Shown: one piece after another, positions 1 to 56,211 of the stretch
Numbering within the stretch: the stretch's first letter is position 1
How the letters are laid out: the number at the start of each line of letters is the position of its first letter
Assembly (NCBI GenBank): GCA_030263375.1
Contig: SZOV01000009.1
Span: forward strand, 1-56,211
Direction of reading: 5' to 3'
DNA: 56,211 nt
Source of the DNA: Deltaproteobacteria bacterium PRO3
GTDB lineage: Bacteria > UBA10199 > DSSB01
Translations under genes and position numbers: made by a program
The notes under the pieces: model-generated
Database searches by the model: none
What the model saw: the letters and a program-made list of their open reading frames with translations, nothing else
Told to the model about the DNA's origin: nothing

Positions 1-115
1 GGCGATCACGGTGGAGCTGATCACGCCTGTGGCGCTGGAGAAAGAGATGCGGTTCGCGATCCGCGAGGGCGGACGCACCGTCGGCGCGGGCGTCGTCACC
101 GAGATCATCGAATAG
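1..115 (+). CDS. tuf: Elongation factor Tu, C-terminal end (partial)
   Basis: Only the last 37 codons are present, read from base 2 to the TAG at 113-115. They encode the end of EF-Tu domain 3, with the family's typical [18 protein letters not shown] stretch and the ending EIIE. EF-Tu is the GTPase that carries aminoacyl-tRNA to the ribosome. Its position seven bases before rpsJ shows the usual junction of the str operon with the S10 operon. Confidence 0.95.
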
Positions 116-122
116 AGGAACT

Positions 123-436
<314 letters not shown>

Positions 437-440
<4 letters not shown>

Positions 441-1171
441 GCAAGAAAACGATCAAACCGGGACTCATCGGCAAAAAAATCGCCATGACCCAGATTTTCG
501 GGGACGGGGGCGATTACGCCGGCGCCACGGTGCTGCAAGTCGGCCCCTGTTTCGTGACTCAGGTCAAGAGCGGCGCGAAGGAAGGCTACAACGCCCTCCA
601 GCTCGGCTTCGGCGAGCTCGAGTTCCGCCGCGTCAACCGCGCGACGCGCGGGCACTTTGAGAAGAAGGGTCTCAAGGCCTTCCGCCACCTGCGCGAGATC
701 CGCGTCAGCGACGCCGGGGCCTTCCAGATCGGCCAGAAGCTCGACGTCTCGGCCTTCCAAGTCGGCGACCGCGTCGACGTGACTGGCGTCTCGAAGGGCA
801 AGGGTTTTCAGGGCGTCATCAAGCGGCACCACAAGGCCGGCGGTCCCGCCAGCCACGGTTCCTGCTTCCATCGCTCGACGGGTTCCATCGGTCAGCGCAC
901 CTATCCCGGCAAGGTCTTCAAGCTGATGGGGCTGCCGGGTCACATGGGCGACGAGCGGGTCACGGTCCGCAACCTGAAGATCCTGCGGGTCGACGCCGCG
1001 CGCAACCTTTTGGTGTTGAACGGCGCGGTGCCGGGCGGGGAGAACGCGATCCTGCTGGTCCGCAGCGCGGACCCGGGCTTCGAGAAGCGCCTGAAGTCGC
1101 AAGAGGCCCCCAAGGCCGCCGAGGCGGCGCCGGCCGAGGCCGCGCCCGCGGAGGAGGCCCCGGCTTCCTAG
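437..1171 (+). CDS. rplC: 50S ribosomal protein L3 with acidic tail
   Basis: L3 (244 aa) is an early assembly protein reaching toward the peptidyl transferase centre. The core is clear: [13 protein letters not shown] at the start, [15 protein letters not shown] in the middle, GPASHGSC and [10 protein letters not shown] later. The protein is about 30 residues longer than usual because of a low-complexity Ala/Glu/Pro tail after about residue 215. The TAG stop at 1169-1171 is the first three bases of a GTAGGGG-type palindromic repeat, so the repeat apparently set the end of this protein. Confidence 0.96.
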
Positions 1172-1192
1172 GGGCGAACCTCGTGTTCGCCC
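1169..1192. repeat. GTAGGGG-type palindromic repeat, copy 1
   Basis: TAGGGGCGAACC is followed by TCGTGTTCGCCC. The arms GGGCGAAC and GTTCGCCC can pair. It starts inside the stop codon of rplC. Related copies occur at 1220, 3142, 6755, 16700 and 29117. Confidence 0.8.
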
Positions 1193-1219
1193 GACGGATG
1201 GCGGCGGATTGACAACGCT

Positions 1220-1247
1220 GTAGGGGCCGTTCGCGAACGGTCCCTAC
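1220..1247. repeat. GTAGGGG-type palindromic repeat, copy 2
   Basis: GTAGGGGCCGTTC and GAACGGTCCCTAC form a nearly perfect 28-base palindrome around a CGCG centre. It lies in the 160-base gap between rplC and rplD. This is the variant subfamily with GGCCGTTCGCGAACGG in the middle, shared with copy 3. Confidence 0.8.
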
Positions 1248-1331
1248 GGAGATTGCAAGATCTCCGGTTTCAAAATTGAGAGAAATCTCGGGTAGATTCG
1301 TAAGATTTGCCCCCCATTGACGGAAGATTTT

Positions 1332-1964
1332 ATGAGCACATTAGCCTTATACAGCCAAGCGGGCAAAAAGGTCCGCGACATCGAAGTGGCCGAGGGTCTG
1401 CTGGCCGGGCCGATCCGCAAGGGCCTGCTTTACTACATGGTCCGCAATCAGCTCGCCAACCGGCGGGCCGGCACGCACGCGACCAAGACCCGCGGCATGA
1501 CCACCGGCTCCACCAAGAAGATCTACCGCCAGAAGGGCACCGGCAACGCCCGCCACGGCGACATCAAGGCCCCGATCTTCGTCGGCGGCGGCCGCATCTT
1601 CGGGCCGCATCCCAGGGATTACAGCTACACGACGCCTAAGCCGGCCAAGCGCCGCGCCCTGCAGACCGCCTTGGCCCTCAAGAACAAAGACGGAGCCCTG
1701 CGGGTGGTCGAAAACCTGACGTGGAAAGAGATCAAGACGAAGCAAGCCGCCGAGTTCTTCAAGGCCCTCGAATGCAAATCCGCCTTGTTGGTCATCGCCG
1801 GCGCCGACGACAAGGTCGAGAAATCGGTCCGCAACCTGAAGGGCTTCAAGGTGCTGCGCGCCGAGGGCCTGAACGTCTACGACATCCTGAAGTACGATCA
1901 ATTGGTTTTAACCGAAGACGCCTTGAAGGCGGTCGTCGAACGCCTCGGCGAGACGATTCAATAG
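1332..1964 (+). CDS. rplD: 50S ribosomal protein L4
   Basis: L4 (210 aa) binds 23S rRNA domain I and lines the exit tunnel; in several bacteria it also regulates the S10 operon. The loop region is visible as [20 protein letters not shown] followed by [10 protein letters not shown]. The ATG at 1332 is chosen over an in-frame TTG at 1317 because GGAAG at 1322-1326 sits five bases upstream. A 160-base gap holding two palindromic repeats separates it from rplC, which is unusual within this operon. Confidence 0.96.
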
Positions 1965-1976
1965 CGAGTTGTTTTT

Positions 1977-2264
1977 ATGGAAATGCACGAAATCATCCGT
2001 CGCCCGTTGATCACCGAAAAGGGCACGCAGCTGCGCGAGATCCAAAACCAGTACCTCTTCGAGGTCGACCAGCGGGCGAGCAAGCACCAGATCAAGGGCG
2101 CGGTGGAACAATTGTTCAAGGTGCACGTCGAGGACGTGAAGACCCTGGTCGTCCGCGGCAAGATCAAGCGCGTCGGCCGCAGCATCGGCAAGCGTTCCAA
2201 CTGGAAAAAGGCCTACGTCACCCTGAAAGAAGGCGAAAAAATAGAATTCTTTGAAGGAGTCTAA
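1977..2264 (+). CDS. rplW: 50S ribosomal protein L23
   Basis: L23 (95 aa) sits at the tunnel exit and docks SRP, trigger factor and the translocon. Typical features are [12 protein letters not shown] near the start, [20 protein letters not shown] in the middle, and [20 protein letters not shown]. Length is normal and it starts 12 bases after rplD. Confidence 0.96.
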
Positions 2265-2309
2265 GTCCGGCCCTGAGCGCGGGACGGAGACCCTAGAACC
2301 GAGTTTTTT

Positions 2310-3140
2310 ATGCCAATGAAAGAATACAACCCGATCACCCCCGGCCGCCGGCAGATGAACGTCTCGGATTTCGCCGAGATCACCAAGAAGCGCCCCGAGA
2401 AGTCGCTCTTGGCGCACAAGACCCGCTCGGGCGGGCGCAACAACCACGGGCGCATCACCACCCGCCACATCGGCGGCGGGCACAAGAAGCGCTACCGCAT
2501 CATCGACTTCCGCCGCGACAAGCTGGACATTCCGGCCAAAGTGGCCGCGATCGAATACGATCCCAATCGCAACGCGCGGATCGCGCTGCTCTTCTATGCC
2601 GACGGCGAGAAGCGCTACATCATCGCGCCGCAGTCCCTGGGCGTGGGCCGTCAGGTGATCGCCTCGGAGAGCGCCGACATCCTTCCGGGCAACGCTCTGC
2701 CGCTGCGCAACATCCCGGTCGGTACCAACATTTACAACATCGAGCTCAAGGTCGGGAAGGGCGGCCAGATCGCCCGCAGCGCCGGCACCTTCGCGCAGCT
2801 GATGGCGAAGGAAGGCAAGTACGCCCTGGTCAAGCTGCCCTCCGGCGAGGTCCGCAAGGTCTTCATCGACTGCATGGCGACCATCGGCGAGGTCAGCAAC
2901 CCCGAGTTCGAGAACACCACCTGGGGCAAGGCCGGCCGCACCCGCTGGCGCGGCATCCGTCCGACGGTCCGCGGCATGGTCATGAACCCGGTCGACCACC
3001 CGCACGGCGGCGGCGAGGGTTGCAGCAAGGGCGGCAACCATCCCAGCAGCCCCTGGGGCACCCCGGCCAAGGGTTATAAGACGCGTCAGAACAAGCGGAC
3101 GCAAAACATGATCGTGAAGGATCGCAGAAGCAAACTGTAA
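2310..3140 (+). CDS. rplB: 50S ribosomal protein L2
   Basis: L2 (276 aa) is needed for subunit joining and peptidyl transfer. The sequence has the family hallmarks [26 protein letters not shown], and the C-terminal [13 protein letters not shown] loop carrying the conserved histidine. Length is standard. It is followed, two bases after the stop codon, by a palindromic repeat. Confidence 0.97.
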
Positions 3141-3141
3141 T

Positions 3142-3169
3142 GTAGGGGCCGTTCGCGAACGGCCCCTGC
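3142..3169. repeat. GTAGGGG-type palindromic repeat, copy 3
   Basis: GTAGGGGCCGTTC and GAACGGCCCCTGC are a nearly perfect palindrome of 28 bases between rplB and rpsS. It is almost identical to copy 2. Confidence 0.8.
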
Positions 3170-3202
3170 GGAGACCGTAACAACCGCACGTTAGGATTCA
3201 TT

Positions 3203-3484
3203 ATGCCTCGTTCCTTAAAAAAAGGCCCCTGGGTCGACCCCTCCCTGCAAAAGAAGGTGGACGCCCAGCAGGACCAAAGCAGCAAGAAAGTGATCAAGAC
3301 CTGGTCGCGCCGCTCGATGATCACGCCCGACTTCGTGGGCCTGACCTTCGCGGTGCACAACGGCCGCAAGTTCATCCCCGTCTTCGTCACCGAGAACATG
3401 GTCGGCCATAAGCTGGGCGAGTTCGCCGCGACCCGCACCTTCCACATGCACTCGGGCGACCGGAAGACCAAGGAGGCCAAGTAG
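3203..3484 (+). CDS. rpsS: 30S ribosomal protein S19
   Basis: S19 (93 aa) forms the head-domain contact with S13 and 23S rRNA. It shows [15 protein letters not shown] at the N-terminus, [14 protein letters not shown], and [14 protein letters not shown]. It ends three bases before rplV. Confidence 0.97.
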
Positions 3485-3486
3485 CC

Positions 3487-3819
3487 ATGTCCGCCAAAGC
3501 CTGCATCAGCTATCTTAGGGTGACCCCGCGCAAGGCGCGGCTGGTGGCCGACTTGATCCGCGGCAAGAAGGTCCAAGCGGCCCTCGACCTGCTGTCCTTC
3601 ACCAACCGCTACGTCGCCAAGGATTTCAAAAAACTGCTCCGCTCCGCCCTGGCCAACGCCGAGCAGAAGGGCGGCATGGATCCGGACAACCTCATCGTCA
3701 AGACGGTGATGGTCGATCAGGGTCCCACGATCAAGCGCTGGCAGGCCCGCGCGCGCGGCTCCGCCTACAAGATCGAAAAGAAGACCAGTCACATCACTTT
3801 AATCCTGGAAGAGAAATAG
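3487..3819 (+). CDS. rplV: 50S ribosomal protein L22
   Basis: L22 (110 aa) lines the exit tunnel. It has the RVTPRKARLVADLIRGKKV segment, the RSALANAEQ helix and the extended hairpin GPTIKRWQARARGSAYKI. Two bases separate it from rpsS, so translation is probably coupled. Confidence 0.96.
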   Translation: MSAKACISYLRVTPRKARLVADLIRGKKVQAALDLLSFTNRYVAKDFKKLLRSALANAEQKGGMDPDNLIVKTVMVDQGPTIKRWQARARGSAYKIEKKTSHITLILEEK

Positions 3820-3837
3820 GCAGGAATAGGAAGCACT

Positions 3838-4530
3838 ATGGGTCAGAAGGTTCATCCAATCGGATTTCGCGTCGGGATCACCAAGCCGTGGCTGTCCAAG
3901 TGGTACGCCAAGCGCAACTACGCCGAGTTCCTGCACGAGGACATCAAGTTCCGCCGCGAGGTGAAGAAGAAGCTTTATTCGACCGGCGTCTCCAAGATCG
4001 AGATCGAGCGCGCCGCCCGCAAGGTGAAGGTCATCATTCATACCGCGCGCCCCGGCCTGGTCATCGGCAAAAAGGGCGCCGGCATCGACCAGCTCCGCGC
4101 CGAGCTGGCCAAGAAGAGCAACTGCGAGGTCTTCCTCGACATCCAAGAGGTCCGCAAGGCCGAGATCGACGCCCAGCTGGTCGCCGAAAACATCGCCATG
4201 CAGCTCGAGCGCCGCGTCGCCTTCCGCCGCGCGATGAAGAAGGCGGTGCAGTCCGCGCAGAAGTTCGGCGCCAAGGGCATCAAGGTCATGGTCGCCGGCC
4301 GCCTGGGCGGCGCCGAGATCGCCCGCACCGAGTGGTACCGCGAGGGCCGCGTTCCCCTGCAGACGCTGCGCGCCGACATCGATTACGCGACCGCCGAGGC
4401 CAACACGACTTACGGCCTGATCGGCGTCAAAGTGTGGATCTTCAAGGGCGAGATCCTGGGACCGGTCGAGACCAAGGCCGTTCCGTTCCAGGCCTCCACC
4501 ACGCCGGCTCCGGCCGCGGCGGAAGAATAG
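3838..4530 (+). CDS. rpsC: 30S ribosomal protein S3
   Basis: S3 (230 aa) contributes to the mRNA entry helicase. It begins [14 protein letters not shown], contains the KH-domain segment [14 protein letters not shown] near residues 72-85, and the C-terminal domain [17 protein letters not shown]. The last 15 residues are a short Ala/Pro/Glu tail, a milder form of the tails seen on L3, L30 and L17. Confidence 0.97.
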
Positions 4531-4552
4531 AGCTTATAAAGGGATTTGAATC

Positions 4553-4978
4553 ATGCTGATTCCCAAAAAGGTTAAGTACCGAAAACAACAAAAGGGCCGG
4601 ATGCGCGGCAAGGCCTATCGCGGCTGCAACCTCAATTTCGGCGACTTCGCGATCCAGGCCGTCGACTGCGGGCGACTGACCTCGCGCCAGATCGAGGCCG
4701 GCCGCATCGCGATCAACCGCTGCATCAAGCGCGGCGGCAAGCTGTGGATCCGGGTCTTCCCGGACAAGCCGATCACCAAGAAGCCCCTCGAAACCCGCAT
4801 GGGAAAAGGCAAGGGCAACCCCGAGGAATGGGTGGCGGTGATCAAGCCGGGACGCATCATCTACGAGATGGAAGGCGTCGAGAAGGGCATCGCGATCGAG
4901 GCCCTGACCCTGGCCAAGCACAAGCTGCCCGTCCGCACCAAAATCGTGACCCGGGAGGGATACCGTGACGCCAAGTGA
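4553..4978 (+). CDS. rplP: 50S ribosomal protein L16
   Basis: L16 (141 aa) lies near the A site. Diagnostic segments are [34 protein letters not shown] and [19 protein letters not shown]. Its last 14 bases overlap the start of rpmC. Confidence 0.97.
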
Positions 4979-5174
4979 GATCCGCGAGAAGAATTTGAAG
5001 GAACTGGCGGTCCTCGAAAAGGACCTGCGGGAAGAGCTCTTCAAGCTCAAGATGCAGAACGCCACCGGTCAGCTCGAGAAAAACCACCGGGTGACCGAGG
5101 TGAAGCGCGACATCGCGCGGGTGCTGACCGTGGCCCGCCAAAAGCGCGCCGCCGAGAAGGGAGCGAAGGCCTAA
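4965..5174 (+). CDS. rpmC: 50S ribosomal protein L29
   Basis: L29 (69 aa) sits near the tunnel exit beside L23. It has [11 protein letters not shown] and a [11 protein letters not shown]-terminal helix. The start is a GTG preceded by GGGAGG at 4953-4958, inside the end of rplP, so the two genes overlap by 14 bases and are likely coupled. Confidence 0.95.
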
Positions 5175-5177
5175 TTT

Positions 5178-5447
5178 ATGTCCGAACAGACCCACAAAAG
5201 AAAAACCAAAGTCGGCACCGTCGTCAGCAACAAGATGCAGAAGACCGTCACCGTTTCGGTCGACCGCCTCGTGATGCACCCGACGGTGAAGAAGTATTAC
5301 AAGCGCCGTTCCACCTTCAAGGCCCACGACGAGAAGGGGCTGTGCAAGGTGGGCGATCAGGTCCAAATCATCGAGACCCGGCCGCTCTCCAAGACCAAGC
5401 GTTGGGCGGTGCAAGCGATCCTCAAAAAGGCGGAAGGCCTGGAGTAA
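5178..5447 (+). CDS. rpsQ: 30S ribosomal protein S17
   Basis: S17 (89 aa) is a primary 16S rRNA binder. It shows the OB-fold sequence GTVVSNKMQKTVTV, HPTVKKYYKRRS and a CKVGDQVQIIETRPLSKTKR stretch. It lies three bases after rpmC and three before rplN. Confidence 0.96.
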   Translation: MSEQTHKRKTKVGTVVSNKMQKTVTVSVDRLVMHPTVKKYYKRRSTFKAHDEKGLCKVGDQVQIIETRPLSKTKRWAVQAILKKAEGLE

Positions 5448-5450
5448 GCC

Positions 5451-5819
5451 ATGATTCAGCAGCAAAGCATTCTCGATTCAGCCGACAATTCCGGCGCCAA
5501 GAAACTGATGTGCATCAAGGTGCTCGGCGGCACGCGCCGCAAGTACGCCACCATCGGAGACGTCATCGTCGTCTCGGTGAAAGAGGCGCTGCCCGACTCG
5601 AAGGTGAAGAAGGGCGACGTCAAGAAGGGCGTGATCGTCCGCACCCGCAAGGAGATCAGCCGCGTCGACGGGTCCTACATCCGCTTCGACCAAAACTCGA
5701 TCGTCCTCATCAACGACGCCGGCGAGCCGATCGGCACCCGCATCTTCGGGCCCGTCGCCCGCGAGCTGCGCGCCAAGAAGTTCATGAAGATCATCTCGCT
5801 GGCCCCGGAGGTCCTCTAA
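5451..5819 (+). CDS. rplN: 50S ribosomal protein L14
   Basis: L14 (122 aa) begins [20 protein letters not shown], an almost invariant family start, and ends [12 protein letters not shown] as expected. It forms an intersubunit bridge with 16S rRNA. Length is exactly typical. Confidence 0.97.
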
Positions 5820-5820
5820 G

Positions 5821-6150
5821 ATGCCGAAGCAAGGTCACATTCGAAAAAACGACCAGGTCATGGTCATCACCGGGCGCGACAAGGGCAAGATCGGCCGCGT
5901 GCTCCGCGTCCTTCCCAAAGAGGGAAGGGTGGTCGTCGAGAAGGTCAATGTGGTGAAGCGCCACACCAAGCCTTCGGCCAAAAACCGCCAGGGGGGCATC
6001 CTCGAGAAAGAGCTCAGCATCCACGTCTCCAACGTGATGTTGCTCGACCCGAAGAAGGCCGAGCCGACCCGCGTCGGTTTCAAGGTGGCGGACGGCAAAA
6101 AGGTCCGCGTCAGCAAGAAGAGCAAGGAAGTCATCGAAGCGAAAAAGTAG
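5821..6150 (+). CDS. rplX: 50S ribosomal protein L24
   Basis: L24 (109 aa) starts 50S assembly. The KOW motif is seen as [20 protein letters not shown], followed by [15 protein letters not shown]. Only one base separates it from rplN. Confidence 0.96.
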
Positions 6151-6206
6151 GGCTGCAAGGTCCCCGAGGGGACATGCAGGCCGAAGCATAAAAAGCAGGT
6201 AATCCC

Positions 6207-6752
6207 GTGGCTACGTCGAAATACGAAGAAAAATACAAAAAAGAGGTCGTTCCGGCCCTGATGAAGGAGTTCAACTACCAGAACGTCATGCAGGTTCCGC
6301 GCCTCGAGAAGATCGTCGTCAACATGTCGCTCGCCGAGGCGCTGCAGAACAGCAAGGTGCTCGACGTGGCGGCCGAAGAGATCAAGTCGATCACCGGTCA
6401 AAAGCCGGTGATCACCAAGGCCAAGAAGTCCATCGCGTCGTTCAAGCTGCGCGAAGGGCAGAAGCTGGGCGTGATGGTCACCCTGCGCAAGGACCGCATG
6501 TACGAGTTCCTCAACCGGCTTTGCAACATCGCCCTGCCGCGCGTCCGCGACTTCAAGGGCATCAGCGGCCGGGCCTTCGACGGGCGGGGCAACTACACCC
6601 TGGGCATCACCGAGCAGATCATTTTTCCGGAGATCAACTACGATCGGATCGACAAGATCCGCGGGATGAACATCACCATCGTGACCACGGCGGTCAACGA
6701 CGAGGAAGGCAAGGCGCTCCTGAAACACCTGGGGATGCCGTTCAGAAATTAA
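6207..6752 (+). CDS. rplE: 50S ribosomal protein L5
   Basis: L5 (181 aa) binds 5S rRNA. It has [36 protein letters not shown] and the C-terminal [10 protein letters not shown]. The start is a GTG with AGCAGGT upstream. A head-to-head pair of palindromic repeats follows immediately. Confidence 0.96.
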
Positions 6753-6754
6753 TG

Positions 6755-6815
6755 GTAGGGGCGAACCTTGTGTTCGCCCCCTAGCACGGAGGGCGAACAC
6801 AAGGTTCGCCCCTAC
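6755..6815. repeat. Inverted pair of GTAGGGG-type repeats, copy 4
   Basis: A left arm GTAGGGGCGAACCTTGTGTT and a right arm ending AAGGTTCGCCCCTAC are exact inverted copies of about 25 bases around a 10-base spacer. Each arm is itself palindromic. The whole 61-base block lies between rplE and rpsN and could form a long cruciform or RNA hairpin within the spc transcript. Confidence 0.85.
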
Positions 6816-6826
6816 AGGAAGAGACA

Positions 6827-7012
6827 ATGGCTAAAACATCGTTAATGGTCAAAGCGGCTCGCAAGCCGAAATTCAAGGTGAGGGCTTACAACCGGTGCCC
6901 GTTGTGCGGGCGTCCCCGGGCGTTTCTTCGCAAGTTCAAGATGTGCCGCCTTTGCTTTCGCAAACTGGCCCGACAGGGCGAAATTCCCGGCGTGACCAAG
7001 GCCAGCTGGTAA
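6827..7012 (+). CDS. rpsN: 30S ribosomal protein S14, zinc-binding type
   Basis: This is the short S14 form (61 aa). It has two CxxC pairs, CPLC at residues 24-27 and CRLC near 40-43, which bind one zinc ion in this subtype. It binds the 30S head. The gene sits in the normal spc position after rplE. Confidence 0.97.
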
Positions 7013-7031
7013 GAAATTTGGAGACAGGCAG

Positions 7032-7424
7032 ATGACAGATCCCATTGCAGACATGCTAACCCGAATCCGCAACGCGGCCCGCGCCCGTCACGAGGTGGTG
7101 GAAATTCCCGCCTCCAAGATGAAGGTCGCCGTGGCGCAACTGCTCAAGGACGAGGGCTTCATCAAGGACTTCCATGTGGTCGAGCACAAGAACCAGGGGA
7201 AGATCCTCGTGAACCTCAAATACCGCGGCAAGAACCAGTCCTGCATCATGGGACTGCGCCGCATGAGCAAGCCCGGTCGTCGCGTCTACGTCGGATACGA
7301 AAAGATTCAACCCGTGCTCAACGGTTTGGGCGTCGCCATCCTTTCCACCCCCAAGGGCATCTTGACCGACAAGAAGGCCCGTGAGTTGAAAGTCGGCGGA
7401 GAACTCCTCTTAAGCGTTTGGTAA
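7032..7424 (+). CDS. rpsH: 30S ribosomal protein S8
   Basis: S8 (130 aa) is a central 16S rRNA binder and in other bacteria the translational regulator of the spc operon. It begins [15 protein letters not shown] and ends with a typical GGELLLSVW. The preceding GGAGACAGGCAG gives a reasonable ribosome site. Confidence 0.97.
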
Positions 7425-7430
7425 AAAACT

Positions 7431-7976
7431 ATGTCGAGAACTGGACGAAAAATCATTCCGATCCCGGACAAGGTGAAGGTGAAGCTGGCGGGCGAGGCCA
7501 TCGAAGTGGAAGGCCCGCTCGGCAAGCTGAGCCGCAAGATCCATCCGATCATCAAGGTGGTCCAAAAGGACAAGAGCCTCGAGGTGCAGCGCGGCGACGA
7601 CCAGCCGCAGACGCGTTCGCTCCACGGACTCACCCGCGCGCTGGTGGCCAACATGGTCCACGGCGTCACCGAGGGTTTCACCCGCGAGCTCGATATCCAA
7701 GGCGTCGGTTACCGCGCCGAGGTGAAGGGCAACGATCTCAATCTGACCCTGGGCTTCTCGCATCCGGTCGTTTTCCCGATCCCTACCGGGATCAAGATCA
7801 CTGTCGACAAACAGACCCACTTGGTCGTGAAGGGGCAGGATCGCGAATTGGTCGGGCAGGTCGCCGCCAACATCCGCGAGCTGCGTCCCCCCGAGCCCTA
7901 CAAGGGCAAGGGTATCCGTTATTCCGACGAAGTCGTGCGCCGCAAGGCGGGCAAGACCGCCGCGGGAGGTAAATAA
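7431..7976 (+). CDS. rplF: 50S ribosomal protein L6
   Basis: L6 (181 aa) supports the sarcin-ricin loop region. It has the duplicated fold with GPLGKLSRK in repeat one and the family signature region [16 protein letters not shown] near the C-terminus. It starts six bases after rpsH. Confidence 0.97.
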
Positions 7977-7978
7977 TC

Positions 7979-8335
7979 ATGAGCGCCAGCAGCAAAATCA
8001 GCGGCCGCATCCGCCGCAAACTCAGGATCCGCAAAAAAATCACCGGCACCCAGGAGCGCCCGCGCCTGACGATCTACCGCAGCCTGAAGCACATCTATGC
8101 CCAGGTGATCGACGACAGCACCGGCCGCACCCTGGTCTCGGCTTCGACCAACGAAAAGGGCCAGCCCGAGGGGCGCCGCAACAAGGTCAGTGCGACCGAC
8201 TTGGGCAAGCGCATCGCCGAGAAGGCCAAGTCGGCGCAAGTAGAGAAGGTTGTCTTCGACCGCAACGGATACATCTATCACGGCTGCGTGAAGGCCTTCG
8301 CCGACGCCGCCCGCGAAGCCGGACTGCAATTTTAA
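7979..8335 (+). CDS. rplR: 50S ribosomal protein L18
   Basis: L18 (118 aa) carries 5S rRNA into the large subunit. It shows [20 protein letters not shown] near residues 30-50, LVSASTNEK, and the C-terminal [20 protein letters not shown]. It is separated from rplF by two bases. Confidence 0.96.
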
Positions 8336-8353
8336 AGAGAAAGAAAAAAGCTT

Positions 8354-8839
8354 ATGGCAAGACGATTAGAATCGAACGACAGCGAACTCACCGAACGCCT
8401 GGTCAGCATCAACCGCGTCGCCAAGGTCGTGAAGGGCGGACGGCGCTTCAGCTTCAGCGCCCTGGTGGTCGTCGGCGACGGCAAGACCAAGGTCGGCATC
8501 GGCCTGGGCAAGGCCAACGAGGTCCCCGAGGCGATCCGCAAGGCCACCGACCAGGCCCGGAAGACCATGGTCTCGGTGCCGGTCATCAAGGGGACGATTC
8601 CCCACGAGATCGTCGGCAACTACGGCGCGGCGCACGTGCTGCTCAAGCCGGCCGGCGACGGTACCGGCGTCATCGCCGGCGGCGCGGTCCGCGCGGTGGT
8701 CGAGTCCGCGGGCATTCACAACATCCTGACCAAGTGCATCGGCACGAACAATCCGCACAACGTGGTCAAGGCCACCCTCAACGGCCTCACCATGCTGCGG
8801 TCGGTCGAGCAGGTCCAGGCGACGAGAAGGGCGGGTTGA
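8354..8839 (+). CDS. rpsE: 30S ribosomal protein S5
   Basis: S5 (161 aa) acts in decoding fidelity and the mRNA entry site. The double-stranded-RNA-binding N-domain is visible as [20 protein letters not shown], then [19 protein letters not shown] and the C-terminal [16 protein letters not shown]. It starts normally after rplR. Confidence 0.97.
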
Positions 8840-8843
8840 CGTC

Positions 8844-9260
8844 ATGGCAGGTTTCCTCAAAGTCGAGATGATCCACAGCGCGATCGCCCGCGACCAGCGG
8901 CAAAAAGATACCCTGCGAGGGCTCGGCCTGCGGCGCCGCCACCAGCAGCGCATCCTCGAGGACACCCCCGCGGTGCGCGGCATGATCCGCAAGGTTTTCG
9001 ATCTGGTCCGTTTCGAGCCGGTCGCCGGCAAGCCGGTCCAGGCCGCGGCGGTTGTCACCTACAAGCTCGGGCCCAAGCCCGACGCCGCCCAAGTCAAGGT
9101 CTCCAGGACCCAGGCCCGCAAGGCCGCGCGTCTCGCCGCCGCGGCCCAGGGCGAGGCTCCGAAGAAATCCAAGACGGCGAAGTCAAGCGCCGCCAAGGCC
9201 GAGGCCGCCAAGCCCGCGAAGGCCGCCAAAAAGGCCCCGGCGAAAAAATCCAAAGGATAG
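8844..9260 (+). CDS. rpmD: 50S ribosomal protein L30 with long basic tail
   Basis: The first 60 residues are a clear L30: [34 protein letters not shown] and [18 protein letters not shown]30 is normally about 60 aa, but here it has 138. The extra 78 residues become a low-complexity Ala/Lys tail with repeated AKA and KKA units. The codons remain in the same GC-rich style and rplO begins three bases after the stop, so this is a real extension and not a misread frame. Confidence 0.93.
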
Positions 9261-9263
9261 GTT

Positions 9264-9725
9264 ATGGGAAAATTCTTAAGCGAGATGAAGCCGCCCCGCG
9301 GGGCCGTCAAGAACAAGAAACGCCTTGGCCGAGGCGACGCCTCCGGCCACGGCGGTACCTCCACCAAGGGACACAAAGGGCAGAGGGCCCGGGCCGGCGG
9401 TTACCACAAAGGTCCGACTTTCGAGGGCGGTCAGATGCCCCTGGTCCGTCGCGTTCCGAAGCGCGGCTTCACCAACATCTTCCGCAAGGAATACACGGTG
9501 GTGAACTTGGCCGACCTCGAGGGAATCCCGGCCGGCACCGTCGTGGACGCCGCCTATCTCAAGGCCAACCGCCGGATCCGCAAGCTGCGGGACGGCCTCA
9601 AGGTCCTGGGGGACGGCGAGCTGAAGGTGGCCCTGACCGTCGTGGCCGAAAAGTTCTCCGAGACGGCCAAGCAGAAGATTGAAAAGTCAGGCGGCACCGC
9701 GAAGCTCGCGCAGGCCGCGTCTTAA
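9264..9725 (+). CDS. rplO: 50S ribosomal protein L15
   Basis: L15 (153 aa) is a late assembly protein. Typical elements are KKRLGRGDASGHGGTSTKGH, KGQRARAGG, and FEGGQMPLVRRVPKRGF. It lies just upstream of secY as in most spc operons. Confidence 0.97.
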   Translation: MGKFLSEMKPPRGAVKNKKRLGRGDASGHGGTSTKGHKGQRARAGGYHKGPTFEGGQMPLVRRVPKRGFTNIFRKEYTVVNLADLEGIPAGTVVDAAYLKANRRIRKLRDGLKVLGDGELKVALTVVAEKFSETAKQKIEKSGGTAKLAQAAS

Positions 9726-9748
9726 CCTCCATTGTCTCTTAAAAATAC

Positions 9749-11050
9749 ATGTCCAGTATCGGAAACATCACCAAACTGCCGGAGTTGCGCAAGCGCATCC
9801 TTTTCACCATCCTGATGCTGGGCGTCTACCGCATCGGCGTCTACGTCCCGACCCCGGGCGTCAACCCCGACGCGATCGCCAAGCTGGTCAACCAGGGCAC
9901 CGTCTTCGGCATCTTCAACCTGTTTTCGGGCGGCGCGCTCGAGAACTTCTCGGTCTTCGCGCTGGGCATCATGCCCTATATCAGCGCCTCGATCATCTTC
10001 CAGCTCCTGGCGGTTGTCATCCCCGCCCTCGAGAAGCTGCAGAAAGAGGGCGAGTCCGGCCGCAAGAAGATCACCCAATGGACCCGCTACGGCACCATCG
10101 TCCTAGCGATCATCCAGGGCCTGGGCATCAGCTACGGCCTCGAACAGCAGGGCGTCCTGTTGCCGGGCGCGGGCGGGCTTTCCTTCTACATCCTGACCGT
10201 CACGACCCTGGCCTCGGGCACCGCCTTCATCATGTGGCTGGGCGAGCAGATCACCGAGCGCGGCATCGGCAACGGCATCTCGCTGATCATCTTCGCGGGC
10301 ATCGTCACGCGCATCCCCGGAGCGATGCGCGACGCCTGGAACGTCAAAGAACAGTTCGGCAGCCTGCTGGGCTTCCTGCTGCTCCTGGCCTTCATCGCGG
10401 CCGTCATCGGCATCATCATCTTCTGTGAGCGCGGGCAGCGCCGCATCCCGATCAACTACGCGAAGCGGGTGGTGGGCCGAAAGATGTACGCCGGGCAGTC
10501 CAGCCACCTGCCGCTCAAGATTAACACCTCGGGCGTCATCCCGCCGATCTTCGCCTCCTCGCTGATCCTGTTCCCGGCGACCATCGCCCAGTTCGTGCAG
10601 AATCCCAAGATCCAGGCATTGGCCAGCAGCCTGTCCACGGGCTGGCTGCACACCGCCCTCTACGTCTCGCTGATCATCTTCTTCTGTTATTTCTATACCG
10701 CGGTGACCTTCAACCCAGTCGACGTCGCCGACAACATCAAGAAGTTCGGCGGCTTCATTCCCGGCATTCGGCCGGGCAAGCCGACCGCCGACTACATCGA
10801 CCGCGTGCTCTCGCGCATCACCCTGGGTGGCGCGATCTACGTGGCGGCCATCTGCGTGCTGCCCGAGATCCTGATCACCCGCTTCGGCATTCCGCAGTCC
10901 CTCGCCGTGACCTTCGGCGGCACCTCGCTCTTGATCGTCGTCGGCGTCGCGATGGACACCGTCGCCCAGATGGAATCGCACCTGCTCACCCGCAACTACG
11001 AGGGCTTCCTCGGCGCCAAGGCGGGCAAGTTCAAGGGAAGAAGGCGATAG
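9749..11050 (+). CDS. secY: Protein translocase subunit SecY
   Basis: SecY (433 aa) forms the ten-helix protein-conducting channel of the inner membrane. The sequence shows the N-terminal [12 protein letters not shown], the family segment [11 protein letters not shown], the plug-helix region [19 protein letters not shown] and the C-terminal loop [16 protein letters not shown]. Length is normal. It shares the spc transcript with rplO upstream and adk three bases downstream. Confidence 0.97.
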
Positions 11051-11053
11051 ACG

Positions 11054-11722
11054 ATGAACCTCATTCTCCTAGGCGCGCCGGGGGCCGGCAAGGGCACCCA
11101 ATCGAAATTGCTCCAGGAGAAGTGGAATATCCCGCAGATCTCGACGGGCGACATGCTGCGCGCCGCCAAGCAGGCCAAGACGCCGCTGGGGCTGAAGGCC
11201 GAGACCTTCATGAACGCCGGCAAGCTGGTCCCCGACGAGGTGGTGATCGGCCTGATCCGCGAGCGGCTAGCGGCGCCCGACACCGCGCGAGGTTTCATCC
11301 TCGACGGCTTTCCGCGTACGGTCGCCCAGGCCGAGGCCTTGGGGGATTTGCTGAAGGATTTGAATCGCCGCCTCGACGCCGTGGTGAACCTCGAGGTCCC
11401 CGAGGCCGAGTTGGTCGAGCGCCTCACCGGCCGCTGGACCTGTTCGAACTGCGGCACCGGTTTTCACCTGCGTTTCTCTCCGCCGCGGCAAGCGGGGGTC
11501 TGCGACCGTTGCGGCGGTAGCCTGATCCAGCGGGAGGACGACCAAGAGGCCACCATCCGGCGCCGTTTGAAAGTTTATCTCGAGCAGACGGCCCCCCTGG
11601 TGGCCTATTACGAGAAGGCCGGTCTCCTGAGGGGCGCCTCCGGGATCGGCTCGACCGAAGAGGTCTTTGCGCGTTTGTCCTCCATCGTGGACGGCCTTTC
11701 CATTGCGGGGGCCACTGGGTAG
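11054..11722 (+). CDS. adk: Adenylate kinase, zinc-lid type
   Basis: Adenylate kinase (222 aa) converts ATP plus AMP to two ADP. The P-loop GAPGAGKGTQ is at residues 7-16, STGDMLRAA forms the AMP site, and LDGFPRT is present. The lid has four cysteines at 130, 133, 150 and 153 in two CxxC pairs, as in Gram-positive and deltaproteobacterial enzymes that bind structural zinc. It lies between secY and map, a common order. Confidence 0.97.
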   Translation: MNLILLGAPGAGKGTQSKLLQEKWNIPQISTGDMLRAAKQAKTPLGLKAETFMNAGKLVPDEVVIGLIRERLAAPDTARGFILDGFPRTVAQAEALGDLLKDLNRRLDAVVNLEVPEAELVERLTGRWTCSNCGTGFHLRFSPPRQAGVCDRCGGSLIQREDDQEATIRRRLKVYLEQTAPLVAYYEKAGLLRGASGIGSTEEVFARLSSIVDGLSIAGATG

Positions 11723-11749
11723 AATTTGCGGCATGTCGAAGGTGGTAGC

Positions 11750-12502
11750 GTGATTACCCTGAAGTCCAAGGATGAGATCGAGAAGATCCGGCGCGCCGGC
11801 CAAGTGGTGGCCGAGTGCATCCTGCGCACCGCTGAGCAGGTCAAGCCGGGGGTCACGACCCTCGACCTCGACCGGATCGCCGAGGAGTTCATCGTCTCCC
11901 AGGGCTTGAGGCCGGCCTTCAAGGGCTATTTGGGCTTCCGGCACACCCTCTGCCTCTCGATCAACGAGGAGGTGGTCCACGGGATCCCCTCGAAGAAGCG
12001 GGTCCTGAAGGAGGGGGATATCCTGGGGATCGATTGCGGGGCGATTTACGAGGGATTTTATGGGGATAGCGCCCGAACCGTCCCCTGCGGCAAGGTGGAC
12101 CCCGAGGTGCAGCGCCTGATGGACGTCACCCGGGAGTCCCTCGACCGGGGTATCGAGCAGATGCACCCCCATAAGCGTCTGTACGATATCGGGGCGGCCG
12201 TTCAGGCCCATGCGGAGGGGCAGGGTTTCAGCGTGGTCAAGGAGTACGTCGGCCATGGGATCGGCCGGGCCCTCCACGAGGACCCCCAGGTCCCCAATTA
12301 CGGGACCCCGGGGACCGGGATGCGGCTGAAGGAGGGGATGGTCCTGGCCATCGAGCCCATGGTTAATCTGGGGGGGCAGGAGACCTATATTTTAGGGGAT
12401 GGTTGGACGGTGGTGACCAAAGACGGCAGTTTTTCGGCACATTTTGAAGACACCATCGCCATCACAGAAAAGGGCCCTGAGATCTTGACGCGTTTAAAAT
12501 AA
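11750..12502 (+). CDS. map: Methionine aminopeptidase, type I
   Basis: This 250-residue enzyme removes the initiator methionine from nascent proteins. Metal ligands are recognisable in GIDCGAIYEGFYGDSART (two Asp), GHGIGRALHEDP (His), AIEPMV (Glu) and HFEDTIAIT (Glu). The GTG at 11750 is preferred because AAGGTGG lies five bases upstream; a TTG at 11726 would add eight untypical residues. It follows adk in the spc operon. Confidence 0.95.
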   Translation: MITLKSKDEIEKIRRAGQVVAECILRTAEQVKPGVTTLDLDRIAEEFIVSQGLRPAFKGYLGFRHTLCLSINEEVVHGIPSKKRVLKEGDILGIDCGAIYEGFYGDSARTVPCGKVDPEVQRLMDVTRESLDRGIEQMHPHKRLYDIGAAVQAHAEGQGFSVVKEYVGHGIGRALHEDPQVPNYGTPGTGMRLKEGMVLAIEPMVNLGGQETYILGDGWTVVTKDGSFSAHFEDTIAITEKGPEILTRLK

Positions 12503-12561
12503 ATGTGTATAGGGCGAAACCTTTTTTTTAAAGGCTTACGCCCACTTATATCGCGAGGTTT

Positions 12562-12780
12562 ATGTCCAAAGAAGAGTCTATCGAGGTCGAAGGGACGGTT
12601 TTAGAGCCCCTTCCCAACGCCATGTTTCGGGTCGAACTCGAGAACGGACACAAAGTGCTCGCTCATATTTCTGGCAAAATGCGGATGCATTTTATTAAGA
12701 TTCTGCCCGGCGATAAAGTGAAGCTTGAACTTTCTCCCTACGACTTGAGCCGCGGTCGCATCACGTACCGCGCGAAGTAG
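12562..12780 (+). CDS. infA: Translation initiation factor IF-1
   Basis: IF-1 (72 aa) blocks the A site during initiation. It has the S1/OB-fold sequence [20 protein letters not shown], the [17 protein letters not shown] segment and RGRITYRAK at the end. Normal length and normal position between map and rpmJ. Confidence 0.97.
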
Positions 12781-12802
12781 AAGAAACGACAAAGAGAATC
12801 CT

Positions 12803-12916
12803 ATGAAAGTCCGTTCCTCGGTGAAAAAGATTTGTCCCAAATGCAAGATCATCCGTCGCGAGGGTGTGGTCCGCGTCATCTGCGAAAACCCCCGGCACAA
12901 GCAGAAACAAGGTTGA
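12803..12916 (+). CDS. rpmJ: 50S ribosomal protein L36
   Basis: A 37-residue gene begins [19 protein letters not shown] and ends NPRHKQKQG. It keeps three cysteines and one histidine (CPKC, VIC, PRHKQ), the zinc-binding C+ form of L36. AAAGAGAATCCT precedes the ATG. It sits between infA and rpsM, as expected. Confidence 0.95.
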
Positions 12917-12928
12917 GGATTTAGATTT

Positions 12929-13312
12929 ATGGCACGTCTCGCGGGAGTCGATCTCCCCAGCAAAAAGCGCATCGAAATCGCCCTGCAATATGTCTTCGGC
13001 ATCGGCCAGACCCGTGCCAAAGAGATCCTGAAGGCGACCAACATCGACCCCAACCTGCGCGCCGAAAAGCTGAGCGACGCCGAGGTCGCCCAGATCCGCG
13101 CCTACATCGATTCCAATTTCAAGGTCGAAGGCGATCTGCGCCGCGAGATCTCGATGAACATCAAGCGCCTGGTCGACCAGGGCACCTACCGCGGTTTTCG
13201 GCACCGCAAGGGCCTGCCGGTCCGCGGGCAGCGCACCAAAACCAACTCGCGCACCCGCAAGGGCCCGCGCAAGACCGTGGCGGGCAAGAAGCAGGCGCCC
13301 TCGAAAGGTTAA
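12929..13312 (+). CDS. rpsM: 30S ribosomal protein S13
   Basis: S13 (127 aa) bridges the small-subunit head to the 50S and contacts the P-site tRNA. It begins [20 protein letters not shown], has [14 protein letters not shown], and the basic tail [13 protein letters not shown]-type signature is present as [19 protein letters not shown]. It is the first gene of the alpha-operon segment. Confidence 0.97.
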
Positions 13313-13333
13313 TCTCTCATAAAGGCTTAAATC

Positions 13334-13771
13334 ATGGCGAAAGAGCAGGCCCCGGCGTCCGCAGCCCCCGAAGCGGCGGCGAAACCTGGGAAGAAAGTCA
13401 AAAAGAAGAAGAAGGTCAAAAAGAACGTCGCCATCGGCGTCGTCCATATCAACGCGACCTTCAACAACACGATCATCACCGTGACCGATCCCTCCGGCAA
13501 CGTCATCGCCTGGAGCACCTCGGGCGCCAAGGGCTTCAAGGGCTCCCGCAAAAGCACGCCCTTCGCCGCGCAGATCGCCGCCGAAGACGCCGTCCGCAAG
13601 GCGATGGAACACGGCTTGCGCACCGTCTCGGTTCTGGTCAAGGGCCCGGGAGGCGGCCGCGAGTCCGCGCTGCGCGCCATCGCCAACACCGGAGTGCGGG
13701 TCACCTACATTCGCGACGTGACGCCGATCCCGCACAACGGCTGCCGTCCGCCGAAGAAGCGAAGGGTATAG
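13334..13771 (+). CDS. rpsK: 30S ribosomal protein S11 with basic N-terminal extension
   Basis: S11 (145 aa) shapes the 30S platform. The core starts around residue 30 with [20 protein letters not shown] and continues to [13 protein letters not shown] and the ending [18 protein letters not shown]. About 25 extra Ala/Lys-rich residues precede the core. A tandem octanucleotide repeat follows in the gap before rpsD. Confidence 0.96.
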
Positions 13772-13775
13772 TTTT

Positions 13776-13815
13776 AAGTGCCTAAGTGTCCAAGTGCCTA
13801 AGTGTCTAAGTATTT
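13776..13815. repeat. Tandem octanucleotide repeat between rpsK and rpsD
   Basis: Five 8-base units are seen: AAGTGCCT, AAGTGTCC, AAGTGCCT, AAGTGTCT, AAGTATTT. A sequence GGGACACTTTA at 13820-13830 is complementary to the TAAGTGTCC unit, so part of the array can form a hairpin with a T-rich loop. It fills the 78-base gap between two ribosomal protein genes. Confidence 0.85.
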
Positions 13816-13849
13816 TTTTGGGACACTTTAGAATTGATAGAGGTTTTGA

Positions 13850-14476
13850 ATGGCTAGATATAACGAATCTGTTTGCAGGTTGTGCCGGAGAGAAGGCGTA
13901 AAGCTCTTTTTGAAGGGCGACCGCTGCTACACCGACAAGTGCGCCATCGAGCGCCGCGCCTACGCCCCCGGCCAGCACGGCCAGGCCCGCACCAAGTTTT
14001 CCGAGTACGGCACCCAGCTTCGCGAGAAGCAGAAGGTCAAGCGCATCTACGGCCTGCTCGAGAAGCAGTTCCGCCTCACCTTCGGCGAGGCCGAGCGCCG
14101 CAAGGGCGTCACCGGCGAAAACCTGCTCAACCGCCTCGAGTCCCGCATCGACACCTTCGTCTACCGCGCGGGCTTCGCGAACAGCCGCAACGAGGCGCGC
14201 CAGCTGGTGCTGCACGGGCATTTCAAGGTGAACGGCCGCAAGGTCAACACGCCTTCCACCGTGCTCCGGGCGGGCGATGTCGTCGAGCTGCGCGAGAAGA
14301 GCCGCAAGGTCGAGCGCATCGTCAAGGCCCTCGAGGCTGTCGACCGCCGCGGTCTGCCCTCGTGGGTCGAGCTCGACAAGGGCGCCTTCAAGGCCACGGT
14401 CAAATCGACGCCGGTCCGCGCCGAGCTGACCTTGCCGATCACCGAGCAGCTGATCGTCGAATTGTATTCGAAATAA
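13850..14476 (+). CDS. rpsD: 30S ribosomal protein S4, zinc-finger type
   Basis: S4 (208 aa) nucleates 16S assembly. The N-terminus has CRLC at residues 9-12 followed by two more cysteines in CYTDKC, the zinc-binding C+ form. The S4 RNA-binding domain is at about 97-160 ([29 protein letters not shown]). It is normal in length and placed before rpoA. Confidence 0.97.
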
Positions 14477-14505
14477 AGAAATAGAAAATCGGAGGATGGA
14501 TCGAC

Positions 14506-15540
<1,035 letters not shown>

Positions 15541-15554
15541 AGTAAAGGTTCGTT

Positions 15555-16121
15555 ATGCGTCATCAAGTCCGTAAAAAGCGCTTCGGCCGCACCACCTCGC
15601 ACCGTATGGCTATGTTCCGCAACATGGTCACCTCGCTCATCATCGAAGAGCGGATCACCACGACGGTGGTCAAGGCCAAAGAGCTGCGCCGCTTCGCCGA
15701 AAAAATGGTCACCCTCGCGAAGACCGGCACCCTGCACGCCCGTCGTCAGGCCGCCGCCTTCGTCCGCACCAACGACGCGGTGAAGAAGCTCTTCGCCGAG
15801 CTGGGCCCTCGCTTCCAAGAGCGCAAGGGCGGCTACACCCGCATCCTCAAGCTGGGCAACCGCCTGGGCGACGGGGCGCCGATGGCGATCATCGAGTACC
15901 TGGGCTATCAGGCCAAGCCGAAGAAGGCGAAGGCCGAGGCCGGCCAGGGCGCCGAAGAGGCCCCGAAGGCCGAAAAGAAGGCGAAGGCCCCCAAGAAAGA
16001 AAAAAAGGCGGAACCGAAGGCCGAGAAAGAAGCCAAAAAAGAAGAGAAGAAGCCCAAGGCCGAAAAGAAGCCCGCCAAGAAGGCCGAGAAGCAAGAGAAG
16101 CCCAAGAAGAAAGAAAAATAG
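15555..16121 (+). CDS. rplQ: 50S ribosomal protein L17 with long charged tail
   Basis: L17 is recognised by [36 protein letters not shown] and [21 protein letters not shown]17 is usually about 115-130 aa but this protein has 188. Residues after about 122 are almost entirely Lys, Ala, Glu and Pro. It is the last gene of the ribosomal cluster; a strong terminator follows 20 bases after the stop. Confidence 0.95.
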
Positions 16122-16140
16122 GGCTCGGTATTCAAGCTTT

Positions 16141-16169
16141 AAAACGCCCCGCCCGCGCGGGGCGTTTTC
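16141..16169 (+). terminator. Terminator of the ribosomal protein supercluster
   Basis: AAAACGCCCCGC and GCGGGGCGTTTT are perfect inverted arms around a short loop, followed by CATTTTC. The A-run upstream and T-run downstream make it potentially bidirectional. It closes the transcript after rplQ. Confidence 0.9.
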
Positions 16170-16178
16170 ATTTTCGCT

Positions 16179-16703
16179 ATGAACCAACGCGCCGTCATCT
16201 TTATCCTGCTTTTCGCGATCGCCGCCTCGGGGATCTACCTGCTCTTTCGGCGGGACTTCACCAGCGGCCCCAAGCTGGGCGCCTTCGCGCCCGAATTTAC
16301 CCTGAAGGACGCCCAACAGCGGGATATCCCGCTCGCCTCGCTGCGCGGCAAGGTCGTCCTGCTCAACTTCTGGGCCACCTGGTGCGGGCCCTGTCAGGAG
16401 GAGATGCCCTCGCTGGAGGCCCTCTATCAGCGCTACAAGGACAAGGGCTTCGTGGTGGTCGGCGTCAGTCTGGACGAAGAGGGCTGGCCCGCGATCGAGG
16501 CCTTTACCAAACGCATCCCGGTGAGCTTCCCCGTCCTCCTGGACGCGCAGCAAGCCACCAGCGACCTCTACCAGGTCTACCGCATCCCCGAGACCTACCT
16601 GATCGACCCCAGCGGGAAGATCGTCGACAAGTTCGTCGGGCCGCAGAATTACGACAAGGAGATCTTCTACAAGAAGGTGGAGCGGCATTTGCCGTCTTCG
16701 TAG
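16179..16703 (+). CDS. Membrane-anchored thioredoxin-like protein (TlpA/ResA family)
   Basis: This 174-residue protein has an N-terminal transmembrane anchor (residues 5-23) and a periplasmic thioredoxin fold. The redox motif WCGPC is at about residues 68-72, inside LLNFWATWCGPCQEEMPS. The cis-proline loop appears as YRIPETYLIDPSGKI. The family keeps periplasmic cysteines reduced, often for cytochrome c maturation, but no such partner genes are nearby, so the substrate is unknown. Its TAG stop is the first three bases of a GTAGGGG-type repeat. Confidence 0.88.
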   Translation: MNQRAVIFILLFAIAASGIYLLFRRDFTSGPKLGAFAPEFTLKDAQQRDIPLASLRGKVVLLNFWATWCGPCQEEMPSLEALYQRYKDKGFVVVGVSLDEEGWPAIEAFTKRIPVSFPVLLDAQQATSDLYQVYRIPETYLIDPSGKIVDKFVGPQNYDKEIFYKKVERHLPSS

Positions 16704-16723
16704 GGGCGAACGAAGGGTTCGCG
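16700..16723. repeat. GTAGGGG-type palindromic repeat, copy 5
   Basis: GTAGGGGCGAACGAAGGGTT followed by CGCG. It provides the TAG stop of the thioredoxin gene and lies between two convergent genes. The right arm is degraded relative to the other copies. Confidence 0.65.
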
Positions 16724-16727
16724 GTTG

Positions 16728-17111
16728 TTACTTTTTGAAGTACTTCAGCCCCTGCGACTTCTCCGGCACGATTTGATTGTGGGCGTCGACCAGGACCACC
16801 TTGGGCTGGTGGCCGGCGAGCTTCTCTTCCGGGAGGCTGACAAAGCTGGTAATAATGACGATGTCGCCCTTCTTGGCAAGATGGGCGGCGGCGCCGTTGA
16901 TGCAGACGGTGGCCGAGCCGCGGGGGGCGGCGAGGGCATAGGTCTCGAAGCGGTTGCCGTTGGTGACGTCCCAGATATGAACGTGCTCGTGGGGAAGGAT
17001 GTCGGCGGCCTCGAGAAGATCGAGGTCGACCGAGACGCTGCCTTCGTAGTGCAGGTCGGCGTCGGTGACCGTGGCCCGGTGGATTTTGGATTTTAGTAGA
17101 TTTCGAAACAC
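16728..17111 (-). CDS. panD: Aspartate 1-decarboxylase
   Basis: PanD (127 aa) decarboxylates aspartate to beta-alanine for pantothenate and coenzyme A. The start [20 protein letters not shown] is typical. The self-cleavage site that creates the pyruvoyl cofactor is visible as YEGSVS, with cleavage expected between Gly24 and Ser25. [11 protein letters not shown] and [18 protein letters not shown] are conserved. The start codon is GTG. No other pan genes are in view. Confidence 0.95.
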
Positions 17112-17153
17112 GCTTTCAGCCTAATATGTCCCGAGAATGGGTGTCAAGTCGGC

Positions 17154-17465
17154 ATGATGATTAGGAAAATCCTCCAGCGCGCTTCCAGTTGGGCCCACAG
17201 CCTGAGCCATTTCGGCAACTTGGGCAAAACCGCCGCGACCCGCGCCTTCCTCCGGAAAGAGCGCAAGAAGCTATTAATGAAGCTGGGAGAGCGGGTGGTG
17301 CTGTGGGTGCAGGACCATTCCGAGGCGCCGATGGAGGTCCGGCGCGCCGTGGAGCAGATTCGCAAGTTGGACGCCCTTTTGTCCAAGCGCGATTTTGGGG
17401 GAGAGAACGGCGCGGACTTCGTCCCCGCTCCCAAGTCCCGCGGGTCGAGAAAGCGTAAGCCCTGA
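17154..17465 (+). CDS. Small basic protein of unknown function
   Basis: A 103-residue reading frame with two adjacent ATG codons at its start. It is rich in Lys and Arg, predicted mostly helical, with an amphipathic middle (RKERKKLLMKLGERVVLWVQ) and a short basic tail. I do not recognise a family. It is divergent from panD and convergent with ptsP. Codon usage matches the neighbours, which supports a real gene. Confidence 0.55.
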   Translation: MMIRKILQRASSWAHSLSHFGNLGKTAATRAFLRKERKKLLMKLGERVVLWVQDHSEAPMEVRRAVEQIRKLDALLSKRDFGGENGADFVPAPKSRGSRKRKP

Positions 17466-17485
17466 CCCTCCTCGCTCAAGCCGTC

Positions 17486-19696
17486 TTACTTACTATTGTG
17501 GAACTCTTCCAAAACGGCCTTAACCTCCTGAATCGTCGTTGCGAGCAAGGCTTGCTTGGCCATTTCCTCGGCCTTCCGGTGACTCAGTGCCCGAATGACC
17601 CGCTTGGCCGCCGGAATGAAGGCCGGCGTCATCGAGAGGTGGGTGATTCCCAATCCGACCAATAGAGGGATGATGGCGGGGTCGCTGGCCGCCTCTCCGC
17701 AGACCGCAACGGGTTTCTGCGCCGTCGCTCCCGCCTCCGCCACCCGCGCGATGCCGGCGAGGACGCCGGGGTGCAAGATCTCGAAGTACGAGGCGACATG
17801 TTCGTTATTCCGGTCCACCGCCAAGGTGAACTGGATCAAATCGTTGGTTCCGATGCTCAGGAAGTCGGCGTGCCGGGCCAGCAGGGGGGAGAGATGGACG
17901 GCGCTGGGAATCTCGATCATGACGCCCAGCTCGATCCTCGGGTCGAAGGGAATGCCCTGCTCGGAAAGATCTTGTTGGATCGCCCCCAGCATTTTCTGGA
18001 CCTCGCGGATTTCCTCCATTCCCGAGACCATCGGGATGAGCAGGCGCATAGGCCCGAAATGCGAGGCCCGAAGCAGGGCTCGGAGCTGGGCTCCCAAGAT
18101 GTCCGGCCTGGACAGCAGGAGGCGGATCGATCGATTGCCCAGGAAGGGGTTCTCTTCCTGGATGGCGTGGAGCGCCGCGATCGGCTTGTCTCCCCCGGCG
18201 TCCAGGATACGGAAGGTGATGGGCAAGCCGTCGGCGTCTTCCACCATTCGCCGGTAGAGATTGAATTGCTCCTCCTCGTCCGGGAGGGTCGACCGCTTCA
18301 GGAAGAGGAACTCGGTCCGGAACAGGCCGACGCCCTCCGCGCCGAGATTGCGGAGGGTTTTTAGGTCGGCCGCGAAGCCGAGATTGGCCTCGAGGCCTAT
18401 CCTTCGCCCGTCGCGGGTGGCGGCCGGCTGGAAAGCGACGGCGTCGAACTCGACCATCGATTCGATGCGCCTTTCTTCCAGCGCCTCGTATTCGTCGAGC
18501 GTAGCGGGGTCCGGGTTGAGGATCACCCGCCCCTTGTCGCCGTCCACTATCAGCAGGTCTCCCGGAGTCGCGCTCTCCGCGATGCCCGGAACCCCCATCA
18601 CGGCGGGCACGCCCAGCGAACGCGCCAGGATGGCGGCGTGGGAGGTGGGGCCGCCCGTCGTCGTGACGATGCCCAGAATTTTTTGCGGATCCAGCCGCGA
18701 GGTGTCGGAGGGGCCGAGGGATTTTGCCACCAGGATGCCCGACCAATCTTCCCTCAGGCCCTGAACGCCGATTTTTAAAAGATTCCCCAGGGTTCGTTCC
18801 CGCAGCTCCTCGAGGTCGACGGCTTTTTCCTCGAAACCGGGACTGGGGTTCGACCGGATCGCGCTGATAAACTCCGAAAAGACGTCACCGGCGCTCTGGA
18901 GCGGGCTTTTTCCGTTTTTCACCTCGGTTTCCATCCGGAGCAGGAAGTCGGGGTCGGAAAGCATCATCCGGTGGCTGCCGAAGATATCGGATTCGCGTTT
19001 CGAGGACTCCTTTTCCACCCTCCGCTCGAGGCCGAGCAGGTCCTGCGACGCCTGCTCGAGGGCGCTTTGCAGGAGTTCCCATTCGTGCGCGACGTCGTAG
19101 GATCCTTGCGCGACGGGCGTCGCAAGGCCCCCGCCACGGAGGAGCAGCGCGGGGCCGATGCCGAAGCCGGGGGAGGCGGCTATTCCTTCGAATACCACCT
19201 GGCCCGGCTTGCCCCGCACTTGACGTTTGGCGCGTTCGAGGGCCGCAATGGCCGGCAGGGTGCCGGCGAGCTGCAGCGCGATGAATTCGAGGAATCGCGC
19301 CTCCTCGGGCTTGAGGGGCTGGGGACGGGCGCTTTGCAGCACCAGCAAGCCCGAAATTTCTTCCCGATGGACCAAGGGAACGGCGATACAGGAGCTGTGG
19401 CGGTCTTCCAGGAAGGCCGTTTCCATTTTCCGGGTCGCGAGCTCTAATAGCTTCAGGTGGGTCGCCGGGAGCACATGGCCGACGGCGCCGAAATCCACGG
19501 CGTCGGTCGCGACCAGCTTCAGCTGTTCCTGGTTGAGCTCGTAAAGGGAGCACAGCTCCACCTTGAAATGGCCCCTGATTACCTTGACGATTTGGGTCAA
19601 AGAACTCGATGCATGGCTGGAGACCTTGAGGGCCTCCATGATGAGCGAGAGGGTCCTGGCGGCTTGCGATTGGGGGGACATAAAACACTTTATCAT
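17486..19696 (-). CDS. ptsP: Phosphoenolpyruvate-protein phosphotransferase with GAF domain (PtsP, EI-Ntr)
   Basis: This 736-residue protein starts the nitrogen-type phosphotransferase relay by transferring phosphate from PEP to an HPr-like protein. A GAF sensor domain occupies about residues 20-165. The phosphohistidine is His353 in GGPTSHAAILARSLGVPAVM. The C-terminal TIM barrel has GLFRTEFLFL, SIGTNDLIQFTLAVDR and the catalytic Cys666 in VCGEAASDP. The ATG at 19696 has a GGA upstream; an ATG at 19681 is an alternative. No HPr, EIIA or EIIB gene is within the window. Confidence 0.93.
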   Translation of the reverse strand: MIKCFMSPQSQAARTLSLIMEALKVSSHASSSLTQIVKVIRGHFKVELCSLYELNQEQLKLVATDAVDFGAVGHVLPATHLKLLELATRKMETAFLEDRHSSCIAVPLVHREEISGLLVLQSARPQPLKPEEARFLEFIALQLAGTLPAIAALERAKRQVRGKPGQVVFEGIAASPGFGIGPALLLRGGGLATPVAQGSYDVAHEWELLQSALEQASQDLLGLERRVEKESSKRESDIFGSHRMMLSDPDFLLRMETEVKNGKSPLQSAGDVFSEFISAIRSNPSPGFEEKAVDLEELRERTLGNLLKIGVQGLREDWSGILVAKSLGPSDTSRLDPQKILGIVTTTGGPTSHAAILARSLGVPAVMGVPGIAESATPGDLLIVDGDKGRVILNPDPATLDEYEALEERRIESMVEFDAVAFQPAATRDGRRIGLEANLGFAADLKTLRNLGAEGVGLFRTEFLFLKRSTLPDEEEQFNLYRRMVEDADGLPITFRILDAGGDKPIAALHAIQEENPFLGNRSIRLLLSRPDILGAQLRALLRASHFGPMRLLIPMVSGMEEIREVQKMLGAIQQDLSEQGIPFDPRIELGVMIEIPSAVHLSPLLARHADFLSIGTNDLIQFTLAVDRNNEHVASYFEILHPGVLAGIARVAEAGATAQKPVAVCGEAASDPAIIPLLVGLGITHLSMTPAFIPAAKRVIRALSHRKAEEMAKQALLATTIQEVKAVLEEFHNSK

Positions 19697-19768
19697 GATT
19701 CCGAGGGAAGATATAGGTAAAGCCAGCCGCGCGATTTTCATGTATGGTCTTCATAGGACGGAGGATTC

Positions 19769-20017
19769 GTGATCCTGAACATCGACAACCTGAGCGTCTC
19801 CCTGCGGAATGCCTGGGCGGACCTTGCCGCCTCTTTGGAGAGACTGGGCTACGACATCAAGGTCTTTTCCGGCAGCAAGGGCGCCAAGGTTTTTGCGAAA
19901 GAAACCGGCGCCGAGGCCGGCGAAATCAGCGCGGAGATGGCCGCGGATGAAGAGATCGACTACATTCTTTATTCGAGGTTGAACCTCAAGCGAAAGGCCG
20001 AAGAAACCGGGGGCTGA
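19769..20017 (+). CDS. Small acidic protein of unknown function
   Basis: An 82-residue frame starting with GTG, preceded by GGAGG at 19759-19763. It contains NIDNLSVSLRNAWADLAASL and a C-terminal IDYILYSRLNLKRKAEE. No signal peptide, membrane span or motif is recognised. It sits alone between divergently read ptsP and the downstream kinase and could be the first gene of the kinase transcript. Confidence 0.6.
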   Translation: MILNIDNLSVSLRNAWADLAASLERLGYDIKVFSGSKGAKVFAKETGAEAGEISAEMAADEEIDYILYSRLNLKRKAEETGG

Positions 20018-20078
20018 GCACGCCTTCCCACCACATCGTCGGGCCTTCATCGGACTCATCCGGAGGAATGGATCACTC

Positions 20079-23042
20079 TTGGCACGGAAGCCCAGCCGCA
20101 AGAAGAAAGGAGCTCCGCTCGAAATCGCCGGGCGTTACCGGGTGGTGCGCCCCTTGGGCCAAGGAGGAGGCGGCGCGGTTTACCTGGTGCAAGACCGCCT
20201 TGCCGGCGAGCGGCCCATGGCCCTCAAGCTGGTGGAGGGCCTTTCCGAAAGCGCCCCGGCCGTCGCCGACCTGAAGAACGAATTTTCCACCTTGAGCCTG
20301 CTGCGGCATCCCCACCTCGCCGCCGTCTACGACCTCGGCGCGACGGATCGCGAAATGTTCTTCACCTCCGAGTGGATCGACGGCCGCGACCTCCTGCAGG
20401 CGACGGGGGAGGCCGACCTCAACACCGTCTTTCAGCTCTTGGTCCAGGTCTTGCGGGCCCTCGACTTCCTGCACCAGCGGGGCGTCTTGCATCTGGACCT
20501 CAAGCCCGCCAACATCCTGGTGACGGCCCCGGACCGCACCGGCGAGCTGACCGTCAAGCTCATCGACTTCGGCATCGCCCAATGGAAGCGGCGGGGCCTC
20601 GCGCAGGCCGGGGGATTTTCCGGGACGCCGCCCTACGCCGCGCCGGAATGCCTGCAAGAGCGCGAGCCTTCCCCCGCCGCCGATATCTATTCCCTCGGGA
20701 TGCTGCTGCATCAAATCTTCGCGCGGCGCTTTCCCTTCGCCTCGCAAGATCCCTTCGAGATCCTTCCGCTGCAAACCTATAAGGACCCGGAGCGCGTCAC
20801 GGGCCTGGATCCGGCCCTGCCCGACGCCTTCGCGGACCTGCTGCGCCGGATGGTGCTGCGGAAGCCGGAAGAGCGCTTCGCCAGCGTGCGCGAGGTGTTG
20901 GAAGAGCTCAACCGGATCTTGGGCGAGAACTTCAGCCTGCGCGGCCAGCAGGCGCCGGGCCGCATCCTGGAAGAATCCGACCATCTCTTTTACCCCGAGA
21001 TCCTGGAGGCGCTGTCCGCGGCCCTCGCTGCCGGACGATCGCTCTGTCTCTCCGGACCGGAGGGCGCGGGGAAGACGCGCCTGGTCGAGCGGTTGAAGGC
21101 GCAGCTCCAGCTGCAGGGGCGGCGCCCCTGGTACTTTTGGGATCGGAAGGCCTGGGAAGAATTCGCCGCCGCCGCGGAGGCGGCGGACGACCGGCCCATC
21201 CTGTTGGATTTAGAAGACACGTCTTCCGGCGACATGGCGGCGGGGCGGGGCGGGGCTCCACGAGTTTGGACGAGCCGCGATGCGGGAGCGGCTTTGCCCG
21301 GCGAGGATCTTTTGCGAGTCCCGCCTCTCGACGAACCGAAGGTTCGGACCTTTTGCGAGGCGGAAATCCAAGGCGCCCCCGCGGAGCTCGCGGGGCAGTT
21401 GGCGCGCAGCACGAAAGATCTTTACCCAAGGCGTTTCGGCGAGCTCCTGCAGGCCCTGCGGGAGGAGGGGGCGATCGCCTGGGAGCAGGGCGGCTGGCAT
21501 TGGCGGGGCAGCCTGCCGGTGGACGGCGAGGCCTTGCTGAAGCGCCAATCCCATCGCGAGGCGAAACGAAAGTCCGAGGTTCGCGAGTTCTTGGCCGGCT
21601 CGGGCCTCAGCCTGCCCGCGGCGGCCTTGGAGGGCATGCTCGGCTTCGAGACCGGGGCCCTGCGGGACGCCTTGGCGGGCTGGATCGGCGAAGGATGGCT
21701 GCGCGCGGAGCTGGTGAACGGGGTGCTCTGCTACTCCATCGGCGCCGCGGGATCCGATCGGGCCTCCGCCCGGGCCGCGGATCCGGCGGGCCTCGCGGAG
21801 TCGCTGAACGCGCTCTACGACCAGGGCAAGTTCGCCGCCGGCATCGCCTGGTTCGAGGAGGCGCTCCAGGCCTCGGGCGGAGCGGCGGTCCCGCCGCCGG
21901 TCCGGCTCGCCGGCGCGCGCCTCCACGTCGCGGAGGGCCAGGCCGAACGGGCCTTGGAGCTGCTGCAAGACCTGTCCTTCGATGCCGCCGACGCGCAAGG
22001 CCTGCTCTTCGAGACGCGGGCCCGCGCCGAGAACCTCCTACACCGCTTCGATCGGGCCAAGGCCGACCTGGCCGAATGCGAGCGGCGTTACTCGACCTCG
22101 CAGAACCTGCGCGGCCTGGCGCGCGCCTGCAACCTGCGCGGCCTGCTCTTTCGCGTCGAGCGTCGCTGGCCCGAGGCCGAGGAAAACCTGCGCCTGTCGG
22201 TGCAGCACGCCGTCGCCGCGGGCGATCTGTACTGTGCGGGCATGGCCCAGACCAATTTGGCCCTGATCTTCCAAGAGCAGGGCCGGGTCGAGGACGCCTA
22301 TGCCGGCTACCAAGAGGCCTGGGACTACGCGCGGCGCGAGCCGCACCCCTTCCTGCTGCAGTCGCTGTATCAGAAGTGGATCAACCTCCTGCATCACGGC
22401 GGCAAGTCGGCCGAGGCCGAGGCCGCCTGCTACGAATGGATGAAGCGGGCCATCCAACACGGTTACCGGGACCAACAGGCCATCGCGCTGAATTATCTCT
22501 CGCTCATCGCCGGGAGGCAGGGGCGCCCGGAGCTGCGGGTCTCCTACCTGGACCAAGCCATCGCCCTGCTGGACGGGAAAAAGCACCCGCGCTTCCGCGC
22601 GCAGTTCCTCGTCAACCGCGCCTACCTGCACTGGAGCCAAGGGCGTTTCCTCCCCGCGCAGCTCGACGCCGAGGCCGCCCTGCAGCTGGGGCGTCTGTGG
22701 CCGGACGACCGGCTCTTGGGCTGGCTTTACATCATCCTGGGGAAGGTCTACCGCGATCGCGCCCAGCCCGACCTGCCGAAGAGCGAGGAGTTTTTCGAAA
22801 AGGCCCGCGACAATATCCTGAAGAACGACAATCGCGAATCGCTGTGGGAGGTGGAGTACAACCGCGGCCTCCTCGCGAAGGCGAAGGGCGAGATCCCGGA
22901 GGCGCGGGAGCGGCTCCTCGCGGCGAAACAGGCCGCCCTGGCCTACGCGGAAAAATTACCGGAGGCCCTGCGGGCGAGCTACCTGAGGGACCGCAAACTC
23001 GAGAGCGTCCTGCAAGAGCTGGCGGCCCTGGAAGCGGAGTGA
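20079..23042 (+). CDS. Ser/Thr protein kinase fused to an ATPase module and TPR repeats
   Basis: A 987-residue cytosolic regulator. The kinase domain spans about residues 17-285: glycine loop GQGGGGAVYLV near 27, lysine in MALKLV near 49, catalytic loop HLDLKPANIL near 138, DFG near 163, and APE in GTPPYAAPE. All catalytic residues are present, so it should be active. A P-loop LSGPEGAGKTRL follows at about 324-335, then an acidic ILLDLEDT that may be Walker B. Residues from about 590 onward are helical TPR-like repeats. The layout resembles PknK-type multidomain kinases. The TTG start is uncertain: GGAGGA lies 13 bases upstream. Confidence 0.85.
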   Translation: MARKPSRKKKGAPLEIAGRYRVVRPLGQGGGGAVYLVQDRLAGERPMALKLVEGLSESAPAVADLKNEFSTLSLLRHPHLAAVYDLGATDREMFFTSEWIDGRDLLQATGEADLNTVFQLLVQVLRALDFLHQRGVLHLDLKPANILVTAPDRTGELTVKLIDFGIAQWKRRGLAQAGGFSGTPPYAAPECLQEREPSPAADIYSLGMLLHQIFARRFPFASQDPFEILPLQTYKDPERVTGLDPALPDAFADLLRRMVLRKPEERFASVREVLEELNRILGENFSLRGQQAPGRILEESDHLFYPEILEALSAALAAGRSLCLSGPEGAGKTRLVERLKAQLQLQGRRPWYFWDRKAWEEFAAAAEAADDRPILLDLEDTSSGDMAAGRGGAPRVWTSRDAGAALPGEDLLRVPPLDEPKVRTFCEAEIQGAPAELAGQLARSTKDLYPRRFGELLQALREEGAIAWEQGGWHWRGSLPVDGEALLKRQSHREAKRKSEVREFLAGSGLSLPAAALEGMLGFETGALRDALAGWIGEGWLRAELVNGVLCYSIGAAGSDRASARAADPAGLAESLNALYDQGKFAAGIAWFEEALQASGGAAVPPPVRLAGARLHVAEGQAERALELLQDLSFDAADAQGLLFETRARAENLLHRFDRAKADLAECERRYSTSQNLRGLARACNLRGLLFRVERRWPEAEENLRLSVQHAVAAGDLYCAGMAQTNLALIFQEQGRVEDAYAGYQEAWDYARREPHPFLLQSLYQKWINLLHHGGKSAEAEAACYEWMKRAIQHGYRDQQAIALNYLSLIAGRQGRPELRVSYLDQAIALLDGKKHPRFRAQFLVNRAYLHWSQGRFLPAQLDAEAALQLGRLWPDDRLLGWLYIILGKVYRDRAQPDLPKSEEFFEKARDNILKNDNRESLWEVEYNRGLLAKAKGEIPEARERLLAAKQAALAYAEKLPEALRASYLRDRKLESVLQELAALEAE

Positions 23043-23166
23043 TTCCGGGGCCCCGGCGGCGGGGGCAACTCTAGGAGCCGATTCTCCGATAAACCTTGTG
23101 GGTTCCTCCGAGCAGCGCTTTACTATAAGCTTATCGGAGCATCGGATTGCCGAATGGGGGGCTTCC

Positions 23167-24171
23167 TTGACGTGGATTTTACCAAATAACTTATCGAAAT
23201 TATTTAACAATTTAGCCATCGGCGGCTTTGTCGCCCTTTTGGTCGGCTGCGGGGCCATGTCCGGCTCTTCCAATCAGGCCGACGGCGGCGGCCCCCAGGG
23301 CATGGCCTTGGACGACATCGCCCAAAACGGGGTCGGTGGCATCGGCTCGGGCGGCGCGATGGCCGGCGGGGGCGGCTTGCCCGGCCTCGACCCTCGCAAT
23401 CCGGGAGGCGGCGGCGCCTTTCCCCCCGCGGGGGGCGGTTCCTCCGATCCCTTCAGCGACGTCGGCGGCGGCGGGAGCAGCGGCCACGCGAGCGGCTCGG
23501 GAACCGAGTGCAGCGGCGGGGTTTGTGCCGGCGACACGCCCGTGGGCAATCTCTTCGGCGCCATCAAGATCTCGGTGAAGCTGCACTTCAGTCCGGAGAA
23601 TCCGACCGGGGATTGCAATACGCTGTGGCCGCCGAAGGAAGAGCGCGAGGTCTGCGGCTTCGGCGAGTATCGAACGCAACCCAGCGGCGGCGGCCTATTT
23701 TCGAATTTATGGATCCGCGAGGCCCAGGCCTTGCCGGTGGGCGGCCGCGACATCCGGACCGAGCCGACCAAGGCCGTGGTCTGCGGCACGGAGACCGTGC
23801 AGCCGCCGATGGACGCCAACCTCGTCCCCAAGGTGGCGGTCGAGGCCCAGCGGCCTTTCTATTCGTATTCCAGCGAAACCTACAAAAAGACGCTCGTCGC
23901 CACTTGCGGCGCCGACGGCAAATGGCTGGCCGAGACGGAAAACATCCGCGTCCCCTTCAGCCCCTATCCCGACGGCAACAACACCTGGGATTTTAAGATC
24001 GACGCCCTCTTTCCCCAAGAGGGAGTCTGGATCAGCCGCGGGACCCGCGACTTGAAGATCAAATGTTCCTGGGAGCCTCACCCGACCGAGACCCGCATCA
24101 AGTGCGAGGAGCAGGTCGTCCTTCCCGCCGTCAAGGGGGATATGACCTTGCCGGTGATGCAGCTTCGCTAG
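23167..24171 (+). CDS. Glycine-rich lipoprotein of unknown function
   Basis: A 334-residue secreted protein. The signal sequence ends in the lipobox LLVGC, so the cysteine near residue 28 should be lipidated. The mature N-terminus is a Gly/Ser/Pro-rich low-complexity linker of about 100 residues. A C-terminal domain has about eight cysteines (for example CSGGVC, CNTLWPP, REVCGFG, VVCGTE, KIKCSWE, KCEEQ), which suggests disulfides. The TTG at 23167 is chosen for GGGGGG five bases upstream; a GTG at 23098 is possible. No family is recognised. Confidence 0.7.
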   Translation: MTWILPNNLSKLFNNLAIGGFVALLVGCGAMSGSSNQADGGGPQGMALDDIAQNGVGGIGSGGAMAGGGGLPGLDPRNPGGGGAFPPAGGGSSDPFSDVGGGGSSGHASGSGTECSGGVCAGDTPVGNLFGAIKISVKLHFSPENPTGDCNTLWPPKEEREVCGFGEYRTQPSGGGLFSNLWIREAQALPVGGRDIRTEPTKAVVCGTETVQPPMDANLVPKVAVEAQRPFYSYSSETYKKTLVATCGADGKWLAETENIRVPFSPYPDGNNTWDFKIDALFPQEGVWISRGTRDLKIKCSWEPHPTETRIKCEEQVVLPAVKGDMTLPVMQLR

Positions 24172-24216
24172 CATCTTGCCGGTAAGAGGTCTTTGCCCGA
24201 ATAGATTATCCGATTT

Positions 24217-24690
24217 TCACGACGTCCTTTCGGGCAAGTGATTCTCGGCATTTTCTAAACCAGTCCCGTCCAAGCGCAGGCCGCAATTCAAGCAAGTCCG
24301 ACCGAAGACGTTCATGTTCATTCGGGTCCCCGTATATCCCAGCTGGGAAGGTGGGTAGCGCGGGTTGTAATCCATGCGTCGGAAGAAATTATTGCCGCAG
24401 CGGGGACAGGGCCAGACCATGGCCAAGATCGCCGCCGCGCCGCCGGCCACGAGCAGGTAGAAGAGGCCCGACCAGAAATAATGGGTCCACCGGGCCCCGC
24501 TGACCATAAATTTCATGCCGCCGCCGGTCAGCTTGCCGACGAGGACGATCGCGAGAGTCAGGAGCACCGGGAAGGAGAGGCCGAAGATCGCCAAGTTCCG
24601 CAGGCAACGCAGTCGACGAAGGCGGGTCCTAAGCTTGACAGAATTCTCGAAGGAGGTTGGGGCGTCCTCTTGCATCGCGGGTATTTTCAT
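24217..24690 (-). CDS. Membrane protein with C-terminal zinc ribbon
   Basis: A 157-residue protein with two predicted transmembrane helices, about residues 31-53 (NLAIFGLSFPVLLTLAIVLV) and 70-92. They are followed by two cysteine pairs, CPRC and CLNC, which together form a treble-clef or zinc-ribbon type site. The tail is polar. I do not recognise a named family. It is transcribed in the same direction as the downstream secreted protein. Confidence 0.7.
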   Translation of the reverse strand: MKIPAMQEDAPTSFENSVKLRTRLRRLRCLRNLAIFGLSFPVLLTLAIVLVGKLTGGGMKFMVSGARWTHYFWSGLFYLLVAGGAAAILAMVWPCPRCGNNFFRRMDYNPRYPPSQLGYTGTRMNMNVFGRTCLNCGLRLDGTGLENAENHLPERTS

Positions 24691-24760
24691 TTAGGAGGGC
24701 CGGGAAACCAAGCCATTTCATAGCGGCGGGTATTGCCCATGGGATCTGACGTGCGAAAGG

Positions 24761-26308
24761 CTAACCGGCCTTGGCCCTATGCCGACGGATGCCGATGGAA
24801 ATAAGGAGCCAGGACAAGAGCGGGGAAACCAGCCATGACGTGATTGGATATTCTGGGGTGGCCTGCGTAGTTCCTAAGGAACAGGCTCCGCCCGCCACGG
24901 CTCCGCTGCTTTTCGCGGTCTCGTCGGAGGATGCCTGCGGAAGGGGCGCTAGGGGCGGCCTTGCCGCGACCGTCGCGTCTTGGAGGCCGTCTGCATTCGA
25001 GGCCGGTAAATCGGGGTGGAAGGGTCGAGACGAATCGCCGTCGCTTCGACCTGAGCCTGTATGGGAAGACGCCTCATCTGGCTCGGCCGCTCGCGGGGGT
25101 TCCCCCAATCTCCCCTCGGGGTTTTCCCTAGCTTCGCCATCCGACGCCCCCGTTCCGCCCTCGGGCGAACTCCCTTCGCCGCTTGGAGGTATCCGAAAAC
25201 TTGCGTTGGCCTGGGCCTCCCTCAGGGCCTCCGGATGAATCCCGCTGAGCAGGGCCTGCATCGAAACCGGACGCTGGGGCGCAAAGTAGGCCAAGCAGGT
25301 GGGAATATCCCAATTTTGGCCGCAAAACCCAAGGTAGCGTCCCAGCATCCAGGGCATGAAGGTGAAGGCCTTTTCATCCAAGGCCCAGAGGTCCCGCACC
25401 AGGCGCCGGTCTTCCGGGCGGGAAAGGTCTTCGTTGCGACAGGCTGCGTAGCTTCGGGTCATGAGATTGCATATGGCGCGCGCATTGTAGACGATGCTCT
25501 CCAAGCTGCGGAACAAATCGAGCGACAAAGGTTGGCGGTTGGCCACCGGGGAAGGCAGGAGATTTTTGTTCAGGAGGCATTGTGCCGGCGAGGCCTCTCC
25601 ACAGAGTTGTCGGTAGGGAGCTACGGCCGGGATATCGTTGAAACTCGGGTCCCGATTGGCACAGGCGGCGGGCTTCAGCCAATGACAGGCCTCGGCGAAA
25701 TTGAAAATGGCGTTAATTTCGGCATTGCCCGAGCTGGGACGTCGGGGCGCGAAGGATTCCGAGCAGGATTGGGGATCGAGGTGCATCCCGCAGAAGGCCG
25801 CGTAGCGAGCCAAGAGCCAGGGCCAAAAGACATACCACTCCTGGGGGTCCTTAGCGGCCAGCGTACGAACCAGGCGCCGGTCGCGTTCCCAAGGCCAGTT
25901 GGGGGCCTGGCGAGCGGCACGGTCTTCGTCGATGCAGCCCTGCACCCCTTGGTCGAGGTTGCACACCGATTTGGCGGCGGCGATAAAGACTTCCAGAAGG
26001 CGGAAGGTCTCTACGGGCAGGGGACCTGCAGCATCGCCCGCCGGTATCAGGCCATCCTGAAGGCAGGCGGCGGGGCGTTGGTCGCCGCAGAGAGTGCGGT
26101 AGGGCGCCACCGGGGAAAGGTCGGCAAAATTCGGATCCAAGTTGGCGCAATCGGAGGGTTTCAGCCAACGGCAGGCCTCGGCATAGTCGAAGATCCGATC
26201 GATTTTTTGGGAGACGCTCAAGGATTGCGAGTGGAGACGGCCGCAAGGCAACAGGAATAGGGTTATCAGCGCCACTTGACCGATCTTTCTAGATAAAACC
26301 GAGGTCAT
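24761..26308 (-). CDS. Secreted protein with duplicated Cys-rich domain and C-terminal Cys-TM-Arg anchor
   Basis: A 515-residue exported protein. A signal peptide occupies about the first 28 residues. Two homologous domains follow, about residues 35-190 and 197-350; compare FDYAEACRWLKPSDCANLDP with FNFAEACHWLKPAACANRDP, each also carrying YR-LCG. A Ser/Glu/Pro-rich linker leads to GGACSLG (Cys near 476), a hydrophobic stretch WLVSPLLSWLLISIGI and the basic end RRHR. This order resembles MYXO-CTERM and JDVT-CTERM sorting tails. ATG 26308 is chosen for GGGAG five bases upstream. Function is unknown. Confidence 0.75.
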   Translation of the reverse strand: MTSVLSRKIGQVALITLFLLPCGRLHSQSLSVSQKIDRIFDYAEACRWLKPSDCANLDPNFADLSPVAPYRTLCGDQRPAACLQDGLIPAGDAAGPLPVETFRLLEVFIAAAKSVCNLDQGVQGCIDEDRAARQAPNWPWERDRRLVRTLAAKDPQEWYVFWPWLLARYAAFCGMHLDPQSCSESFAPRRPSSGNAEINAIFNFAEACHWLKPAACANRDPSFNDIPAVAPYRQLCGEASPAQCLLNKNLLPSPVANRQPLSLDLFRSLESIVYNARAICNLMTRSYAACRNEDLSRPEDRRLVRDLWALDEKAFTFMPWMLGRYLGFCGQNWDIPTCLAYFAPQRPVSMQALLSGIHPEALREAQANASFRIPPSGEGSSPEGGTGASDGEARENPEGRLGEPPRAAEPDEASSHTGSGRSDGDSSRPFHPDLPASNADGLQDATVAARPPLAPLPQASSDETAKSSGAVAGGACSLGTTQATPEYPITSWLVSPLLSWLLISIGIRRHRAKAG

Positions 26309-26445
26309 CTCCACTCCCGTGTTTTGGCGCCCCCAGCAGTTTCCTTAAGGCATCATTCTGGCGGCCTCGTGGAAAATTGGCAAGAGGAGGAGGGGGTCTT
26401 GCTCTTTTCTTCCCTTTTTCGGGGTAATTCTTCAAAATTCCCCCA

Positions 26446-27966
26446 ATGGCCGCCTCCTGGACCGTCAATCTCGAGAAGATCTCGCGGGTCGTCAATTTCG
26501 GCCTTCCCGCGCTGACCCTCGTCTTTTTCTTGGCGGGGTATTTTTCCTCGTTTTACTTCCACTTTTTGACGGTCTTTTTCCTACTGATGACGCTCATCAA
26601 TATTTTCTACCGCCGCGTCCAGAAGGACCATGCCCTCTTGACCAACTTCGGCTGGGTGGCGCAGGGTCGCTACCTTCTGGAGAGCATCGGCCCGGAGCTG
26701 CGCCAGTACCTCTTCACCACCGACACCGAGGAGCGGCCCTTCTCGCGGGTGGAGCGAATGGAGGTCTACCGCAAGTCGAAGGACATCGACGCCTCCTCGG
26801 CCTTCGGCTCGCAGCTGGAATTTGACGGCAGCGAGTACAAGCTGCGGCATTCGATGTACCCGACCCTGGTGGCCGAGGCCGAGCCCTATGCCCTGACCTT
26901 CGGCGAGGAGCGCGGCCTGGCCGAGGCCTATACCATCACCAAGCCGGTGATGATCAGCGCCATGAGCTACGGCTCGCTGGGCAAGAACGCGGTGCGGGCC
27001 CTGGCGCGGGGCGCGCGGAAGGCCGGGATCCCGATGAACACGGGGGAGGGCGGCCTGCCGAGGTATCACCTGATGGAGGGCTGCGACCTGATCTTCCAGA
27101 TGGGGACGGCGAAGTTCGGCTGCCGCAACGAGGATGGGTCCTTGCACGAAGGGCGCCTGCGGGAGATCGCCCGGCTGCCGCAGGTGAAGATGATCGAGAT
27201 CAAGTTCTCCCAGGGGGCGAAGCCGGGGAAGGGCGGCCTGCTGCCGCGCGAGAAGATCACCCGCGAGATCGCCGAGCTGCGCGGCGTGCCGATGGACCGC
27301 GACGTGATCTCGCCGCCCGCGCACGTGGAATGCACGGACCCGGACGCGACCGTCCGCTTTATCGGACGGGTCCAGGATATCTCCGAGTTGCCGGTCGGTA
27401 TTAAATTCTGTTTGGGCCGCGAGGCGGAGTTTCGCGTCTTGGTGCGGGCGATGGCGCGGCACCAGATCTTCCCCGACTACATCGCCCTGGACGGCGCGGA
27501 GGGGGGTACCGGCGCCGCGCCGAAGTCCTTCATGGACGACCTGGGGATCCCGATCCTGGCGGCGCTGCCGGCGGCGCATCAGATCTTGAAGGAGGAAGAG
27601 GTGCGCGATCGCCTCAAGCTGGTAGCGGCCGGAAAGCTCATCAATCCCGGAAAGCAGCTCATCGCGCTGTCGCTGGGCGCGCAGGCGGTCTACACCGCGC
27701 GGGGCTTCATGCTGGCCCTGGGCTGCATCCAGGCCCTGACTTGCAACCGCAACACCTGTCCCGTCGGCATCACGACGCACAACCCCGCCCTGCAGCGGGG
27801 CCTGGACATCGAGGTGAAGTCGGAGCGGGTGAAGAACTACGTCGTCAACCTGGTGCACGACCACTACGAGCTGCTGACCTCGCTGGGGAAGCGCTCTTTC
27901 CGGGAGCTGAACGAGGACAACCTCCTGCTGCCGACGGCGGCGGGGACGGGACGGGGGAGGCCATGA
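26446..27966 (+). CDS. FMN-binding glutamate synthase-like protein with membrane anchor
   Basis: A 506-residue protein with two N-terminal transmembrane helices (about residues 15-55) and a glutamate synthase central plus FMN-binding barrel. Visible elements are ISAMSYGSLGKNAVRALARG, NTGEGGLPRYH, KFSQGAKPGKGG, DGAEGGTGAAP and a 3Fe-4S cysteine set C-x5-C-x4-C in CIQALTCNRNTCPVGI. It lacks the amidotransferase domain of GltB, so the true substrate is uncertain. It overlaps the next gene by four bases. Confidence 0.88.
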   Translation: MAASWTVNLEKISRVVNFGLPALTLVFFLAGYFSSFYFHFLTVFFLLMTLINIFYRRVQKDHALLTNFGWVAQGRYLLESIGPELRQYLFTTDTEERPFSRVERMEVYRKSKDIDASSAFGSQLEFDGSEYKLRHSMYPTLVAEAEPYALTFGEERGLAEAYTITKPVMISAMSYGSLGKNAVRALARGARKAGIPMNTGEGGLPRYHLMEGCDLIFQMGTAKFGCRNEDGSLHEGRLREIARLPQVKMIEIKFSQGAKPGKGGLLPREKITREIAELRGVPMDRDVISPPAHVECTDPDATVRFIGRVQDISELPVGIKFCLGREAEFRVLVRAMARHQIFPDYIALDGAEGGTGAAPKSFMDDLGIPILAALPAAHQILKEEEVRDRLKLVAAGKLINPGKQLIALSLGAQAVYTARGFMLALGCIQALTCNRNTCPVGITTHNPALQRGLDIEVKSERVKNYVVNLVHDHYELLTSLGKRSFRELNEDNLLLPTAAGTGRGRP

Positions 27967-28337
27967 AGAACAAGCTGCTGTGGATCTTTCAACTCGTCCC
28001 CGCGGTGATCTTGTTCGGGACCGCCTACGGGAAGCTCAGCTCGAAGCCCAACGAGGTGCAGTTGTTTTCCGTCTTGGGCATGGAGCCGACGGGCCGGTTT
28101 ATCATCGGGATCATCGAGGGTCTGGCGGCCTTGCTGTTGCTGTCGCCCCGCTATTCGGCCGCGGGCGCCTTCCTGGCCCTAGGCACCATGTTGGGCGCCC
28201 TGATCGCGCACCTGACGGTGATCGGCTTCGACCTGAAGCACACCCTCTTGCTGTCCTCGGTATTGGTCAGCAGTCTGGTCGTCCTGGTCGCCCGTTACCG
28301 GCACCTGCCGCTGCTGGGGCCGAAGGCGCGGGATTGA
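27963..28337 (+). CDS. DoxX-like integral membrane protein
   Basis: A 124-residue protein with four predicted transmembrane helices, starting KNKLLWIFQLVPAVILFGTA and showing GIIEGLAALLLL. It resembles the DoxX/DUF4870-like small membrane family. The ATG overlaps the stop of the glutamate synthase-like gene (ATGA), so the two are translationally coupled and may form one membrane complex. Its last 71 bases overlap the convergent gene on the other strand. Confidence 0.72.
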   Translation: MKNKLLWIFQLVPAVILFGTAYGKLSSKPNEVQLFSVLGMEPTGRFIIGIIEGLAALLLLSPRYSAAGAFLALGTMLGALIAHLTVIGFDLKHTLLLSSVLVSSLVVLVARYRHLPLLGPKARD

Positions 28338-29067
28338 CCCGCTTCGGCGGCCAGACAAGGACGTGGATCTTGTTCACGAAAAGCAGATGGGGCGCCTCCT
28401 CCGGCAGGCTGAGGCCGAGGGGGTCGAGCATGGTGTTGGCCTGCGCCTGAAGCCGGGCGGGTTGGAGCTCCCAGGGCTTGTGATGGATCTCCGCCCGCAA
28501 GACCTCTTGCCGGGCGTTGAGGGTGTAGAGGCAGTAGCGGGCCGTCAGGAAGTATTCCAGCGAATCCCGTTCCGCGAGGAAGACGGGTCCCGTCGGCGCG
28601 TATTGCGCCCGCAGGACGGCGGCCGTTCCGCGCGGATCGCTACGCGTCGAGCCGTATCGGACCTCGCCCTCCCGCGCGCGGCACTCCATGGTCGCCTTGA
28701 AGTAGGGGAGGTGAAACCAGGCGCGGGCGATTTCCACTGCCGCGCGGTTTCCGGCGTCGAGGGAGAAGAAATAGACGCCGGGGCGTTGGTCCAGGGTGAC
28801 GTAGGTGCGGACGTTCAATTCGGGGAAGAAAGACAGCCAGGGCAGGGGCGGCAGGAAGCGCGGCCTCACGTTGGCCATGCGGAAGGGGACGACGCCGACG
28901 TAGGCCTCGCCGCGGAAGGTGTCCAGCGGCAGGGACGCGGGCACCAGAGCCCTTAAGAGCTCCGCGGGGACGCGGTAGTGGATGAAGAGCAGGTCGTGCC
29001 AGGACTGGTGCATCACGAAGGGGGAACGCGGCGCGGGGTAGGGGCGGTAGGGGTCGTCGAGGTTCAT
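28267..29067 (-). CDS. DUF2071 (YqjF-like) protein
   Basis: A 266-residue protein. The family's features are visible: HQSWHDLLFIHYRVPAELLR near the start, YVGVVPFRMANVRPR, LNVRTYVTLDQRPGVYFFSLD and FLTARYCLYT. DUF2071 proteins resemble acetoacetate decarboxylase in fold, but their reaction is not established. The ATG at 29067 fits the family start; an upstream extension would include a palindromic repeat. It ends inside the DoxX-like gene on the opposite strand. Confidence 0.85.
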   Translation of the reverse strand: MNLDDPYRPYPAPRSPFVMHQSWHDLLFIHYRVPAELLRALVPASLPLDTFRGEAYVGVVPFRMANVRPRFLPPLPWLSFFPELNVRTYVTLDQRPGVYFFSLDAGNRAAVEIARAWFHLPYFKATMECRAREGEVRYGSTRSDPRGTAAVLRAQYAPTGPVFLAERDSLEYFLTARYCLYTLNARQEVLRAEIHHKPWELQPARLQAQANTMLDPLGLSLPEEAPHLLFVNKIHVLVWPPKRVNPAPSAPAAAGAGNGRPGRPDC

Positions 29068-29116
29068 GAGATAAGTCTCTCCCAGGCCGGAAATGTTTCC
29101 CCTTAGGGAATGAATT

Positions 29117-29141
29117 GTAGGGGCGAAGCTTGTGTTCGCCC
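29117..29141. repeat. GTAGGGG-type palindromic repeat, copy 6
   Basis: GTAGGGGCGAAGCTTGTGTT followed by CGCCC. It matches the arm of copy 4 with one change. It lies upstream of the DUF2071 gene, between two minus-strand genes. Confidence 0.75.
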
Positions 29142-29172
29142 TCCCCCTCGAGGGCAATGGTTGTTATCTTCT

Positions 29173-29598
29173 TTAGGGTAGGACGGCAAGCAAGTGAATC
29201 AAGCCGAGGCCCGCGAAGCCCGCCAGGATCCACCAGTCGCCCCGTCTCCTTCCCATCTTTAATTGCGTGATCGCGCGCAGGAACCAGAAGAGGGCGATCC
29301 ACACCGCGATGTAAGGGCCGTAGCTCGAAGGCAGCCACCGCTGCCAAGTCAAGTCCAGCAGGCCGACCGTGAGGATCGCGAAGCTGGCGGCGTGGTTCAT
29401 CACCCAGACGAGCCCATAGATATCCCGGCGCGTGGTCGGGTAGGCGCCGACGATCAGCGGAAAGGGTTTCAGCGCCTCCCCGCGCTCTGGAATCGCCCCG
29501 CGAAAATCGAACCAGCGCGGAAACCAGAAATGCAAGAGGCCGAGGAGGACGGAGAAGATCCCGGCGGGGTAGAGGGCGTAGGGGAGGTAGTGGGCCAT
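29173..29598 (-). CDS. Four-helix membrane protein of unknown function
   Basis: A 141-residue hydrophobic protein with four predicted transmembrane helices. Polar loop features include WFPRWFDFRGAIP and YGLVWVMNHAASF. No family is certain. It is separated by one palindromic repeat from the DUF2071 gene downstream, in the same direction. Confidence 0.7.
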   Translation of the reverse strand: MAHYLPYALYPAGIFSVLLGLLHFWFPRWFDFRGAIPERGEALKPFPLIVGAYPTTRRDIYGLVWVMNHAASFAILTVGLLDLTWQRWLPSSYGPYIAVWIALFWFLRAITQLKMGRRRGDWWILAGFAGLGLIHLLAVLP

Positions 29599-29648
29599 GG
29601 GTCGGCTAGTTTTAGCACCTCATGGTCCGGGCCGAAAATAAAATTGTG

Positions 29649-30761
29649 TCAGGGACACGCGCCCTTGCCATGGGCGCAGGCCATGATCGCGCCGGCCAGG
29701 GCGAAGTCGAATGCCAGTTTGGGCTTGCCCCTTCGCGGGGCGGCAAATTTTCGGTTGTATTCGTCGACGTAGGAGCGCGCCAGGTCGAGCCACCTGCGGG
29801 CGGAGCGTGAGGAATGGCCCTTCGCCGCGCCCTTGGCCAATTTGAAGTTGTCGGCAATGCCGTTGACGAGCGCGGCCTCCAAAATCGCATCGGCCTGCTT
29901 GGCGTCGAAGGGCAGGCTTAACTGAAATTGAGAATTCGCGTTGCTGATCTGGTTTTCCAGATGGCGGAGCCGGTGCCTCACCAACATTGTTTGGCCGCGC
30001 AAGGCGGCTTGGCGGATGTTTTGATAAAGCTGGGAATTTCCGATGATAAAGGCGTTTTCCACCGCCTTGCGCACGAGGATCGGGTTGTAATTAAAATGAA
30101 GCCCAAATTTTAGATTGGCCGCCGGAATCAAGCGCTTCAACTCCCGAAAGCCCGATACGGCCCCAAAGAAGTCGCCCGCCGCGGCCTTGCCGTGGGCGTC
30201 GAGCTCGAGAATGGGAATTCCATTCTGGTAGGCGTCCTTGAGGATGCCGTCGGCGCGAACCTGATCGAAGGGGAGGGGGAAGTTAAATTGGGATTGCAGG
30301 CGCCGGTGGTAGCCGGCCGCATCCTGCAACAGGGCCTCGACTCCATGGATGTCTTGCCCGGCTTGGGCCTTCGCATCGGCATTCTGAAAATTCTCCGCCA
30401 TGCCGGTTTGCAGGCCCGATTCTAGAATGGTGTCCGCCCGAGTTTGAGGGAAGGGCAGCCCAAGCCTCTGCGCCCCGAGCTCGGCCTCTTTCAGACGAAG
30501 TTCCACCATGGGGACATTGCCTAGCTGGGCGTAGGCGGTCGCATCCCGAAGCCCGTTGACCATCGTGGCCGCGTCCGAGAGCAAAATGCCGCTCCAGCCG
30601 GAAGTCCCTAATTCCTGGGTGATTTGATGAAGCTCGGCGGCTTCGCGGGCCGGGGAAAAGGGCTGTCCGGAGGGATCGACGACCGCGTCCACGCCGGGGT
30701 CGAAGAGATTGTTTTGATTGAGGTCTTGGATGACGACGGGACCGATTGGGATGTCGCTCAT
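29649..30761 (-). CDS. Helical repeat protein with ~60-residue units
   Basis: A 370-residue protein with no signal peptide. An N-terminal DLNQNNLFDPGVD (residues 13-25) resembles a dockerin or EF-hand calcium loop. At least four related units start near residues 102, 163, 222 and 283: LPFPQTRADTILESGLQTG, LPFDQVRADGILKDAYQNG, LHFNYNPILVRKAVENAF, LPFDAKQADAILEAALVNG. A GGGGAG ribosome site lies just upstream. I do not recognise the family; a helical solenoid is likely. Confidence 0.68.
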   Translation of the reverse strand: MSDIPIGPVVIQDLNQNNLFDPGVDAVVDPSGQPFSPAREAAELHQITQELGTSGWSGILLSDAATMVNGLRDATAYAQLGNVPMVELRLKEAELGAQRLGLPFPQTRADTILESGLQTGMAENFQNADAKAQAGQDIHGVEALLQDAAGYHRRLQSQFNFPLPFDQVRADGILKDAYQNGIPILELDAHGKAAAGDFFGAVSGFRELKRLIPAANLKFGLHFNYNPILVRKAVENAFIIGNSQLYQNIRQAALRGQTMLVRHRLRHLENQISNANSQFQLSLPFDAKQADAILEAALVNGIADNFKLAKGAAKGHSSRSARRWLDLARSYVDEYNRKFAAPRRGKPKLAFDFALAGAIMACAHGKGACP

Positions 30762-31069
30762 GTGCTCCCCTATCTTCTTGTCCTGACATATCCATCGTCG
30801 GGATGGGGGAATCGTTGCGTAGTGGGTAGAGAGTTAATCTTCGAACGAATCAAAGTCGTCAAAACGGGAGGTATAACTATAAGTGTGAAGAAATTATATT
30901 TTGGTTATGCTTCGGCTAGCTTACCATGACTTAAATGGCGTCTGGATGATTGTATTTGCAGAATTTCTTTTGGTATTAAAGTTTACGCCGGGCAAATTAA
31001 GAAAGCCGTGATTTCGGCATTAATGCTTCCAGCCCTGCTTTGGGCGGCTTGTCTCAAAGGAGAAATGTC
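30762..31069. other. 308-base gap without a gene
   Basis: Separates two divergent genes. It becomes AT-rich between about 30,880 and 31,010 and probably holds both promoters. I see no RNA gene, repeat or convincing hairpin in it. Confidence 0.4.
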
Positions 31070-31555
31070 ATGATGGATCCAGCAAAGAACACGATCTGTC
31101 TTTGGTACAACGGCGACGCCGAGGAGGCGGCGCGATTTTATGCCAAGACCTTCCCCGATTCGTCGGTCGGCGCCGTGCACCGCGCACCGGCGGACTTTCC
31201 GTCGGGGAAGAAGGGGGACGCGTTGACCGTCGAGTTTACCGTGATGGGCATCCCGTGCCTTGGGCTCAACGGCGGACCCGCGTTTAAGCACAGCGAGGCG
31301 TTCTCGTTTCAAGTCGCCACTTCCGACCAGGAGGAAACGGATCGCTACTGGAACGCAATCGTCGGCAACGGCGGCCAGGAGAGCGCGTGCGGCTGGTGCA
31401 AGGACAAATGGGGATTGTCCTGGCAGATTACGCCGATCGTCCTGACGAAAGCGGTCACTAATCCCGATCCCGCCGTCGCCAAGCGCGCGTTCGAGGCGAT
31501 GATGCAGATGAGGAAGATCGACGTCGCGGCGATCGAGGCGGCTTGTCGCGGGTGA
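31070..31555 (+). CDS. VOC-superfamily protein (PhnB/3-dmu-9_3-mt type)
   Basis: A 161-residue protein of the PhnB-like group of the vicinal oxygen chelate superfamily. It shows ICLWYNGDAEEAARFYAKTF near the start, LTVEFTVMGIPCLGLNGGP in the middle and WCKDKWGLSWQITP. Members often lack proven activity. AGGAG at 31058-31062 fixes the ATG at 31070, with a second ATG directly after it. It is the last host gene before the island. Confidence 0.88.
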   Translation: MMDPAKNTICLWYNGDAEEAARFYAKTFPDSSVGAVHRAPADFPSGKKGDALTVEFTVMGIPCLGLNGGPAFKHSEAFSFQVATSDQEETDRYWNAIVGNGGQESACGWCKDKWGLSWQITPIVLTKAVTNPDPAVAKRAFEAMMQMRKIDVAAIEAACRG

Positions 31556-31715
31556 GGAAGATTTCAAAAAAAGCGCTGGATAAAATTGGTACCGGCCTTC
31601 TCAACCGCGAAGGTTTTATCAAGATGAGAAAATAGGGCGGAGTAGTCGGCGCCCTCCCATCATTCCAGGGCGCATTGGATTATCGCATTCGATTTTCGAG
31701 GATTTTTTCCATCGG

Positions 31716-31767
31716 AAAAATGGTGGAGACGAGCGGGATCGAACCGCCGACCTCCTGAATGCCATTC
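31716..31767. repeat. Left attachment repeat (attL), tRNA-Ala 3' fragment
   Basis: Identical over 52 bases to 42,016-42,067. It covers AAAAA plus the last 47 bases of tRNA-Ala as seen on the minus strand, up to the anticodon loop. Sequence diverges immediately after GCCATTC. It cannot fold as a tRNA. Confidence 0.95.
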
Positions 31768-32026
31768 CCCCTGGGAATTTTTCCTTCATTTGGGTGCTTC
31801 TGCTAACTAATTGAAATAACTAACTAATATAGATCTCGTTAATGATGATTTTTGTACAAGAATGGTCATTATGAGGTCAATTTGGGGTCGTTATGGACTC
31901 ATTCGTGGGAGGATTGTGGGATAAAATTGCAGTACAAGGTATAAGAAAATCGCTAAATGTACTGTAAAAGGGCGGCCCGAGCACTCCCTTTCCAATAGGT
32001 GGAGAATCCTATAGAGTTGAGCCGGT
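31768..32026. other. AT-rich left edge of the island without an intact gene
   Basis: No intact gene is seen. Around 31,890-31,975 a frame reads SFVGGLWDK and then runs to a TAA. It resembles the LVGVLWNR near the end of the integrase at the right edge (20 of 25 bases alike at 31,903-31,927 approximately). It may be a remnant of an older integrase end. Confidence 0.4.
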
Positions 32027-32365
32027 ATGTTGAATAAGAACGCCAATCCTCAAATCATACGACTTCGGGAATTATTTGAAAAAAATATTTCCACCCGACA
32101 GGCTTTATCCAAAATCAAAGAACAGTTCGCTCCTTCAGCAACGAAAATAATTTTGGATTTCTCCGATATCGATTTTGTTTCTCGTTCCTTCTCCCACGAG
32201 CTAATCCGCTTTTCTAAATCTTGGGAGAAGCAAATTGAATTCAAAAATTTAAACCCCACCATTCAAGCTTTATTCTCTAAAGTTCAGGCCGCCAAACCAA
32301 CTTCTCGATCGGCTTCGGCCCCGATCAAAATTACTTCATTTGAAGAATCAGCAACGATTTTTTGA
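32027..32365 (+). CDS. STAS-like protein (DUF4325 type)
   Basis: A 112-residue protein, AT-rich in codons. Its core ATKIILDFSDIDFVSRSFSH matches the STAS-like DUF4325 pattern, where a beta strand is followed by F-x-SRSF and a helix. Such domains are usually signalling or antagonist modules that bind a partner protein. The C-terminal 25 residues are Ser/Thr-rich and probably disordered. The likely partner is the HEPN-motif gene 136 bases downstream. Family assignment is from motif memory. Confidence 0.68.
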   Translation: MLNKNANPQIIRLRELFEKNISTRQALSKIKEQFAPSATKIILDFSDIDFVSRSFSHELIRFSKSWEKQIEFKNLNPTIQALFSKVQAAKPTSRSASAPIKITSFEESATIF

Positions 32366-32401
32366 GGCATTTTCCGCATCATTAGGAGCCCGATGTTAAA
32401 A

Positions 32402-32438
32402 TGCACTAAAAAGTGCGTTTTATGCAATTTTTAGTGCA
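32402..32438. terminator. Hairpin between the STAS-like and HEPN-motif genes
   Basis: TGCACTAAAAA (32,402-32,412) and TTTTTAGTGCA (32,428-32,438) are perfect 11-base inverted arms. A smaller nested hairpin GCACT-AAAA-AGTGC ends in GTTTT. It could be a terminator or attenuator that sets the ratio of the two genes, or an operator. Confidence 0.55.
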
Positions 32439-32501
32439 CATCGAAAGTTGTTACCAATTTTCAAGACGACTAGGATAACGCTAAGTGCAAGGGATTTTTT
32501 C

Positions 32502-32948
32502 ATGGAAACTCAAGATTCACAGACACAGGAAAATCAAAAAATATTTGATAAAGCCAAACAATGCTTGCCGGATTTAAAAAATCTTTTTTCGGAAGTTTCC
32601 TCCGAGTGGGGTTATGAGGATGCTATCTATCGCTTTTATCATTACTCCTTTAAAGTTTACGGCATCCAAGCCATGACCGAAAAAATTGTGGAAGGCCTTC
32701 AAAGGCTTGCCCCTCATCGCCCATTGAATTCTGATTTTCAAAAGATCATCAAAGAGGGAACGGGTCATACTTTCGCTTTGTCCCATAATAGGAATTGGTT
32801 GGCCCATACTCGCCCAATGCTTGAGGCCTTTTTTCACGCCCGCTACATGCTGGAAATGATCTGTAAGTACACCGAAGAGTTAGAGGAACCGCCGGACTTG
32901 CTTCCTTCCGGTTGGGCTGCGGTTTTGCATTTGTATAATCTAAGATAA
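32502..32948 (+). CDS. Helical protein with a HEPN-like RNxxxH motif
   Basis: A 148-residue, mostly helical protein with AT-rich codons. It contains SHNRNWLAHTRPM, with Arg97 and His102 in the R-x4-H spacing and an Asn after the Arg, the pattern of HEPN ribonuclease active sites. The motif precedes a long helix, as in HEPN folds. AAGGGA lies about eight bases before the ATG at 32,502. Paired with the STAS-like gene it could be a toxin-like effector; this is inference from one motif and the context. Confidence 0.55.
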   Translation: METQDSQTQENQKIFDKAKQCLPDLKNLFSEVSSEWGYEDAIYRFYHYSFKVYGIQAMTEKIVEGLQRLAPHRPLNSDFQKIIKEGTGHTFALSHNRNWLAHTRPMLEAFFHARYMLEMICKYTEELEEPPDLLPSGWAAVLHLYNLR

Positions 32949-33023
32949 AAACACGCTTTAAATTCGGCCATTTATCATCCAATAAGAAGTTGAAATTTGT
33001 TAACAATTTCAAATTATTAGCAA

Positions 33024-33090
33024 AATAAACTAGAAATGGTACAGCATGAAAAACGAGAAATAGTACGACACAATAAACTAGTAATGGTAC
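33024..33090. repeat. Three 24-base-period direct repeats
   Basis: Units start at 33,024, 33,048 and 33,072. Units one and three read AATAAACTAGAAATGGTAC and AATAAACTAGTAATGGTAC; unit two is diverged but keeps the GAGAAATAGTAC end. They lie just before a start codon. They could be iterons, regulator sites, or the multiple terminal repeats of a lost IS21-like or Mu-like transposon. Confidence 0.8.
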
Positions 33091-33096
33091 GGGCCC

Positions 33097-33645
33097 ATGT
33101 TTCTCCATTGCACCAAAAAGCTGCTCGAACAGCTCAACATGTCGAAGGCCGATCTTGATGACAGTTCGCCTGTTCAACGAATTTTTTCATGGCATGCGCA
33201 TATTGTTTCTATCGCCCGCGGAAAAACGCTGGTCGCAATAAACGATCAGACTTTTTACGCGCTCATCATGCCGCAGTTAAAAAAGAAAAATTTGTTGAAT
33301 TTCGCCTCCGAATTTTATTCGGCCTTATCTGCCAGCCTAAAAAGTGAAGGTTTCAACGGCTCATCGATTGAATTTCTATTCGGCGGGAATATTTCCTACA
33401 CAAAGTCCTATAGCCGCCAAATTTTGGGAATTATCAACGACGCCGTTAAGCACGTACGGTATCATGTTGAAGACCGAGGCGGTTGGGAGCACACCGATAT
33501 CGTTGAGCTTACCAAGAGAATCAATCGTATCCCGTGGCTCGCCGGCACCCGGGATTGCATCTTCGCGATTCAGAAGATTGCCGAGGATCTTAAAATTCTA
33601 GGAAAGGCAGGGGATATTTCCCTTGAACGGGAAAAAGCCTTCTAA
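33097..33645 (+). CDS. DUF6933-like protein
   Basis: A 182-residue protein beginning MFLHCTKKLLEQLNMSKADL. This start resembles the DUF6933 family, whose members begin with a similar CTKKLL segment; the assignment is from memory. Function is unknown. No signal or membrane span is seen. The ATG follows the three 24-base repeats by six bases, so those repeats may control it. GC content is lower than in host genes. Confidence 0.6.
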   Translation: MFLHCTKKLLEQLNMSKADLDDSSPVQRIFSWHAHIVSIARGKTLVAINDQTFYALIMPQLKKKNLLNFASEFYSALSASLKSEGFNGSSIEFLFGGNISYTKSYSRQILGIINDAVKHVRYHVEDRGGWEHTDIVELTKRINRIPWLAGTRDCIFAIQKIAEDLKILGKAGDISLEREKAF

Positions 33646-33688
33646 ACACTTTATCCTTTGTAGAAGGAGCCCCCCAGAGAAGAGGACT

Positions 33689-34891
33689 ATGATCGCAAAG
33701 AAGCCGAAAAAACGTCCCGGCGAATTGGCCACCCAATACAATTCCATTTTGGGGGACATCTCCAGCGTCATCAATGAAGCCAGGAGATCTGCCGCCCGAT
33801 CAGTCAATTGCATCATGACAGCTGCTTATTGGCTGATCGGCAGGCGTATTGTGGAATCCGAACAAAAGGGGGAGAGCCGCGCAGGGTATGGGGAAGAGCT
33901 GCTGGAGCGGTTATCCGCCGATCTCAGTCAGAGTCATGGACGTGGCTTCTCCCGGCAAAACCTCCAGCAAATGAGGCAGTTTTACCTATGTTACCCGCTG
34001 GAACAAATTCGCCAGACACCGTCTGGCGAATTCGGCCCTCCTTCCAATGTAATCATTCGCCAGACAGAGTCTGGCATTTTGCAGACACCGTCTGCAGAAT
34101 CGATCCTTTCCAGTATTTCCATAAAATTTCCGCTCCCCTGGTCGGCCTACGTTCGCTTACTGGGGGTGAAAAACGAATCAGCCCGAAAGTTTTACGAGGC
34201 CGAAGCCCTGCGCGGCGGCTGGTCGGTGCGGCAACTCGACCGGCAGATCAATTCCCAGTTCTATGAACGCACCGCCCTGTCGAAGAACAAGGCCGCCATG
34301 TTGAGTAAGGGGGAAAAGGCTTCGCCTGGGGACCATGTTCTGCCGGAAGAGGAAATCAAGGACCCATTCATGCTGGAATTCCTCGGGCTCAAGGACGAAT
34401 ATTCGGAAACGGATCTGGAAGAGGCGTTGATCCGCCACTTGGAAGCCTTCCTTTTAGAATTGGGCGGCGATTTCTGTTTCATCGGCAGGCAGAGACGCTT
34501 GCGGATCGATGACGAGTGGTATCGTGTGGACCTTTTGTTTTTCCACCGTCGCTTACGATGCCTGGTGATCATTGATCTCAAGATCGGCAAGTTTACCCAT
34601 GCCGATGCCGGGCAAATGCACCTCTATCTCAACTATGCGAGGGAACATTGGGTGCGCGACGGTGAGAATCCGCCCGTCGGGTTGATTCTCTGCGCCCAGA
34701 AAGGCGATGATCTCGCCAAATACGCGTTGGAAGGACTGCCCAATAAGGTCATGGCTTCGGAGTACCGAACAACCCTGCCCGATGAAAAAAGACTTGTCGC
34801 CGAGATTGAGCGGACCCGGGCGGTTCTGGAAGGCAGAAAACCTCCTCCCCTTACAGGTCGAAACTCCGTGAAGAAAAAAGGGAAGCAATGA
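33689..34891 (+). CDS. DUF1016 (YhcG-type) PD-(D/E)XK nuclease
   Basis: A 400-residue protein. The N-terminal DUF1016 DNA-binding-like part (about residues 15-190) shows SAARSVNCIMTAAYWLIGRR and GFSRQNLQQMRQFY. The C-terminal nuclease (about 235-370) has RIDDEWYRVDLLFFHRRLRC with the acidic residue and IDLKIGKF as the DxK motif. YhcG-like proteins occur often in defence islands and near restriction systems, though their target is not settled. AGAGGA precedes the ATG at 33,689. The middle contains three DNA palindromes encoding QTPSG-like repeats. Confidence 0.85.
   Translation: MIAKKPKKRPGELATQYNSILGDISSVINEARRSAARSVNCIMTAAYWLIGRRIVESEQKGESRAGYGEELLERLSADLSQSHGRGFSRQNLQQMRQFYLCYPLEQIRQTPSGEFGPPSNVIIRQTESGILQTPSAESILSSISIKFPLPWSAYVRLLGVKNESARKFYEAEALRGGWSVRQLDRQINSQFYERTALSKNKAAMLSKGEKASPGDHVLPEEEIKDPFMLEFLGLKDEYSETDLEEALIRHLEAFLLELGGDFCFIGRQRRLRIDDEWYRVDLLFFHRRLRCLVIIDLKIGKFTHADAGQMHLYLNYAREHWVRDGENPPVGLILCAQKGDDLAKYALEGLPNKVMASEYRTTLPDEKRLVAEIERTRAVLEGRKPPPLTGRNSVKKKGKQ
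34006..34096. repeat. Three CAGAC-NNN-GTCTG palindromes inside the DUF1016 gene
   Basis: Perfect inverted arms occur at 34,006-34,032 (12-base arms), 34,059-34,075 (7-base arms) and 34,080-34,096 (7-base arms), each with a three-base loop. They encode QTPSG, QTESG and QTPSA in a flexible linker of the protein. Confidence 0.85.
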
Positions 34892-34904
34892 CTTTCTGGC
34901 CTTT

Positions 34905-34931
34905 GGAAAGGGGCCTTTGCGGCCCCTTTCC
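34905..34931 (+). terminator. Hairpin after the DUF1016 gene
   Basis: GGAAAGGGGCC and GGCCCCTTTCC are perfect 11-base arms around TTTGC, 14 bases after the stop codon. The T-run is weak, so it may end transcription poorly or stabilise the mRNA 3' end. Confidence 0.65.
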
Positions 34932-35012
34932 ATTCATACTTTGACAAGGTCCCCAAATTAGGAAAAAATATAGTGTTTCCCCCGGGTAAGGAGCGTTTCT
35001 GAAGGGGAACCC

Positions 35013-35261
35013 ATGGTCCGAGGCAATCAAATCGCGCGCCAATGGGCGGTCATCAAGACATTCGGCGGCCGTTCCAAAGGGATTATCATCGCGGATCTCT
35101 CCAGCAATTTAAAAATAAATTCTTCTCGTATCATTTACGCGGATCTTAATTGTTTTCAGAAAGCTGGAATGCAATTCGATTCAGCTAATTCATTTCAGTG
35201 GTTGGTAACTTTTTTTTCTGCTGCGTCAATTTTTTTAATTAGCTGGCTTATATGCCGCTGA
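35013..35261 (+). pseudogene. Truncated WYL-type transcriptional regulator
   Basis: The first 55 residues, starting MVRGNQIARQWAVIKTF and containing SSRIIYADLNCFQKAGM, look like the N-terminal helix-turn-helix of WYL-domain regulators. Homology stops near residue 56. The rest reads into an AT-rich hydrophobic tail and ends at 82 residues, whereas intact WYL regulators exceed 300. The remaining gene is not found downstream. WYL proteins such as BrxR and CapW control other defence islands, so this may be the relic of a local repressor. Confidence 0.6.
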
Positions 35262-35322
35262 CAAATAGGGAAATTAAGGAATCATTGTCAAATCGTAAGT
35301 TTCATTGGGAGGAACACAAAAG

Positions 35323-36135
35323 TTGGATTACCCCGAATCAGAAATGCCCCTAGCGACCGACCCCGTAAGCCGGGACAACTTTGATGCTCATTGGCTTGAA
35401 GCTGGTGTATCCATCACTTACCCCGACCTCCGGCATCATCCCATGAGAGAGATCAGCGGAAGCCGACCTCGAATTCGAGATTCGCTTTCCCGAGCCATTG
35501 TTGATCACCACGTACATCGCCAGAGAGTCGCGGACCGACTCCAGGCCCTCGGTCATGTGGGCGCGGCAGCATTCTTTCGAACAGAGTTACCTCGCGATGA
35601 CCGTACCCGTAAGGGCAATTTCGGAGAGGTCGTTGCATCTGAGCACTTAATCCAGCGTTACGGCTACGCAATGCCAGTTTTCAAGCTACGCTACCGCGAC
35701 AGCAATCTGGCTATGAGGGGAGAGGACATCGTTGCATTCAAGATCGATAATCAGCAACGGATCACGTGCGTTATCATCGGGGAGGCCAAGACAGTCACTA
35801 CCTACAATGCTGACACGGTACATCGTGCGCACGAGCGATTGCATAAGGCTTATCACCCTCGCCCGATGACGCTTGGGATGCTCGCCGAGATTCTCTACAT
35901 GAATGGGAGCTCGGCCCTCGCTTCCCAAATAGACGATATCGCCATACACCTCGCCAAGGATGACTTTCCCCGGGAGAACTGGATATTCCTGATTTGCCAG
36001 GACTGCCCGGTTGAGCCATTCGCGTGCCTGAATGGCAATGGCAACATCATACCTGACCTTCATTGCGTTAATCTGTCCCTCTCGGACTTGACGAATTTTG
36101 TGAACCACCTATTTGACCATCCCGTTCTGGAGTAG
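35323..36135 (+). CDS. hamA: HamA-like nuclease (DUF1837), Hachiman defence
   Basis: A 270-residue protein with a PD-(D/E)XK-type core: Glu102 in GNFGEVVASEHL, Asp135 in MRGEDIVAF, and Glu154/Lys156 in IIGEAKTV. This order and the size fit DUF1837, the HamA (also AbpA) component of Hachiman-type defence. HamA cuts DNA nonspecifically once released by its helicase partner. TTG 35,323 is chosen with GGGAGG ten bases upstream; a later ATG at 35,344 is possible. The partner starts nine bases after the stop. Confidence 0.82.
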   Translation: MDYPESEMPLATDPVSRDNFDAHWLEAGVSITYPDLRHHPMREISGSRPRIRDSLSRAIVDHHVHRQRVADRLQALGHVGAAAFFRTELPRDDRTRKGNFGEVVASEHLIQRYGYAMPVFKLRYRDSNLAMRGEDIVAFKIDNQQRITCVIIGEAKTVTTYNADTVHRAHERLHKAYHPRPMTLGMLAEILYMNGSSALASQIDDIAIHLAKDDFPRENWIFLICQDCPVEPFACLNGNGNIIPDLHCVNLSLSDLTNFVNHLFDHPVLE

Positions 36136-36144
36136 CACTATCTA

Positions 36145-39100
36145 ATGCCGATTCGCGACCTACAGCAATTGAGCCAACAAATGGAAACACTCCTGCGCGA
36201 CGGCACGCGACGCAACCTCCACGCCCAAGCGCACGCGAGAGCGATTCTTAAACAACTCGGAACGCCGGAACGTGAGTGGCCAGCTTTTAGCCCCGTACTC
36301 GATGAACGCCTCATGTATTTCGCAAATGCTTCGATGGTTATGGCCTTGGACCTTGTTGACGCGCCGATGTACCAAGACCTCGCAACGGAGTTACTAACCC
36401 AGGGGGCCGAGGCTATCGAGTTTCTATGTGTTGTCGGGCGGTTCAAAGCATGCATACCGGATGAGCTGCTCAAGGCAGCGACGGCCTACCACATCGCTGG
36501 CCATCACGCCCGCTCCTACGTCCTGATGCACACGCTGACAACTAGCAATGACTTTAAGCCGGATTCATTCATACAGGCAATCATTGCCCTTGTGGCTCGT
36601 GATCTCACGCGTGCTAGAGAAATCACGCTGGCGATCTTTAATCAACCTCAGTTCGTAGATGCCAATGTTGCAGAGGCCCTCGCAGGTGGTGCGACTACGG
36701 ATGACAATGCAATCGCGGATCTTGGACGACGCAGCCTGACTGAAGCGATTTCGTGGTTTTTGGAATTTCTTAAAGTCGGTTCAATGCCTTTTCGTGATAC
36801 CGCCACCAAACAGTGCCGCGCCGTCGCAGCGCTTGGGCGGGAGGCTCGCCATGTTGATCTCTGGTGGTGGGGAAAGGTTCTGGAACGTTTTTTCCGCGAA
36901 CTTGGCGACTCAAGCTTTTGGAGCTGCATTGGCGATATTGGTCCGCGCTTCCCTTCGGGCGCCCCAATCCAGCGCTACATCGAAAGCCTGTTACTGAAGC
37001 ACCCCGCCACCATATCGCTGTGGCCATCCCAGCAGAGCGCCATAGCCATGATCAAGCGAGCAGATGCTCCAAGCTTCTGCGTGCGAATGCCCACCAGCGC
37101 GGGGAAGACTCGCATAGCCGAACTCTGCATCGTGCGCGCCATATTGGACAGTCTCAACAGTCCTAACGCTAAGTGTGTGTATATCGCTCCGTTCCGCTCA
37201 CTAGCAGCTGAAATCGAGCGCACCCTCACCAGTGGACTACAACCATTGGGAGTTCGCGTTTCCGAGGTCTATGGCGGATTTGATATGACGGCCAATGACG
37301 AACGGCTGATCCAGGATACCCAGGTACTGATTGCTACGCCGGAAAAGCTGGATGCGGTTCTGCGAATAGCGCCGGAGCTGCTCTCGGACATCCGCCTCGT
37401 GATCTTCGACGAGGGCCACCTCGCAGGCGACACTTCTTCGCGCGGCCTACGCGCTGAGTTCCTGATTAACCGCCTCTTGTGGCGCCTGGGGCGTCAGCAA
37501 TGCCGCCACGTCTTCCTGTCCGCAGTTCTCCCTAACCCGGAAGACTTCGCGCGATGGATCGGCGGCGGCGCCGACCATCTTGTTTCATCGACATGGCGTC
37601 CGTCGCGGCTGCTCGTAGGGCAGTGTTTGTGGAATGGCACACGTGTTCGGCTCGATTATACCCATTCCAGTGATACGCCGTTGGATCATGAAACCTTTGT
37701 GCCGCAGTTTGTGGGCCGGCGAGAGGTCCGGGGCATCCAAGGAGTAGGCGGACGTCGGAGGCCGTTTCCCGCCAATTGGCAGGAAGCCTATGCATCGGCT
37801 GCTATACATCTGACTTCCATCGGAACGACTTTAGCCTTTGTTCCTCAAGCCCGACACGTAGAGTCGACGGCCAAGACTATTCTTGATGCATTGCAACTTT
37901 CACATGCCCTGGCTCGGTCCGAGGGTGCGACGTTGCACTTTCCTTCTCCCGATCCCGTGAGTGCGCTTATGCAGGATTGCCTGACTGCAATTCGCGATGA
38001 GCTTGGCCCCGATTCAGTAATTTCATCGTTCATCCGGGCCGGCATTGCCATTCACCACGGCAACCTTCCTTCTCGAGTCAGGCTGGCAATCGAGCGGCTC
38101 GTTCGAGATCGACAGCTCGCCCTCATCGTAGCGACAACGACGCTCGGGCAGGGAGTTAACCTGCCGATCCGGACAGTCCTAGTGCGAGGCGTCCAACAGG
38201 ACCAGCACCACCAGATTGACAGATTGGGATTCTGGAATATCGCCGGGCGAGCGGGGCGCGCCCTCCACGAGAACGAAGGTCACGTGCTCTTCTTCTTCGA
38301 CGAAACGGCACCAACCCATCAGTTGCGGAGCCGCCGAGCTGCAATCCGCGAATTGATCCAGCGGACAAGCGTGGAGGCAGTAATTGGGGTGCTTCACCGC
38401 GCGCTCTCTTTCCTGCGAAAACTCTGGCACAGCACAACGCCGAATATCCCATTTGAAACATTGTGTCTTCGCATAGCAGAAGACGACTTCACTTGGGCTC
38501 CCGAGGATAAGCGCCAAAGCCTCGCCTCACTTTTCGGCCTGGTGGATCAGAATCTGCTCGCTATGGCCGTGGAAGCAGTCTATACGCCCGAGCAGCCAGA
38601 TCGGCTCCAGGAGGTCCTGCGCGAATCGCTACTCTTCTGCCAGCTGGAGACTCGCCCGATCGATGGCATCACCGCTCCGGCAGCTATTAATATTATGAGT
38701 GCGCGCTTGAGGTCCATCTACCGTCGTTTCCCCCAGGAAGATCGCCGGGCAAAATTCTACAAAATGGGGTTCGACTTGGACGACTGCTTGACCGTGGAAA
38801 AAAATCGGAACCAGATTATGGATATCCTCAGGAACGTTGCTGATTGGGACAGCGGGACGGAAGATACCCGGCTCGATACTCTCCTCTCTTTGGCAGCACT
38901 TGCCTTGCCGCTCAACACGATGCGCGAGGCGACAGACCTGGACCCTCTGGTACTGCTGCCAGCCATCAAGGGCTGGCTCAGAGGACAAAGCTGCATCGAA
39001 ATCATCGCCGCCGGACAGGCTGACGATATTTCGTCCGATCCTGGCGAACTGTCGCGTATCATAGAGCGGGTCTGCGTCTATGGACTCGCGTGGGTCATGA

Positions 39101-39711
39101 ATGGAATCATTACTTTTAGCCGTCCCGAGTTTGAAAACCACGGCATCCCCTTCCCGGAGGCGGCTTCTCATTTTCCGGCCATGTTCAAACTAGGAGTGCC
39201 TTCTCCACTCGCTTCAGCTTTTGCTGGCTATCTGCAACTTGATCGAAGCCTGGCTATTGAGGCTGCTGCGAAGTGCCCATATAGTATCACAGAAATCGAC
39301 CGAGCCATTGCCTGGCTGCATGCGACCGATGCAGCCAGCCTTCAGGAGCAGGGTATGTCGGAAGCTGCTGCCACTAGGGTCGTCCGGCTCCGTAGAACGG
39401 GAATCGACCCCCTCGCCCAACTGAATACGGAGGCCACTGATACGCGCCGAGTGATTGTGAATGGCAATCGATTGGACGACGAAACGGCCGCTGGAGATGC
39501 AGTTTTGTGGCTACCGCGCGCAAGCGCCGGGCCCGAGTGGCTCGACCTTGCGCGTCCTGACGGAAAGCTACTCGGCACGTATCGCTTTCAGCAACAGCCT
39601 GTCCCTGAATGGCTGTCTCGAACTTCGAAGGTTGTCTCGCGGCTTACGGACATCTCGCCTCATTCCAAAGGGGCTGTTGTAACCGTTGAGAGCCGTCGAC
39701 TCGGTACGTGA
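36145..39711 (+). CDS. hamB: HamB-like SF2 helicase, Hachiman defence
   Basis: A 1188-residue Ski2-like superfamily 2 helicase. An N-terminal helical region of about 300 residues precedes motif I PTSAGKT (316-322), motif II DEGH (422-425), and motif VI in WNIAGRAGRALHE (AGRAGRA at 700-706). The C-terminal third is helical and may serve as a regulatory or DNA-sensing part. HamB is thought to hold HamA inactive until it meets damaged or invading DNA. It is translated directly after hamA, with GGAG before the ATG. Length is larger than many HamB proteins. Confidence 0.83.
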   Translation: MPIRDLQQLSQQMETLLRDGTRRNLHAQAHARAILKQLGTPEREWPAFSPVLDERLMYFANASMVMALDLVDAPMYQDLATELLTQGAEAIEFLCVVGRFKACIPDELLKAATAYHIAGHHARSYVLMHTLTTSNDFKPDSFIQAIIALVARDLTRAREITLAIFNQPQFVDANVAEALAGGATTDDNAIADLGRRSLTEAISWFLEFLKVGSMPFRDTATKQCRAVAALGREARHVDLWWWGKVLERFFRELGDSSFWSCIGDIGPRFPSGAPIQRYIESLLLKHPATISLWPSQQSAIAMIKRADAPSFCVRMPTSAGKTRIAELCIVRAILDSLNSPNAKCVYIAPFRSLAAEIERTLTSGLQPLGVRVSEVYGGFDMTANDERLIQDTQVLIATPEKLDAVLRIAPELLSDIRLVIFDEGHLAGDTSSRGLRAEFLINRLLWRLGRQQCRHVFLSAVLPNPEDFARWIGGGADHLVSSTWRPSRLLVGQCLWNGTRVRLDYTHSSDTPLDHETFVPQFVGRREVRGIQGVGGRRRPFPANWQEAYASAAIHLTSIGTTLAFVPQARHVESTAKTILDALQLSHALARSEGATLHFPSPDPVSALMQDCLTAIRDELGPDSVISSFIRAGIAIHHGNLPSRVRLAIERLVRDRQLALIVATTTLGQGVNLPIRTVLVRGVQQDQHHQIDRLGFWNIAGRAGRALHENEGHVLFFFDETAPTHQLRSRRAAIRELIQRTSVEAVIGVLHRALSFLRKLWHSTTPNIPFETLCLRIAEDDFTWAPEDKRQSLASLFGLVDQNLLAMAVEAVYTPEQPDRLQEVLRESLLFCQLETRPIDGITAPAAINIMSARLRSIYRRFPQEDRRAKFYKMGFDLDDCLTVEKNRNQIMDILRNVADWDSGTEDTRLDTLLSLAALALPLNTMREATDLDPLVLLPAIKGWLRGQSCIEIIAAGQADDISSDPGELSRIIERVCVYGLAWVMNGIITFSRPEFENHGIPFPEAASHFPAMFKLGVPSPLASAFAGYLQLDRSLAIEAAAKCPYSITEIDRAIAWLHATDAASLQEQGMSEAAATRVVRLRRTGIDPLAQLNTEATDTRRVIVNGNRLDDETAAGDAVLWLPRASAGPEWLDLARPDGKLLGTYRFQQQPVPEWLSRTSKVVSRLTDISPHSKGAVVTVESRRLGT

Positions 39712-40341
39712 CAATTTCGCCTGTGTATTTTGCGACGAGTAACCGCACTCCACGGCGATTTGGCTGTCTGGCGGCATTCAACCGGCGGAGTTTCATTCGT
39801 TACCTCTTTGGTTCCCGCCTTCAATCAAAGGGCTCCCCCAGATTACGGCTTTCTTTTGGAGCCGGGATCGACCGATTTTCGAAATCCAAGGTATGATTCT
39901 CCTCTTCCAGGCCCCAAGAAATTTGAATCACGTGACCTCAAGCACTTCGCAGCAACCCACGAAAATTTAAAATTCCAGCGTAGAATGGGCGACTTTTTAA
40001 CTTTCCCTCCCTGCCATTGTTTTTGCAATTTCCGGCCCAATCCTTGCTTAAGAGACAGATCATGTCTCCTAAGACTCCCCCCATAATCCTAGAAAAATCG
40101 TTTCGTGGTTTCATTCCCCTCCGTCGAGGAGATGAACCCACTCAGTCTATTTGCGAGGTCATGGGCTCCGCCCATACCCATAAATGCCTACACACCGGAC
40201 GCAATCCGGTGTTTTGCAGAATAATACATGAAATCAACTGCTTAAGGCGCCGCTCTGGGGAGGCGCTTTGAATATCAGGAGCGGCGCTTTTCGCTAAGAT
40301 ATTCAAATCATTTGCCTTTCGGAGCGGCGCTGGGGTGCAGG
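39712..40341. other. 630-base gap with nested inverted repeats
   Basis: No convincing gene is seen. At 40,192-40,212 ACACCGGA and TCCGGTGT form an 8-base hairpin. At 40,247-40,330 GCGCCGCTC (40,247) faces GAGCGGCGC (40,279 and again 40,322), and interleaved TTTGAATATC (40,267) faces GATATTCAAA (40,298). The dense block lies just before the RHH gene and could be its operator, an oriT or excision-related site. Confidence 0.6.
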
Positions 40342-40782
40342 ATGTACGAGAAGCTTACAATTCGAATTCGAAAAATTGACTACGAAATTTTGCAAGTAGA
40401 GGCCGCAAAATCGGGCCTTTCGAAGGCGGAGTTGGTTCGACGATTACTGGAAAATTTTCAGCTGCCCTCTCAGAAATTCGCAGGCGAGGATTTGAATAAA
40501 TTCTCCGAATGTAAAGCCCAGGAGGCATTGAAATCCACGCATCTCCTCATTCAAGAGAACAACCTTCTTCTCCGAAAAATTGCCCGTTACACCAATACCC
40601 AAATCGTGATCGAGACCGATGAGCAAATGAATCAAAAATTCGGGCAGGATTTTAAGAAAAATGTTTTGCAATACGCTGCTTCATCACTCAACCTCCTTGA
40701 CCAAGGACGCCCTTTATGGCTTCCTGCAAGCACCAACCTTTCCCGAAAGGAGGTGCCCACGCCAAATCCTTCCCGCGAATGA
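40342..40782 (+). CDS. Ribbon-helix-helix protein with helical tail
   Basis: A 146-residue protein. The first 45 residues, YEKLTIRIRKIDYEILQVEA and SKAELVRRLLENF, look like a ribbon-helix-helix DNA-binding domain. A helical region (residues 60-120) may form a coiled coil. This shape fits MobC-like relaxosome accessory proteins or antitoxin-type repressors; no relaxase or toxin is adjacent. The ATG at 40,342 is chosen because the RHH strand begins there. Inverted repeats just upstream could be its binding sites. Confidence 0.62.
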   Translation: MYEKLTIRIRKIDYEILQVEAAKSGLSKAELVRRLLENFQLPSQKFAGEDLNKFSECKAQEALKSTHLLIQENNLLLRKIARYTNTQIVIETDEQMNQKFGQDFKKNVLQYAASSLNLLDQGRPLWLPASTNLSRKEVPTPNPSRE

Positions 40783-40809
40783 GACATGCGACCCTGCACA
40801 GGAGGTGCT

Positions 40810-42006
40810 ATGCAGGTAAATGTCTATCTTCGGGACTACAAAACGAAACAAGGAGAAAAGCGGTACTATCTGGTCGTCCGCCAAAATTGACGGCGCGACT
40901 GCTTTGTGAATCTTGGTCCGATCCGCAGGCGAAAGGCGGAGGAACGTAAGAACCTCATCCTCAAAGAGCTCCTTAACGGGACCTTCGAGGATACTCCCGC
41001 CGCCCGGTTATACTTCAGCGAATTTTGCGACAAGTTCATCAGCAAATTCGCGCAAGGCTCCCGGGCGCCGGCGACGGTGAGGCAATACGAATACTGCCTT
41101 GCGCAAGCCAAGGCCCGGTTTCGCGGGCTACGCTTGGACCAGATCCAACGGGAAGACATCGAAGTATTCTTGAGCGAGCTGCCGATTCAAAATCGCACCA
41201 AGAATATCTTCTTGAACGCCCTGCGGATGGTCTTTCGCAAGGCCCGCGAATGGCGCTATCTGAAAACCTCTCCCGCCGATGGAATTCGGCCTTTCAAGGA
41301 ATCCAAGGTCGGGAATCGTTCCTTGACCCTGAAGGAATTGGGTCAAGTCCTGGATGCCGCCAAGCCCTGGACCCGATCACTCATCAAGGTGATGGTCTAT
41401 ACCGGCATGCGACCGGGCGAAGTCACCCAGTTCAAGTTCGAAGACATCGATTGGGAGACCCGCCAGATTCGCATCGTGTCCGACAAAGTCCGCCAAACCA
41501 AAAATCGCAAGACTCGGGTTGTCCCCATGTCCGACGATCTTTGGGAGGAGCTGAGGTTCCTGCAGGAAAATTACCCCGTCATGCATTACGAGGGGAGCTC
41601 CAAGGAAAGCATCCTGCCAAGAACTCCAGCCCAGCGGGCCTACGCCTTCTGCCACACCGACGGCCGGCCGATCCGATGCATCCGCTTAAGCCTGAAACGA
41701 CTCTTTAAAAGACTCGGCATTGAAGGAGTGATGCCTCACGGTCTGCGCAAGACCTTCTGCATCTTGCTGGCGCGCAATAGAGTCCATCCTAAAGTGGCCC
41801 AGGAGCTCCTGGGTCATTCGCGAGTGCAACTCACGATGGATATCTATACCGAGGTCAGCGATGATCAGAAAACCGTCGCCGTGGCGTCCTTGCCGACGTG
41901 CCGAGAGTTGGCGATGCAGATTTCCAAGTCGTGGAAGGGAAGAAATTCTAAACTTGTGGGAGTATTGTGGAATAGAAGCTCCGCCGCCAGCGGAGCAAAA
42001 TCCTAA
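40810..42006 (+). pseudogene. Tyrosine integrase with in-frame TGA near the start
   Basis: The site-specific recombinase of the island. A strong AGGAGG at 40,800-40,805 and ATG 40,810 open a frame reading MQVNVYLRDYKTKQGEKRYY, then VVRQN, and TGA at 40,888-40,890. The same frame continues through RRDCFVNLGPIRRRKAEER to 42,006. The downstream part keeps the core-binding domain and all catalytic features: Arg in TGMRPGEV, HGLRKTFC, GHSRVQLTMDIYTE with the Tyr. A GTG at 40,906 could restart translation (366 aa) but has no ribosome site and would lose the arm-type DNA-binding end. Confidence 0.85.
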
Positions 42007-42015
42007 CTACTTGAA

Positions 42016-42067
42016 AAAAATGGTGGAGACGAGCGGGATCGAACCGCCGACCTCCTGAATGCCATTC
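42016..42067. repeat. Right attachment repeat (attR) inside tRNA-Ala
   Basis: Identical to 31,716-31,767. Here the repeat continues into an intact tRNA-Ala, so this is the side where the element restored the gene. Confidence 0.95.
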
Positions 42068-42096
42068 AGGCGCTCTCCCAGCTGAGCTACGTCCCC
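42021..42096 (-). tRNA. tRNA-Ala (GGC anticodon)
   Basis: A 76-base tRNA gene with encoded CCA end. Read on the minus strand it begins GGGGACGTAGCTCAGCTGGG, has a D arm AGCTCAGCTGGGAGAGC, an anticodon stem CCTGA/TCAGG around the loop ATGGCAT (anticodon GGC), and a T arm with GGTTCGATCC. Its 3' half was used as the integration site of the adjacent island. Confidence 0.96.
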
Positions 42097-42181
42097 ATTT
42101 TCAAAAACAAATTTTACGGCGGAACCTCTATAAGGGCCAAGGTTTTTAGTCAATCATTATCACTATTTTTGGCCCGCCGGG

Positions 42182-43009
42182 CTAGCGCTGCACCTCCGGG
42201 CAAAACCAGGTCGACCGGGCCTGCTGGACGATCCGCTTCACCATGCCCCGGCCGTCCAAGGTCGGCTGCCCCTCCCGATCGTAGACCTGCAAAAACTCTT
42301 TCATCACCCCACGATTGCCCAATCCATCAAAGTAATCTCTCAGGCTGCTGCCCCCGTGCCGAATCCCCAGCTCCAAGGTCTCCCGGGCCGCCTGCAGCAG
42401 CGCCGCCAGCTCTGCGTCCTTCGTCCGCCGCACCCGCCGCCGCGGGTCCAGGCCCGCCTTATACAGCGACTCGCAGGCGTAGATGTTGCCTAGGCCGGCG
42501 CCCACGCCCTGGTGCAGGGTCAGGGCCTTCAGGTTCAGGCCCGGGTGGCGGCGGCAGCGCGCAAGGTAGGCCGCGGCGTCCAGCGCTGGGTCGAGGTAAT
42601 CCGGCCCCAAGCGCCGCAAAAAGGCGTTGTCGCCGCCCTCCGGTTCCGCGCTCAGCGACAGCGTCCCAAAGCGCCGCGCGTCCTGATACGCCAGCACCGA
42701 GCCGTCGTCGAATTTCAATTTGAGATGGGTGTGCGCCTCGAAGCGCTCGGGAGGCCGGGGAAAGTAGGTGAGACGGCCGCTCATCCCCAGGTGAATCACC
42801 AGGGCCGCGCCGCCCTCCGAGCGGATCAGCAGGTATTTGCCCCGCCGCTCCAGGCGCCGGATGGGCCGGTCCGCCAGGGCCCGCCGAATCTGCGCCGGCC
42901 GGGTGGTCTCGACGGGGGCGAGTTTCGAAAAGTCGAGCCCCACCACTTGCTTTCCCTCCACCAGCCTCAGGCTGCGGAGGATGGTCTCGACTTCGGGCAA
43001 TTCGGGCAT
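42182..43009 (-). CDS. mutM: Formamidopyrimidine-DNA glycosylase without intact zinc finger
   Basis: A 275-residue base-excision repair enzyme that removes 8-oxoguanine and related lesions. It begins PELPEVETILRSLR, which supplies the catalytic N-terminal Pro and Glu, and has RRGKYLLI and GVGAGLGNIYACESLYKAG of the helix-two-turn-helix. The C-terminal finger normally has four cysteines (PCRxCG and YCxxCQ). Here the first pair reads PTLDGR and the last reads FCPEVQ, so only one Cys is left. The Arg before STWFC, which contacts DNA in the family, is kept. Probably active as a zincless form. Confidence 0.9.
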   Translation of the reverse strand: MPELPEVETILRSLRLVEGKQVVGLDFSKLAPVETTRPAQIRRALADRPIRRLERRGKYLLIRSEGGAALVIHLGMSGRLTYFPRPPERFEAHTHLKLKFDDGSVLAYQDARRFGTLSLSAEPEGGDNAFLRRLGPDYLDPALDAAAYLARCRRHPGLNLKALTLHQGVGAGLGNIYACESLYKAGLDPRRRVRRTKDAELAALLQAARETLELGIRHGGSSLRDYFDGLGNRGVMKEFLQVYDREGQPTLDGRGMVKRIVQQARSTWFCPEVQR

Positions 43010-43022
43010 GAGGCTTTCTATT

Positions 43023-43155
43023 CTGTTGAAAAAAAGGTTTTATTCCTGCCGGAGTAAATCCGGCTCCATATACCGCCCAAAAATCTTTCAGATTTTTGGG
43101 GCCCGCCAATCCGCCTTCGGCGGCTTGGCCCAACCACCGGTGTTTTTTTCAACAG
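43023..43155. repeat. 133-base element with terminal inverted repeats and three internal hairpins
   Basis: Perfect 13-base ends CTGTTGAAAAAAA and TTTTTTTCAACAG enclose three successive hairpins: 43,048-43,064 (GCCGGA/TCCGGC), 43,076-43,100 (CCCAAAAATCT/AGATTTTTGGG) and 43,105-43,129 (GCCAA-CCGCC/GGCGG-TTGGC). It looks like a miniature transposable element or a dispersed structured repeat. It lies upstream of mutM. Confidence 0.75.
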
Positions 43156-43183
43156 CCTATAAGCCCGAGGGCCCCGCTTCAAT

Positions 43184-43627
43184 CTATTTTGCCTTCCTTT
43201 GGATGCTGGGGTTGAGGCCCCGCTCGTGCACCAGCTCCAAGAGCGGATACCCGGAACCCAGGCGCTTGTTGATCGCCTCGAGGTAGCCCCGCATCTCCGC
43301 GCGCTCGAGGAAGAGCTCGGGGTGCAGGCTGTGGATCCGGTAGCGCCCCTCGGCCAGGCTGAAGCCGAACTGCAGCAGGAACTCCCCCGAGCTGCTGTAG
43401 AACGACCACTCGATCTCCCGCGAGGCCTCGTCGAAGCGCTGGAAGACGTCCAGCACCGGGCTTAGGTCCTCGAAGGTGAGGGCGATCTGCCGGGGGCCCT
43501 GCGGGCGCTCCCGCGTCTCGGGGAAGGGCGGGGGGTGCGGCGATTGACGGCGGATTTCGTCCAGGCGCTCCTGCCGGCGCTGCGAAACCAGCTCGGCCAA
43601 GGCCTGGAATTTAGGTTGTTGGGTCAT
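43184..43627 (-). CDS. Hypothetical protein, 147 residues
   Basis: A soluble protein with a charged helical N-terminus (LAELVSQRRQERLDEIRR) and an alpha-beta C-terminal part (EIEWSFYSSSGEFLLQFGFS, GYPLLELVHERGL). No family is recognised. The start at 43,627 is fixed by a perfect AAGGAGG a few bases upstream. Codon usage is host-like. Confidence 0.75.
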   Translation of the reverse strand: MTQQPKFQALAELVSQRRQERLDEIRRQSPHPPPFPETRERPQGPRQIALTFEDLSPVLDVFQRFDEASREIEWSFYSSSGEFLLQFGFSLAEGRYRIHSLHPELFLERAEMRGYLEAINKRLGSGYPLLELVHERGLNPSIQRKAK

Positions 43628-43811
43628 GGTTGCCTCCTTGTGGCCATACATTACATGGCACATAAGTTACAAACAGCATGCCAATAACCTTGTGGATAAA
43701 ATTTTCCTTACAGAATGATTTCAGAAGCTTAGCGTCTGTGGATAAACTGGGGATTTCTCAGAATGAAAAACGATTTTGAGAAATTCTCAAATTGGCGTGG
43801 GTTTTGGGGGG

Positions 43812-44060
43812 CTAAAGCGGGCCGACGTCGCCATTTTCGCGGATTTTTTCATCCTCGTAGGGGGCGGCCCAGCGGCGGTAAAACTCCTGCGTGACGCAGT
43901 TCAGCACCCCCATGATTTCATTGATGGTTGAGTATTTTTTCCCCTTGGCCTCGAGGTAGCTCAAGAGCTGCCGGGTGATCAGGTAATTGAGCTCCCCGGC
44001 GTCGCCGGGGCGGGGGTCTTTGTCGAGTTTTTGACGCTGTTCCGGCTTGATGTAGGGCAT
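43812..44060 (-). CDS. Small conserved protein, DUF6899-like
   Basis: An 82-residue protein beginning MPYIKPEQRQKLDKD and containing AGELNYLITRQLLSYLEAKG and IMGVLNCVTQEFYRRWAAPYE. The MPYIKPE-x-R start and GELNY-IT segment are hallmarks of a small widespread family that I associate with DUF6899; function unknown. GAGGAG sits upstream of the ATG at 44,060. Confidence 0.78.
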   Translation of the reverse strand: MPYIKPEQRQKLDKDPRPGDAGELNYLITRQLLSYLEAKGKKYSTINEIMGVLNCVTQEFYRRWAAPYEDEKIRENGDVGPL

Positions 44061-44118
44061 GGCCGCTCCTCGAGAAGAAAGACTTGGTCGCGATTTCGCT
44101 TTGGCGTAGCTTGCCAGC

Positions 44119-45504
44119 ATGACGAATCCCGAGCAAGCCATTCAATATATCCACACCAACTTCGAACGCTTCATCCGGGAATTGTCCGAATACGCGACGA
44201 TCCCCTCGGTGAGCTTCCCCGGCTACCCGCCGGAGCCGCTGAACGAATCCGCCCAATGGACCGCGCGCAAGATGAAAGACGCGGGCCTCGAGCACGTCGA
44301 GATCCTCGAGATTCCCGGCGCGCCGCCCTTCGTGGTCGGCGACTGGCTGCACGCGCCCGGCGCGCCGACCGTCCTGCTCTACGCCCACCACGATGTGCAG
44401 CCGCCGGGCCGCCCCGAGAAGTGGCTCTCGCCGGCCTTCGCGCCCCAGCGCCGCGGCGACCGCCTCTACGGGCGCGGCGTGGTCGACGACAAGGCGGGGG
44501 CGCTGATGCACCTCTTCGCCCTCGAGGCCTATTTGAAGACCTCCGGCAAGCTGCCGGTCAACGTGCGCTTCCTGATCGAAGGCGAGGAAGAGACGGGCAG
44601 CGAGCACCTGGGCGAATTCGTCCGCCGCTACAAAGACCGCCTCAAAGCCGACGTGATGGTCCTGACCGACACGGCCAACCTCGACCTCGGCCTGCCTTCG
44701 CTCACCTACCGCCTGCGCGGCTTGGTCGACGCGATCGTCGAGGTGCGCACGCTGGACCATCCGGTGCACAGCGGGATGTGGGGCGGGCCCACGCTCGACG
44801 CGCTCAGCGCGCTCAACCGGATCCTCGCGCGGCTCACGACGGAGGACGGCAAGATCGCCATCCCCGATTTCTACGAGGGCATCGAGCCCGTGGTCGGCCT
44901 CGAGAAGGAACGGCTGCGCGCCTTGCCCTTCGAGGAGAAGAAATTTTTAAATGAGGTCGGGGCCGTCGAGTCGCTGCAGCTCGCCGGCGAGCGCGACTTC
45001 AGCGTCTACGAGCGCATCTGGTGCCGGCCCGCCTGCGCGATCTTGGGCATCGACGCGCCGCAGGTCGCCAAGACCAGCAACCAGATCGTCGAGTCGGCCC
45101 GCGCGAAGGTCTCGATCCGCATCGTCAGCGGGATGGATCCGGAAAAAAGCCGGCAACGGCTCTGCGATTTCCTTAAGAAGGACCCGCCCTACGGCGCCCA
45201 GGTCACGGTGAAGCCCGGCACGGCGGGGCGGCCCTGGAAGGTCGACCCGGTGGGGCCCGCCTACGAGGCCGCGGCCCGGGCGCTGAAGAGGGGCTTCGGC
45301 CGCGACGCGGTATTCATCGGCTGCGGCGGGTCGATCCCCTTCGTCGAGCCGCTGACCCACGAGTTCGGCGGCATCCCGGCCCTGCTGATCGGCCTCGAGG
45401 ACCCCTTCTGCAACGCCCACGGCGAGAACGAAAGCCTCTACCTCCCGGATTGGAAGAAGGGGATGGAGTCGGCGGTGTGGCTTTTTTCGGAACGAATCGT
45501 CTAG
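44119..45504 (+). CDS. M20-family metallopeptidase (dipeptidase-like)
   Basis: A 461-residue zinc peptidase. Metal and catalytic elements are clear: LLYAHHDVQPP at about 87-97 (His and Asp), GRGVVDDKAGA near 119 (Asp), EGEEETGSEHL (catalytic Glu pair), and GCGGSIPFVEPL near the end. The dimerisation-domain histidine appears in DHPVHSGMWGG. M20 members of this layout act on dipeptides or N-blocked peptides in the cytoplasm. Exact substrate is uncertain. Confidence 0.9.
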   Translation: MTNPEQAIQYIHTNFERFIRELSEYATIPSVSFPGYPPEPLNESAQWTARKMKDAGLEHVEILEIPGAPPFVVGDWLHAPGAPTVLLYAHHDVQPPGRPEKWLSPAFAPQRRGDRLYGRGVVDDKAGALMHLFALEAYLKTSGKLPVNVRFLIEGEEETGSEHLGEFVRRYKDRLKADVMVLTDTANLDLGLPSLTYRLRGLVDAIVEVRTLDHPVHSGMWGGPTLDALSALNRILARLTTEDGKIAIPDFYEGIEPVVGLEKERLRALPFEEKKFLNEVGAVESLQLAGERDFSVYERIWCRPACAILGIDAPQVAKTSNQIVESARAKVSIRIVSGMDPEKSRQRLCDFLKKDPPYGAQVTVKPGTAGRPWKVDPVGPAYEAAARALKRGFGRDAVFIGCGGSIPFVEPLTHEFGGIPALLIGLEDPFCNAHGENESLYLPDWKKGMESAVWLFSERIV

Positions 45505-45533
45505 GCTGTTCATCAAGCTCATTGGGAGGATCT

Positions 45534-45893
45534 ATGAAGCACACCCGAGTCTTTCTCACGCTGTTCAGCATCCTGGCCTTGGGCGGCCTCGCCGCCTCCG
45601 AAGGGCTGGCCAAGTCCGTCGAGCCGAAGGAAGAGACCTACCAGGCCCCCAAGCAGGGCAAACAGCGCCTCGCTTACTGCTACGAGCCCGAAAAGGGCTG
45701 CGGCAAAAAGGCGGCCGACGCCTGGTGCAAGACCAAGGGCTACAAGACCGCCAAGGAGTGGAAGGTCTTGGAGCAGAACGGACGCAAGGTGAAGGCCACC
45801 CGCTACATCGGCAGCGAGGGGACCTGCCGCGCGCGCGGCTGCCACACCTTCGAATCGATCACCTGCCGCATGGGACCGCCGACTTTCTTCTAG
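45534..45893 (+). CDS. Small secreted cysteine-containing protein
   Basis: A 119-residue exported protein. The signal peptide MKHTRVFLTLFSILALGGLA is followed by a processed form with six cysteines (YCYEPEKGC, WCKTKGY, TCRARGC, ITCRMGP), which suggests three disulfides. The AYC-x7-CG-AAD-WC pattern looks like a small conserved domain, but I cannot name it. GGGAGGA lies just before the ATG at 45,534. Confidence 0.75.
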   Translation: MKHTRVFLTLFSILALGGLAASEGLAKSVEPKEETYQAPKQGKQRLAYCYEPEKGCGKKAADAWCKTKGYKTAKEWKVLEQNGRKVKATRYIGSEGTCRARGCHTFESITCRMGPPTFF

Positions 45894-46028
45894 GATCCGG
45901 GCCGGGCGCTCCGCCTTTGGCCCTTCAAACCGAATCGAGGTCGGGGCCGTCTCTCGACGCCATAGGTTTTTCGAGCGCATGCTCCTATTTGCCATCCCGG
46001 GCGGCTCAACATTTCTCTTTTCAACTTT

Positions 46029-46044
46029 GTAACTGATCGGTTAC
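46029..46044. promoter_or_regulatory. Palindromic operator-like site at the FAD oxidoreductase start
   Basis: GTAACTGATCGGTTAC is a 16-base palindrome with one imperfect pair. It ends two bases before the proposed ATG at 46,046. The shape resembles TetR-family operators. No TetR gene is in the window, so a trans-acting regulator is assumed. Confidence 0.5.
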
Positions 46045-46045
46045 T

Positions 46046-47872
46046 ATGATCGCCAAGGAGCGAGGCGCCGGCTGTTCAGCGCCCCATGCGACGATGGCGG
46101 GATCTTCCCAACCTTACGACGTCCTCATCCTCGGGGCCGGGCTCTCCGGCCTGGCCACCGCCTATTATCTCAAGAAGACCAAACCCGAATGGAGCATCCT
46201 GGTCGTCGAGCGCTCCGGCACGGCCGGGGGCCTGACCGGCAATTGGATCGACCACCGCTTCGGCCCCGACAAGAAGCTCCAGATGCCGATGCACATGGTG
46301 TTCCGGCAGAAGTACAAGAACCTGCTCAAGCTGGTCGACGAAGAGATCGGCGGCTCGCTCTCGCCGCTCTACAAGGGCTACACCATCATCACCGGCGACG
46401 GGCAGCGCCACCGCCTCGCGATGGAGGACTGGACGGCGCGCCGCCTGCCGCCGCCCTTCCACGCCCTCGGGATGTTCGCCAAGCTCAAGATGCCGCTGCG
46501 CGAGAAGTGGGACCTCTTCAAGCTGGCCTGCGTCTCCACCTACTGCGCCAAGGAAATCCTCGAGGGCAAGCAAGAGCCGCGGCGGGTGCCCAACACGCTC
46601 AGCCTCGAGAGCCTCGAGCTGATCCTCAACATGGGCGCGAAGTCGCGCGACTTCCTCGAGGCGGTGACGCCCAGCATCTACAACCTGCATCCCTGGTACA
46701 CCAGCGCCCCGCGCATGGCGGGCGTGATGGCGGGGACGATGACGCTCTCGCAGGACTCGCTGCACTACCACGTCTTCGCCAAAAATTATAACGCCGCCTT
46801 CATCGACCGCTTCGTCGCGCGCCTCCAAGAGATGGGCGTTGAGTTCCGCTTCTGGACCGAGGCGCGGCGCCTCGAGGCCGACGCCGACGGGCGGCGCGTC
46901 GAGCGCGTCTGGGTGCGGCCCTACGGGCCCGAGCACCCGCAGGCGCGGCGCTACGTCTGCGTAAATTGCGGCGCCGAGAATTACTTCCTGGACCGCGCCT
47001 TCTGCACCCGCTGCGGGCGCGACACCACCCTGGACCGCGTCCGCTCGGGGGAGATCGCCAAACCCGTCGCCCGCGAGCTGTGGCTCGACGCGGAGGCGGG
47101 CGGCTGCGTGCCGCTGGAGTGCCGGCGCCTCGTGACGGCCATGTACCCCCACATGATCGCGAGGCTTCTGCCCGCGGGGTCGCCGCTGAGGCGCCACCCC
47201 TACGTGCGCTCCTTCTTCTCCGCGCGCGGCAACCAGACCCAACTCTCGGTGGGCCGAGTTTACTATCGCAAGCCGGTCACCCGCGGCGACGGCGAGATCA
47301 CCGGGACGCACAATCCCTACCTGTGTTTCAACGGCTGCCAGTCGGTCTACAACAACTTCGGCGGGGCCGACTTGGGCTACGAGGGCGACGTGGTCGACGT
47401 CCTGCTCGACGTCGGAGTGATCCGCGACGCCCACACCCAGGAAGAGCAGATCCAGCGCATCCTCTTCGACCTGCAGCGCGTCTACCCCGACGCCGATCCG
47501 GCGCTGGCCGAGCACGTCTCCTTCGCCGACATCTATCCTGACGTCCTCTACTTAAGCGAGCAACCCGCGGTCGCCGGCCTGCACCGCTTCTTCGACACCC
47601 ACCGCACCGGCGCCGAAAACTGGTACGTCGCCGGCTGCCACAGCGGCACCATCGGCATCGGCATGGAGTCGGCCGTGCAAAGCGGGATGGCGACGGTCAA
47701 CTGCCTCCTCGAGGACGCGCGCCTGCCCGACCGCATCCCCATCCAGAGCTACGAGATCCACTGGGGCAGCCGCATGACCGCCGGGCTCGGCAACGCCATC
47801 GTCTGGTGGAAGGGGAGGGGGCGCTCCTTGGGGCGGCTGGCGGGGAGCACCTATTCGATGCCCCCGAAGTGA
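46046..47872 (+). CDS. FAD-dependent oxidoreductase with inserted zinc ribbon
   Basis: A 608-residue protein of the amine oxidase/phytoene desaturase type. The dinucleotide-binding motif GAGLSGLATAYYL is at about residues 31-43, followed by VVERSGTAGGL. A second FAD contact is at the C-terminal GIGMESAVQSG. Unlike most relatives, a zinc ribbon CVNCGAENYFLDRAFCTRCG is inserted at about 310-330. The ATG at 46,046 lacks a ribosome site; an ATG at 46,094 is possible. The substrate is unknown, perhaps a carotenoid-like or hydrophobic molecule. Confidence 0.78.
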   Translation: MIAKERGAGCSAPHATMAGSSQPYDVLILGAGLSGLATAYYLKKTKPEWSILVVERSGTAGGLTGNWIDHRFGPDKKLQMPMHMVFRQKYKNLLKLVDEEIGGSLSPLYKGYTIITGDGQRHRLAMEDWTARRLPPPFHALGMFAKLKMPLREKWDLFKLACVSTYCAKEILEGKQEPRRVPNTLSLESLELILNMGAKSRDFLEAVTPSIYNLHPWYTSAPRMAGVMAGTMTLSQDSLHYHVFAKNYNAAFIDRFVARLQEMGVEFRFWTEARRLEADADGRRVERVWVRPYGPEHPQARRYVCVNCGAENYFLDRAFCTRCGRDTTLDRVRSGEIAKPVARELWLDAEAGGCVPLECRRLVTAMYPHMIARLLPAGSPLRRHPYVRSFFSARGNQTQLSVGRVYYRKPVTRGDGEITGTHNPYLCFNGCQSVYNNFGGADLGYEGDVVDVLLDVGVIRDAHTQEEQIQRILFDLQRVYPDADPALAEHVSFADIYPDVLYLSEQPAVAGLHRFFDTHRTGAENWYVAGCHSGTIGIGMESAVQSGMATVNCLLEDARLPDRIPIQSYEIHWGSRMTAGLGNAIVWWKGRGRSLGRLAGSTYSMPPK

Positions 47873-48169
47873 AGCCCCCGCCGCCGGTATGGAATTCCTA
47901 GCCCGCAGATTTCTCGGCGCCTCCAATTATTCTCCAAGATACTGAAAACTTTAGAGATTTACTGCAGCGCCCGGCTGGAGGTCCGCCCCAGCTAGGACGG
48001 TATAGGGCACCCGAGGCTCCTGTATGAATGAATGTCATTTTTTGACGGATTATGGACGAGCTGCAACACTTTGGACACTGAGCTAGTTAGATAACATCAT
48101 GTAATTAAATAGAAAAATGCACTCCTCGCTTGGCAAGCCCTTTGCTTTATCTAAGTGCAGGAGGACGGA

Positions 48170-48415
48170 ATGGAAGCGCTGGTCAATCTCATTATTCAGA
48201 ACTCGAAGGCCCAAGCCAAGGCGATGAATCCCCGCCAGGTTTTCTTCCAGGAATTCGACCGGGCCCTCCAGGCCGCCAATGCCGGCGCCTCCGTGCCGGG
48301 TTGGGAGACCCTCCTGAACCACCTCGAGGTCTGCAGCCGCGCCGCCGGCCTCTCCGCGACGGACTGGGCCCAGCGCAAGAGCACCCTCCTTTGGGCCGCG
48401 GCCCAGGCGGCCTAA
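48170..48415 (+). CDS. Small protein of unknown function
   Basis: An 81-residue, mainly helical protein: LVNLIIQNSKAQAKAMNPRQ, then WETLLNHLEVCSRAAGL. AGGAGG five bases before the ATG at 48,170 supports it. No family is recognised. The 297 bases upstream (47,873-48,169) hold no other feature I can see. Confidence 0.65.
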   Translation: MEALVNLIIQNSKAQAKAMNPRQVFFQEFDRALQAANAGASVPGWETLLNHLEVCSRAAGLSATDWAQRKSTLLWAAAQAA

Positions 48416-48474
48416 GCTGTTTCCCAGCCGATTTCATGGACTCGCCCCGACTCCGCTCCTAAAATGAAAGGCTC

Positions 48475-50697
48475 ATGCAGCCCTTCCGTTGGCGGGATCG
48501 TTGGAACCTGTTTTTCCATGAGGCGGATCGCCGTTCCCTCGCCTTGGGCGGATTGGCCTTTCTGCTTCACTTGGGCTTCGGCTGCGGCATGGCCTCGGCC
48601 AACGCGCTCTTCGTCAGTCGCGTCGGGACGGAGCCGCTGTTCTATGCCTACCTCGGCGCCTCGGTCCTGACCTTCCTGTTCGCGGCGGCGATCTATTACG
48701 GGGTGGACTCCCGATTTCGTCATTGGATTTTCCTGCTCAGCTTTCTCTTTTTCTCCAGCGGCGTGTTCTGCTTATGGGCGCTGATCGGCCGTCGCCCCGA
48801 GCTCTTGTGGCCGGTCTTCGCGGCGCGGATCGCCTCGGACGTCCTCTTCGTCCTGGCGCTGTTGCAGTTTTGGCTCTTGGCCGGGGACCGCTTCACTCAC
48901 TTCGAGGCCCGCCGCCGCTTCCCCTGGTTCGTCGCGGTCGGCGGTCTGGGTTACATGGCCGGGGCCTGGCTGCTCCAGGCATTCTCCGGAAGCATTCCGG
49001 CCCTCGATTTCTTCCTGGTCTGGGCGGGGGTCCTGGCGGCCGCGCCGCTGTTTTTGGTCCTGCTGCCGCGCCAAGAGGCGCCGCCGGCGGTCGCTCCGGA
49101 GGCCGAGGCCGCCGCGGCCGTAAGCACCGCCTCCGCCCACCGGCTGCTGAAGACCTTGTTCGTCTTCTGCTTTGCCTTCACCTTTTTTCTCTACGGCGTG
49201 GATTACCTTTTCAACACGGTCGCCTTGCAGGCCTTGTCGGACGAGAACCGCTTGGCCGCCTTTTACGGGCGCGTCTCATTCTTTTCCCTGCTGGGGGTCC
49301 TGCTCTTTCAGGCCCTGATGGCCGGCCCGCTGTCGCGGGTCCTCAGCGTCGACCGTTCCATGCTGGTGCTCTGCTTCGCCTTATTTCTAGGTATCGCCCT
49401 CTTGACCTGGCATCCCTCGCTGGCGACGGCCGCCTTCGCCGAGGGCCTGCTGCTCTATTTTTTGGATTCCAAGGCGGTCGGCCTGCTGCAACCGGTGGGC
49501 AATCTCTTTCCCGATCGCCTGCGGGGCAGGGCCAAGGTGCTGCTGGACGGCTTCGCCCCGCCTTCCGGGGACTTGGTCCTCCTGCTCGTGGCCACGGCGC
49601 TCGCCGCCACCGTCGGCGCCTTTCGCCTCGCCTACGTCTTGGCGGCGGGGAGCCTGGTGTTTCTGCTCTACCCCTGGCTCTTTCGCCGGCATTACCTGGC
49701 CTATTTGCTGGATTGCCTGGCGAGTCCGGACGCCAACCAGGTGCTCAACGCGGTGCAGGCCTTGGGCGAGCCCGACAAGAAATCCGCGGCGCCGGCCTTG
49801 CTGCGCTTGCTCGAGGACTCTTCGGATCCGGTCTTGAAGCGACACCTCATCCTCAGCCTGGGCCGGATGCGCAGCGAGGCGGCCCTGCCCCAGCTGATCG
49901 CGCAGTTCTCCCAGCCCCATGAGGCCCTGCAACTCGCGGTGGTGGAGGCGTTGGGATATTTTCGGAATTATCCGGCGCTCTTCGCCCTCCACGAGCTGAT
50001 GAAATCGCAGGACAACGTCAGCTTCCAGGTGCGGATGAACGCCACCCGCCTCATGACGGAGATGGTCGGGCGGCGCATGATCCCCTTGCTGCGCGAGGCC
50101 CTGGCCGAGGACAACCCGCGCATCCAGGCCAACGCCCTCGAGTCGCTGGCCCTGTTGCGGCGCAAGGAAATCGTCCCGCTGGTCCTTCCCTATCTGAACA
50201 GCGGGCACCGGCGCCTGCGGGCCAACGCGGCGATCGCCCTCTATCCCTTTCGCGCGCATTGCGAGGCCGCGCGGAAGACGGTCGCGGAGTTGTTCCAGTC
50301 GGCGGATCCCTTGACGCGCTTCGCGGGCATCTACGCGATCGGCGAGTTGAGGCTGGCGGAGTACGAGACGGATCTGAAGGGCCTGCTGGGCGCCTCGGAG
50401 CCCCGGCAGCGCCGCGCCGTCTTGACCGCGCTGGCCAAGTTGGGCGGGGCCGAATACGTCCGGGGCTTTTCGCGCGGCCTGGCGGAGGAGGACGAGGTCG
50501 CGGCGGCGGAGTCCTTGCAGGCCTTGGCGCGCTTTCCCGCGCCGAGCCGGTGGCGGGTCTTCGAGGAGGTCTCGCGGATGGGGGCGCCCGAGCGGAAGCG
50601 AATCCTGGCGCGCCTGGACCAAAGCCCCTTCGACTTCTCCCAGGAGCGGAGCCTGCTGGTCAACCGCGAGGCATTGATGTTTTTACCGAAACGCTGA
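48475..50697 (+). CDS. Membrane transporter fused to HEAT repeats
   Basis: A 740-residue protein. Residues about 22-430 contain about 12 transmembrane helices and resemble the MFS/NTT (ATP:ADP translocase-like) fold. Residues about 435-720 are HEAT repeats, with units like VLNAVQALGEPDKKSAAPAL and ALESLALLRRKEIVPLVLPY. Fusions of NTT-like transporters with HEAT repeats are known in several bacteria. The substrate is unknown; the HEAT part is expected in the cytoplasm and may bind a partner. Confidence 0.78.
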   Translation: MQPFRWRDRWNLFFHEADRRSLALGGLAFLLHLGFGCGMASANALFVSRVGTEPLFYAYLGASVLTFLFAAAIYYGVDSRFRHWIFLLSFLFFSSGVFCLWALIGRRPELLWPVFAARIASDVLFVLALLQFWLLAGDRFTHFEARRRFPWFVAVGGLGYMAGAWLLQAFSGSIPALDFFLVWAGVLAAAPLFLVLLPRQEAPPAVAPEAEAAAAVSTASAHRLLKTLFVFCFAFTFFLYGVDYLFNTVALQALSDENRLAAFYGRVSFFSLLGVLLFQALMAGPLSRVLSVDRSMLVLCFALFLGIALLTWHPSLATAAFAEGLLLYFLDSKAVGLLQPVGNLFPDRLRGRAKVLLDGFAPPSGDLVLLLVATALAATVGAFRLAYVLAAGSLVFLLYPWLFRRHYLAYLLDCLASPDANQVLNAVQALGEPDKKSAAPALLRLLEDSSDPVLKRHLILSLGRMRSEAALPQLIAQFSQPHEALQLAVVEALGYFRNYPALFALHELMKSQDNVSFQVRMNATRLMTEMVGRRMIPLLREALAEDNPRIQANALESLALLRRKEIVPLVLPYLNSGHRRLRANAAIALYPFRAHCEAARKTVAELFQSADPLTRFAGIYAIGELRLAEYETDLKGLLGASEPRQRRAVLTALAKLGGAEYVRGFSRGLAEEDEVAAAESLQALARFPAPSRWRVFEEVSRMGAPERKRILARLDQSPFDFSQERSLLVNREALMFLPKR

Positions 50698-50708
50698 GGC
50701 CTCTGGAA

Positions 50709-52274
50709 TCAGTGCCCCATGTGCCCGGCCGTGACGTTGCACACCGCGCGCTCCGCGGGCGTCATCGCCTCGCGGTCCGTCGAGGAGGGCGAGCCCATCT
50801 CGCAGGCGCCGGCCGTTTCGGAGACGGAGATCCGCTGCATCATGCCGTTGTCCTCGTGCTCGCCGATGTGGCAGTGGTAGACGAAATCGCCCAGGATCAC
50901 GGGGTTGGTGAAGGGGACGCGGATCTTCACCGAGCCGCGCGGGTCGGCGGGGGAGGGGCAGGTGCAGTTCGCGCAGTTGCCCGAGTCGTCGCACTGGCAG
51001 CGGTCGGGGTTTTGTGCGTCGGCCGCGCGGAAGTCCAGGGCCACGGTGTCCTGCCGCCCGATGAAATCCACCGGCTGACCGTTCTGCTCGATCACCTGAA
51101 AATCCAGCTGATGGATGTGGAAGACGTGGTTCTCGCCGGTGCAGTTGTTCAGCGTCCACTCCTCGACGCAGCCGAGCTGCACGTTGGTATTGGTGAAGCT
51201 GGGGTCGAACTGGGTGTTGTTGATGCAGAACTGCGAGCCGTCGCCCGTCTCGGAGAAGTCGAAGGTTCGGCTGCAGCAGAGCGGGGCGTCCCGCAGGTCG
51301 GCCACCTGGGGGAAGCTCTGCGGCAGCGGGACCTCGGGGACCGCCTCGCCCTCGGAGACCAAGGTGGCTAGGGTGGTCTGCGGGTAGGTGTCGCCCTGCG
51401 GTCCCATCGAGATGCCCCGCGTAATGAAGGCGTATTCGCCCGGCGGTCCGCCGACCACCAGGAACTCGCTGCGCGCGCTGGTCGGCAGCAGGATGTGGTC
51501 GCGCGGCACCAGCTGGTTGTGCAGGTTCCCGTCGCGGGCGATCTCGTAGAGGGTGTGCCCCTCCAGCTGAATGTCGTAATAGATGTCGGCGCCGATATTG
51601 CCCACGCGCCAAAGCTGCACCTCGTTGGGCTGGATGGTCACGGTGGGGTTCACCTGGCCGTTGAGCGTGCGCATCGTCGGGTTGGCGCTGACCGGAGGAT
51701 TGGGCACCAGGCCGTCCACGATCTGGATGTCCTTGAGCATCATCACGCGCTGGGTGATGCCGCTGAGCTCGGGAAAGGGATCGAGGATCCCGTCGACGAT
51801 GAGGGCCCCCGACATCCCGCTGCCCACCTGAAATTCGGTCAGGCCGTGCATGTGCGGGTGGTAATAGAAAAGCCCCTCGGGATGCTCCGCGGGCACGTGC
51901 ACCTCGTAGTCGAAGGCGTCGCCCGGCGCGATGGTGAGAAAGACGTTGTCGCCGGGTTCGAGCGGCGAGACGTTCATGCCGTGGTAGTGGAGGTTGGTGT
52001 CTTGGTCGATGAAGTTGTTGAGCTTGAGGAAGATCGTGTCGCCGGGCCGGACGACCAGCGTGGGCGGGACGAAGAGGTCGTTGTAGACGCGCGTGGTGAC
52101 GGTGACGCCGCCGACCTCGATCTTCCGCTCTTGGGCGGTGAGGGTGGTTTGCAGGACGCCGTCCTTGCTTTCGACCCGCGGCGGCTCTTGAAAGCCGGCG
52201 GCGCCGTTGGAGCAGGCGAGGGCGGTCCAAGACAGCCCAAGCAGCGCGAAATATCGTCCCCGTGGAAGCCTCAT
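50709..52274 (-). CDS. Multicopper oxidase, lipid-anchored
   Basis: A 521-residue copper oxidase. The lipobox TALAC in the signal peptide predicts anchoring at Cys 24 or nearby. Four copper-binding motifs are intact: HYHG near 96, HPHMHG near 138, HIHQLDF near 385, and HCHIGEHEDNGMM near 466, which holds the type 1 Cys, His and Met. A Cys-rich insert (CQCDDSGNCANCTC) is unusual. AAGGAGG supports the ATG at 52,274. Likely oxidises metals or phenols in the periplasm. Confidence 0.9.
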   Translation of the reverse strand: MRLPRGRYFALLGLSWTALACSNGAAGFQEPPRVESKDGVLQTTLTAQERKIEVGGVTVTTRVYNDLFVPPTLVVRPGDTIFLKLNNFIDQDTNLHYHGMNVSPLEPGDNVFLTIAPGDAFDYEVHVPAEHPEGLFYYHPHMHGLTEFQVGSGMSGALIVDGILDPFPELSGITQRVMMLKDIQIVDGLVPNPPVSANPTMRTLNGQVNPTVTIQPNEVQLWRVGNIGADIYYDIQLEGHTLYEIARDGNLHNQLVPRDHILLPTSARSEFLVVGGPPGEYAFITRGISMGPQGDTYPQTTLATLVSEGEAVPEVPLPQSFPQVADLRDAPLCCSRTFDFSETGDGSQFCINNTQFDPSFTNTNVQLGCVEEWTLNNCTGENHVFHIHQLDFQVIEQNGQPVDFIGRQDTVALDFRAADAQNPDRCQCDDSGNCANCTCPSPADPRGSVKIRVPFTNPVILGDFVYHCHIGEHEDNGMMQRISVSETAGACEMGSPSSTDREAMTPAERAVCNVTAGHMGH

Positions 52275-52398
52275 GGTCCCCTCCTTGCCGATTCCTCCCA
52301 AATCTTACCGGGCTAGGCAATCCTTTTCGGACGCCGCTTTTTGAATTGGCCCTTTTCCCGGAGGGGGATTATGATGGGAGAAAATACTTCGCTCGAAC

Positions 52399-53184
52399 AT
52401 GATGCAGATCTTCGTCGGAAAAAACTCCCTGCTTTTTTGCCTCCTGTCCTTCGTCTTGTTCATGGCCTTCATCGAGGTCGGCTACGCTTTCGGCCTGCGC
52501 TACGCGAAAAAATACCCTTCGCGGGAAAGTTGGGGCGGCGGCGCGATCGAGGCGGCCGTCCTGGCCCTGTTCGGCCTGCTGCTGGCCTTCACCTTCGCCG
52601 CGGCTCAAGGCCGTTTGGAGGAGCGCCGCAAGCTCATCGCCCAGGAGGCCAACGCGATAGGGACCGCCTACCTGCGCCTGGACCTGTTGCCTTCTCATGA
52701 GCGGGAATTCCTAAAAGGAAAGTTTCGCGAGTATTTGGACGCCCGGCTTCGCGCCTACGAGGCCCTTCCGGATTTGAAAAAGGCCTATGAAGAGCTGCAA
52801 GGTTCCGAGCAGCTTCAAAAGCAAATTTGGAGCGAGGCGCAGGCCGCGGTGCGCCGCGAGGTCTGGCAGCCCGCGGCGATCCTGCTTTTGCCCGCCCTCA
52901 ACGAGATGATCGACATCACGACCCTGCGGACCATGATCGCGAAGAGCCATACGCCTTCCGTCGTCTTTCTGCTGCTCTACGTGGTGGGCATGATCACCGC
53001 CGTCGTGTCGGGCTTTGGAATGGCGAAAACGCCGGGACGCAATTGGCTCCACCGCTGGGTCTTTGCCCTGGTGGTATCATTGACCCTCTATGTGATCCTC
53101 GACCTCGAATTCCCCCGCCTGGGCCTCATCCGCCTGGATGCGGCCGACCAAACCCTTATTCAGCTCCGAGAATCCATGAATTAG
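52399..53184 (+). CDS. Membrane protein (DUF4239-like)
   Basis: A 261-residue protein with two N-terminal transmembrane helices, a cytoplasmic helical middle and two C-terminal helices. It shows AAVLALFGLLLAFTFAAAQG and RRKLIAQEANAIGTAYLRLD, the pattern of DUF4239 bestrophin-like proteins. The motif EANAIGTAYLR is characteristic. No ribosome site is clear, and a second ATG follows the first. Confidence 0.78.
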   Translation: MMQIFVGKNSLLFCLLSFVLFMAFIEVGYAFGLRYAKKYPSRESWGGGAIEAAVLALFGLLLAFTFAAAQGRLEERRKLIAQEANAIGTAYLRLDLLPSHEREFLKGKFREYLDARLRAYEALPDLKKAYEELQGSEQLQKQIWSEAQAAVRREVWQPAAILLLPALNEMIDITTLRTMIAKSHTPSVVFLLLYVVGMITAVVSGFGMAKTPGRNWLHRWVFALVVSLTLYVILDLEFPRLGLIRLDAADQTLIQLRESMN

Positions 53185-53394
53185 GCCGGCGCATCCGCAG
53201 CCCCTCTTGATTTATCCGATATTCAAATTTCGGAAAACGACCGGGGTAATTTCATTTTTTAATCGTGTAAATTTTAAATCCCTCCGGCTTCAAATAATAA
53301 ATATAATTATTTCATATAGTTATAAGATAGGCGCCATTGGCCCCAGGCTTGCTTTGGAATCCTACCATCCACAACCCATCTCAAGGAGGATTCC
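53185..53394. promoter_or_regulatory. AT-rich upstream region, probable promoter
   Basis: A markedly AT-rich stretch, unlike the surrounding GC-rich sequence. TATAAT at 53,302-53,307 is a possible -10 box, but no good -35 lies 17 bases upstream. AAGGAGG precedes the next gene's ATG. Confidence 0.4.
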
Positions 53395-53985
53395 ATGTCG
53401 AAACGACTCTTCACCCTGATCCAGGCCTTCTTGGTCTTCGGCGCCGCCGGGCAAGTCTATGCGAAGAACACCACCTACGAGGTCTACGAGCGCGGCCGCT
53501 ACGTCGGCACCACCAGCATGCCGGCGGACCGCTACTCGGGGATGGCTGGGCGCTTGAACGCCACCGGGCTGACCTTGAAGCCGAAGGTCGATCCCGCCGC
53601 GGCCGCCGCGCGGCGCGAGGCGGCGGAGCGCAAGCAGGAGCAGTGGCGTCGCGAGAACGAGCAGCGCCGCATCGCCGCCCAGCAGAAGCAGGAGCAGTGG
53701 AAGCGGGAAGCGGAGCAACGCCGCATCGCCGCGGAGCGGAAGCAAGAGCAGTGGAAACGTGAAGCCGAGCAGCGTCGCCGCGCGGCCCAAAACCAGATGC
53801 AGCAATGGAACCGCCAGCACGAACAGCGTCGCATCGCTGCCGAGCAAAGGATGGAGCAGTGGAAGCGCGAGGCCGAGCAGCGCCGCCACGCCGCCCAGCT
53901 TCAGCAGCAGCAATGGCGGGATAACTTCGCCCGCCGGCACACGGCGGCCCAGCAAGGCTTTCGGGCCTGGCAGATGGCCCGATAA
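53395..53985 (+). CDS. Secreted coiled-coil protein with 18-residue tandem repeats
   Basis: A 196-residue exported protein. A signal peptide of about 23 residues is followed by a short domain (KNTTYEVYERGRYVGTTSMP) and then a long charged helix built of 18-residue units such as EQWKREAEQRRIAAERKQ. At least five units lie between about residues 78 and 175. The DNA repeats with a 54-base period (about 53,632-53,910). It is predicted as a rod-like helix in the periplasm. Strong AAGGAGG precedes the ATG. Confidence 0.82.
   Translation: MSKRLFTLIQAFLVFGAAGQVYAKNTTYEVYERGRYVGTTSMPADRYSGMAGRLNATGLTLKPKVDPAAAAARREAAERKQEQWRRENEQRRIAAQQKQEQWKREAEQRRIAAERKQEQWKREAEQRRRAAQNQMQQWNRQHEQRRIAAEQRMEQWKREAEQRRHAAQLQQQQWRDNFARRHTAAQQGFRAWQMAR
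53632..53910. repeat. 54-base tandem repeat inside the coiled-coil gene
   Basis: About five degenerate copies of a 54-base unit, each containing a GAGCAGTGGAAGCG-like core. They encode the 18-residue helix repeat. Confidence 0.75.
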
Positions 53986-54001
53986 CACGGAGCGCAGCGA
54001 G

Positions 54002-54035
54002 GAGCCCCGTCATGGTGACGGGGCTCTTCTATTTT
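54002..54035 (+). terminator. Terminator after the coiled-coil gene
   Basis: GAGCCCCGTCA and TGACGGGGCTC are perfect 11-base arms around TGG, followed by TTCTATTTT. It lies 16 bases after the stop, between convergent genes. Confidence 0.9.
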
Positions 54036-54047
54036 GCAAAAGCCTGC

Positions 54048-54776
54048 TTAAGGCAGCGCGGCGCAGCGGGCGCGGCCGGGGAGAAACTCCGGCTTCGCGT
54101 TCGAGAGGTCTTTGACTTGAACCGGCACGGAAATGGCGAGGGCCGCGGGGGTATCCCGCGCGATCGGCTCTTTGCGGAAGGCCCCTTCGCAGTCCGGCAT
54201 GGTCAAAGACAGGTCCGCAGGGATCTTGTGGTCGGCCTTGATGCGCTCCCAACAAGCCGGGTTTTGTCGAGTTGGGACGCATTTCGGCTCCAGCCCCGCA
54301 TAGTAGCGCAGGGAGACGAGACCGGATTTTTTCTCGACGACGAGTTCCGCGTCGACGTCGCGGGAGGCGGTGAAGGCGACCTTGCCGTCGGAGAGCTTCA
54401 GCGCATAGAGCACGGCGAGATTTCCCAAGGGCTCGTCTTGCATCAGGAGAAAGGGGCCGGCGACGCCCAAGGGCCATCCGCTGAGGGTGGCGATGGGGCG
54501 GCTGAGGCCCGCATAGTTCTCGGAGCAAAGCGCTGCGGGGTCCGAACCCTCGCGCAGGGTGATCTTTTCGATGCCCTTGATCCCGGGATCTTCCTGCCAG
54601 AACAGGGCGAAACCGCTGTAGGCCCAACAAGTCTCGCCGATCTGCTGGGGCGGCTCGACGAGGCGGCTTAAGCCGGCCTTGCGCTCTTGGACCTTGAGCG
54701 GGAGGTCGAAGCCGCGCTCCTTGGCGGGGCAGGGGAGGGAGAGAAAGAATATCAGGGTAGAGAGTAGGAGTCGCAT
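54048..54776 (-). CDS. Secreted protein of unknown function
   Basis: A 242-residue protein with a short signal peptide MRLLLSTLIFFLSLPCPAKE. The cysteine in SLPC may be a weak lipobox. The mature part has about six cysteines and a central beta-rich region (KVAFTASRDVDAELVVEKK). No family is recognised. It is convergent with the coiled-coil gene and shares the terminator region. Confidence 0.7.
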   Translation of the reverse strand: MRLLLSTLIFFLSLPCPAKERGFDLPLKVQERKAGLSRLVEPPQQIGETCWAYSGFALFWQEDPGIKGIEKITLREGSDPAALCSENYAGLSRPIATLSGWPLGVAGPFLLMQDEPLGNLAVLYALKLSDGKVAFTASRDVDAELVVEKKSGLVSLRYYAGLEPKCVPTRQNPACWERIKADHKIPADLSLTMPDCEGAFRKEPIARDTPAALAISVPVQVKDLSNAKPEFLPGRARCAALP

Positions 54777-54884
54777 CCGTGGACTTTAGCAATGGGACCG
54801 AAAATTGGCCAGGAGCTTCCTATTGCAAAACGTCGCATTCTGGATTTTTATGGACGCGGCGCTCCCAGGGAAAGACGGTATTCT

Positions 54885-55475
54885 ATGCTGAAGCGTTTCC
54901 TCATGACCTGTTTTCTGATCTTGTTCGGCCTGTTGCTGGCCGGGCCGGCCCACGCCACGCGGGATCCTAAATCGGACGAGATGCCCGCCATCCAAGAAAT
55001 CGCCTATTACCTCCAGGCCAACGCCGCCGCGGTGGAATCGCTGGCCCTGGAGCAGGCGGCCACCAACCCCGCGGTGCGAGGCCTGCTTCCTTCCCTCGAG
55101 AGGCTGCGGGAGCGTGCCGTCGAGTTCTACGACCGCGTCTTGAAGAACGCAAAGAGCCCCTGGCGCACCGCCTCTCCCTACGAAGAGCTCGACCGCGCCT
55201 TCAACGAGGCCAGCCGGGCCTTTGTCTCCAGGCCCGTCTACTCACTGGACCCGCGCGCCTTCGAGGAGATCGCCTACCTGATGGGCGCCCTGTTGTCCTT
55301 TTATTCCGAGCCCGTCTACTCCGTCACGGTGTATCCCGCCGGCGGCTATGCCGTTTATCCCCGGGTCGTCTACCCCTGGATCCCGGCCTATTATAATTTT
55401 TCCCGCTGTCGCTTCGCGAACCCCAACTTGTATCCCTGGGGACGGAGGGTCGTCTTCGCGCCGAAGCGCCGGTAA
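54885..55475 (+). CDS. Secreted protein with aromatic C-terminus, unknown function
   Basis: A 196-residue exported protein. The signal peptide is MLKRFLMTCFLILFGLLL and ends at AHA. A helical mature region (AAVESLALEQAATNPAVRGL) leads to a Tyr/Pro-rich tail (YPAGGYAVYPRVVYPWIPAY). The ATG at 54,885 is chosen so that the signal peptide begins the protein. No family is recognised. Confidence 0.7.
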   Translation: MLKRFLMTCFLILFGLLLAGPAHATRDPKSDEMPAIQEIAYYLQANAAAVESLALEQAATNPAVRGLLPSLERLRERAVEFYDRVLKNAKSPWRTASPYEELDRAFNEASRAFVSRPVYSLDPRAFEEIAYLMGALLSFYSEPVYSVTVYPAGGYAVYPRVVYPWIPAYYNFSRCRFANPNLYPWGRRVVFAPKRR

Positions 55476-55497
55476 AAAATAAGCAAGGAGGAAGGCC

Positions 55498-55926
55498 ATG
55501 GAAGTCCGAGAGCTGCATCGCGGGCGGATGATCGACCACCTGCAACTGGTGGTGCGGGACCTGGAGGCCAGCAAGAGATTCTACTCGGCCGTCTTGGCGG
55601 CCCTGGGCATCCCCATGAGCGGGGAGGGCAAGGACTGGTTTTGGGCCGACGAGCTCTTCGTCTCGTCCCTGGGCAGCCCGGCGGCCCAGGGCAAGCTCAC
55701 GGGGCGCTGCCACTTCGCCTTCCAGGCGAAAGACCGCGAGACGGTGGAGCGCTTCCACCGCGCGGGCCTGGAGGCCGGCGGCAAGGATCTGGGCGCCCCA
55801 GGCCTGCGTCCCTACCATCGGGGCTATTACGCCGCCTTTCTCGAGGATCCGGACGGCAACAACGTCGAGGCCGTTTTTCACGGTCCGGCGAGGCGCTCTT
55901 CCGAGTCCGTCAGGATCGAATTCTAA
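55498..55926 (+). CDS. VOC-family protein (glyoxalase/bleomycin resistance type)
   Basis: A 142-residue single-unit VOC protein. It shows IDHLQLVVRDLEASKRFYSA with the metal-site histidine, CHFAFQAKDRETVERFHRAG, and GYYAAFLEDPDGNNVEAVFH with the terminal Glu. Substrate unknown. GGAGG precedes the ATG. Confidence 0.88.
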   Translation: MEVRELHRGRMIDHLQLVVRDLEASKRFYSAVLAALGIPMSGEGKDWFWADELFVSSLGSPAAQGKLTGRCHFAFQAKDRETVERFHRAGLEAGGKDLGAPGLRPYHRGYYAAFLEDPDGNNVEAVFHGPARRSSESVRIEF

Positions 55927-56018
55927 AAACGTAGAATTATCGCAACGGAATTTCCCGGCCGACGATAAGGCCGACGGTTCATCACGGCCCTTAATCTCTC
56001 TATTCGGAGGAATCCGCG

Positions 56019-56211
56019 ATGAACTTGTCCGTCCTCAAGGGACTATTGGCCAGCCCCCCCGACTCGAATCTCGAAGCCCCGGAGCCCGTCGAGGCGGTCG
56101 CGCAAGCCGCAGAGGCCGCGGCTTTCGAGACGCCCCAAACCTTGAAAAAGCGCTTCGGTCTCGGCACGAAGAAAAAGGCGCCGCCGCCCGATCCAGCCCA
56201 ATACCCGGCCG
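56019..56211 (+). CDS. Start of an unknown gene, cut by the window edge
   Basis: GGAGGA at 56,006-56,011 precedes the ATG at 56,019. The frame stays open for 64 codons to the end. It begins MNLSVLKGLLASPPDSNLEA and is Ala/Glu/Pro-rich, with no signal peptide. Too little is present to assign it. Confidence 0.6.
   Translation, partial: MNLSVLKGLLASPPDSNLEAPEPVEAVAQAAEAAAFETPQTLKKRFGLGTKKKAPPPDPAQYPA

What the first reader, a model, noticed from the sequence alone, without database searches (positions are those of the whole stretch)
35323..39711. Hachiman-like hamA-hamB pair with an unusually large helicase
A DUF1837-type nuclease with E...D...ExK residues is followed nine bases later by an SF2 Ski2-like helicase with intact motifs I, II and VI. 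This is the layout of Hachiman and AbpAB. At 1188 residues the helicase is long, and its last third matches nothing I can name, so it may be a separate subtype.
Basis: partly seen in the sequence, partly recalled or inferred. Interest (0 to 1): 0.7.

Follow-up and report, generated by a model that had tools for sequence, protein, structure and literature searches.

The report
Ordinary Hachiman defence pair on mobile element
This is an intact copy of Hachiman, a known two-gene bacterial anti-virus system in which a helicase checks DNA integrity and unleashes a DNA-cutting partner; the helicase is normal in size for its family, and the pair was carried in on a small mobile element inserted next to a tRNA gene.

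Summary
hamA (35323-36135, TTG start) is followed nine bases later by hamB (36145-39711, 1188 aa), both intact. HamA matches Pfam HamA/DUF1837 and PADLOC HamA, and its predicted fold's best PDB match is E. coli HamA (8vx9_A). E102, D135, E154 and K156 are invariant in all 12 homologues aligned. HamB matches PADLOC HamB1 (1.3e-175), and its predicted fold matches solved E. coli HamB end to end (E about 1e-44, TM about 0.8).

HamB proteins are normally this long: the solved one is 1174 aa and full-length relatives here run 1035-1199 aa. The 'unmatched' last third is the usual HamB C-terminal helical region plus a barrel; only the last ~150 residues are too diverged to align by sequence. Every HamB relative whose upstream DNA was available has HamA beside it or fused to it. 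It is not AbpAB.

New context: the pair is cargo of a ~10.3-kb integrative element (31716-42067) bounded by an exact 52-bp repeat of the tRNA-Ala 3' half, with a tyrosine integrase. HamA was found in 1 of 46 genomes searched in the phylum. Verdict: new member of a known kind; low interest.

The parts
35323..36135 (+). hamA: HamA/DUF1837 effector nuclease, 270 aa, TTG start, not fused to another domain
   Evidence: PF08878 E=1.9e-10; PADLOC HamA 1e-34; AF2 model (pLDDT 84.9) best PDB match 8vx9_A HamA, E=1.4e-11, TM 0.71/0.73
35626..35790 (+). HamA catalytic residues E102 (35626), D135 (35725), E154-A155-K156 (35782-35790): canonical D-GExK motif intact
   Evidence: invariant in 12 HamA sequences; E154/K156 align with E138/K140 of E. 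coli HamA
36145..39711 (+). hamB: Ski2-like SF2 helicase HamB, 1188 aa (N-terminal helical bundle 1-~283, RecA1 ~284-490, RecA2 ~491-735, winged-helix/C-terminal helical region ~740-1095, C-terminal beta barrel ~1100-1187)
   Evidence: PADLOC HamB1 1.3e-175; 8vx9_B phmmer 8.8e-74; AF2 model full-length match to 8vxa/8vx9/8vxy HamB, E 1e-42 to 1e-44; domain boundaries approximate, by analogy with 8vx9
37087..37110 (+). HamB motif I (Walker A) MPTSAGKT
   Evidence: P316-T322 conserved in 13 HamB sequences
37408..37419 (+). HamB motif II DEGH (D422)
   Evidence: invariant; taken to correspond to D431 of E. coli HamB, whose mutation ablates defence
38236..38262 (+). HamB motif VI NIAGRAGRA
   Evidence: N698, G701-R705 invariant
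31716..31767 (.). attL-like copy: 52-bp exact duplicate of the tRNA-Ala 3' half, left boundary of the carrier element
   Evidence: direct repeat D1, 100% over 52 nt; identity confirmed
42016..42067 (.). attR-like copy inside the intact tRNA-Ala, right boundary of the element
   Evidence: direct repeat D1
42021..42096 (-). tRNA-Ala (GGC), integration target
   Evidence: ARAGORN; the tRNA-Ala/fpg pairing is conserved in G003, G001 and G004
40906..42006 (+). tyrosine integrase of the carrier element, 366 aa
   Evidence: PF00589 8.4e-29; phrog_1 integrase 5.1e-61; closest relatives in the phylum also lie beside tRNA genes
40312..40782 (+). ribbon-helix-helix (CopG/NikA-like) protein beside the integrase, likely element regulator or mobilisation accessory
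   Evidence: RHH_1 4.5e-4 and NikA-like 4.7e-4, weak
33097..33645 (+). DUF6933 gene (PADLOC candidate PDC-S63), further cargo
   Evidence: PF22016 3.4e-36; PDC-S63 3.1e-15
33686..34891 (+). DUF1016/YhcG PD-(D/E)xK nuclease (PADLOC candidate PDC-S02), further cargo; start chosen at the first ATG of the frame
   Evidence: PF06250 2.6e-57 and PF17761 9e-43; PDC-S02 2.6e-139
35013..35261 (+). remnant of a WYL-type regulator (HTH part only) upstream of hamA
   Evidence: 38% identity, E=2e-7, to the N-terminus of a 324-aa WYL-like regulator

Best explanation
An intact, canonical (unfused) Hachiman anti-phage system, carried as cargo on a ~10.3-kb integrase-driven element inserted at tRNA-Ala. HamA and HamB form a heterodimer. 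HamB, an ATP-dependent DNA helicase with a 3'-overhang preference, holds HamA inactive while scanning intact DNA. When it loads on damaged or replication-intermediate DNA produced by phage, ATP-driven movement of HamB activates HamA. HamA's D-GExK nuclease then degrades phage and host DNA, giving abortive infection. Shown here: family membership, intact catalytic residues, predicted fold, gene linkage and the carrier element. Inferred from the E. coli ECOR31 system (PMC12278908): complex formation, sensing, activation and cell killing. Not shown for this copy: expression or activity.
For: HamA and HamB profile matches; sequence match to solved HamA/HamB; predicted folds whose top PDB matches are 8vx9_A for HamA and 8vxa/8vx9/8vxy for HamB over the full length; catalytic residues invariant; HamA directly upstream of HamB in 22 of 22 relatives with upstream DNA and separate genes, and fused in Nostoc; main groupings shared by HamA and HamB trees, with the window next to the Phycisphaerae pair in both; integrase plus 52-bp att repeat; mechanism of the family from PMC12278908.
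Against: HamB is only about 15-24% identical to its non-Phycisphaerae relatives outside the helicase core, so details of DNA sensing may differ. No expression or activity data. The start codon is TTG. The upstream WYL-like regulator is truncated, so regulation may be altered.
Confidence: 0.95

Rival explanations
1. A distinct Hachiman subtype: the last ~150 residues of HamB are a clade-specific DNA-sensing module that gives the window/Phycisphaerae lineage a different trigger.
For: Residues 1021-1188 barely score against an HMM of other HamB C-termini (10 bits, best shuffle 5.3), and profile-profile comparison with three other HamB clades finds nothing. C-termini do vary in the family: Streptomyces HamBs end in a HIRAN domain. 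The clade is a deep, separate branch.
Against: The AF2 model gives a C-terminal beta barrel in the same place as the OB-like barrel reported for E. coli HamB, and Foldseek aligns the whole chain to solved HamB. pLDDT of that barrel is only ~40-73, so identity of the barrels is not proven. Sequence divergence alone is not a new subtype.
Confidence: 0.1
2. An AbpAB-type system rather than classical Hachiman.
For: Same two-gene nuclease-helicase layout; AbpA's C-terminal part is HamA-like (PMC12278908).
Against: AbpA is 538 aa with an N-terminal extra nuclease and AbpB is 729 aa; the window HamA is 270 aa with an intact D-GExK. AbpA and AbpB match different PADLOC models (PDLC00153/PDLC00180) from the window (PDLC00159/PDLC00192). 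AbpAB is the longest branch in both trees.
Confidence: 0.02
3. A decaying or silent copy: coding frames are open but the system is no longer expressed or used.
For: Truncated WYL-like regulator just upstream; TTG start for hamA.
Against: Both long frames are open, all catalytic residues are kept, and a ribosome-binding-like sequence precedes the TTG. The island has not visibly lost its integrase or att sites.
Confidence: 0.08

Closest known systems
Hachiman HamAB of E. coli ECOR31 (PDB 8VX9/8VXA/8VXC/8VXY; PMC12278908)
   Same: Unfused HamA nuclease of ~260 aa followed by HamB of ~1175 aa; same catalytic residues; full-length predicted-fold match of both proteins; same order and tight spacing.
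   Different: HamB ~22% identical in the structural alignment, better in the helicase core; last ~150 residues not alignable by sequence; genes separated by 9 nt (the ECOR31-like pair L027 overlaps by 17 nt).
Hachiman pair in a Phycisphaerae MAG (L002, JAGLWJ010000275.1)
   Same: HamB 53% identity over residues 1-1186 with almost the same length (1185 aa); HamA 61-63% identity; same order, 3-nt gap.
   Different: Sits directly after type I restriction genes rather than on an integrase element.
AbpAB of E. coli K-12 (b2628/b2627, CP4-57)
   Same: HamA-like domain plus Ski2-like helicase, adjacent.
   Different: AbpA has an extra N-terminal nuclease domain and lacks HamA catalytic residues (PMC12278908); AbpB is 729 aa and matches other HamB models.
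HamMAB protease-HamA Hachiman (PMC12799240)
   Same: HamB sensor with a HamA-domain partner.
   Different: There HamA is fused to a protease and usually lacks the D-GExK motif; the window HamA is unfused and keeps it.

Membership tests
Hachiman (HamAB) | HamA of the DUF1837/PF08878 family | tested here: met
   PF08878 41.4 bits over cut-off 25; PADLOC HamA 1e-34
Hachiman (HamAB) | Intact HamA D-GExK nuclease motif | tested here: met
   D135, E154, K156 invariant in 12 HamAs, aligned with E138/K140 of ECOR31
Hachiman (HamAB) | HamB Ski2-like helicase of the HamB profile family with motifs I, II (DEGH) and VI intact | tested here: met
   PADLOC HamB1 1.3e-175; motifs
Hachiman (HamAB) | HamB-specific N-terminal helical bundle (absent from other Ski2 helicases) | tested here: met
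   residues 1-283: 123 bits against a HamB HMM, shuffles below 3; model all-helical over 1-285
Hachiman (HamAB) | C-terminal OB-like barrel | tested here: inconclusive
   a beta barrel is predicted at 1100-1187 and the full chain aligns with solved HamB, but its confidence is low and its sequence does not align
Hachiman (HamAB) | hamA immediately upstream of hamB on the same strand | tested here: met
   9-nt gap; same in relatives
Hachiman (HamAB) | HamA-HamB complex; DNA-damage-triggered DNA degradation; phage defence | not testable with these tools
   known for ECOR31 (PMC12278908), inferred here
AbpAB | AbpA with N-terminal Cap4-like nuclease fused to a catalytically dead HamA domain | tested here: not met
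   window HamA is 270 aa, unfused, active site intact
AbpAB | AbpB-type ~730-aa helicase | tested here: not met
   1188 aa; best model PDLC00192, while AbpB's is PDLC00180
   relatives 1035-1199 aa; solved HamB 1174 aa
   79.7 bits against HamB C-terminal HMM; full-length fold match; only residues ~1021-1188 inconclusive by sequence
tRNA-integrating genomic element | Tyrosine integrase beside a tRNA, direct repeat of the tRNA 3' end at both ends, site without the integrase in a relative | tested here: met
   integrase, 52-bp repeat, same-genus G003 has tRNA-Ala beside fpg and no integrase in the ~1.2 kb held beyond it

The most novel reading that the evidence does not exclude
The C-terminal domain of HamB is a swappable DNA-structure sensor (OB-like barrel in E. 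coli, HIRAN in Streptomyces, a barrel of unrelated sequence in the window/Phycisphaerae clade), so this clade detects a different DNA lesion or phage replication intermediate from characterised Hachiman.
Probability: 0.1. Interest if true: 0.4.

Novelty: new member of a known kind. Interest (0 to 1): 0.13.

Why it matters
It extends Hachiman to one genome of a sparsely sampled phylum (1 of 46 genomes) and shows it arriving as cargo of a small tRNA-Ala element together with two candidate defence genes. It defines, with one Phycisphaerae pair, a deep HamAB branch useful for comparing HamB C-terminal domains. It does not change what is known about Hachiman.

Tried and rejected
Close-relative scans with HamB alone found one locus in genome contigs and none in viral contigs; an alignment query then found 13 viral-contig loci. 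The phage collection gave one partial hit. The idea that the window's C-terminus is a HIRAN domain like that of Streptomyces HamB was tested and not supported: no Pfam HIRAN match even at E up to 5 and no profile-profile match. The idea of a SAVED-HamA fusion in Manganitrophus (annotation 'SAVED domain-containing protein') was dropped: that protein is 252 aa, an ordinary HamA-sized protein next to HamB. Pfam did not recognise the small ORF upstream of hamA; a genome search showed it is a WYL-like regulator fragment. Weak HamB hits in other genomes of the phylum (E about 1e-4 to 1e-5, ~100-aa stretches) look like ordinary DEAD-box helicases, not HamB. A Foldseek search of viral structures was started but not collected, as the PDB result was decisive.
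Full report
OBSERVATION. A GGGAGG sequence lies about ten bases before the TTG. The first protein passes the curated Pfam cut-off for HamA, formerly DUF1837 (41.4 bits, cut-off 25), and matches PADLOC HamA at 1e-34. The second matches PADLOC HamB at 1.3e-175 over residues 10-1022 and a second HamB model over residues 5-1078. Among solved structures the best match of HamB is HamB of E. coli ECOR31 (8vx9_B, 8.8e-74), and the only significant matches of HamA are HamA chains of the same system.

ACTIVE SITES. In an alignment of 12 HamA proteins the residues E102, D135, E154 and K156 are invariant. E154 and K156 align with E138 and K140 of E. coli HamA, whose double mutation ablates defence (PMC12278908). 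In 13 HamB proteins motif I (PTSAGKT), motif II (DEGH, D422) and motif VI (GRAGR) are conserved. D422 lies in the DEGH motif that holds D431 of E. coli HamB, also required for defence.

LENGTH. The claim that the helicase is unusually large does not hold. HamB lengths in relatives with separate genes are 1111-1199 aa in twelve cellular or plasmid loci and 1035-1172 aa in ten viral-contig loci, leaving out L048, which is cut at its 5' end. The solved protein is 1174 aa.

LAST THIRD. An HMM made from the C-terminal thirds of other HamB proteins (window and L002 left out) scores the window at 79.7 bits, while 200 shuffles stay below 4 bits. Residues 1021-1188 alone score only 10 bits (best shuffle 5.3), and profile-profile comparison of the last ~144 residues with three other HamB clades finds nothing. 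An AlphaFold2 model made with 13 sequences (mean pLDDT 78, pTM 0.74) shows an all-helical N-terminus, two RecA domains, a long C-terminal helical region and a final six-stranded barrel (1100-1187, low confidence). This is the domain order published for E. coli HamB: NAH, RecA1, RecA2, WH*, CAH, OB-like barrel. Foldseek's first three matches in the PDB are HamB chains (E 1e-44 to 6e-42, TM 0.77-0.80, 1217-1263 alignment columns); the next are Hel308 and polymerase theta helicases at about 1e-21 to 1e-20. The HamA model (pLDDT 84.9) matches only the two HamA chains significantly.

RELATIVES AND LINKAGE. The closest pair is in a Phycisphaerae MAG (L002): HamB 53% identical over residues 1-1186, HamA 61-63%, same order with a 3-nt gap, behind type I restriction genes. 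All twelve cellular or plasmid HamB relatives with separate genes, and all ten viral-contig relatives with upstream sequence, have HamA directly upstream; in Nostoc the two are fused. Trees of HamA and of HamB recover the same main groups, with window plus L002 as a separate deep branch in both (100/100 in each). AbpAB of E. coli K-12 differs in every tested respect.

CARRIER ELEMENT. A 52-bp exact direct repeat occurs at 31716-31767 and 42016-42067 (confirmed); the right copy covers the 3' half of tRNA-Ala(GGC) 42021-42096. A tyrosine integrase (40906-42006) ends beside the tRNA. Between the repeats GC is 51.6%, against 62.2% and 63.8% outside. tRNA-Ala beside fpg is conserved in three genomes of the family. 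In the same-genus genome G003 no integrase appears in the ~1.2 kb held beyond the tRNA, and in G004 the same tRNA carries a different integrase, so this looks like a recurrent integration site. HamA was found only in this genome among 46 of the phylum, and the others hold no full-length HamB match. The element also carries DUF1016/YhcG nuclease and DUF6933 genes, which PADLOC lists as candidate defence genes, and a fragment of a WYL-like regulator directly upstream of hamA.

MECHANISM. From the E. coli work (PMC12278908; [quoted passage not shown] The catalytic residues and the domains needed for that are present here, so the same mechanism is the most likely; it is inferred, not shown, for this copy.

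CONCLUSION. A new member of a known kind on a small tRNA-targeted element. What remains open is the role of the fast-diverging HamB C-terminal barrel; in Streptomyces the corresponding end of the protein is a recognisable HIRAN domain.

Noticed in passing
window 31716-42067: Whole ~10.3-kb integrative element with exact 52-bp att repeats at tRNA-Ala(GGC), tyrosine integrase and three sets of defence-type cargo genes (Hachiman, DUF1016, DUF6933).
   Followed up: yes
window 35013-35261 (+): 82-aa ORF whose first 54 residues are 38% identical (E=2e-7) to the HTH of a 324-aa WYL-like regulator: apparently a truncated defence-island regulator just upstream of hamA.
   Followed up: partly
L019 2806-6348 and L029 3146-6745 (Streptomyces plasmids): HamB proteins end in a HIRAN domain (above Pfam cut-off), a domain known elsewhere for DNA-end binding; a library search for Hachiman with HIRAN found no relevant paper.
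   Followed up: partly
L024 1885-6114 (Nostoc plasmid): HamA and HamB are fused into one 1409-aa protein.
   Followed up: no
window 34007-34096: Palindromic 21-bp repeats inside the DUF1016 gene, encoding QTPSGE-like repeats within the DUF1016 N-terminal domain.
   Followed up: no
window 33021-33090: Three ~22-nt direct repeats at 24-bp spacing just upstream of the DUF6933 gene, possibly an operator array.
   Followed up: no
L034 92-1243 (G004); L060, L061, L062: A different integrase occupies the same tRNA-Ala site in a related genome, and close relatives of the window integrase lie beside tRNA-Thr and tRNA-Gly in other genomes of the phylum.
   Followed up: partly
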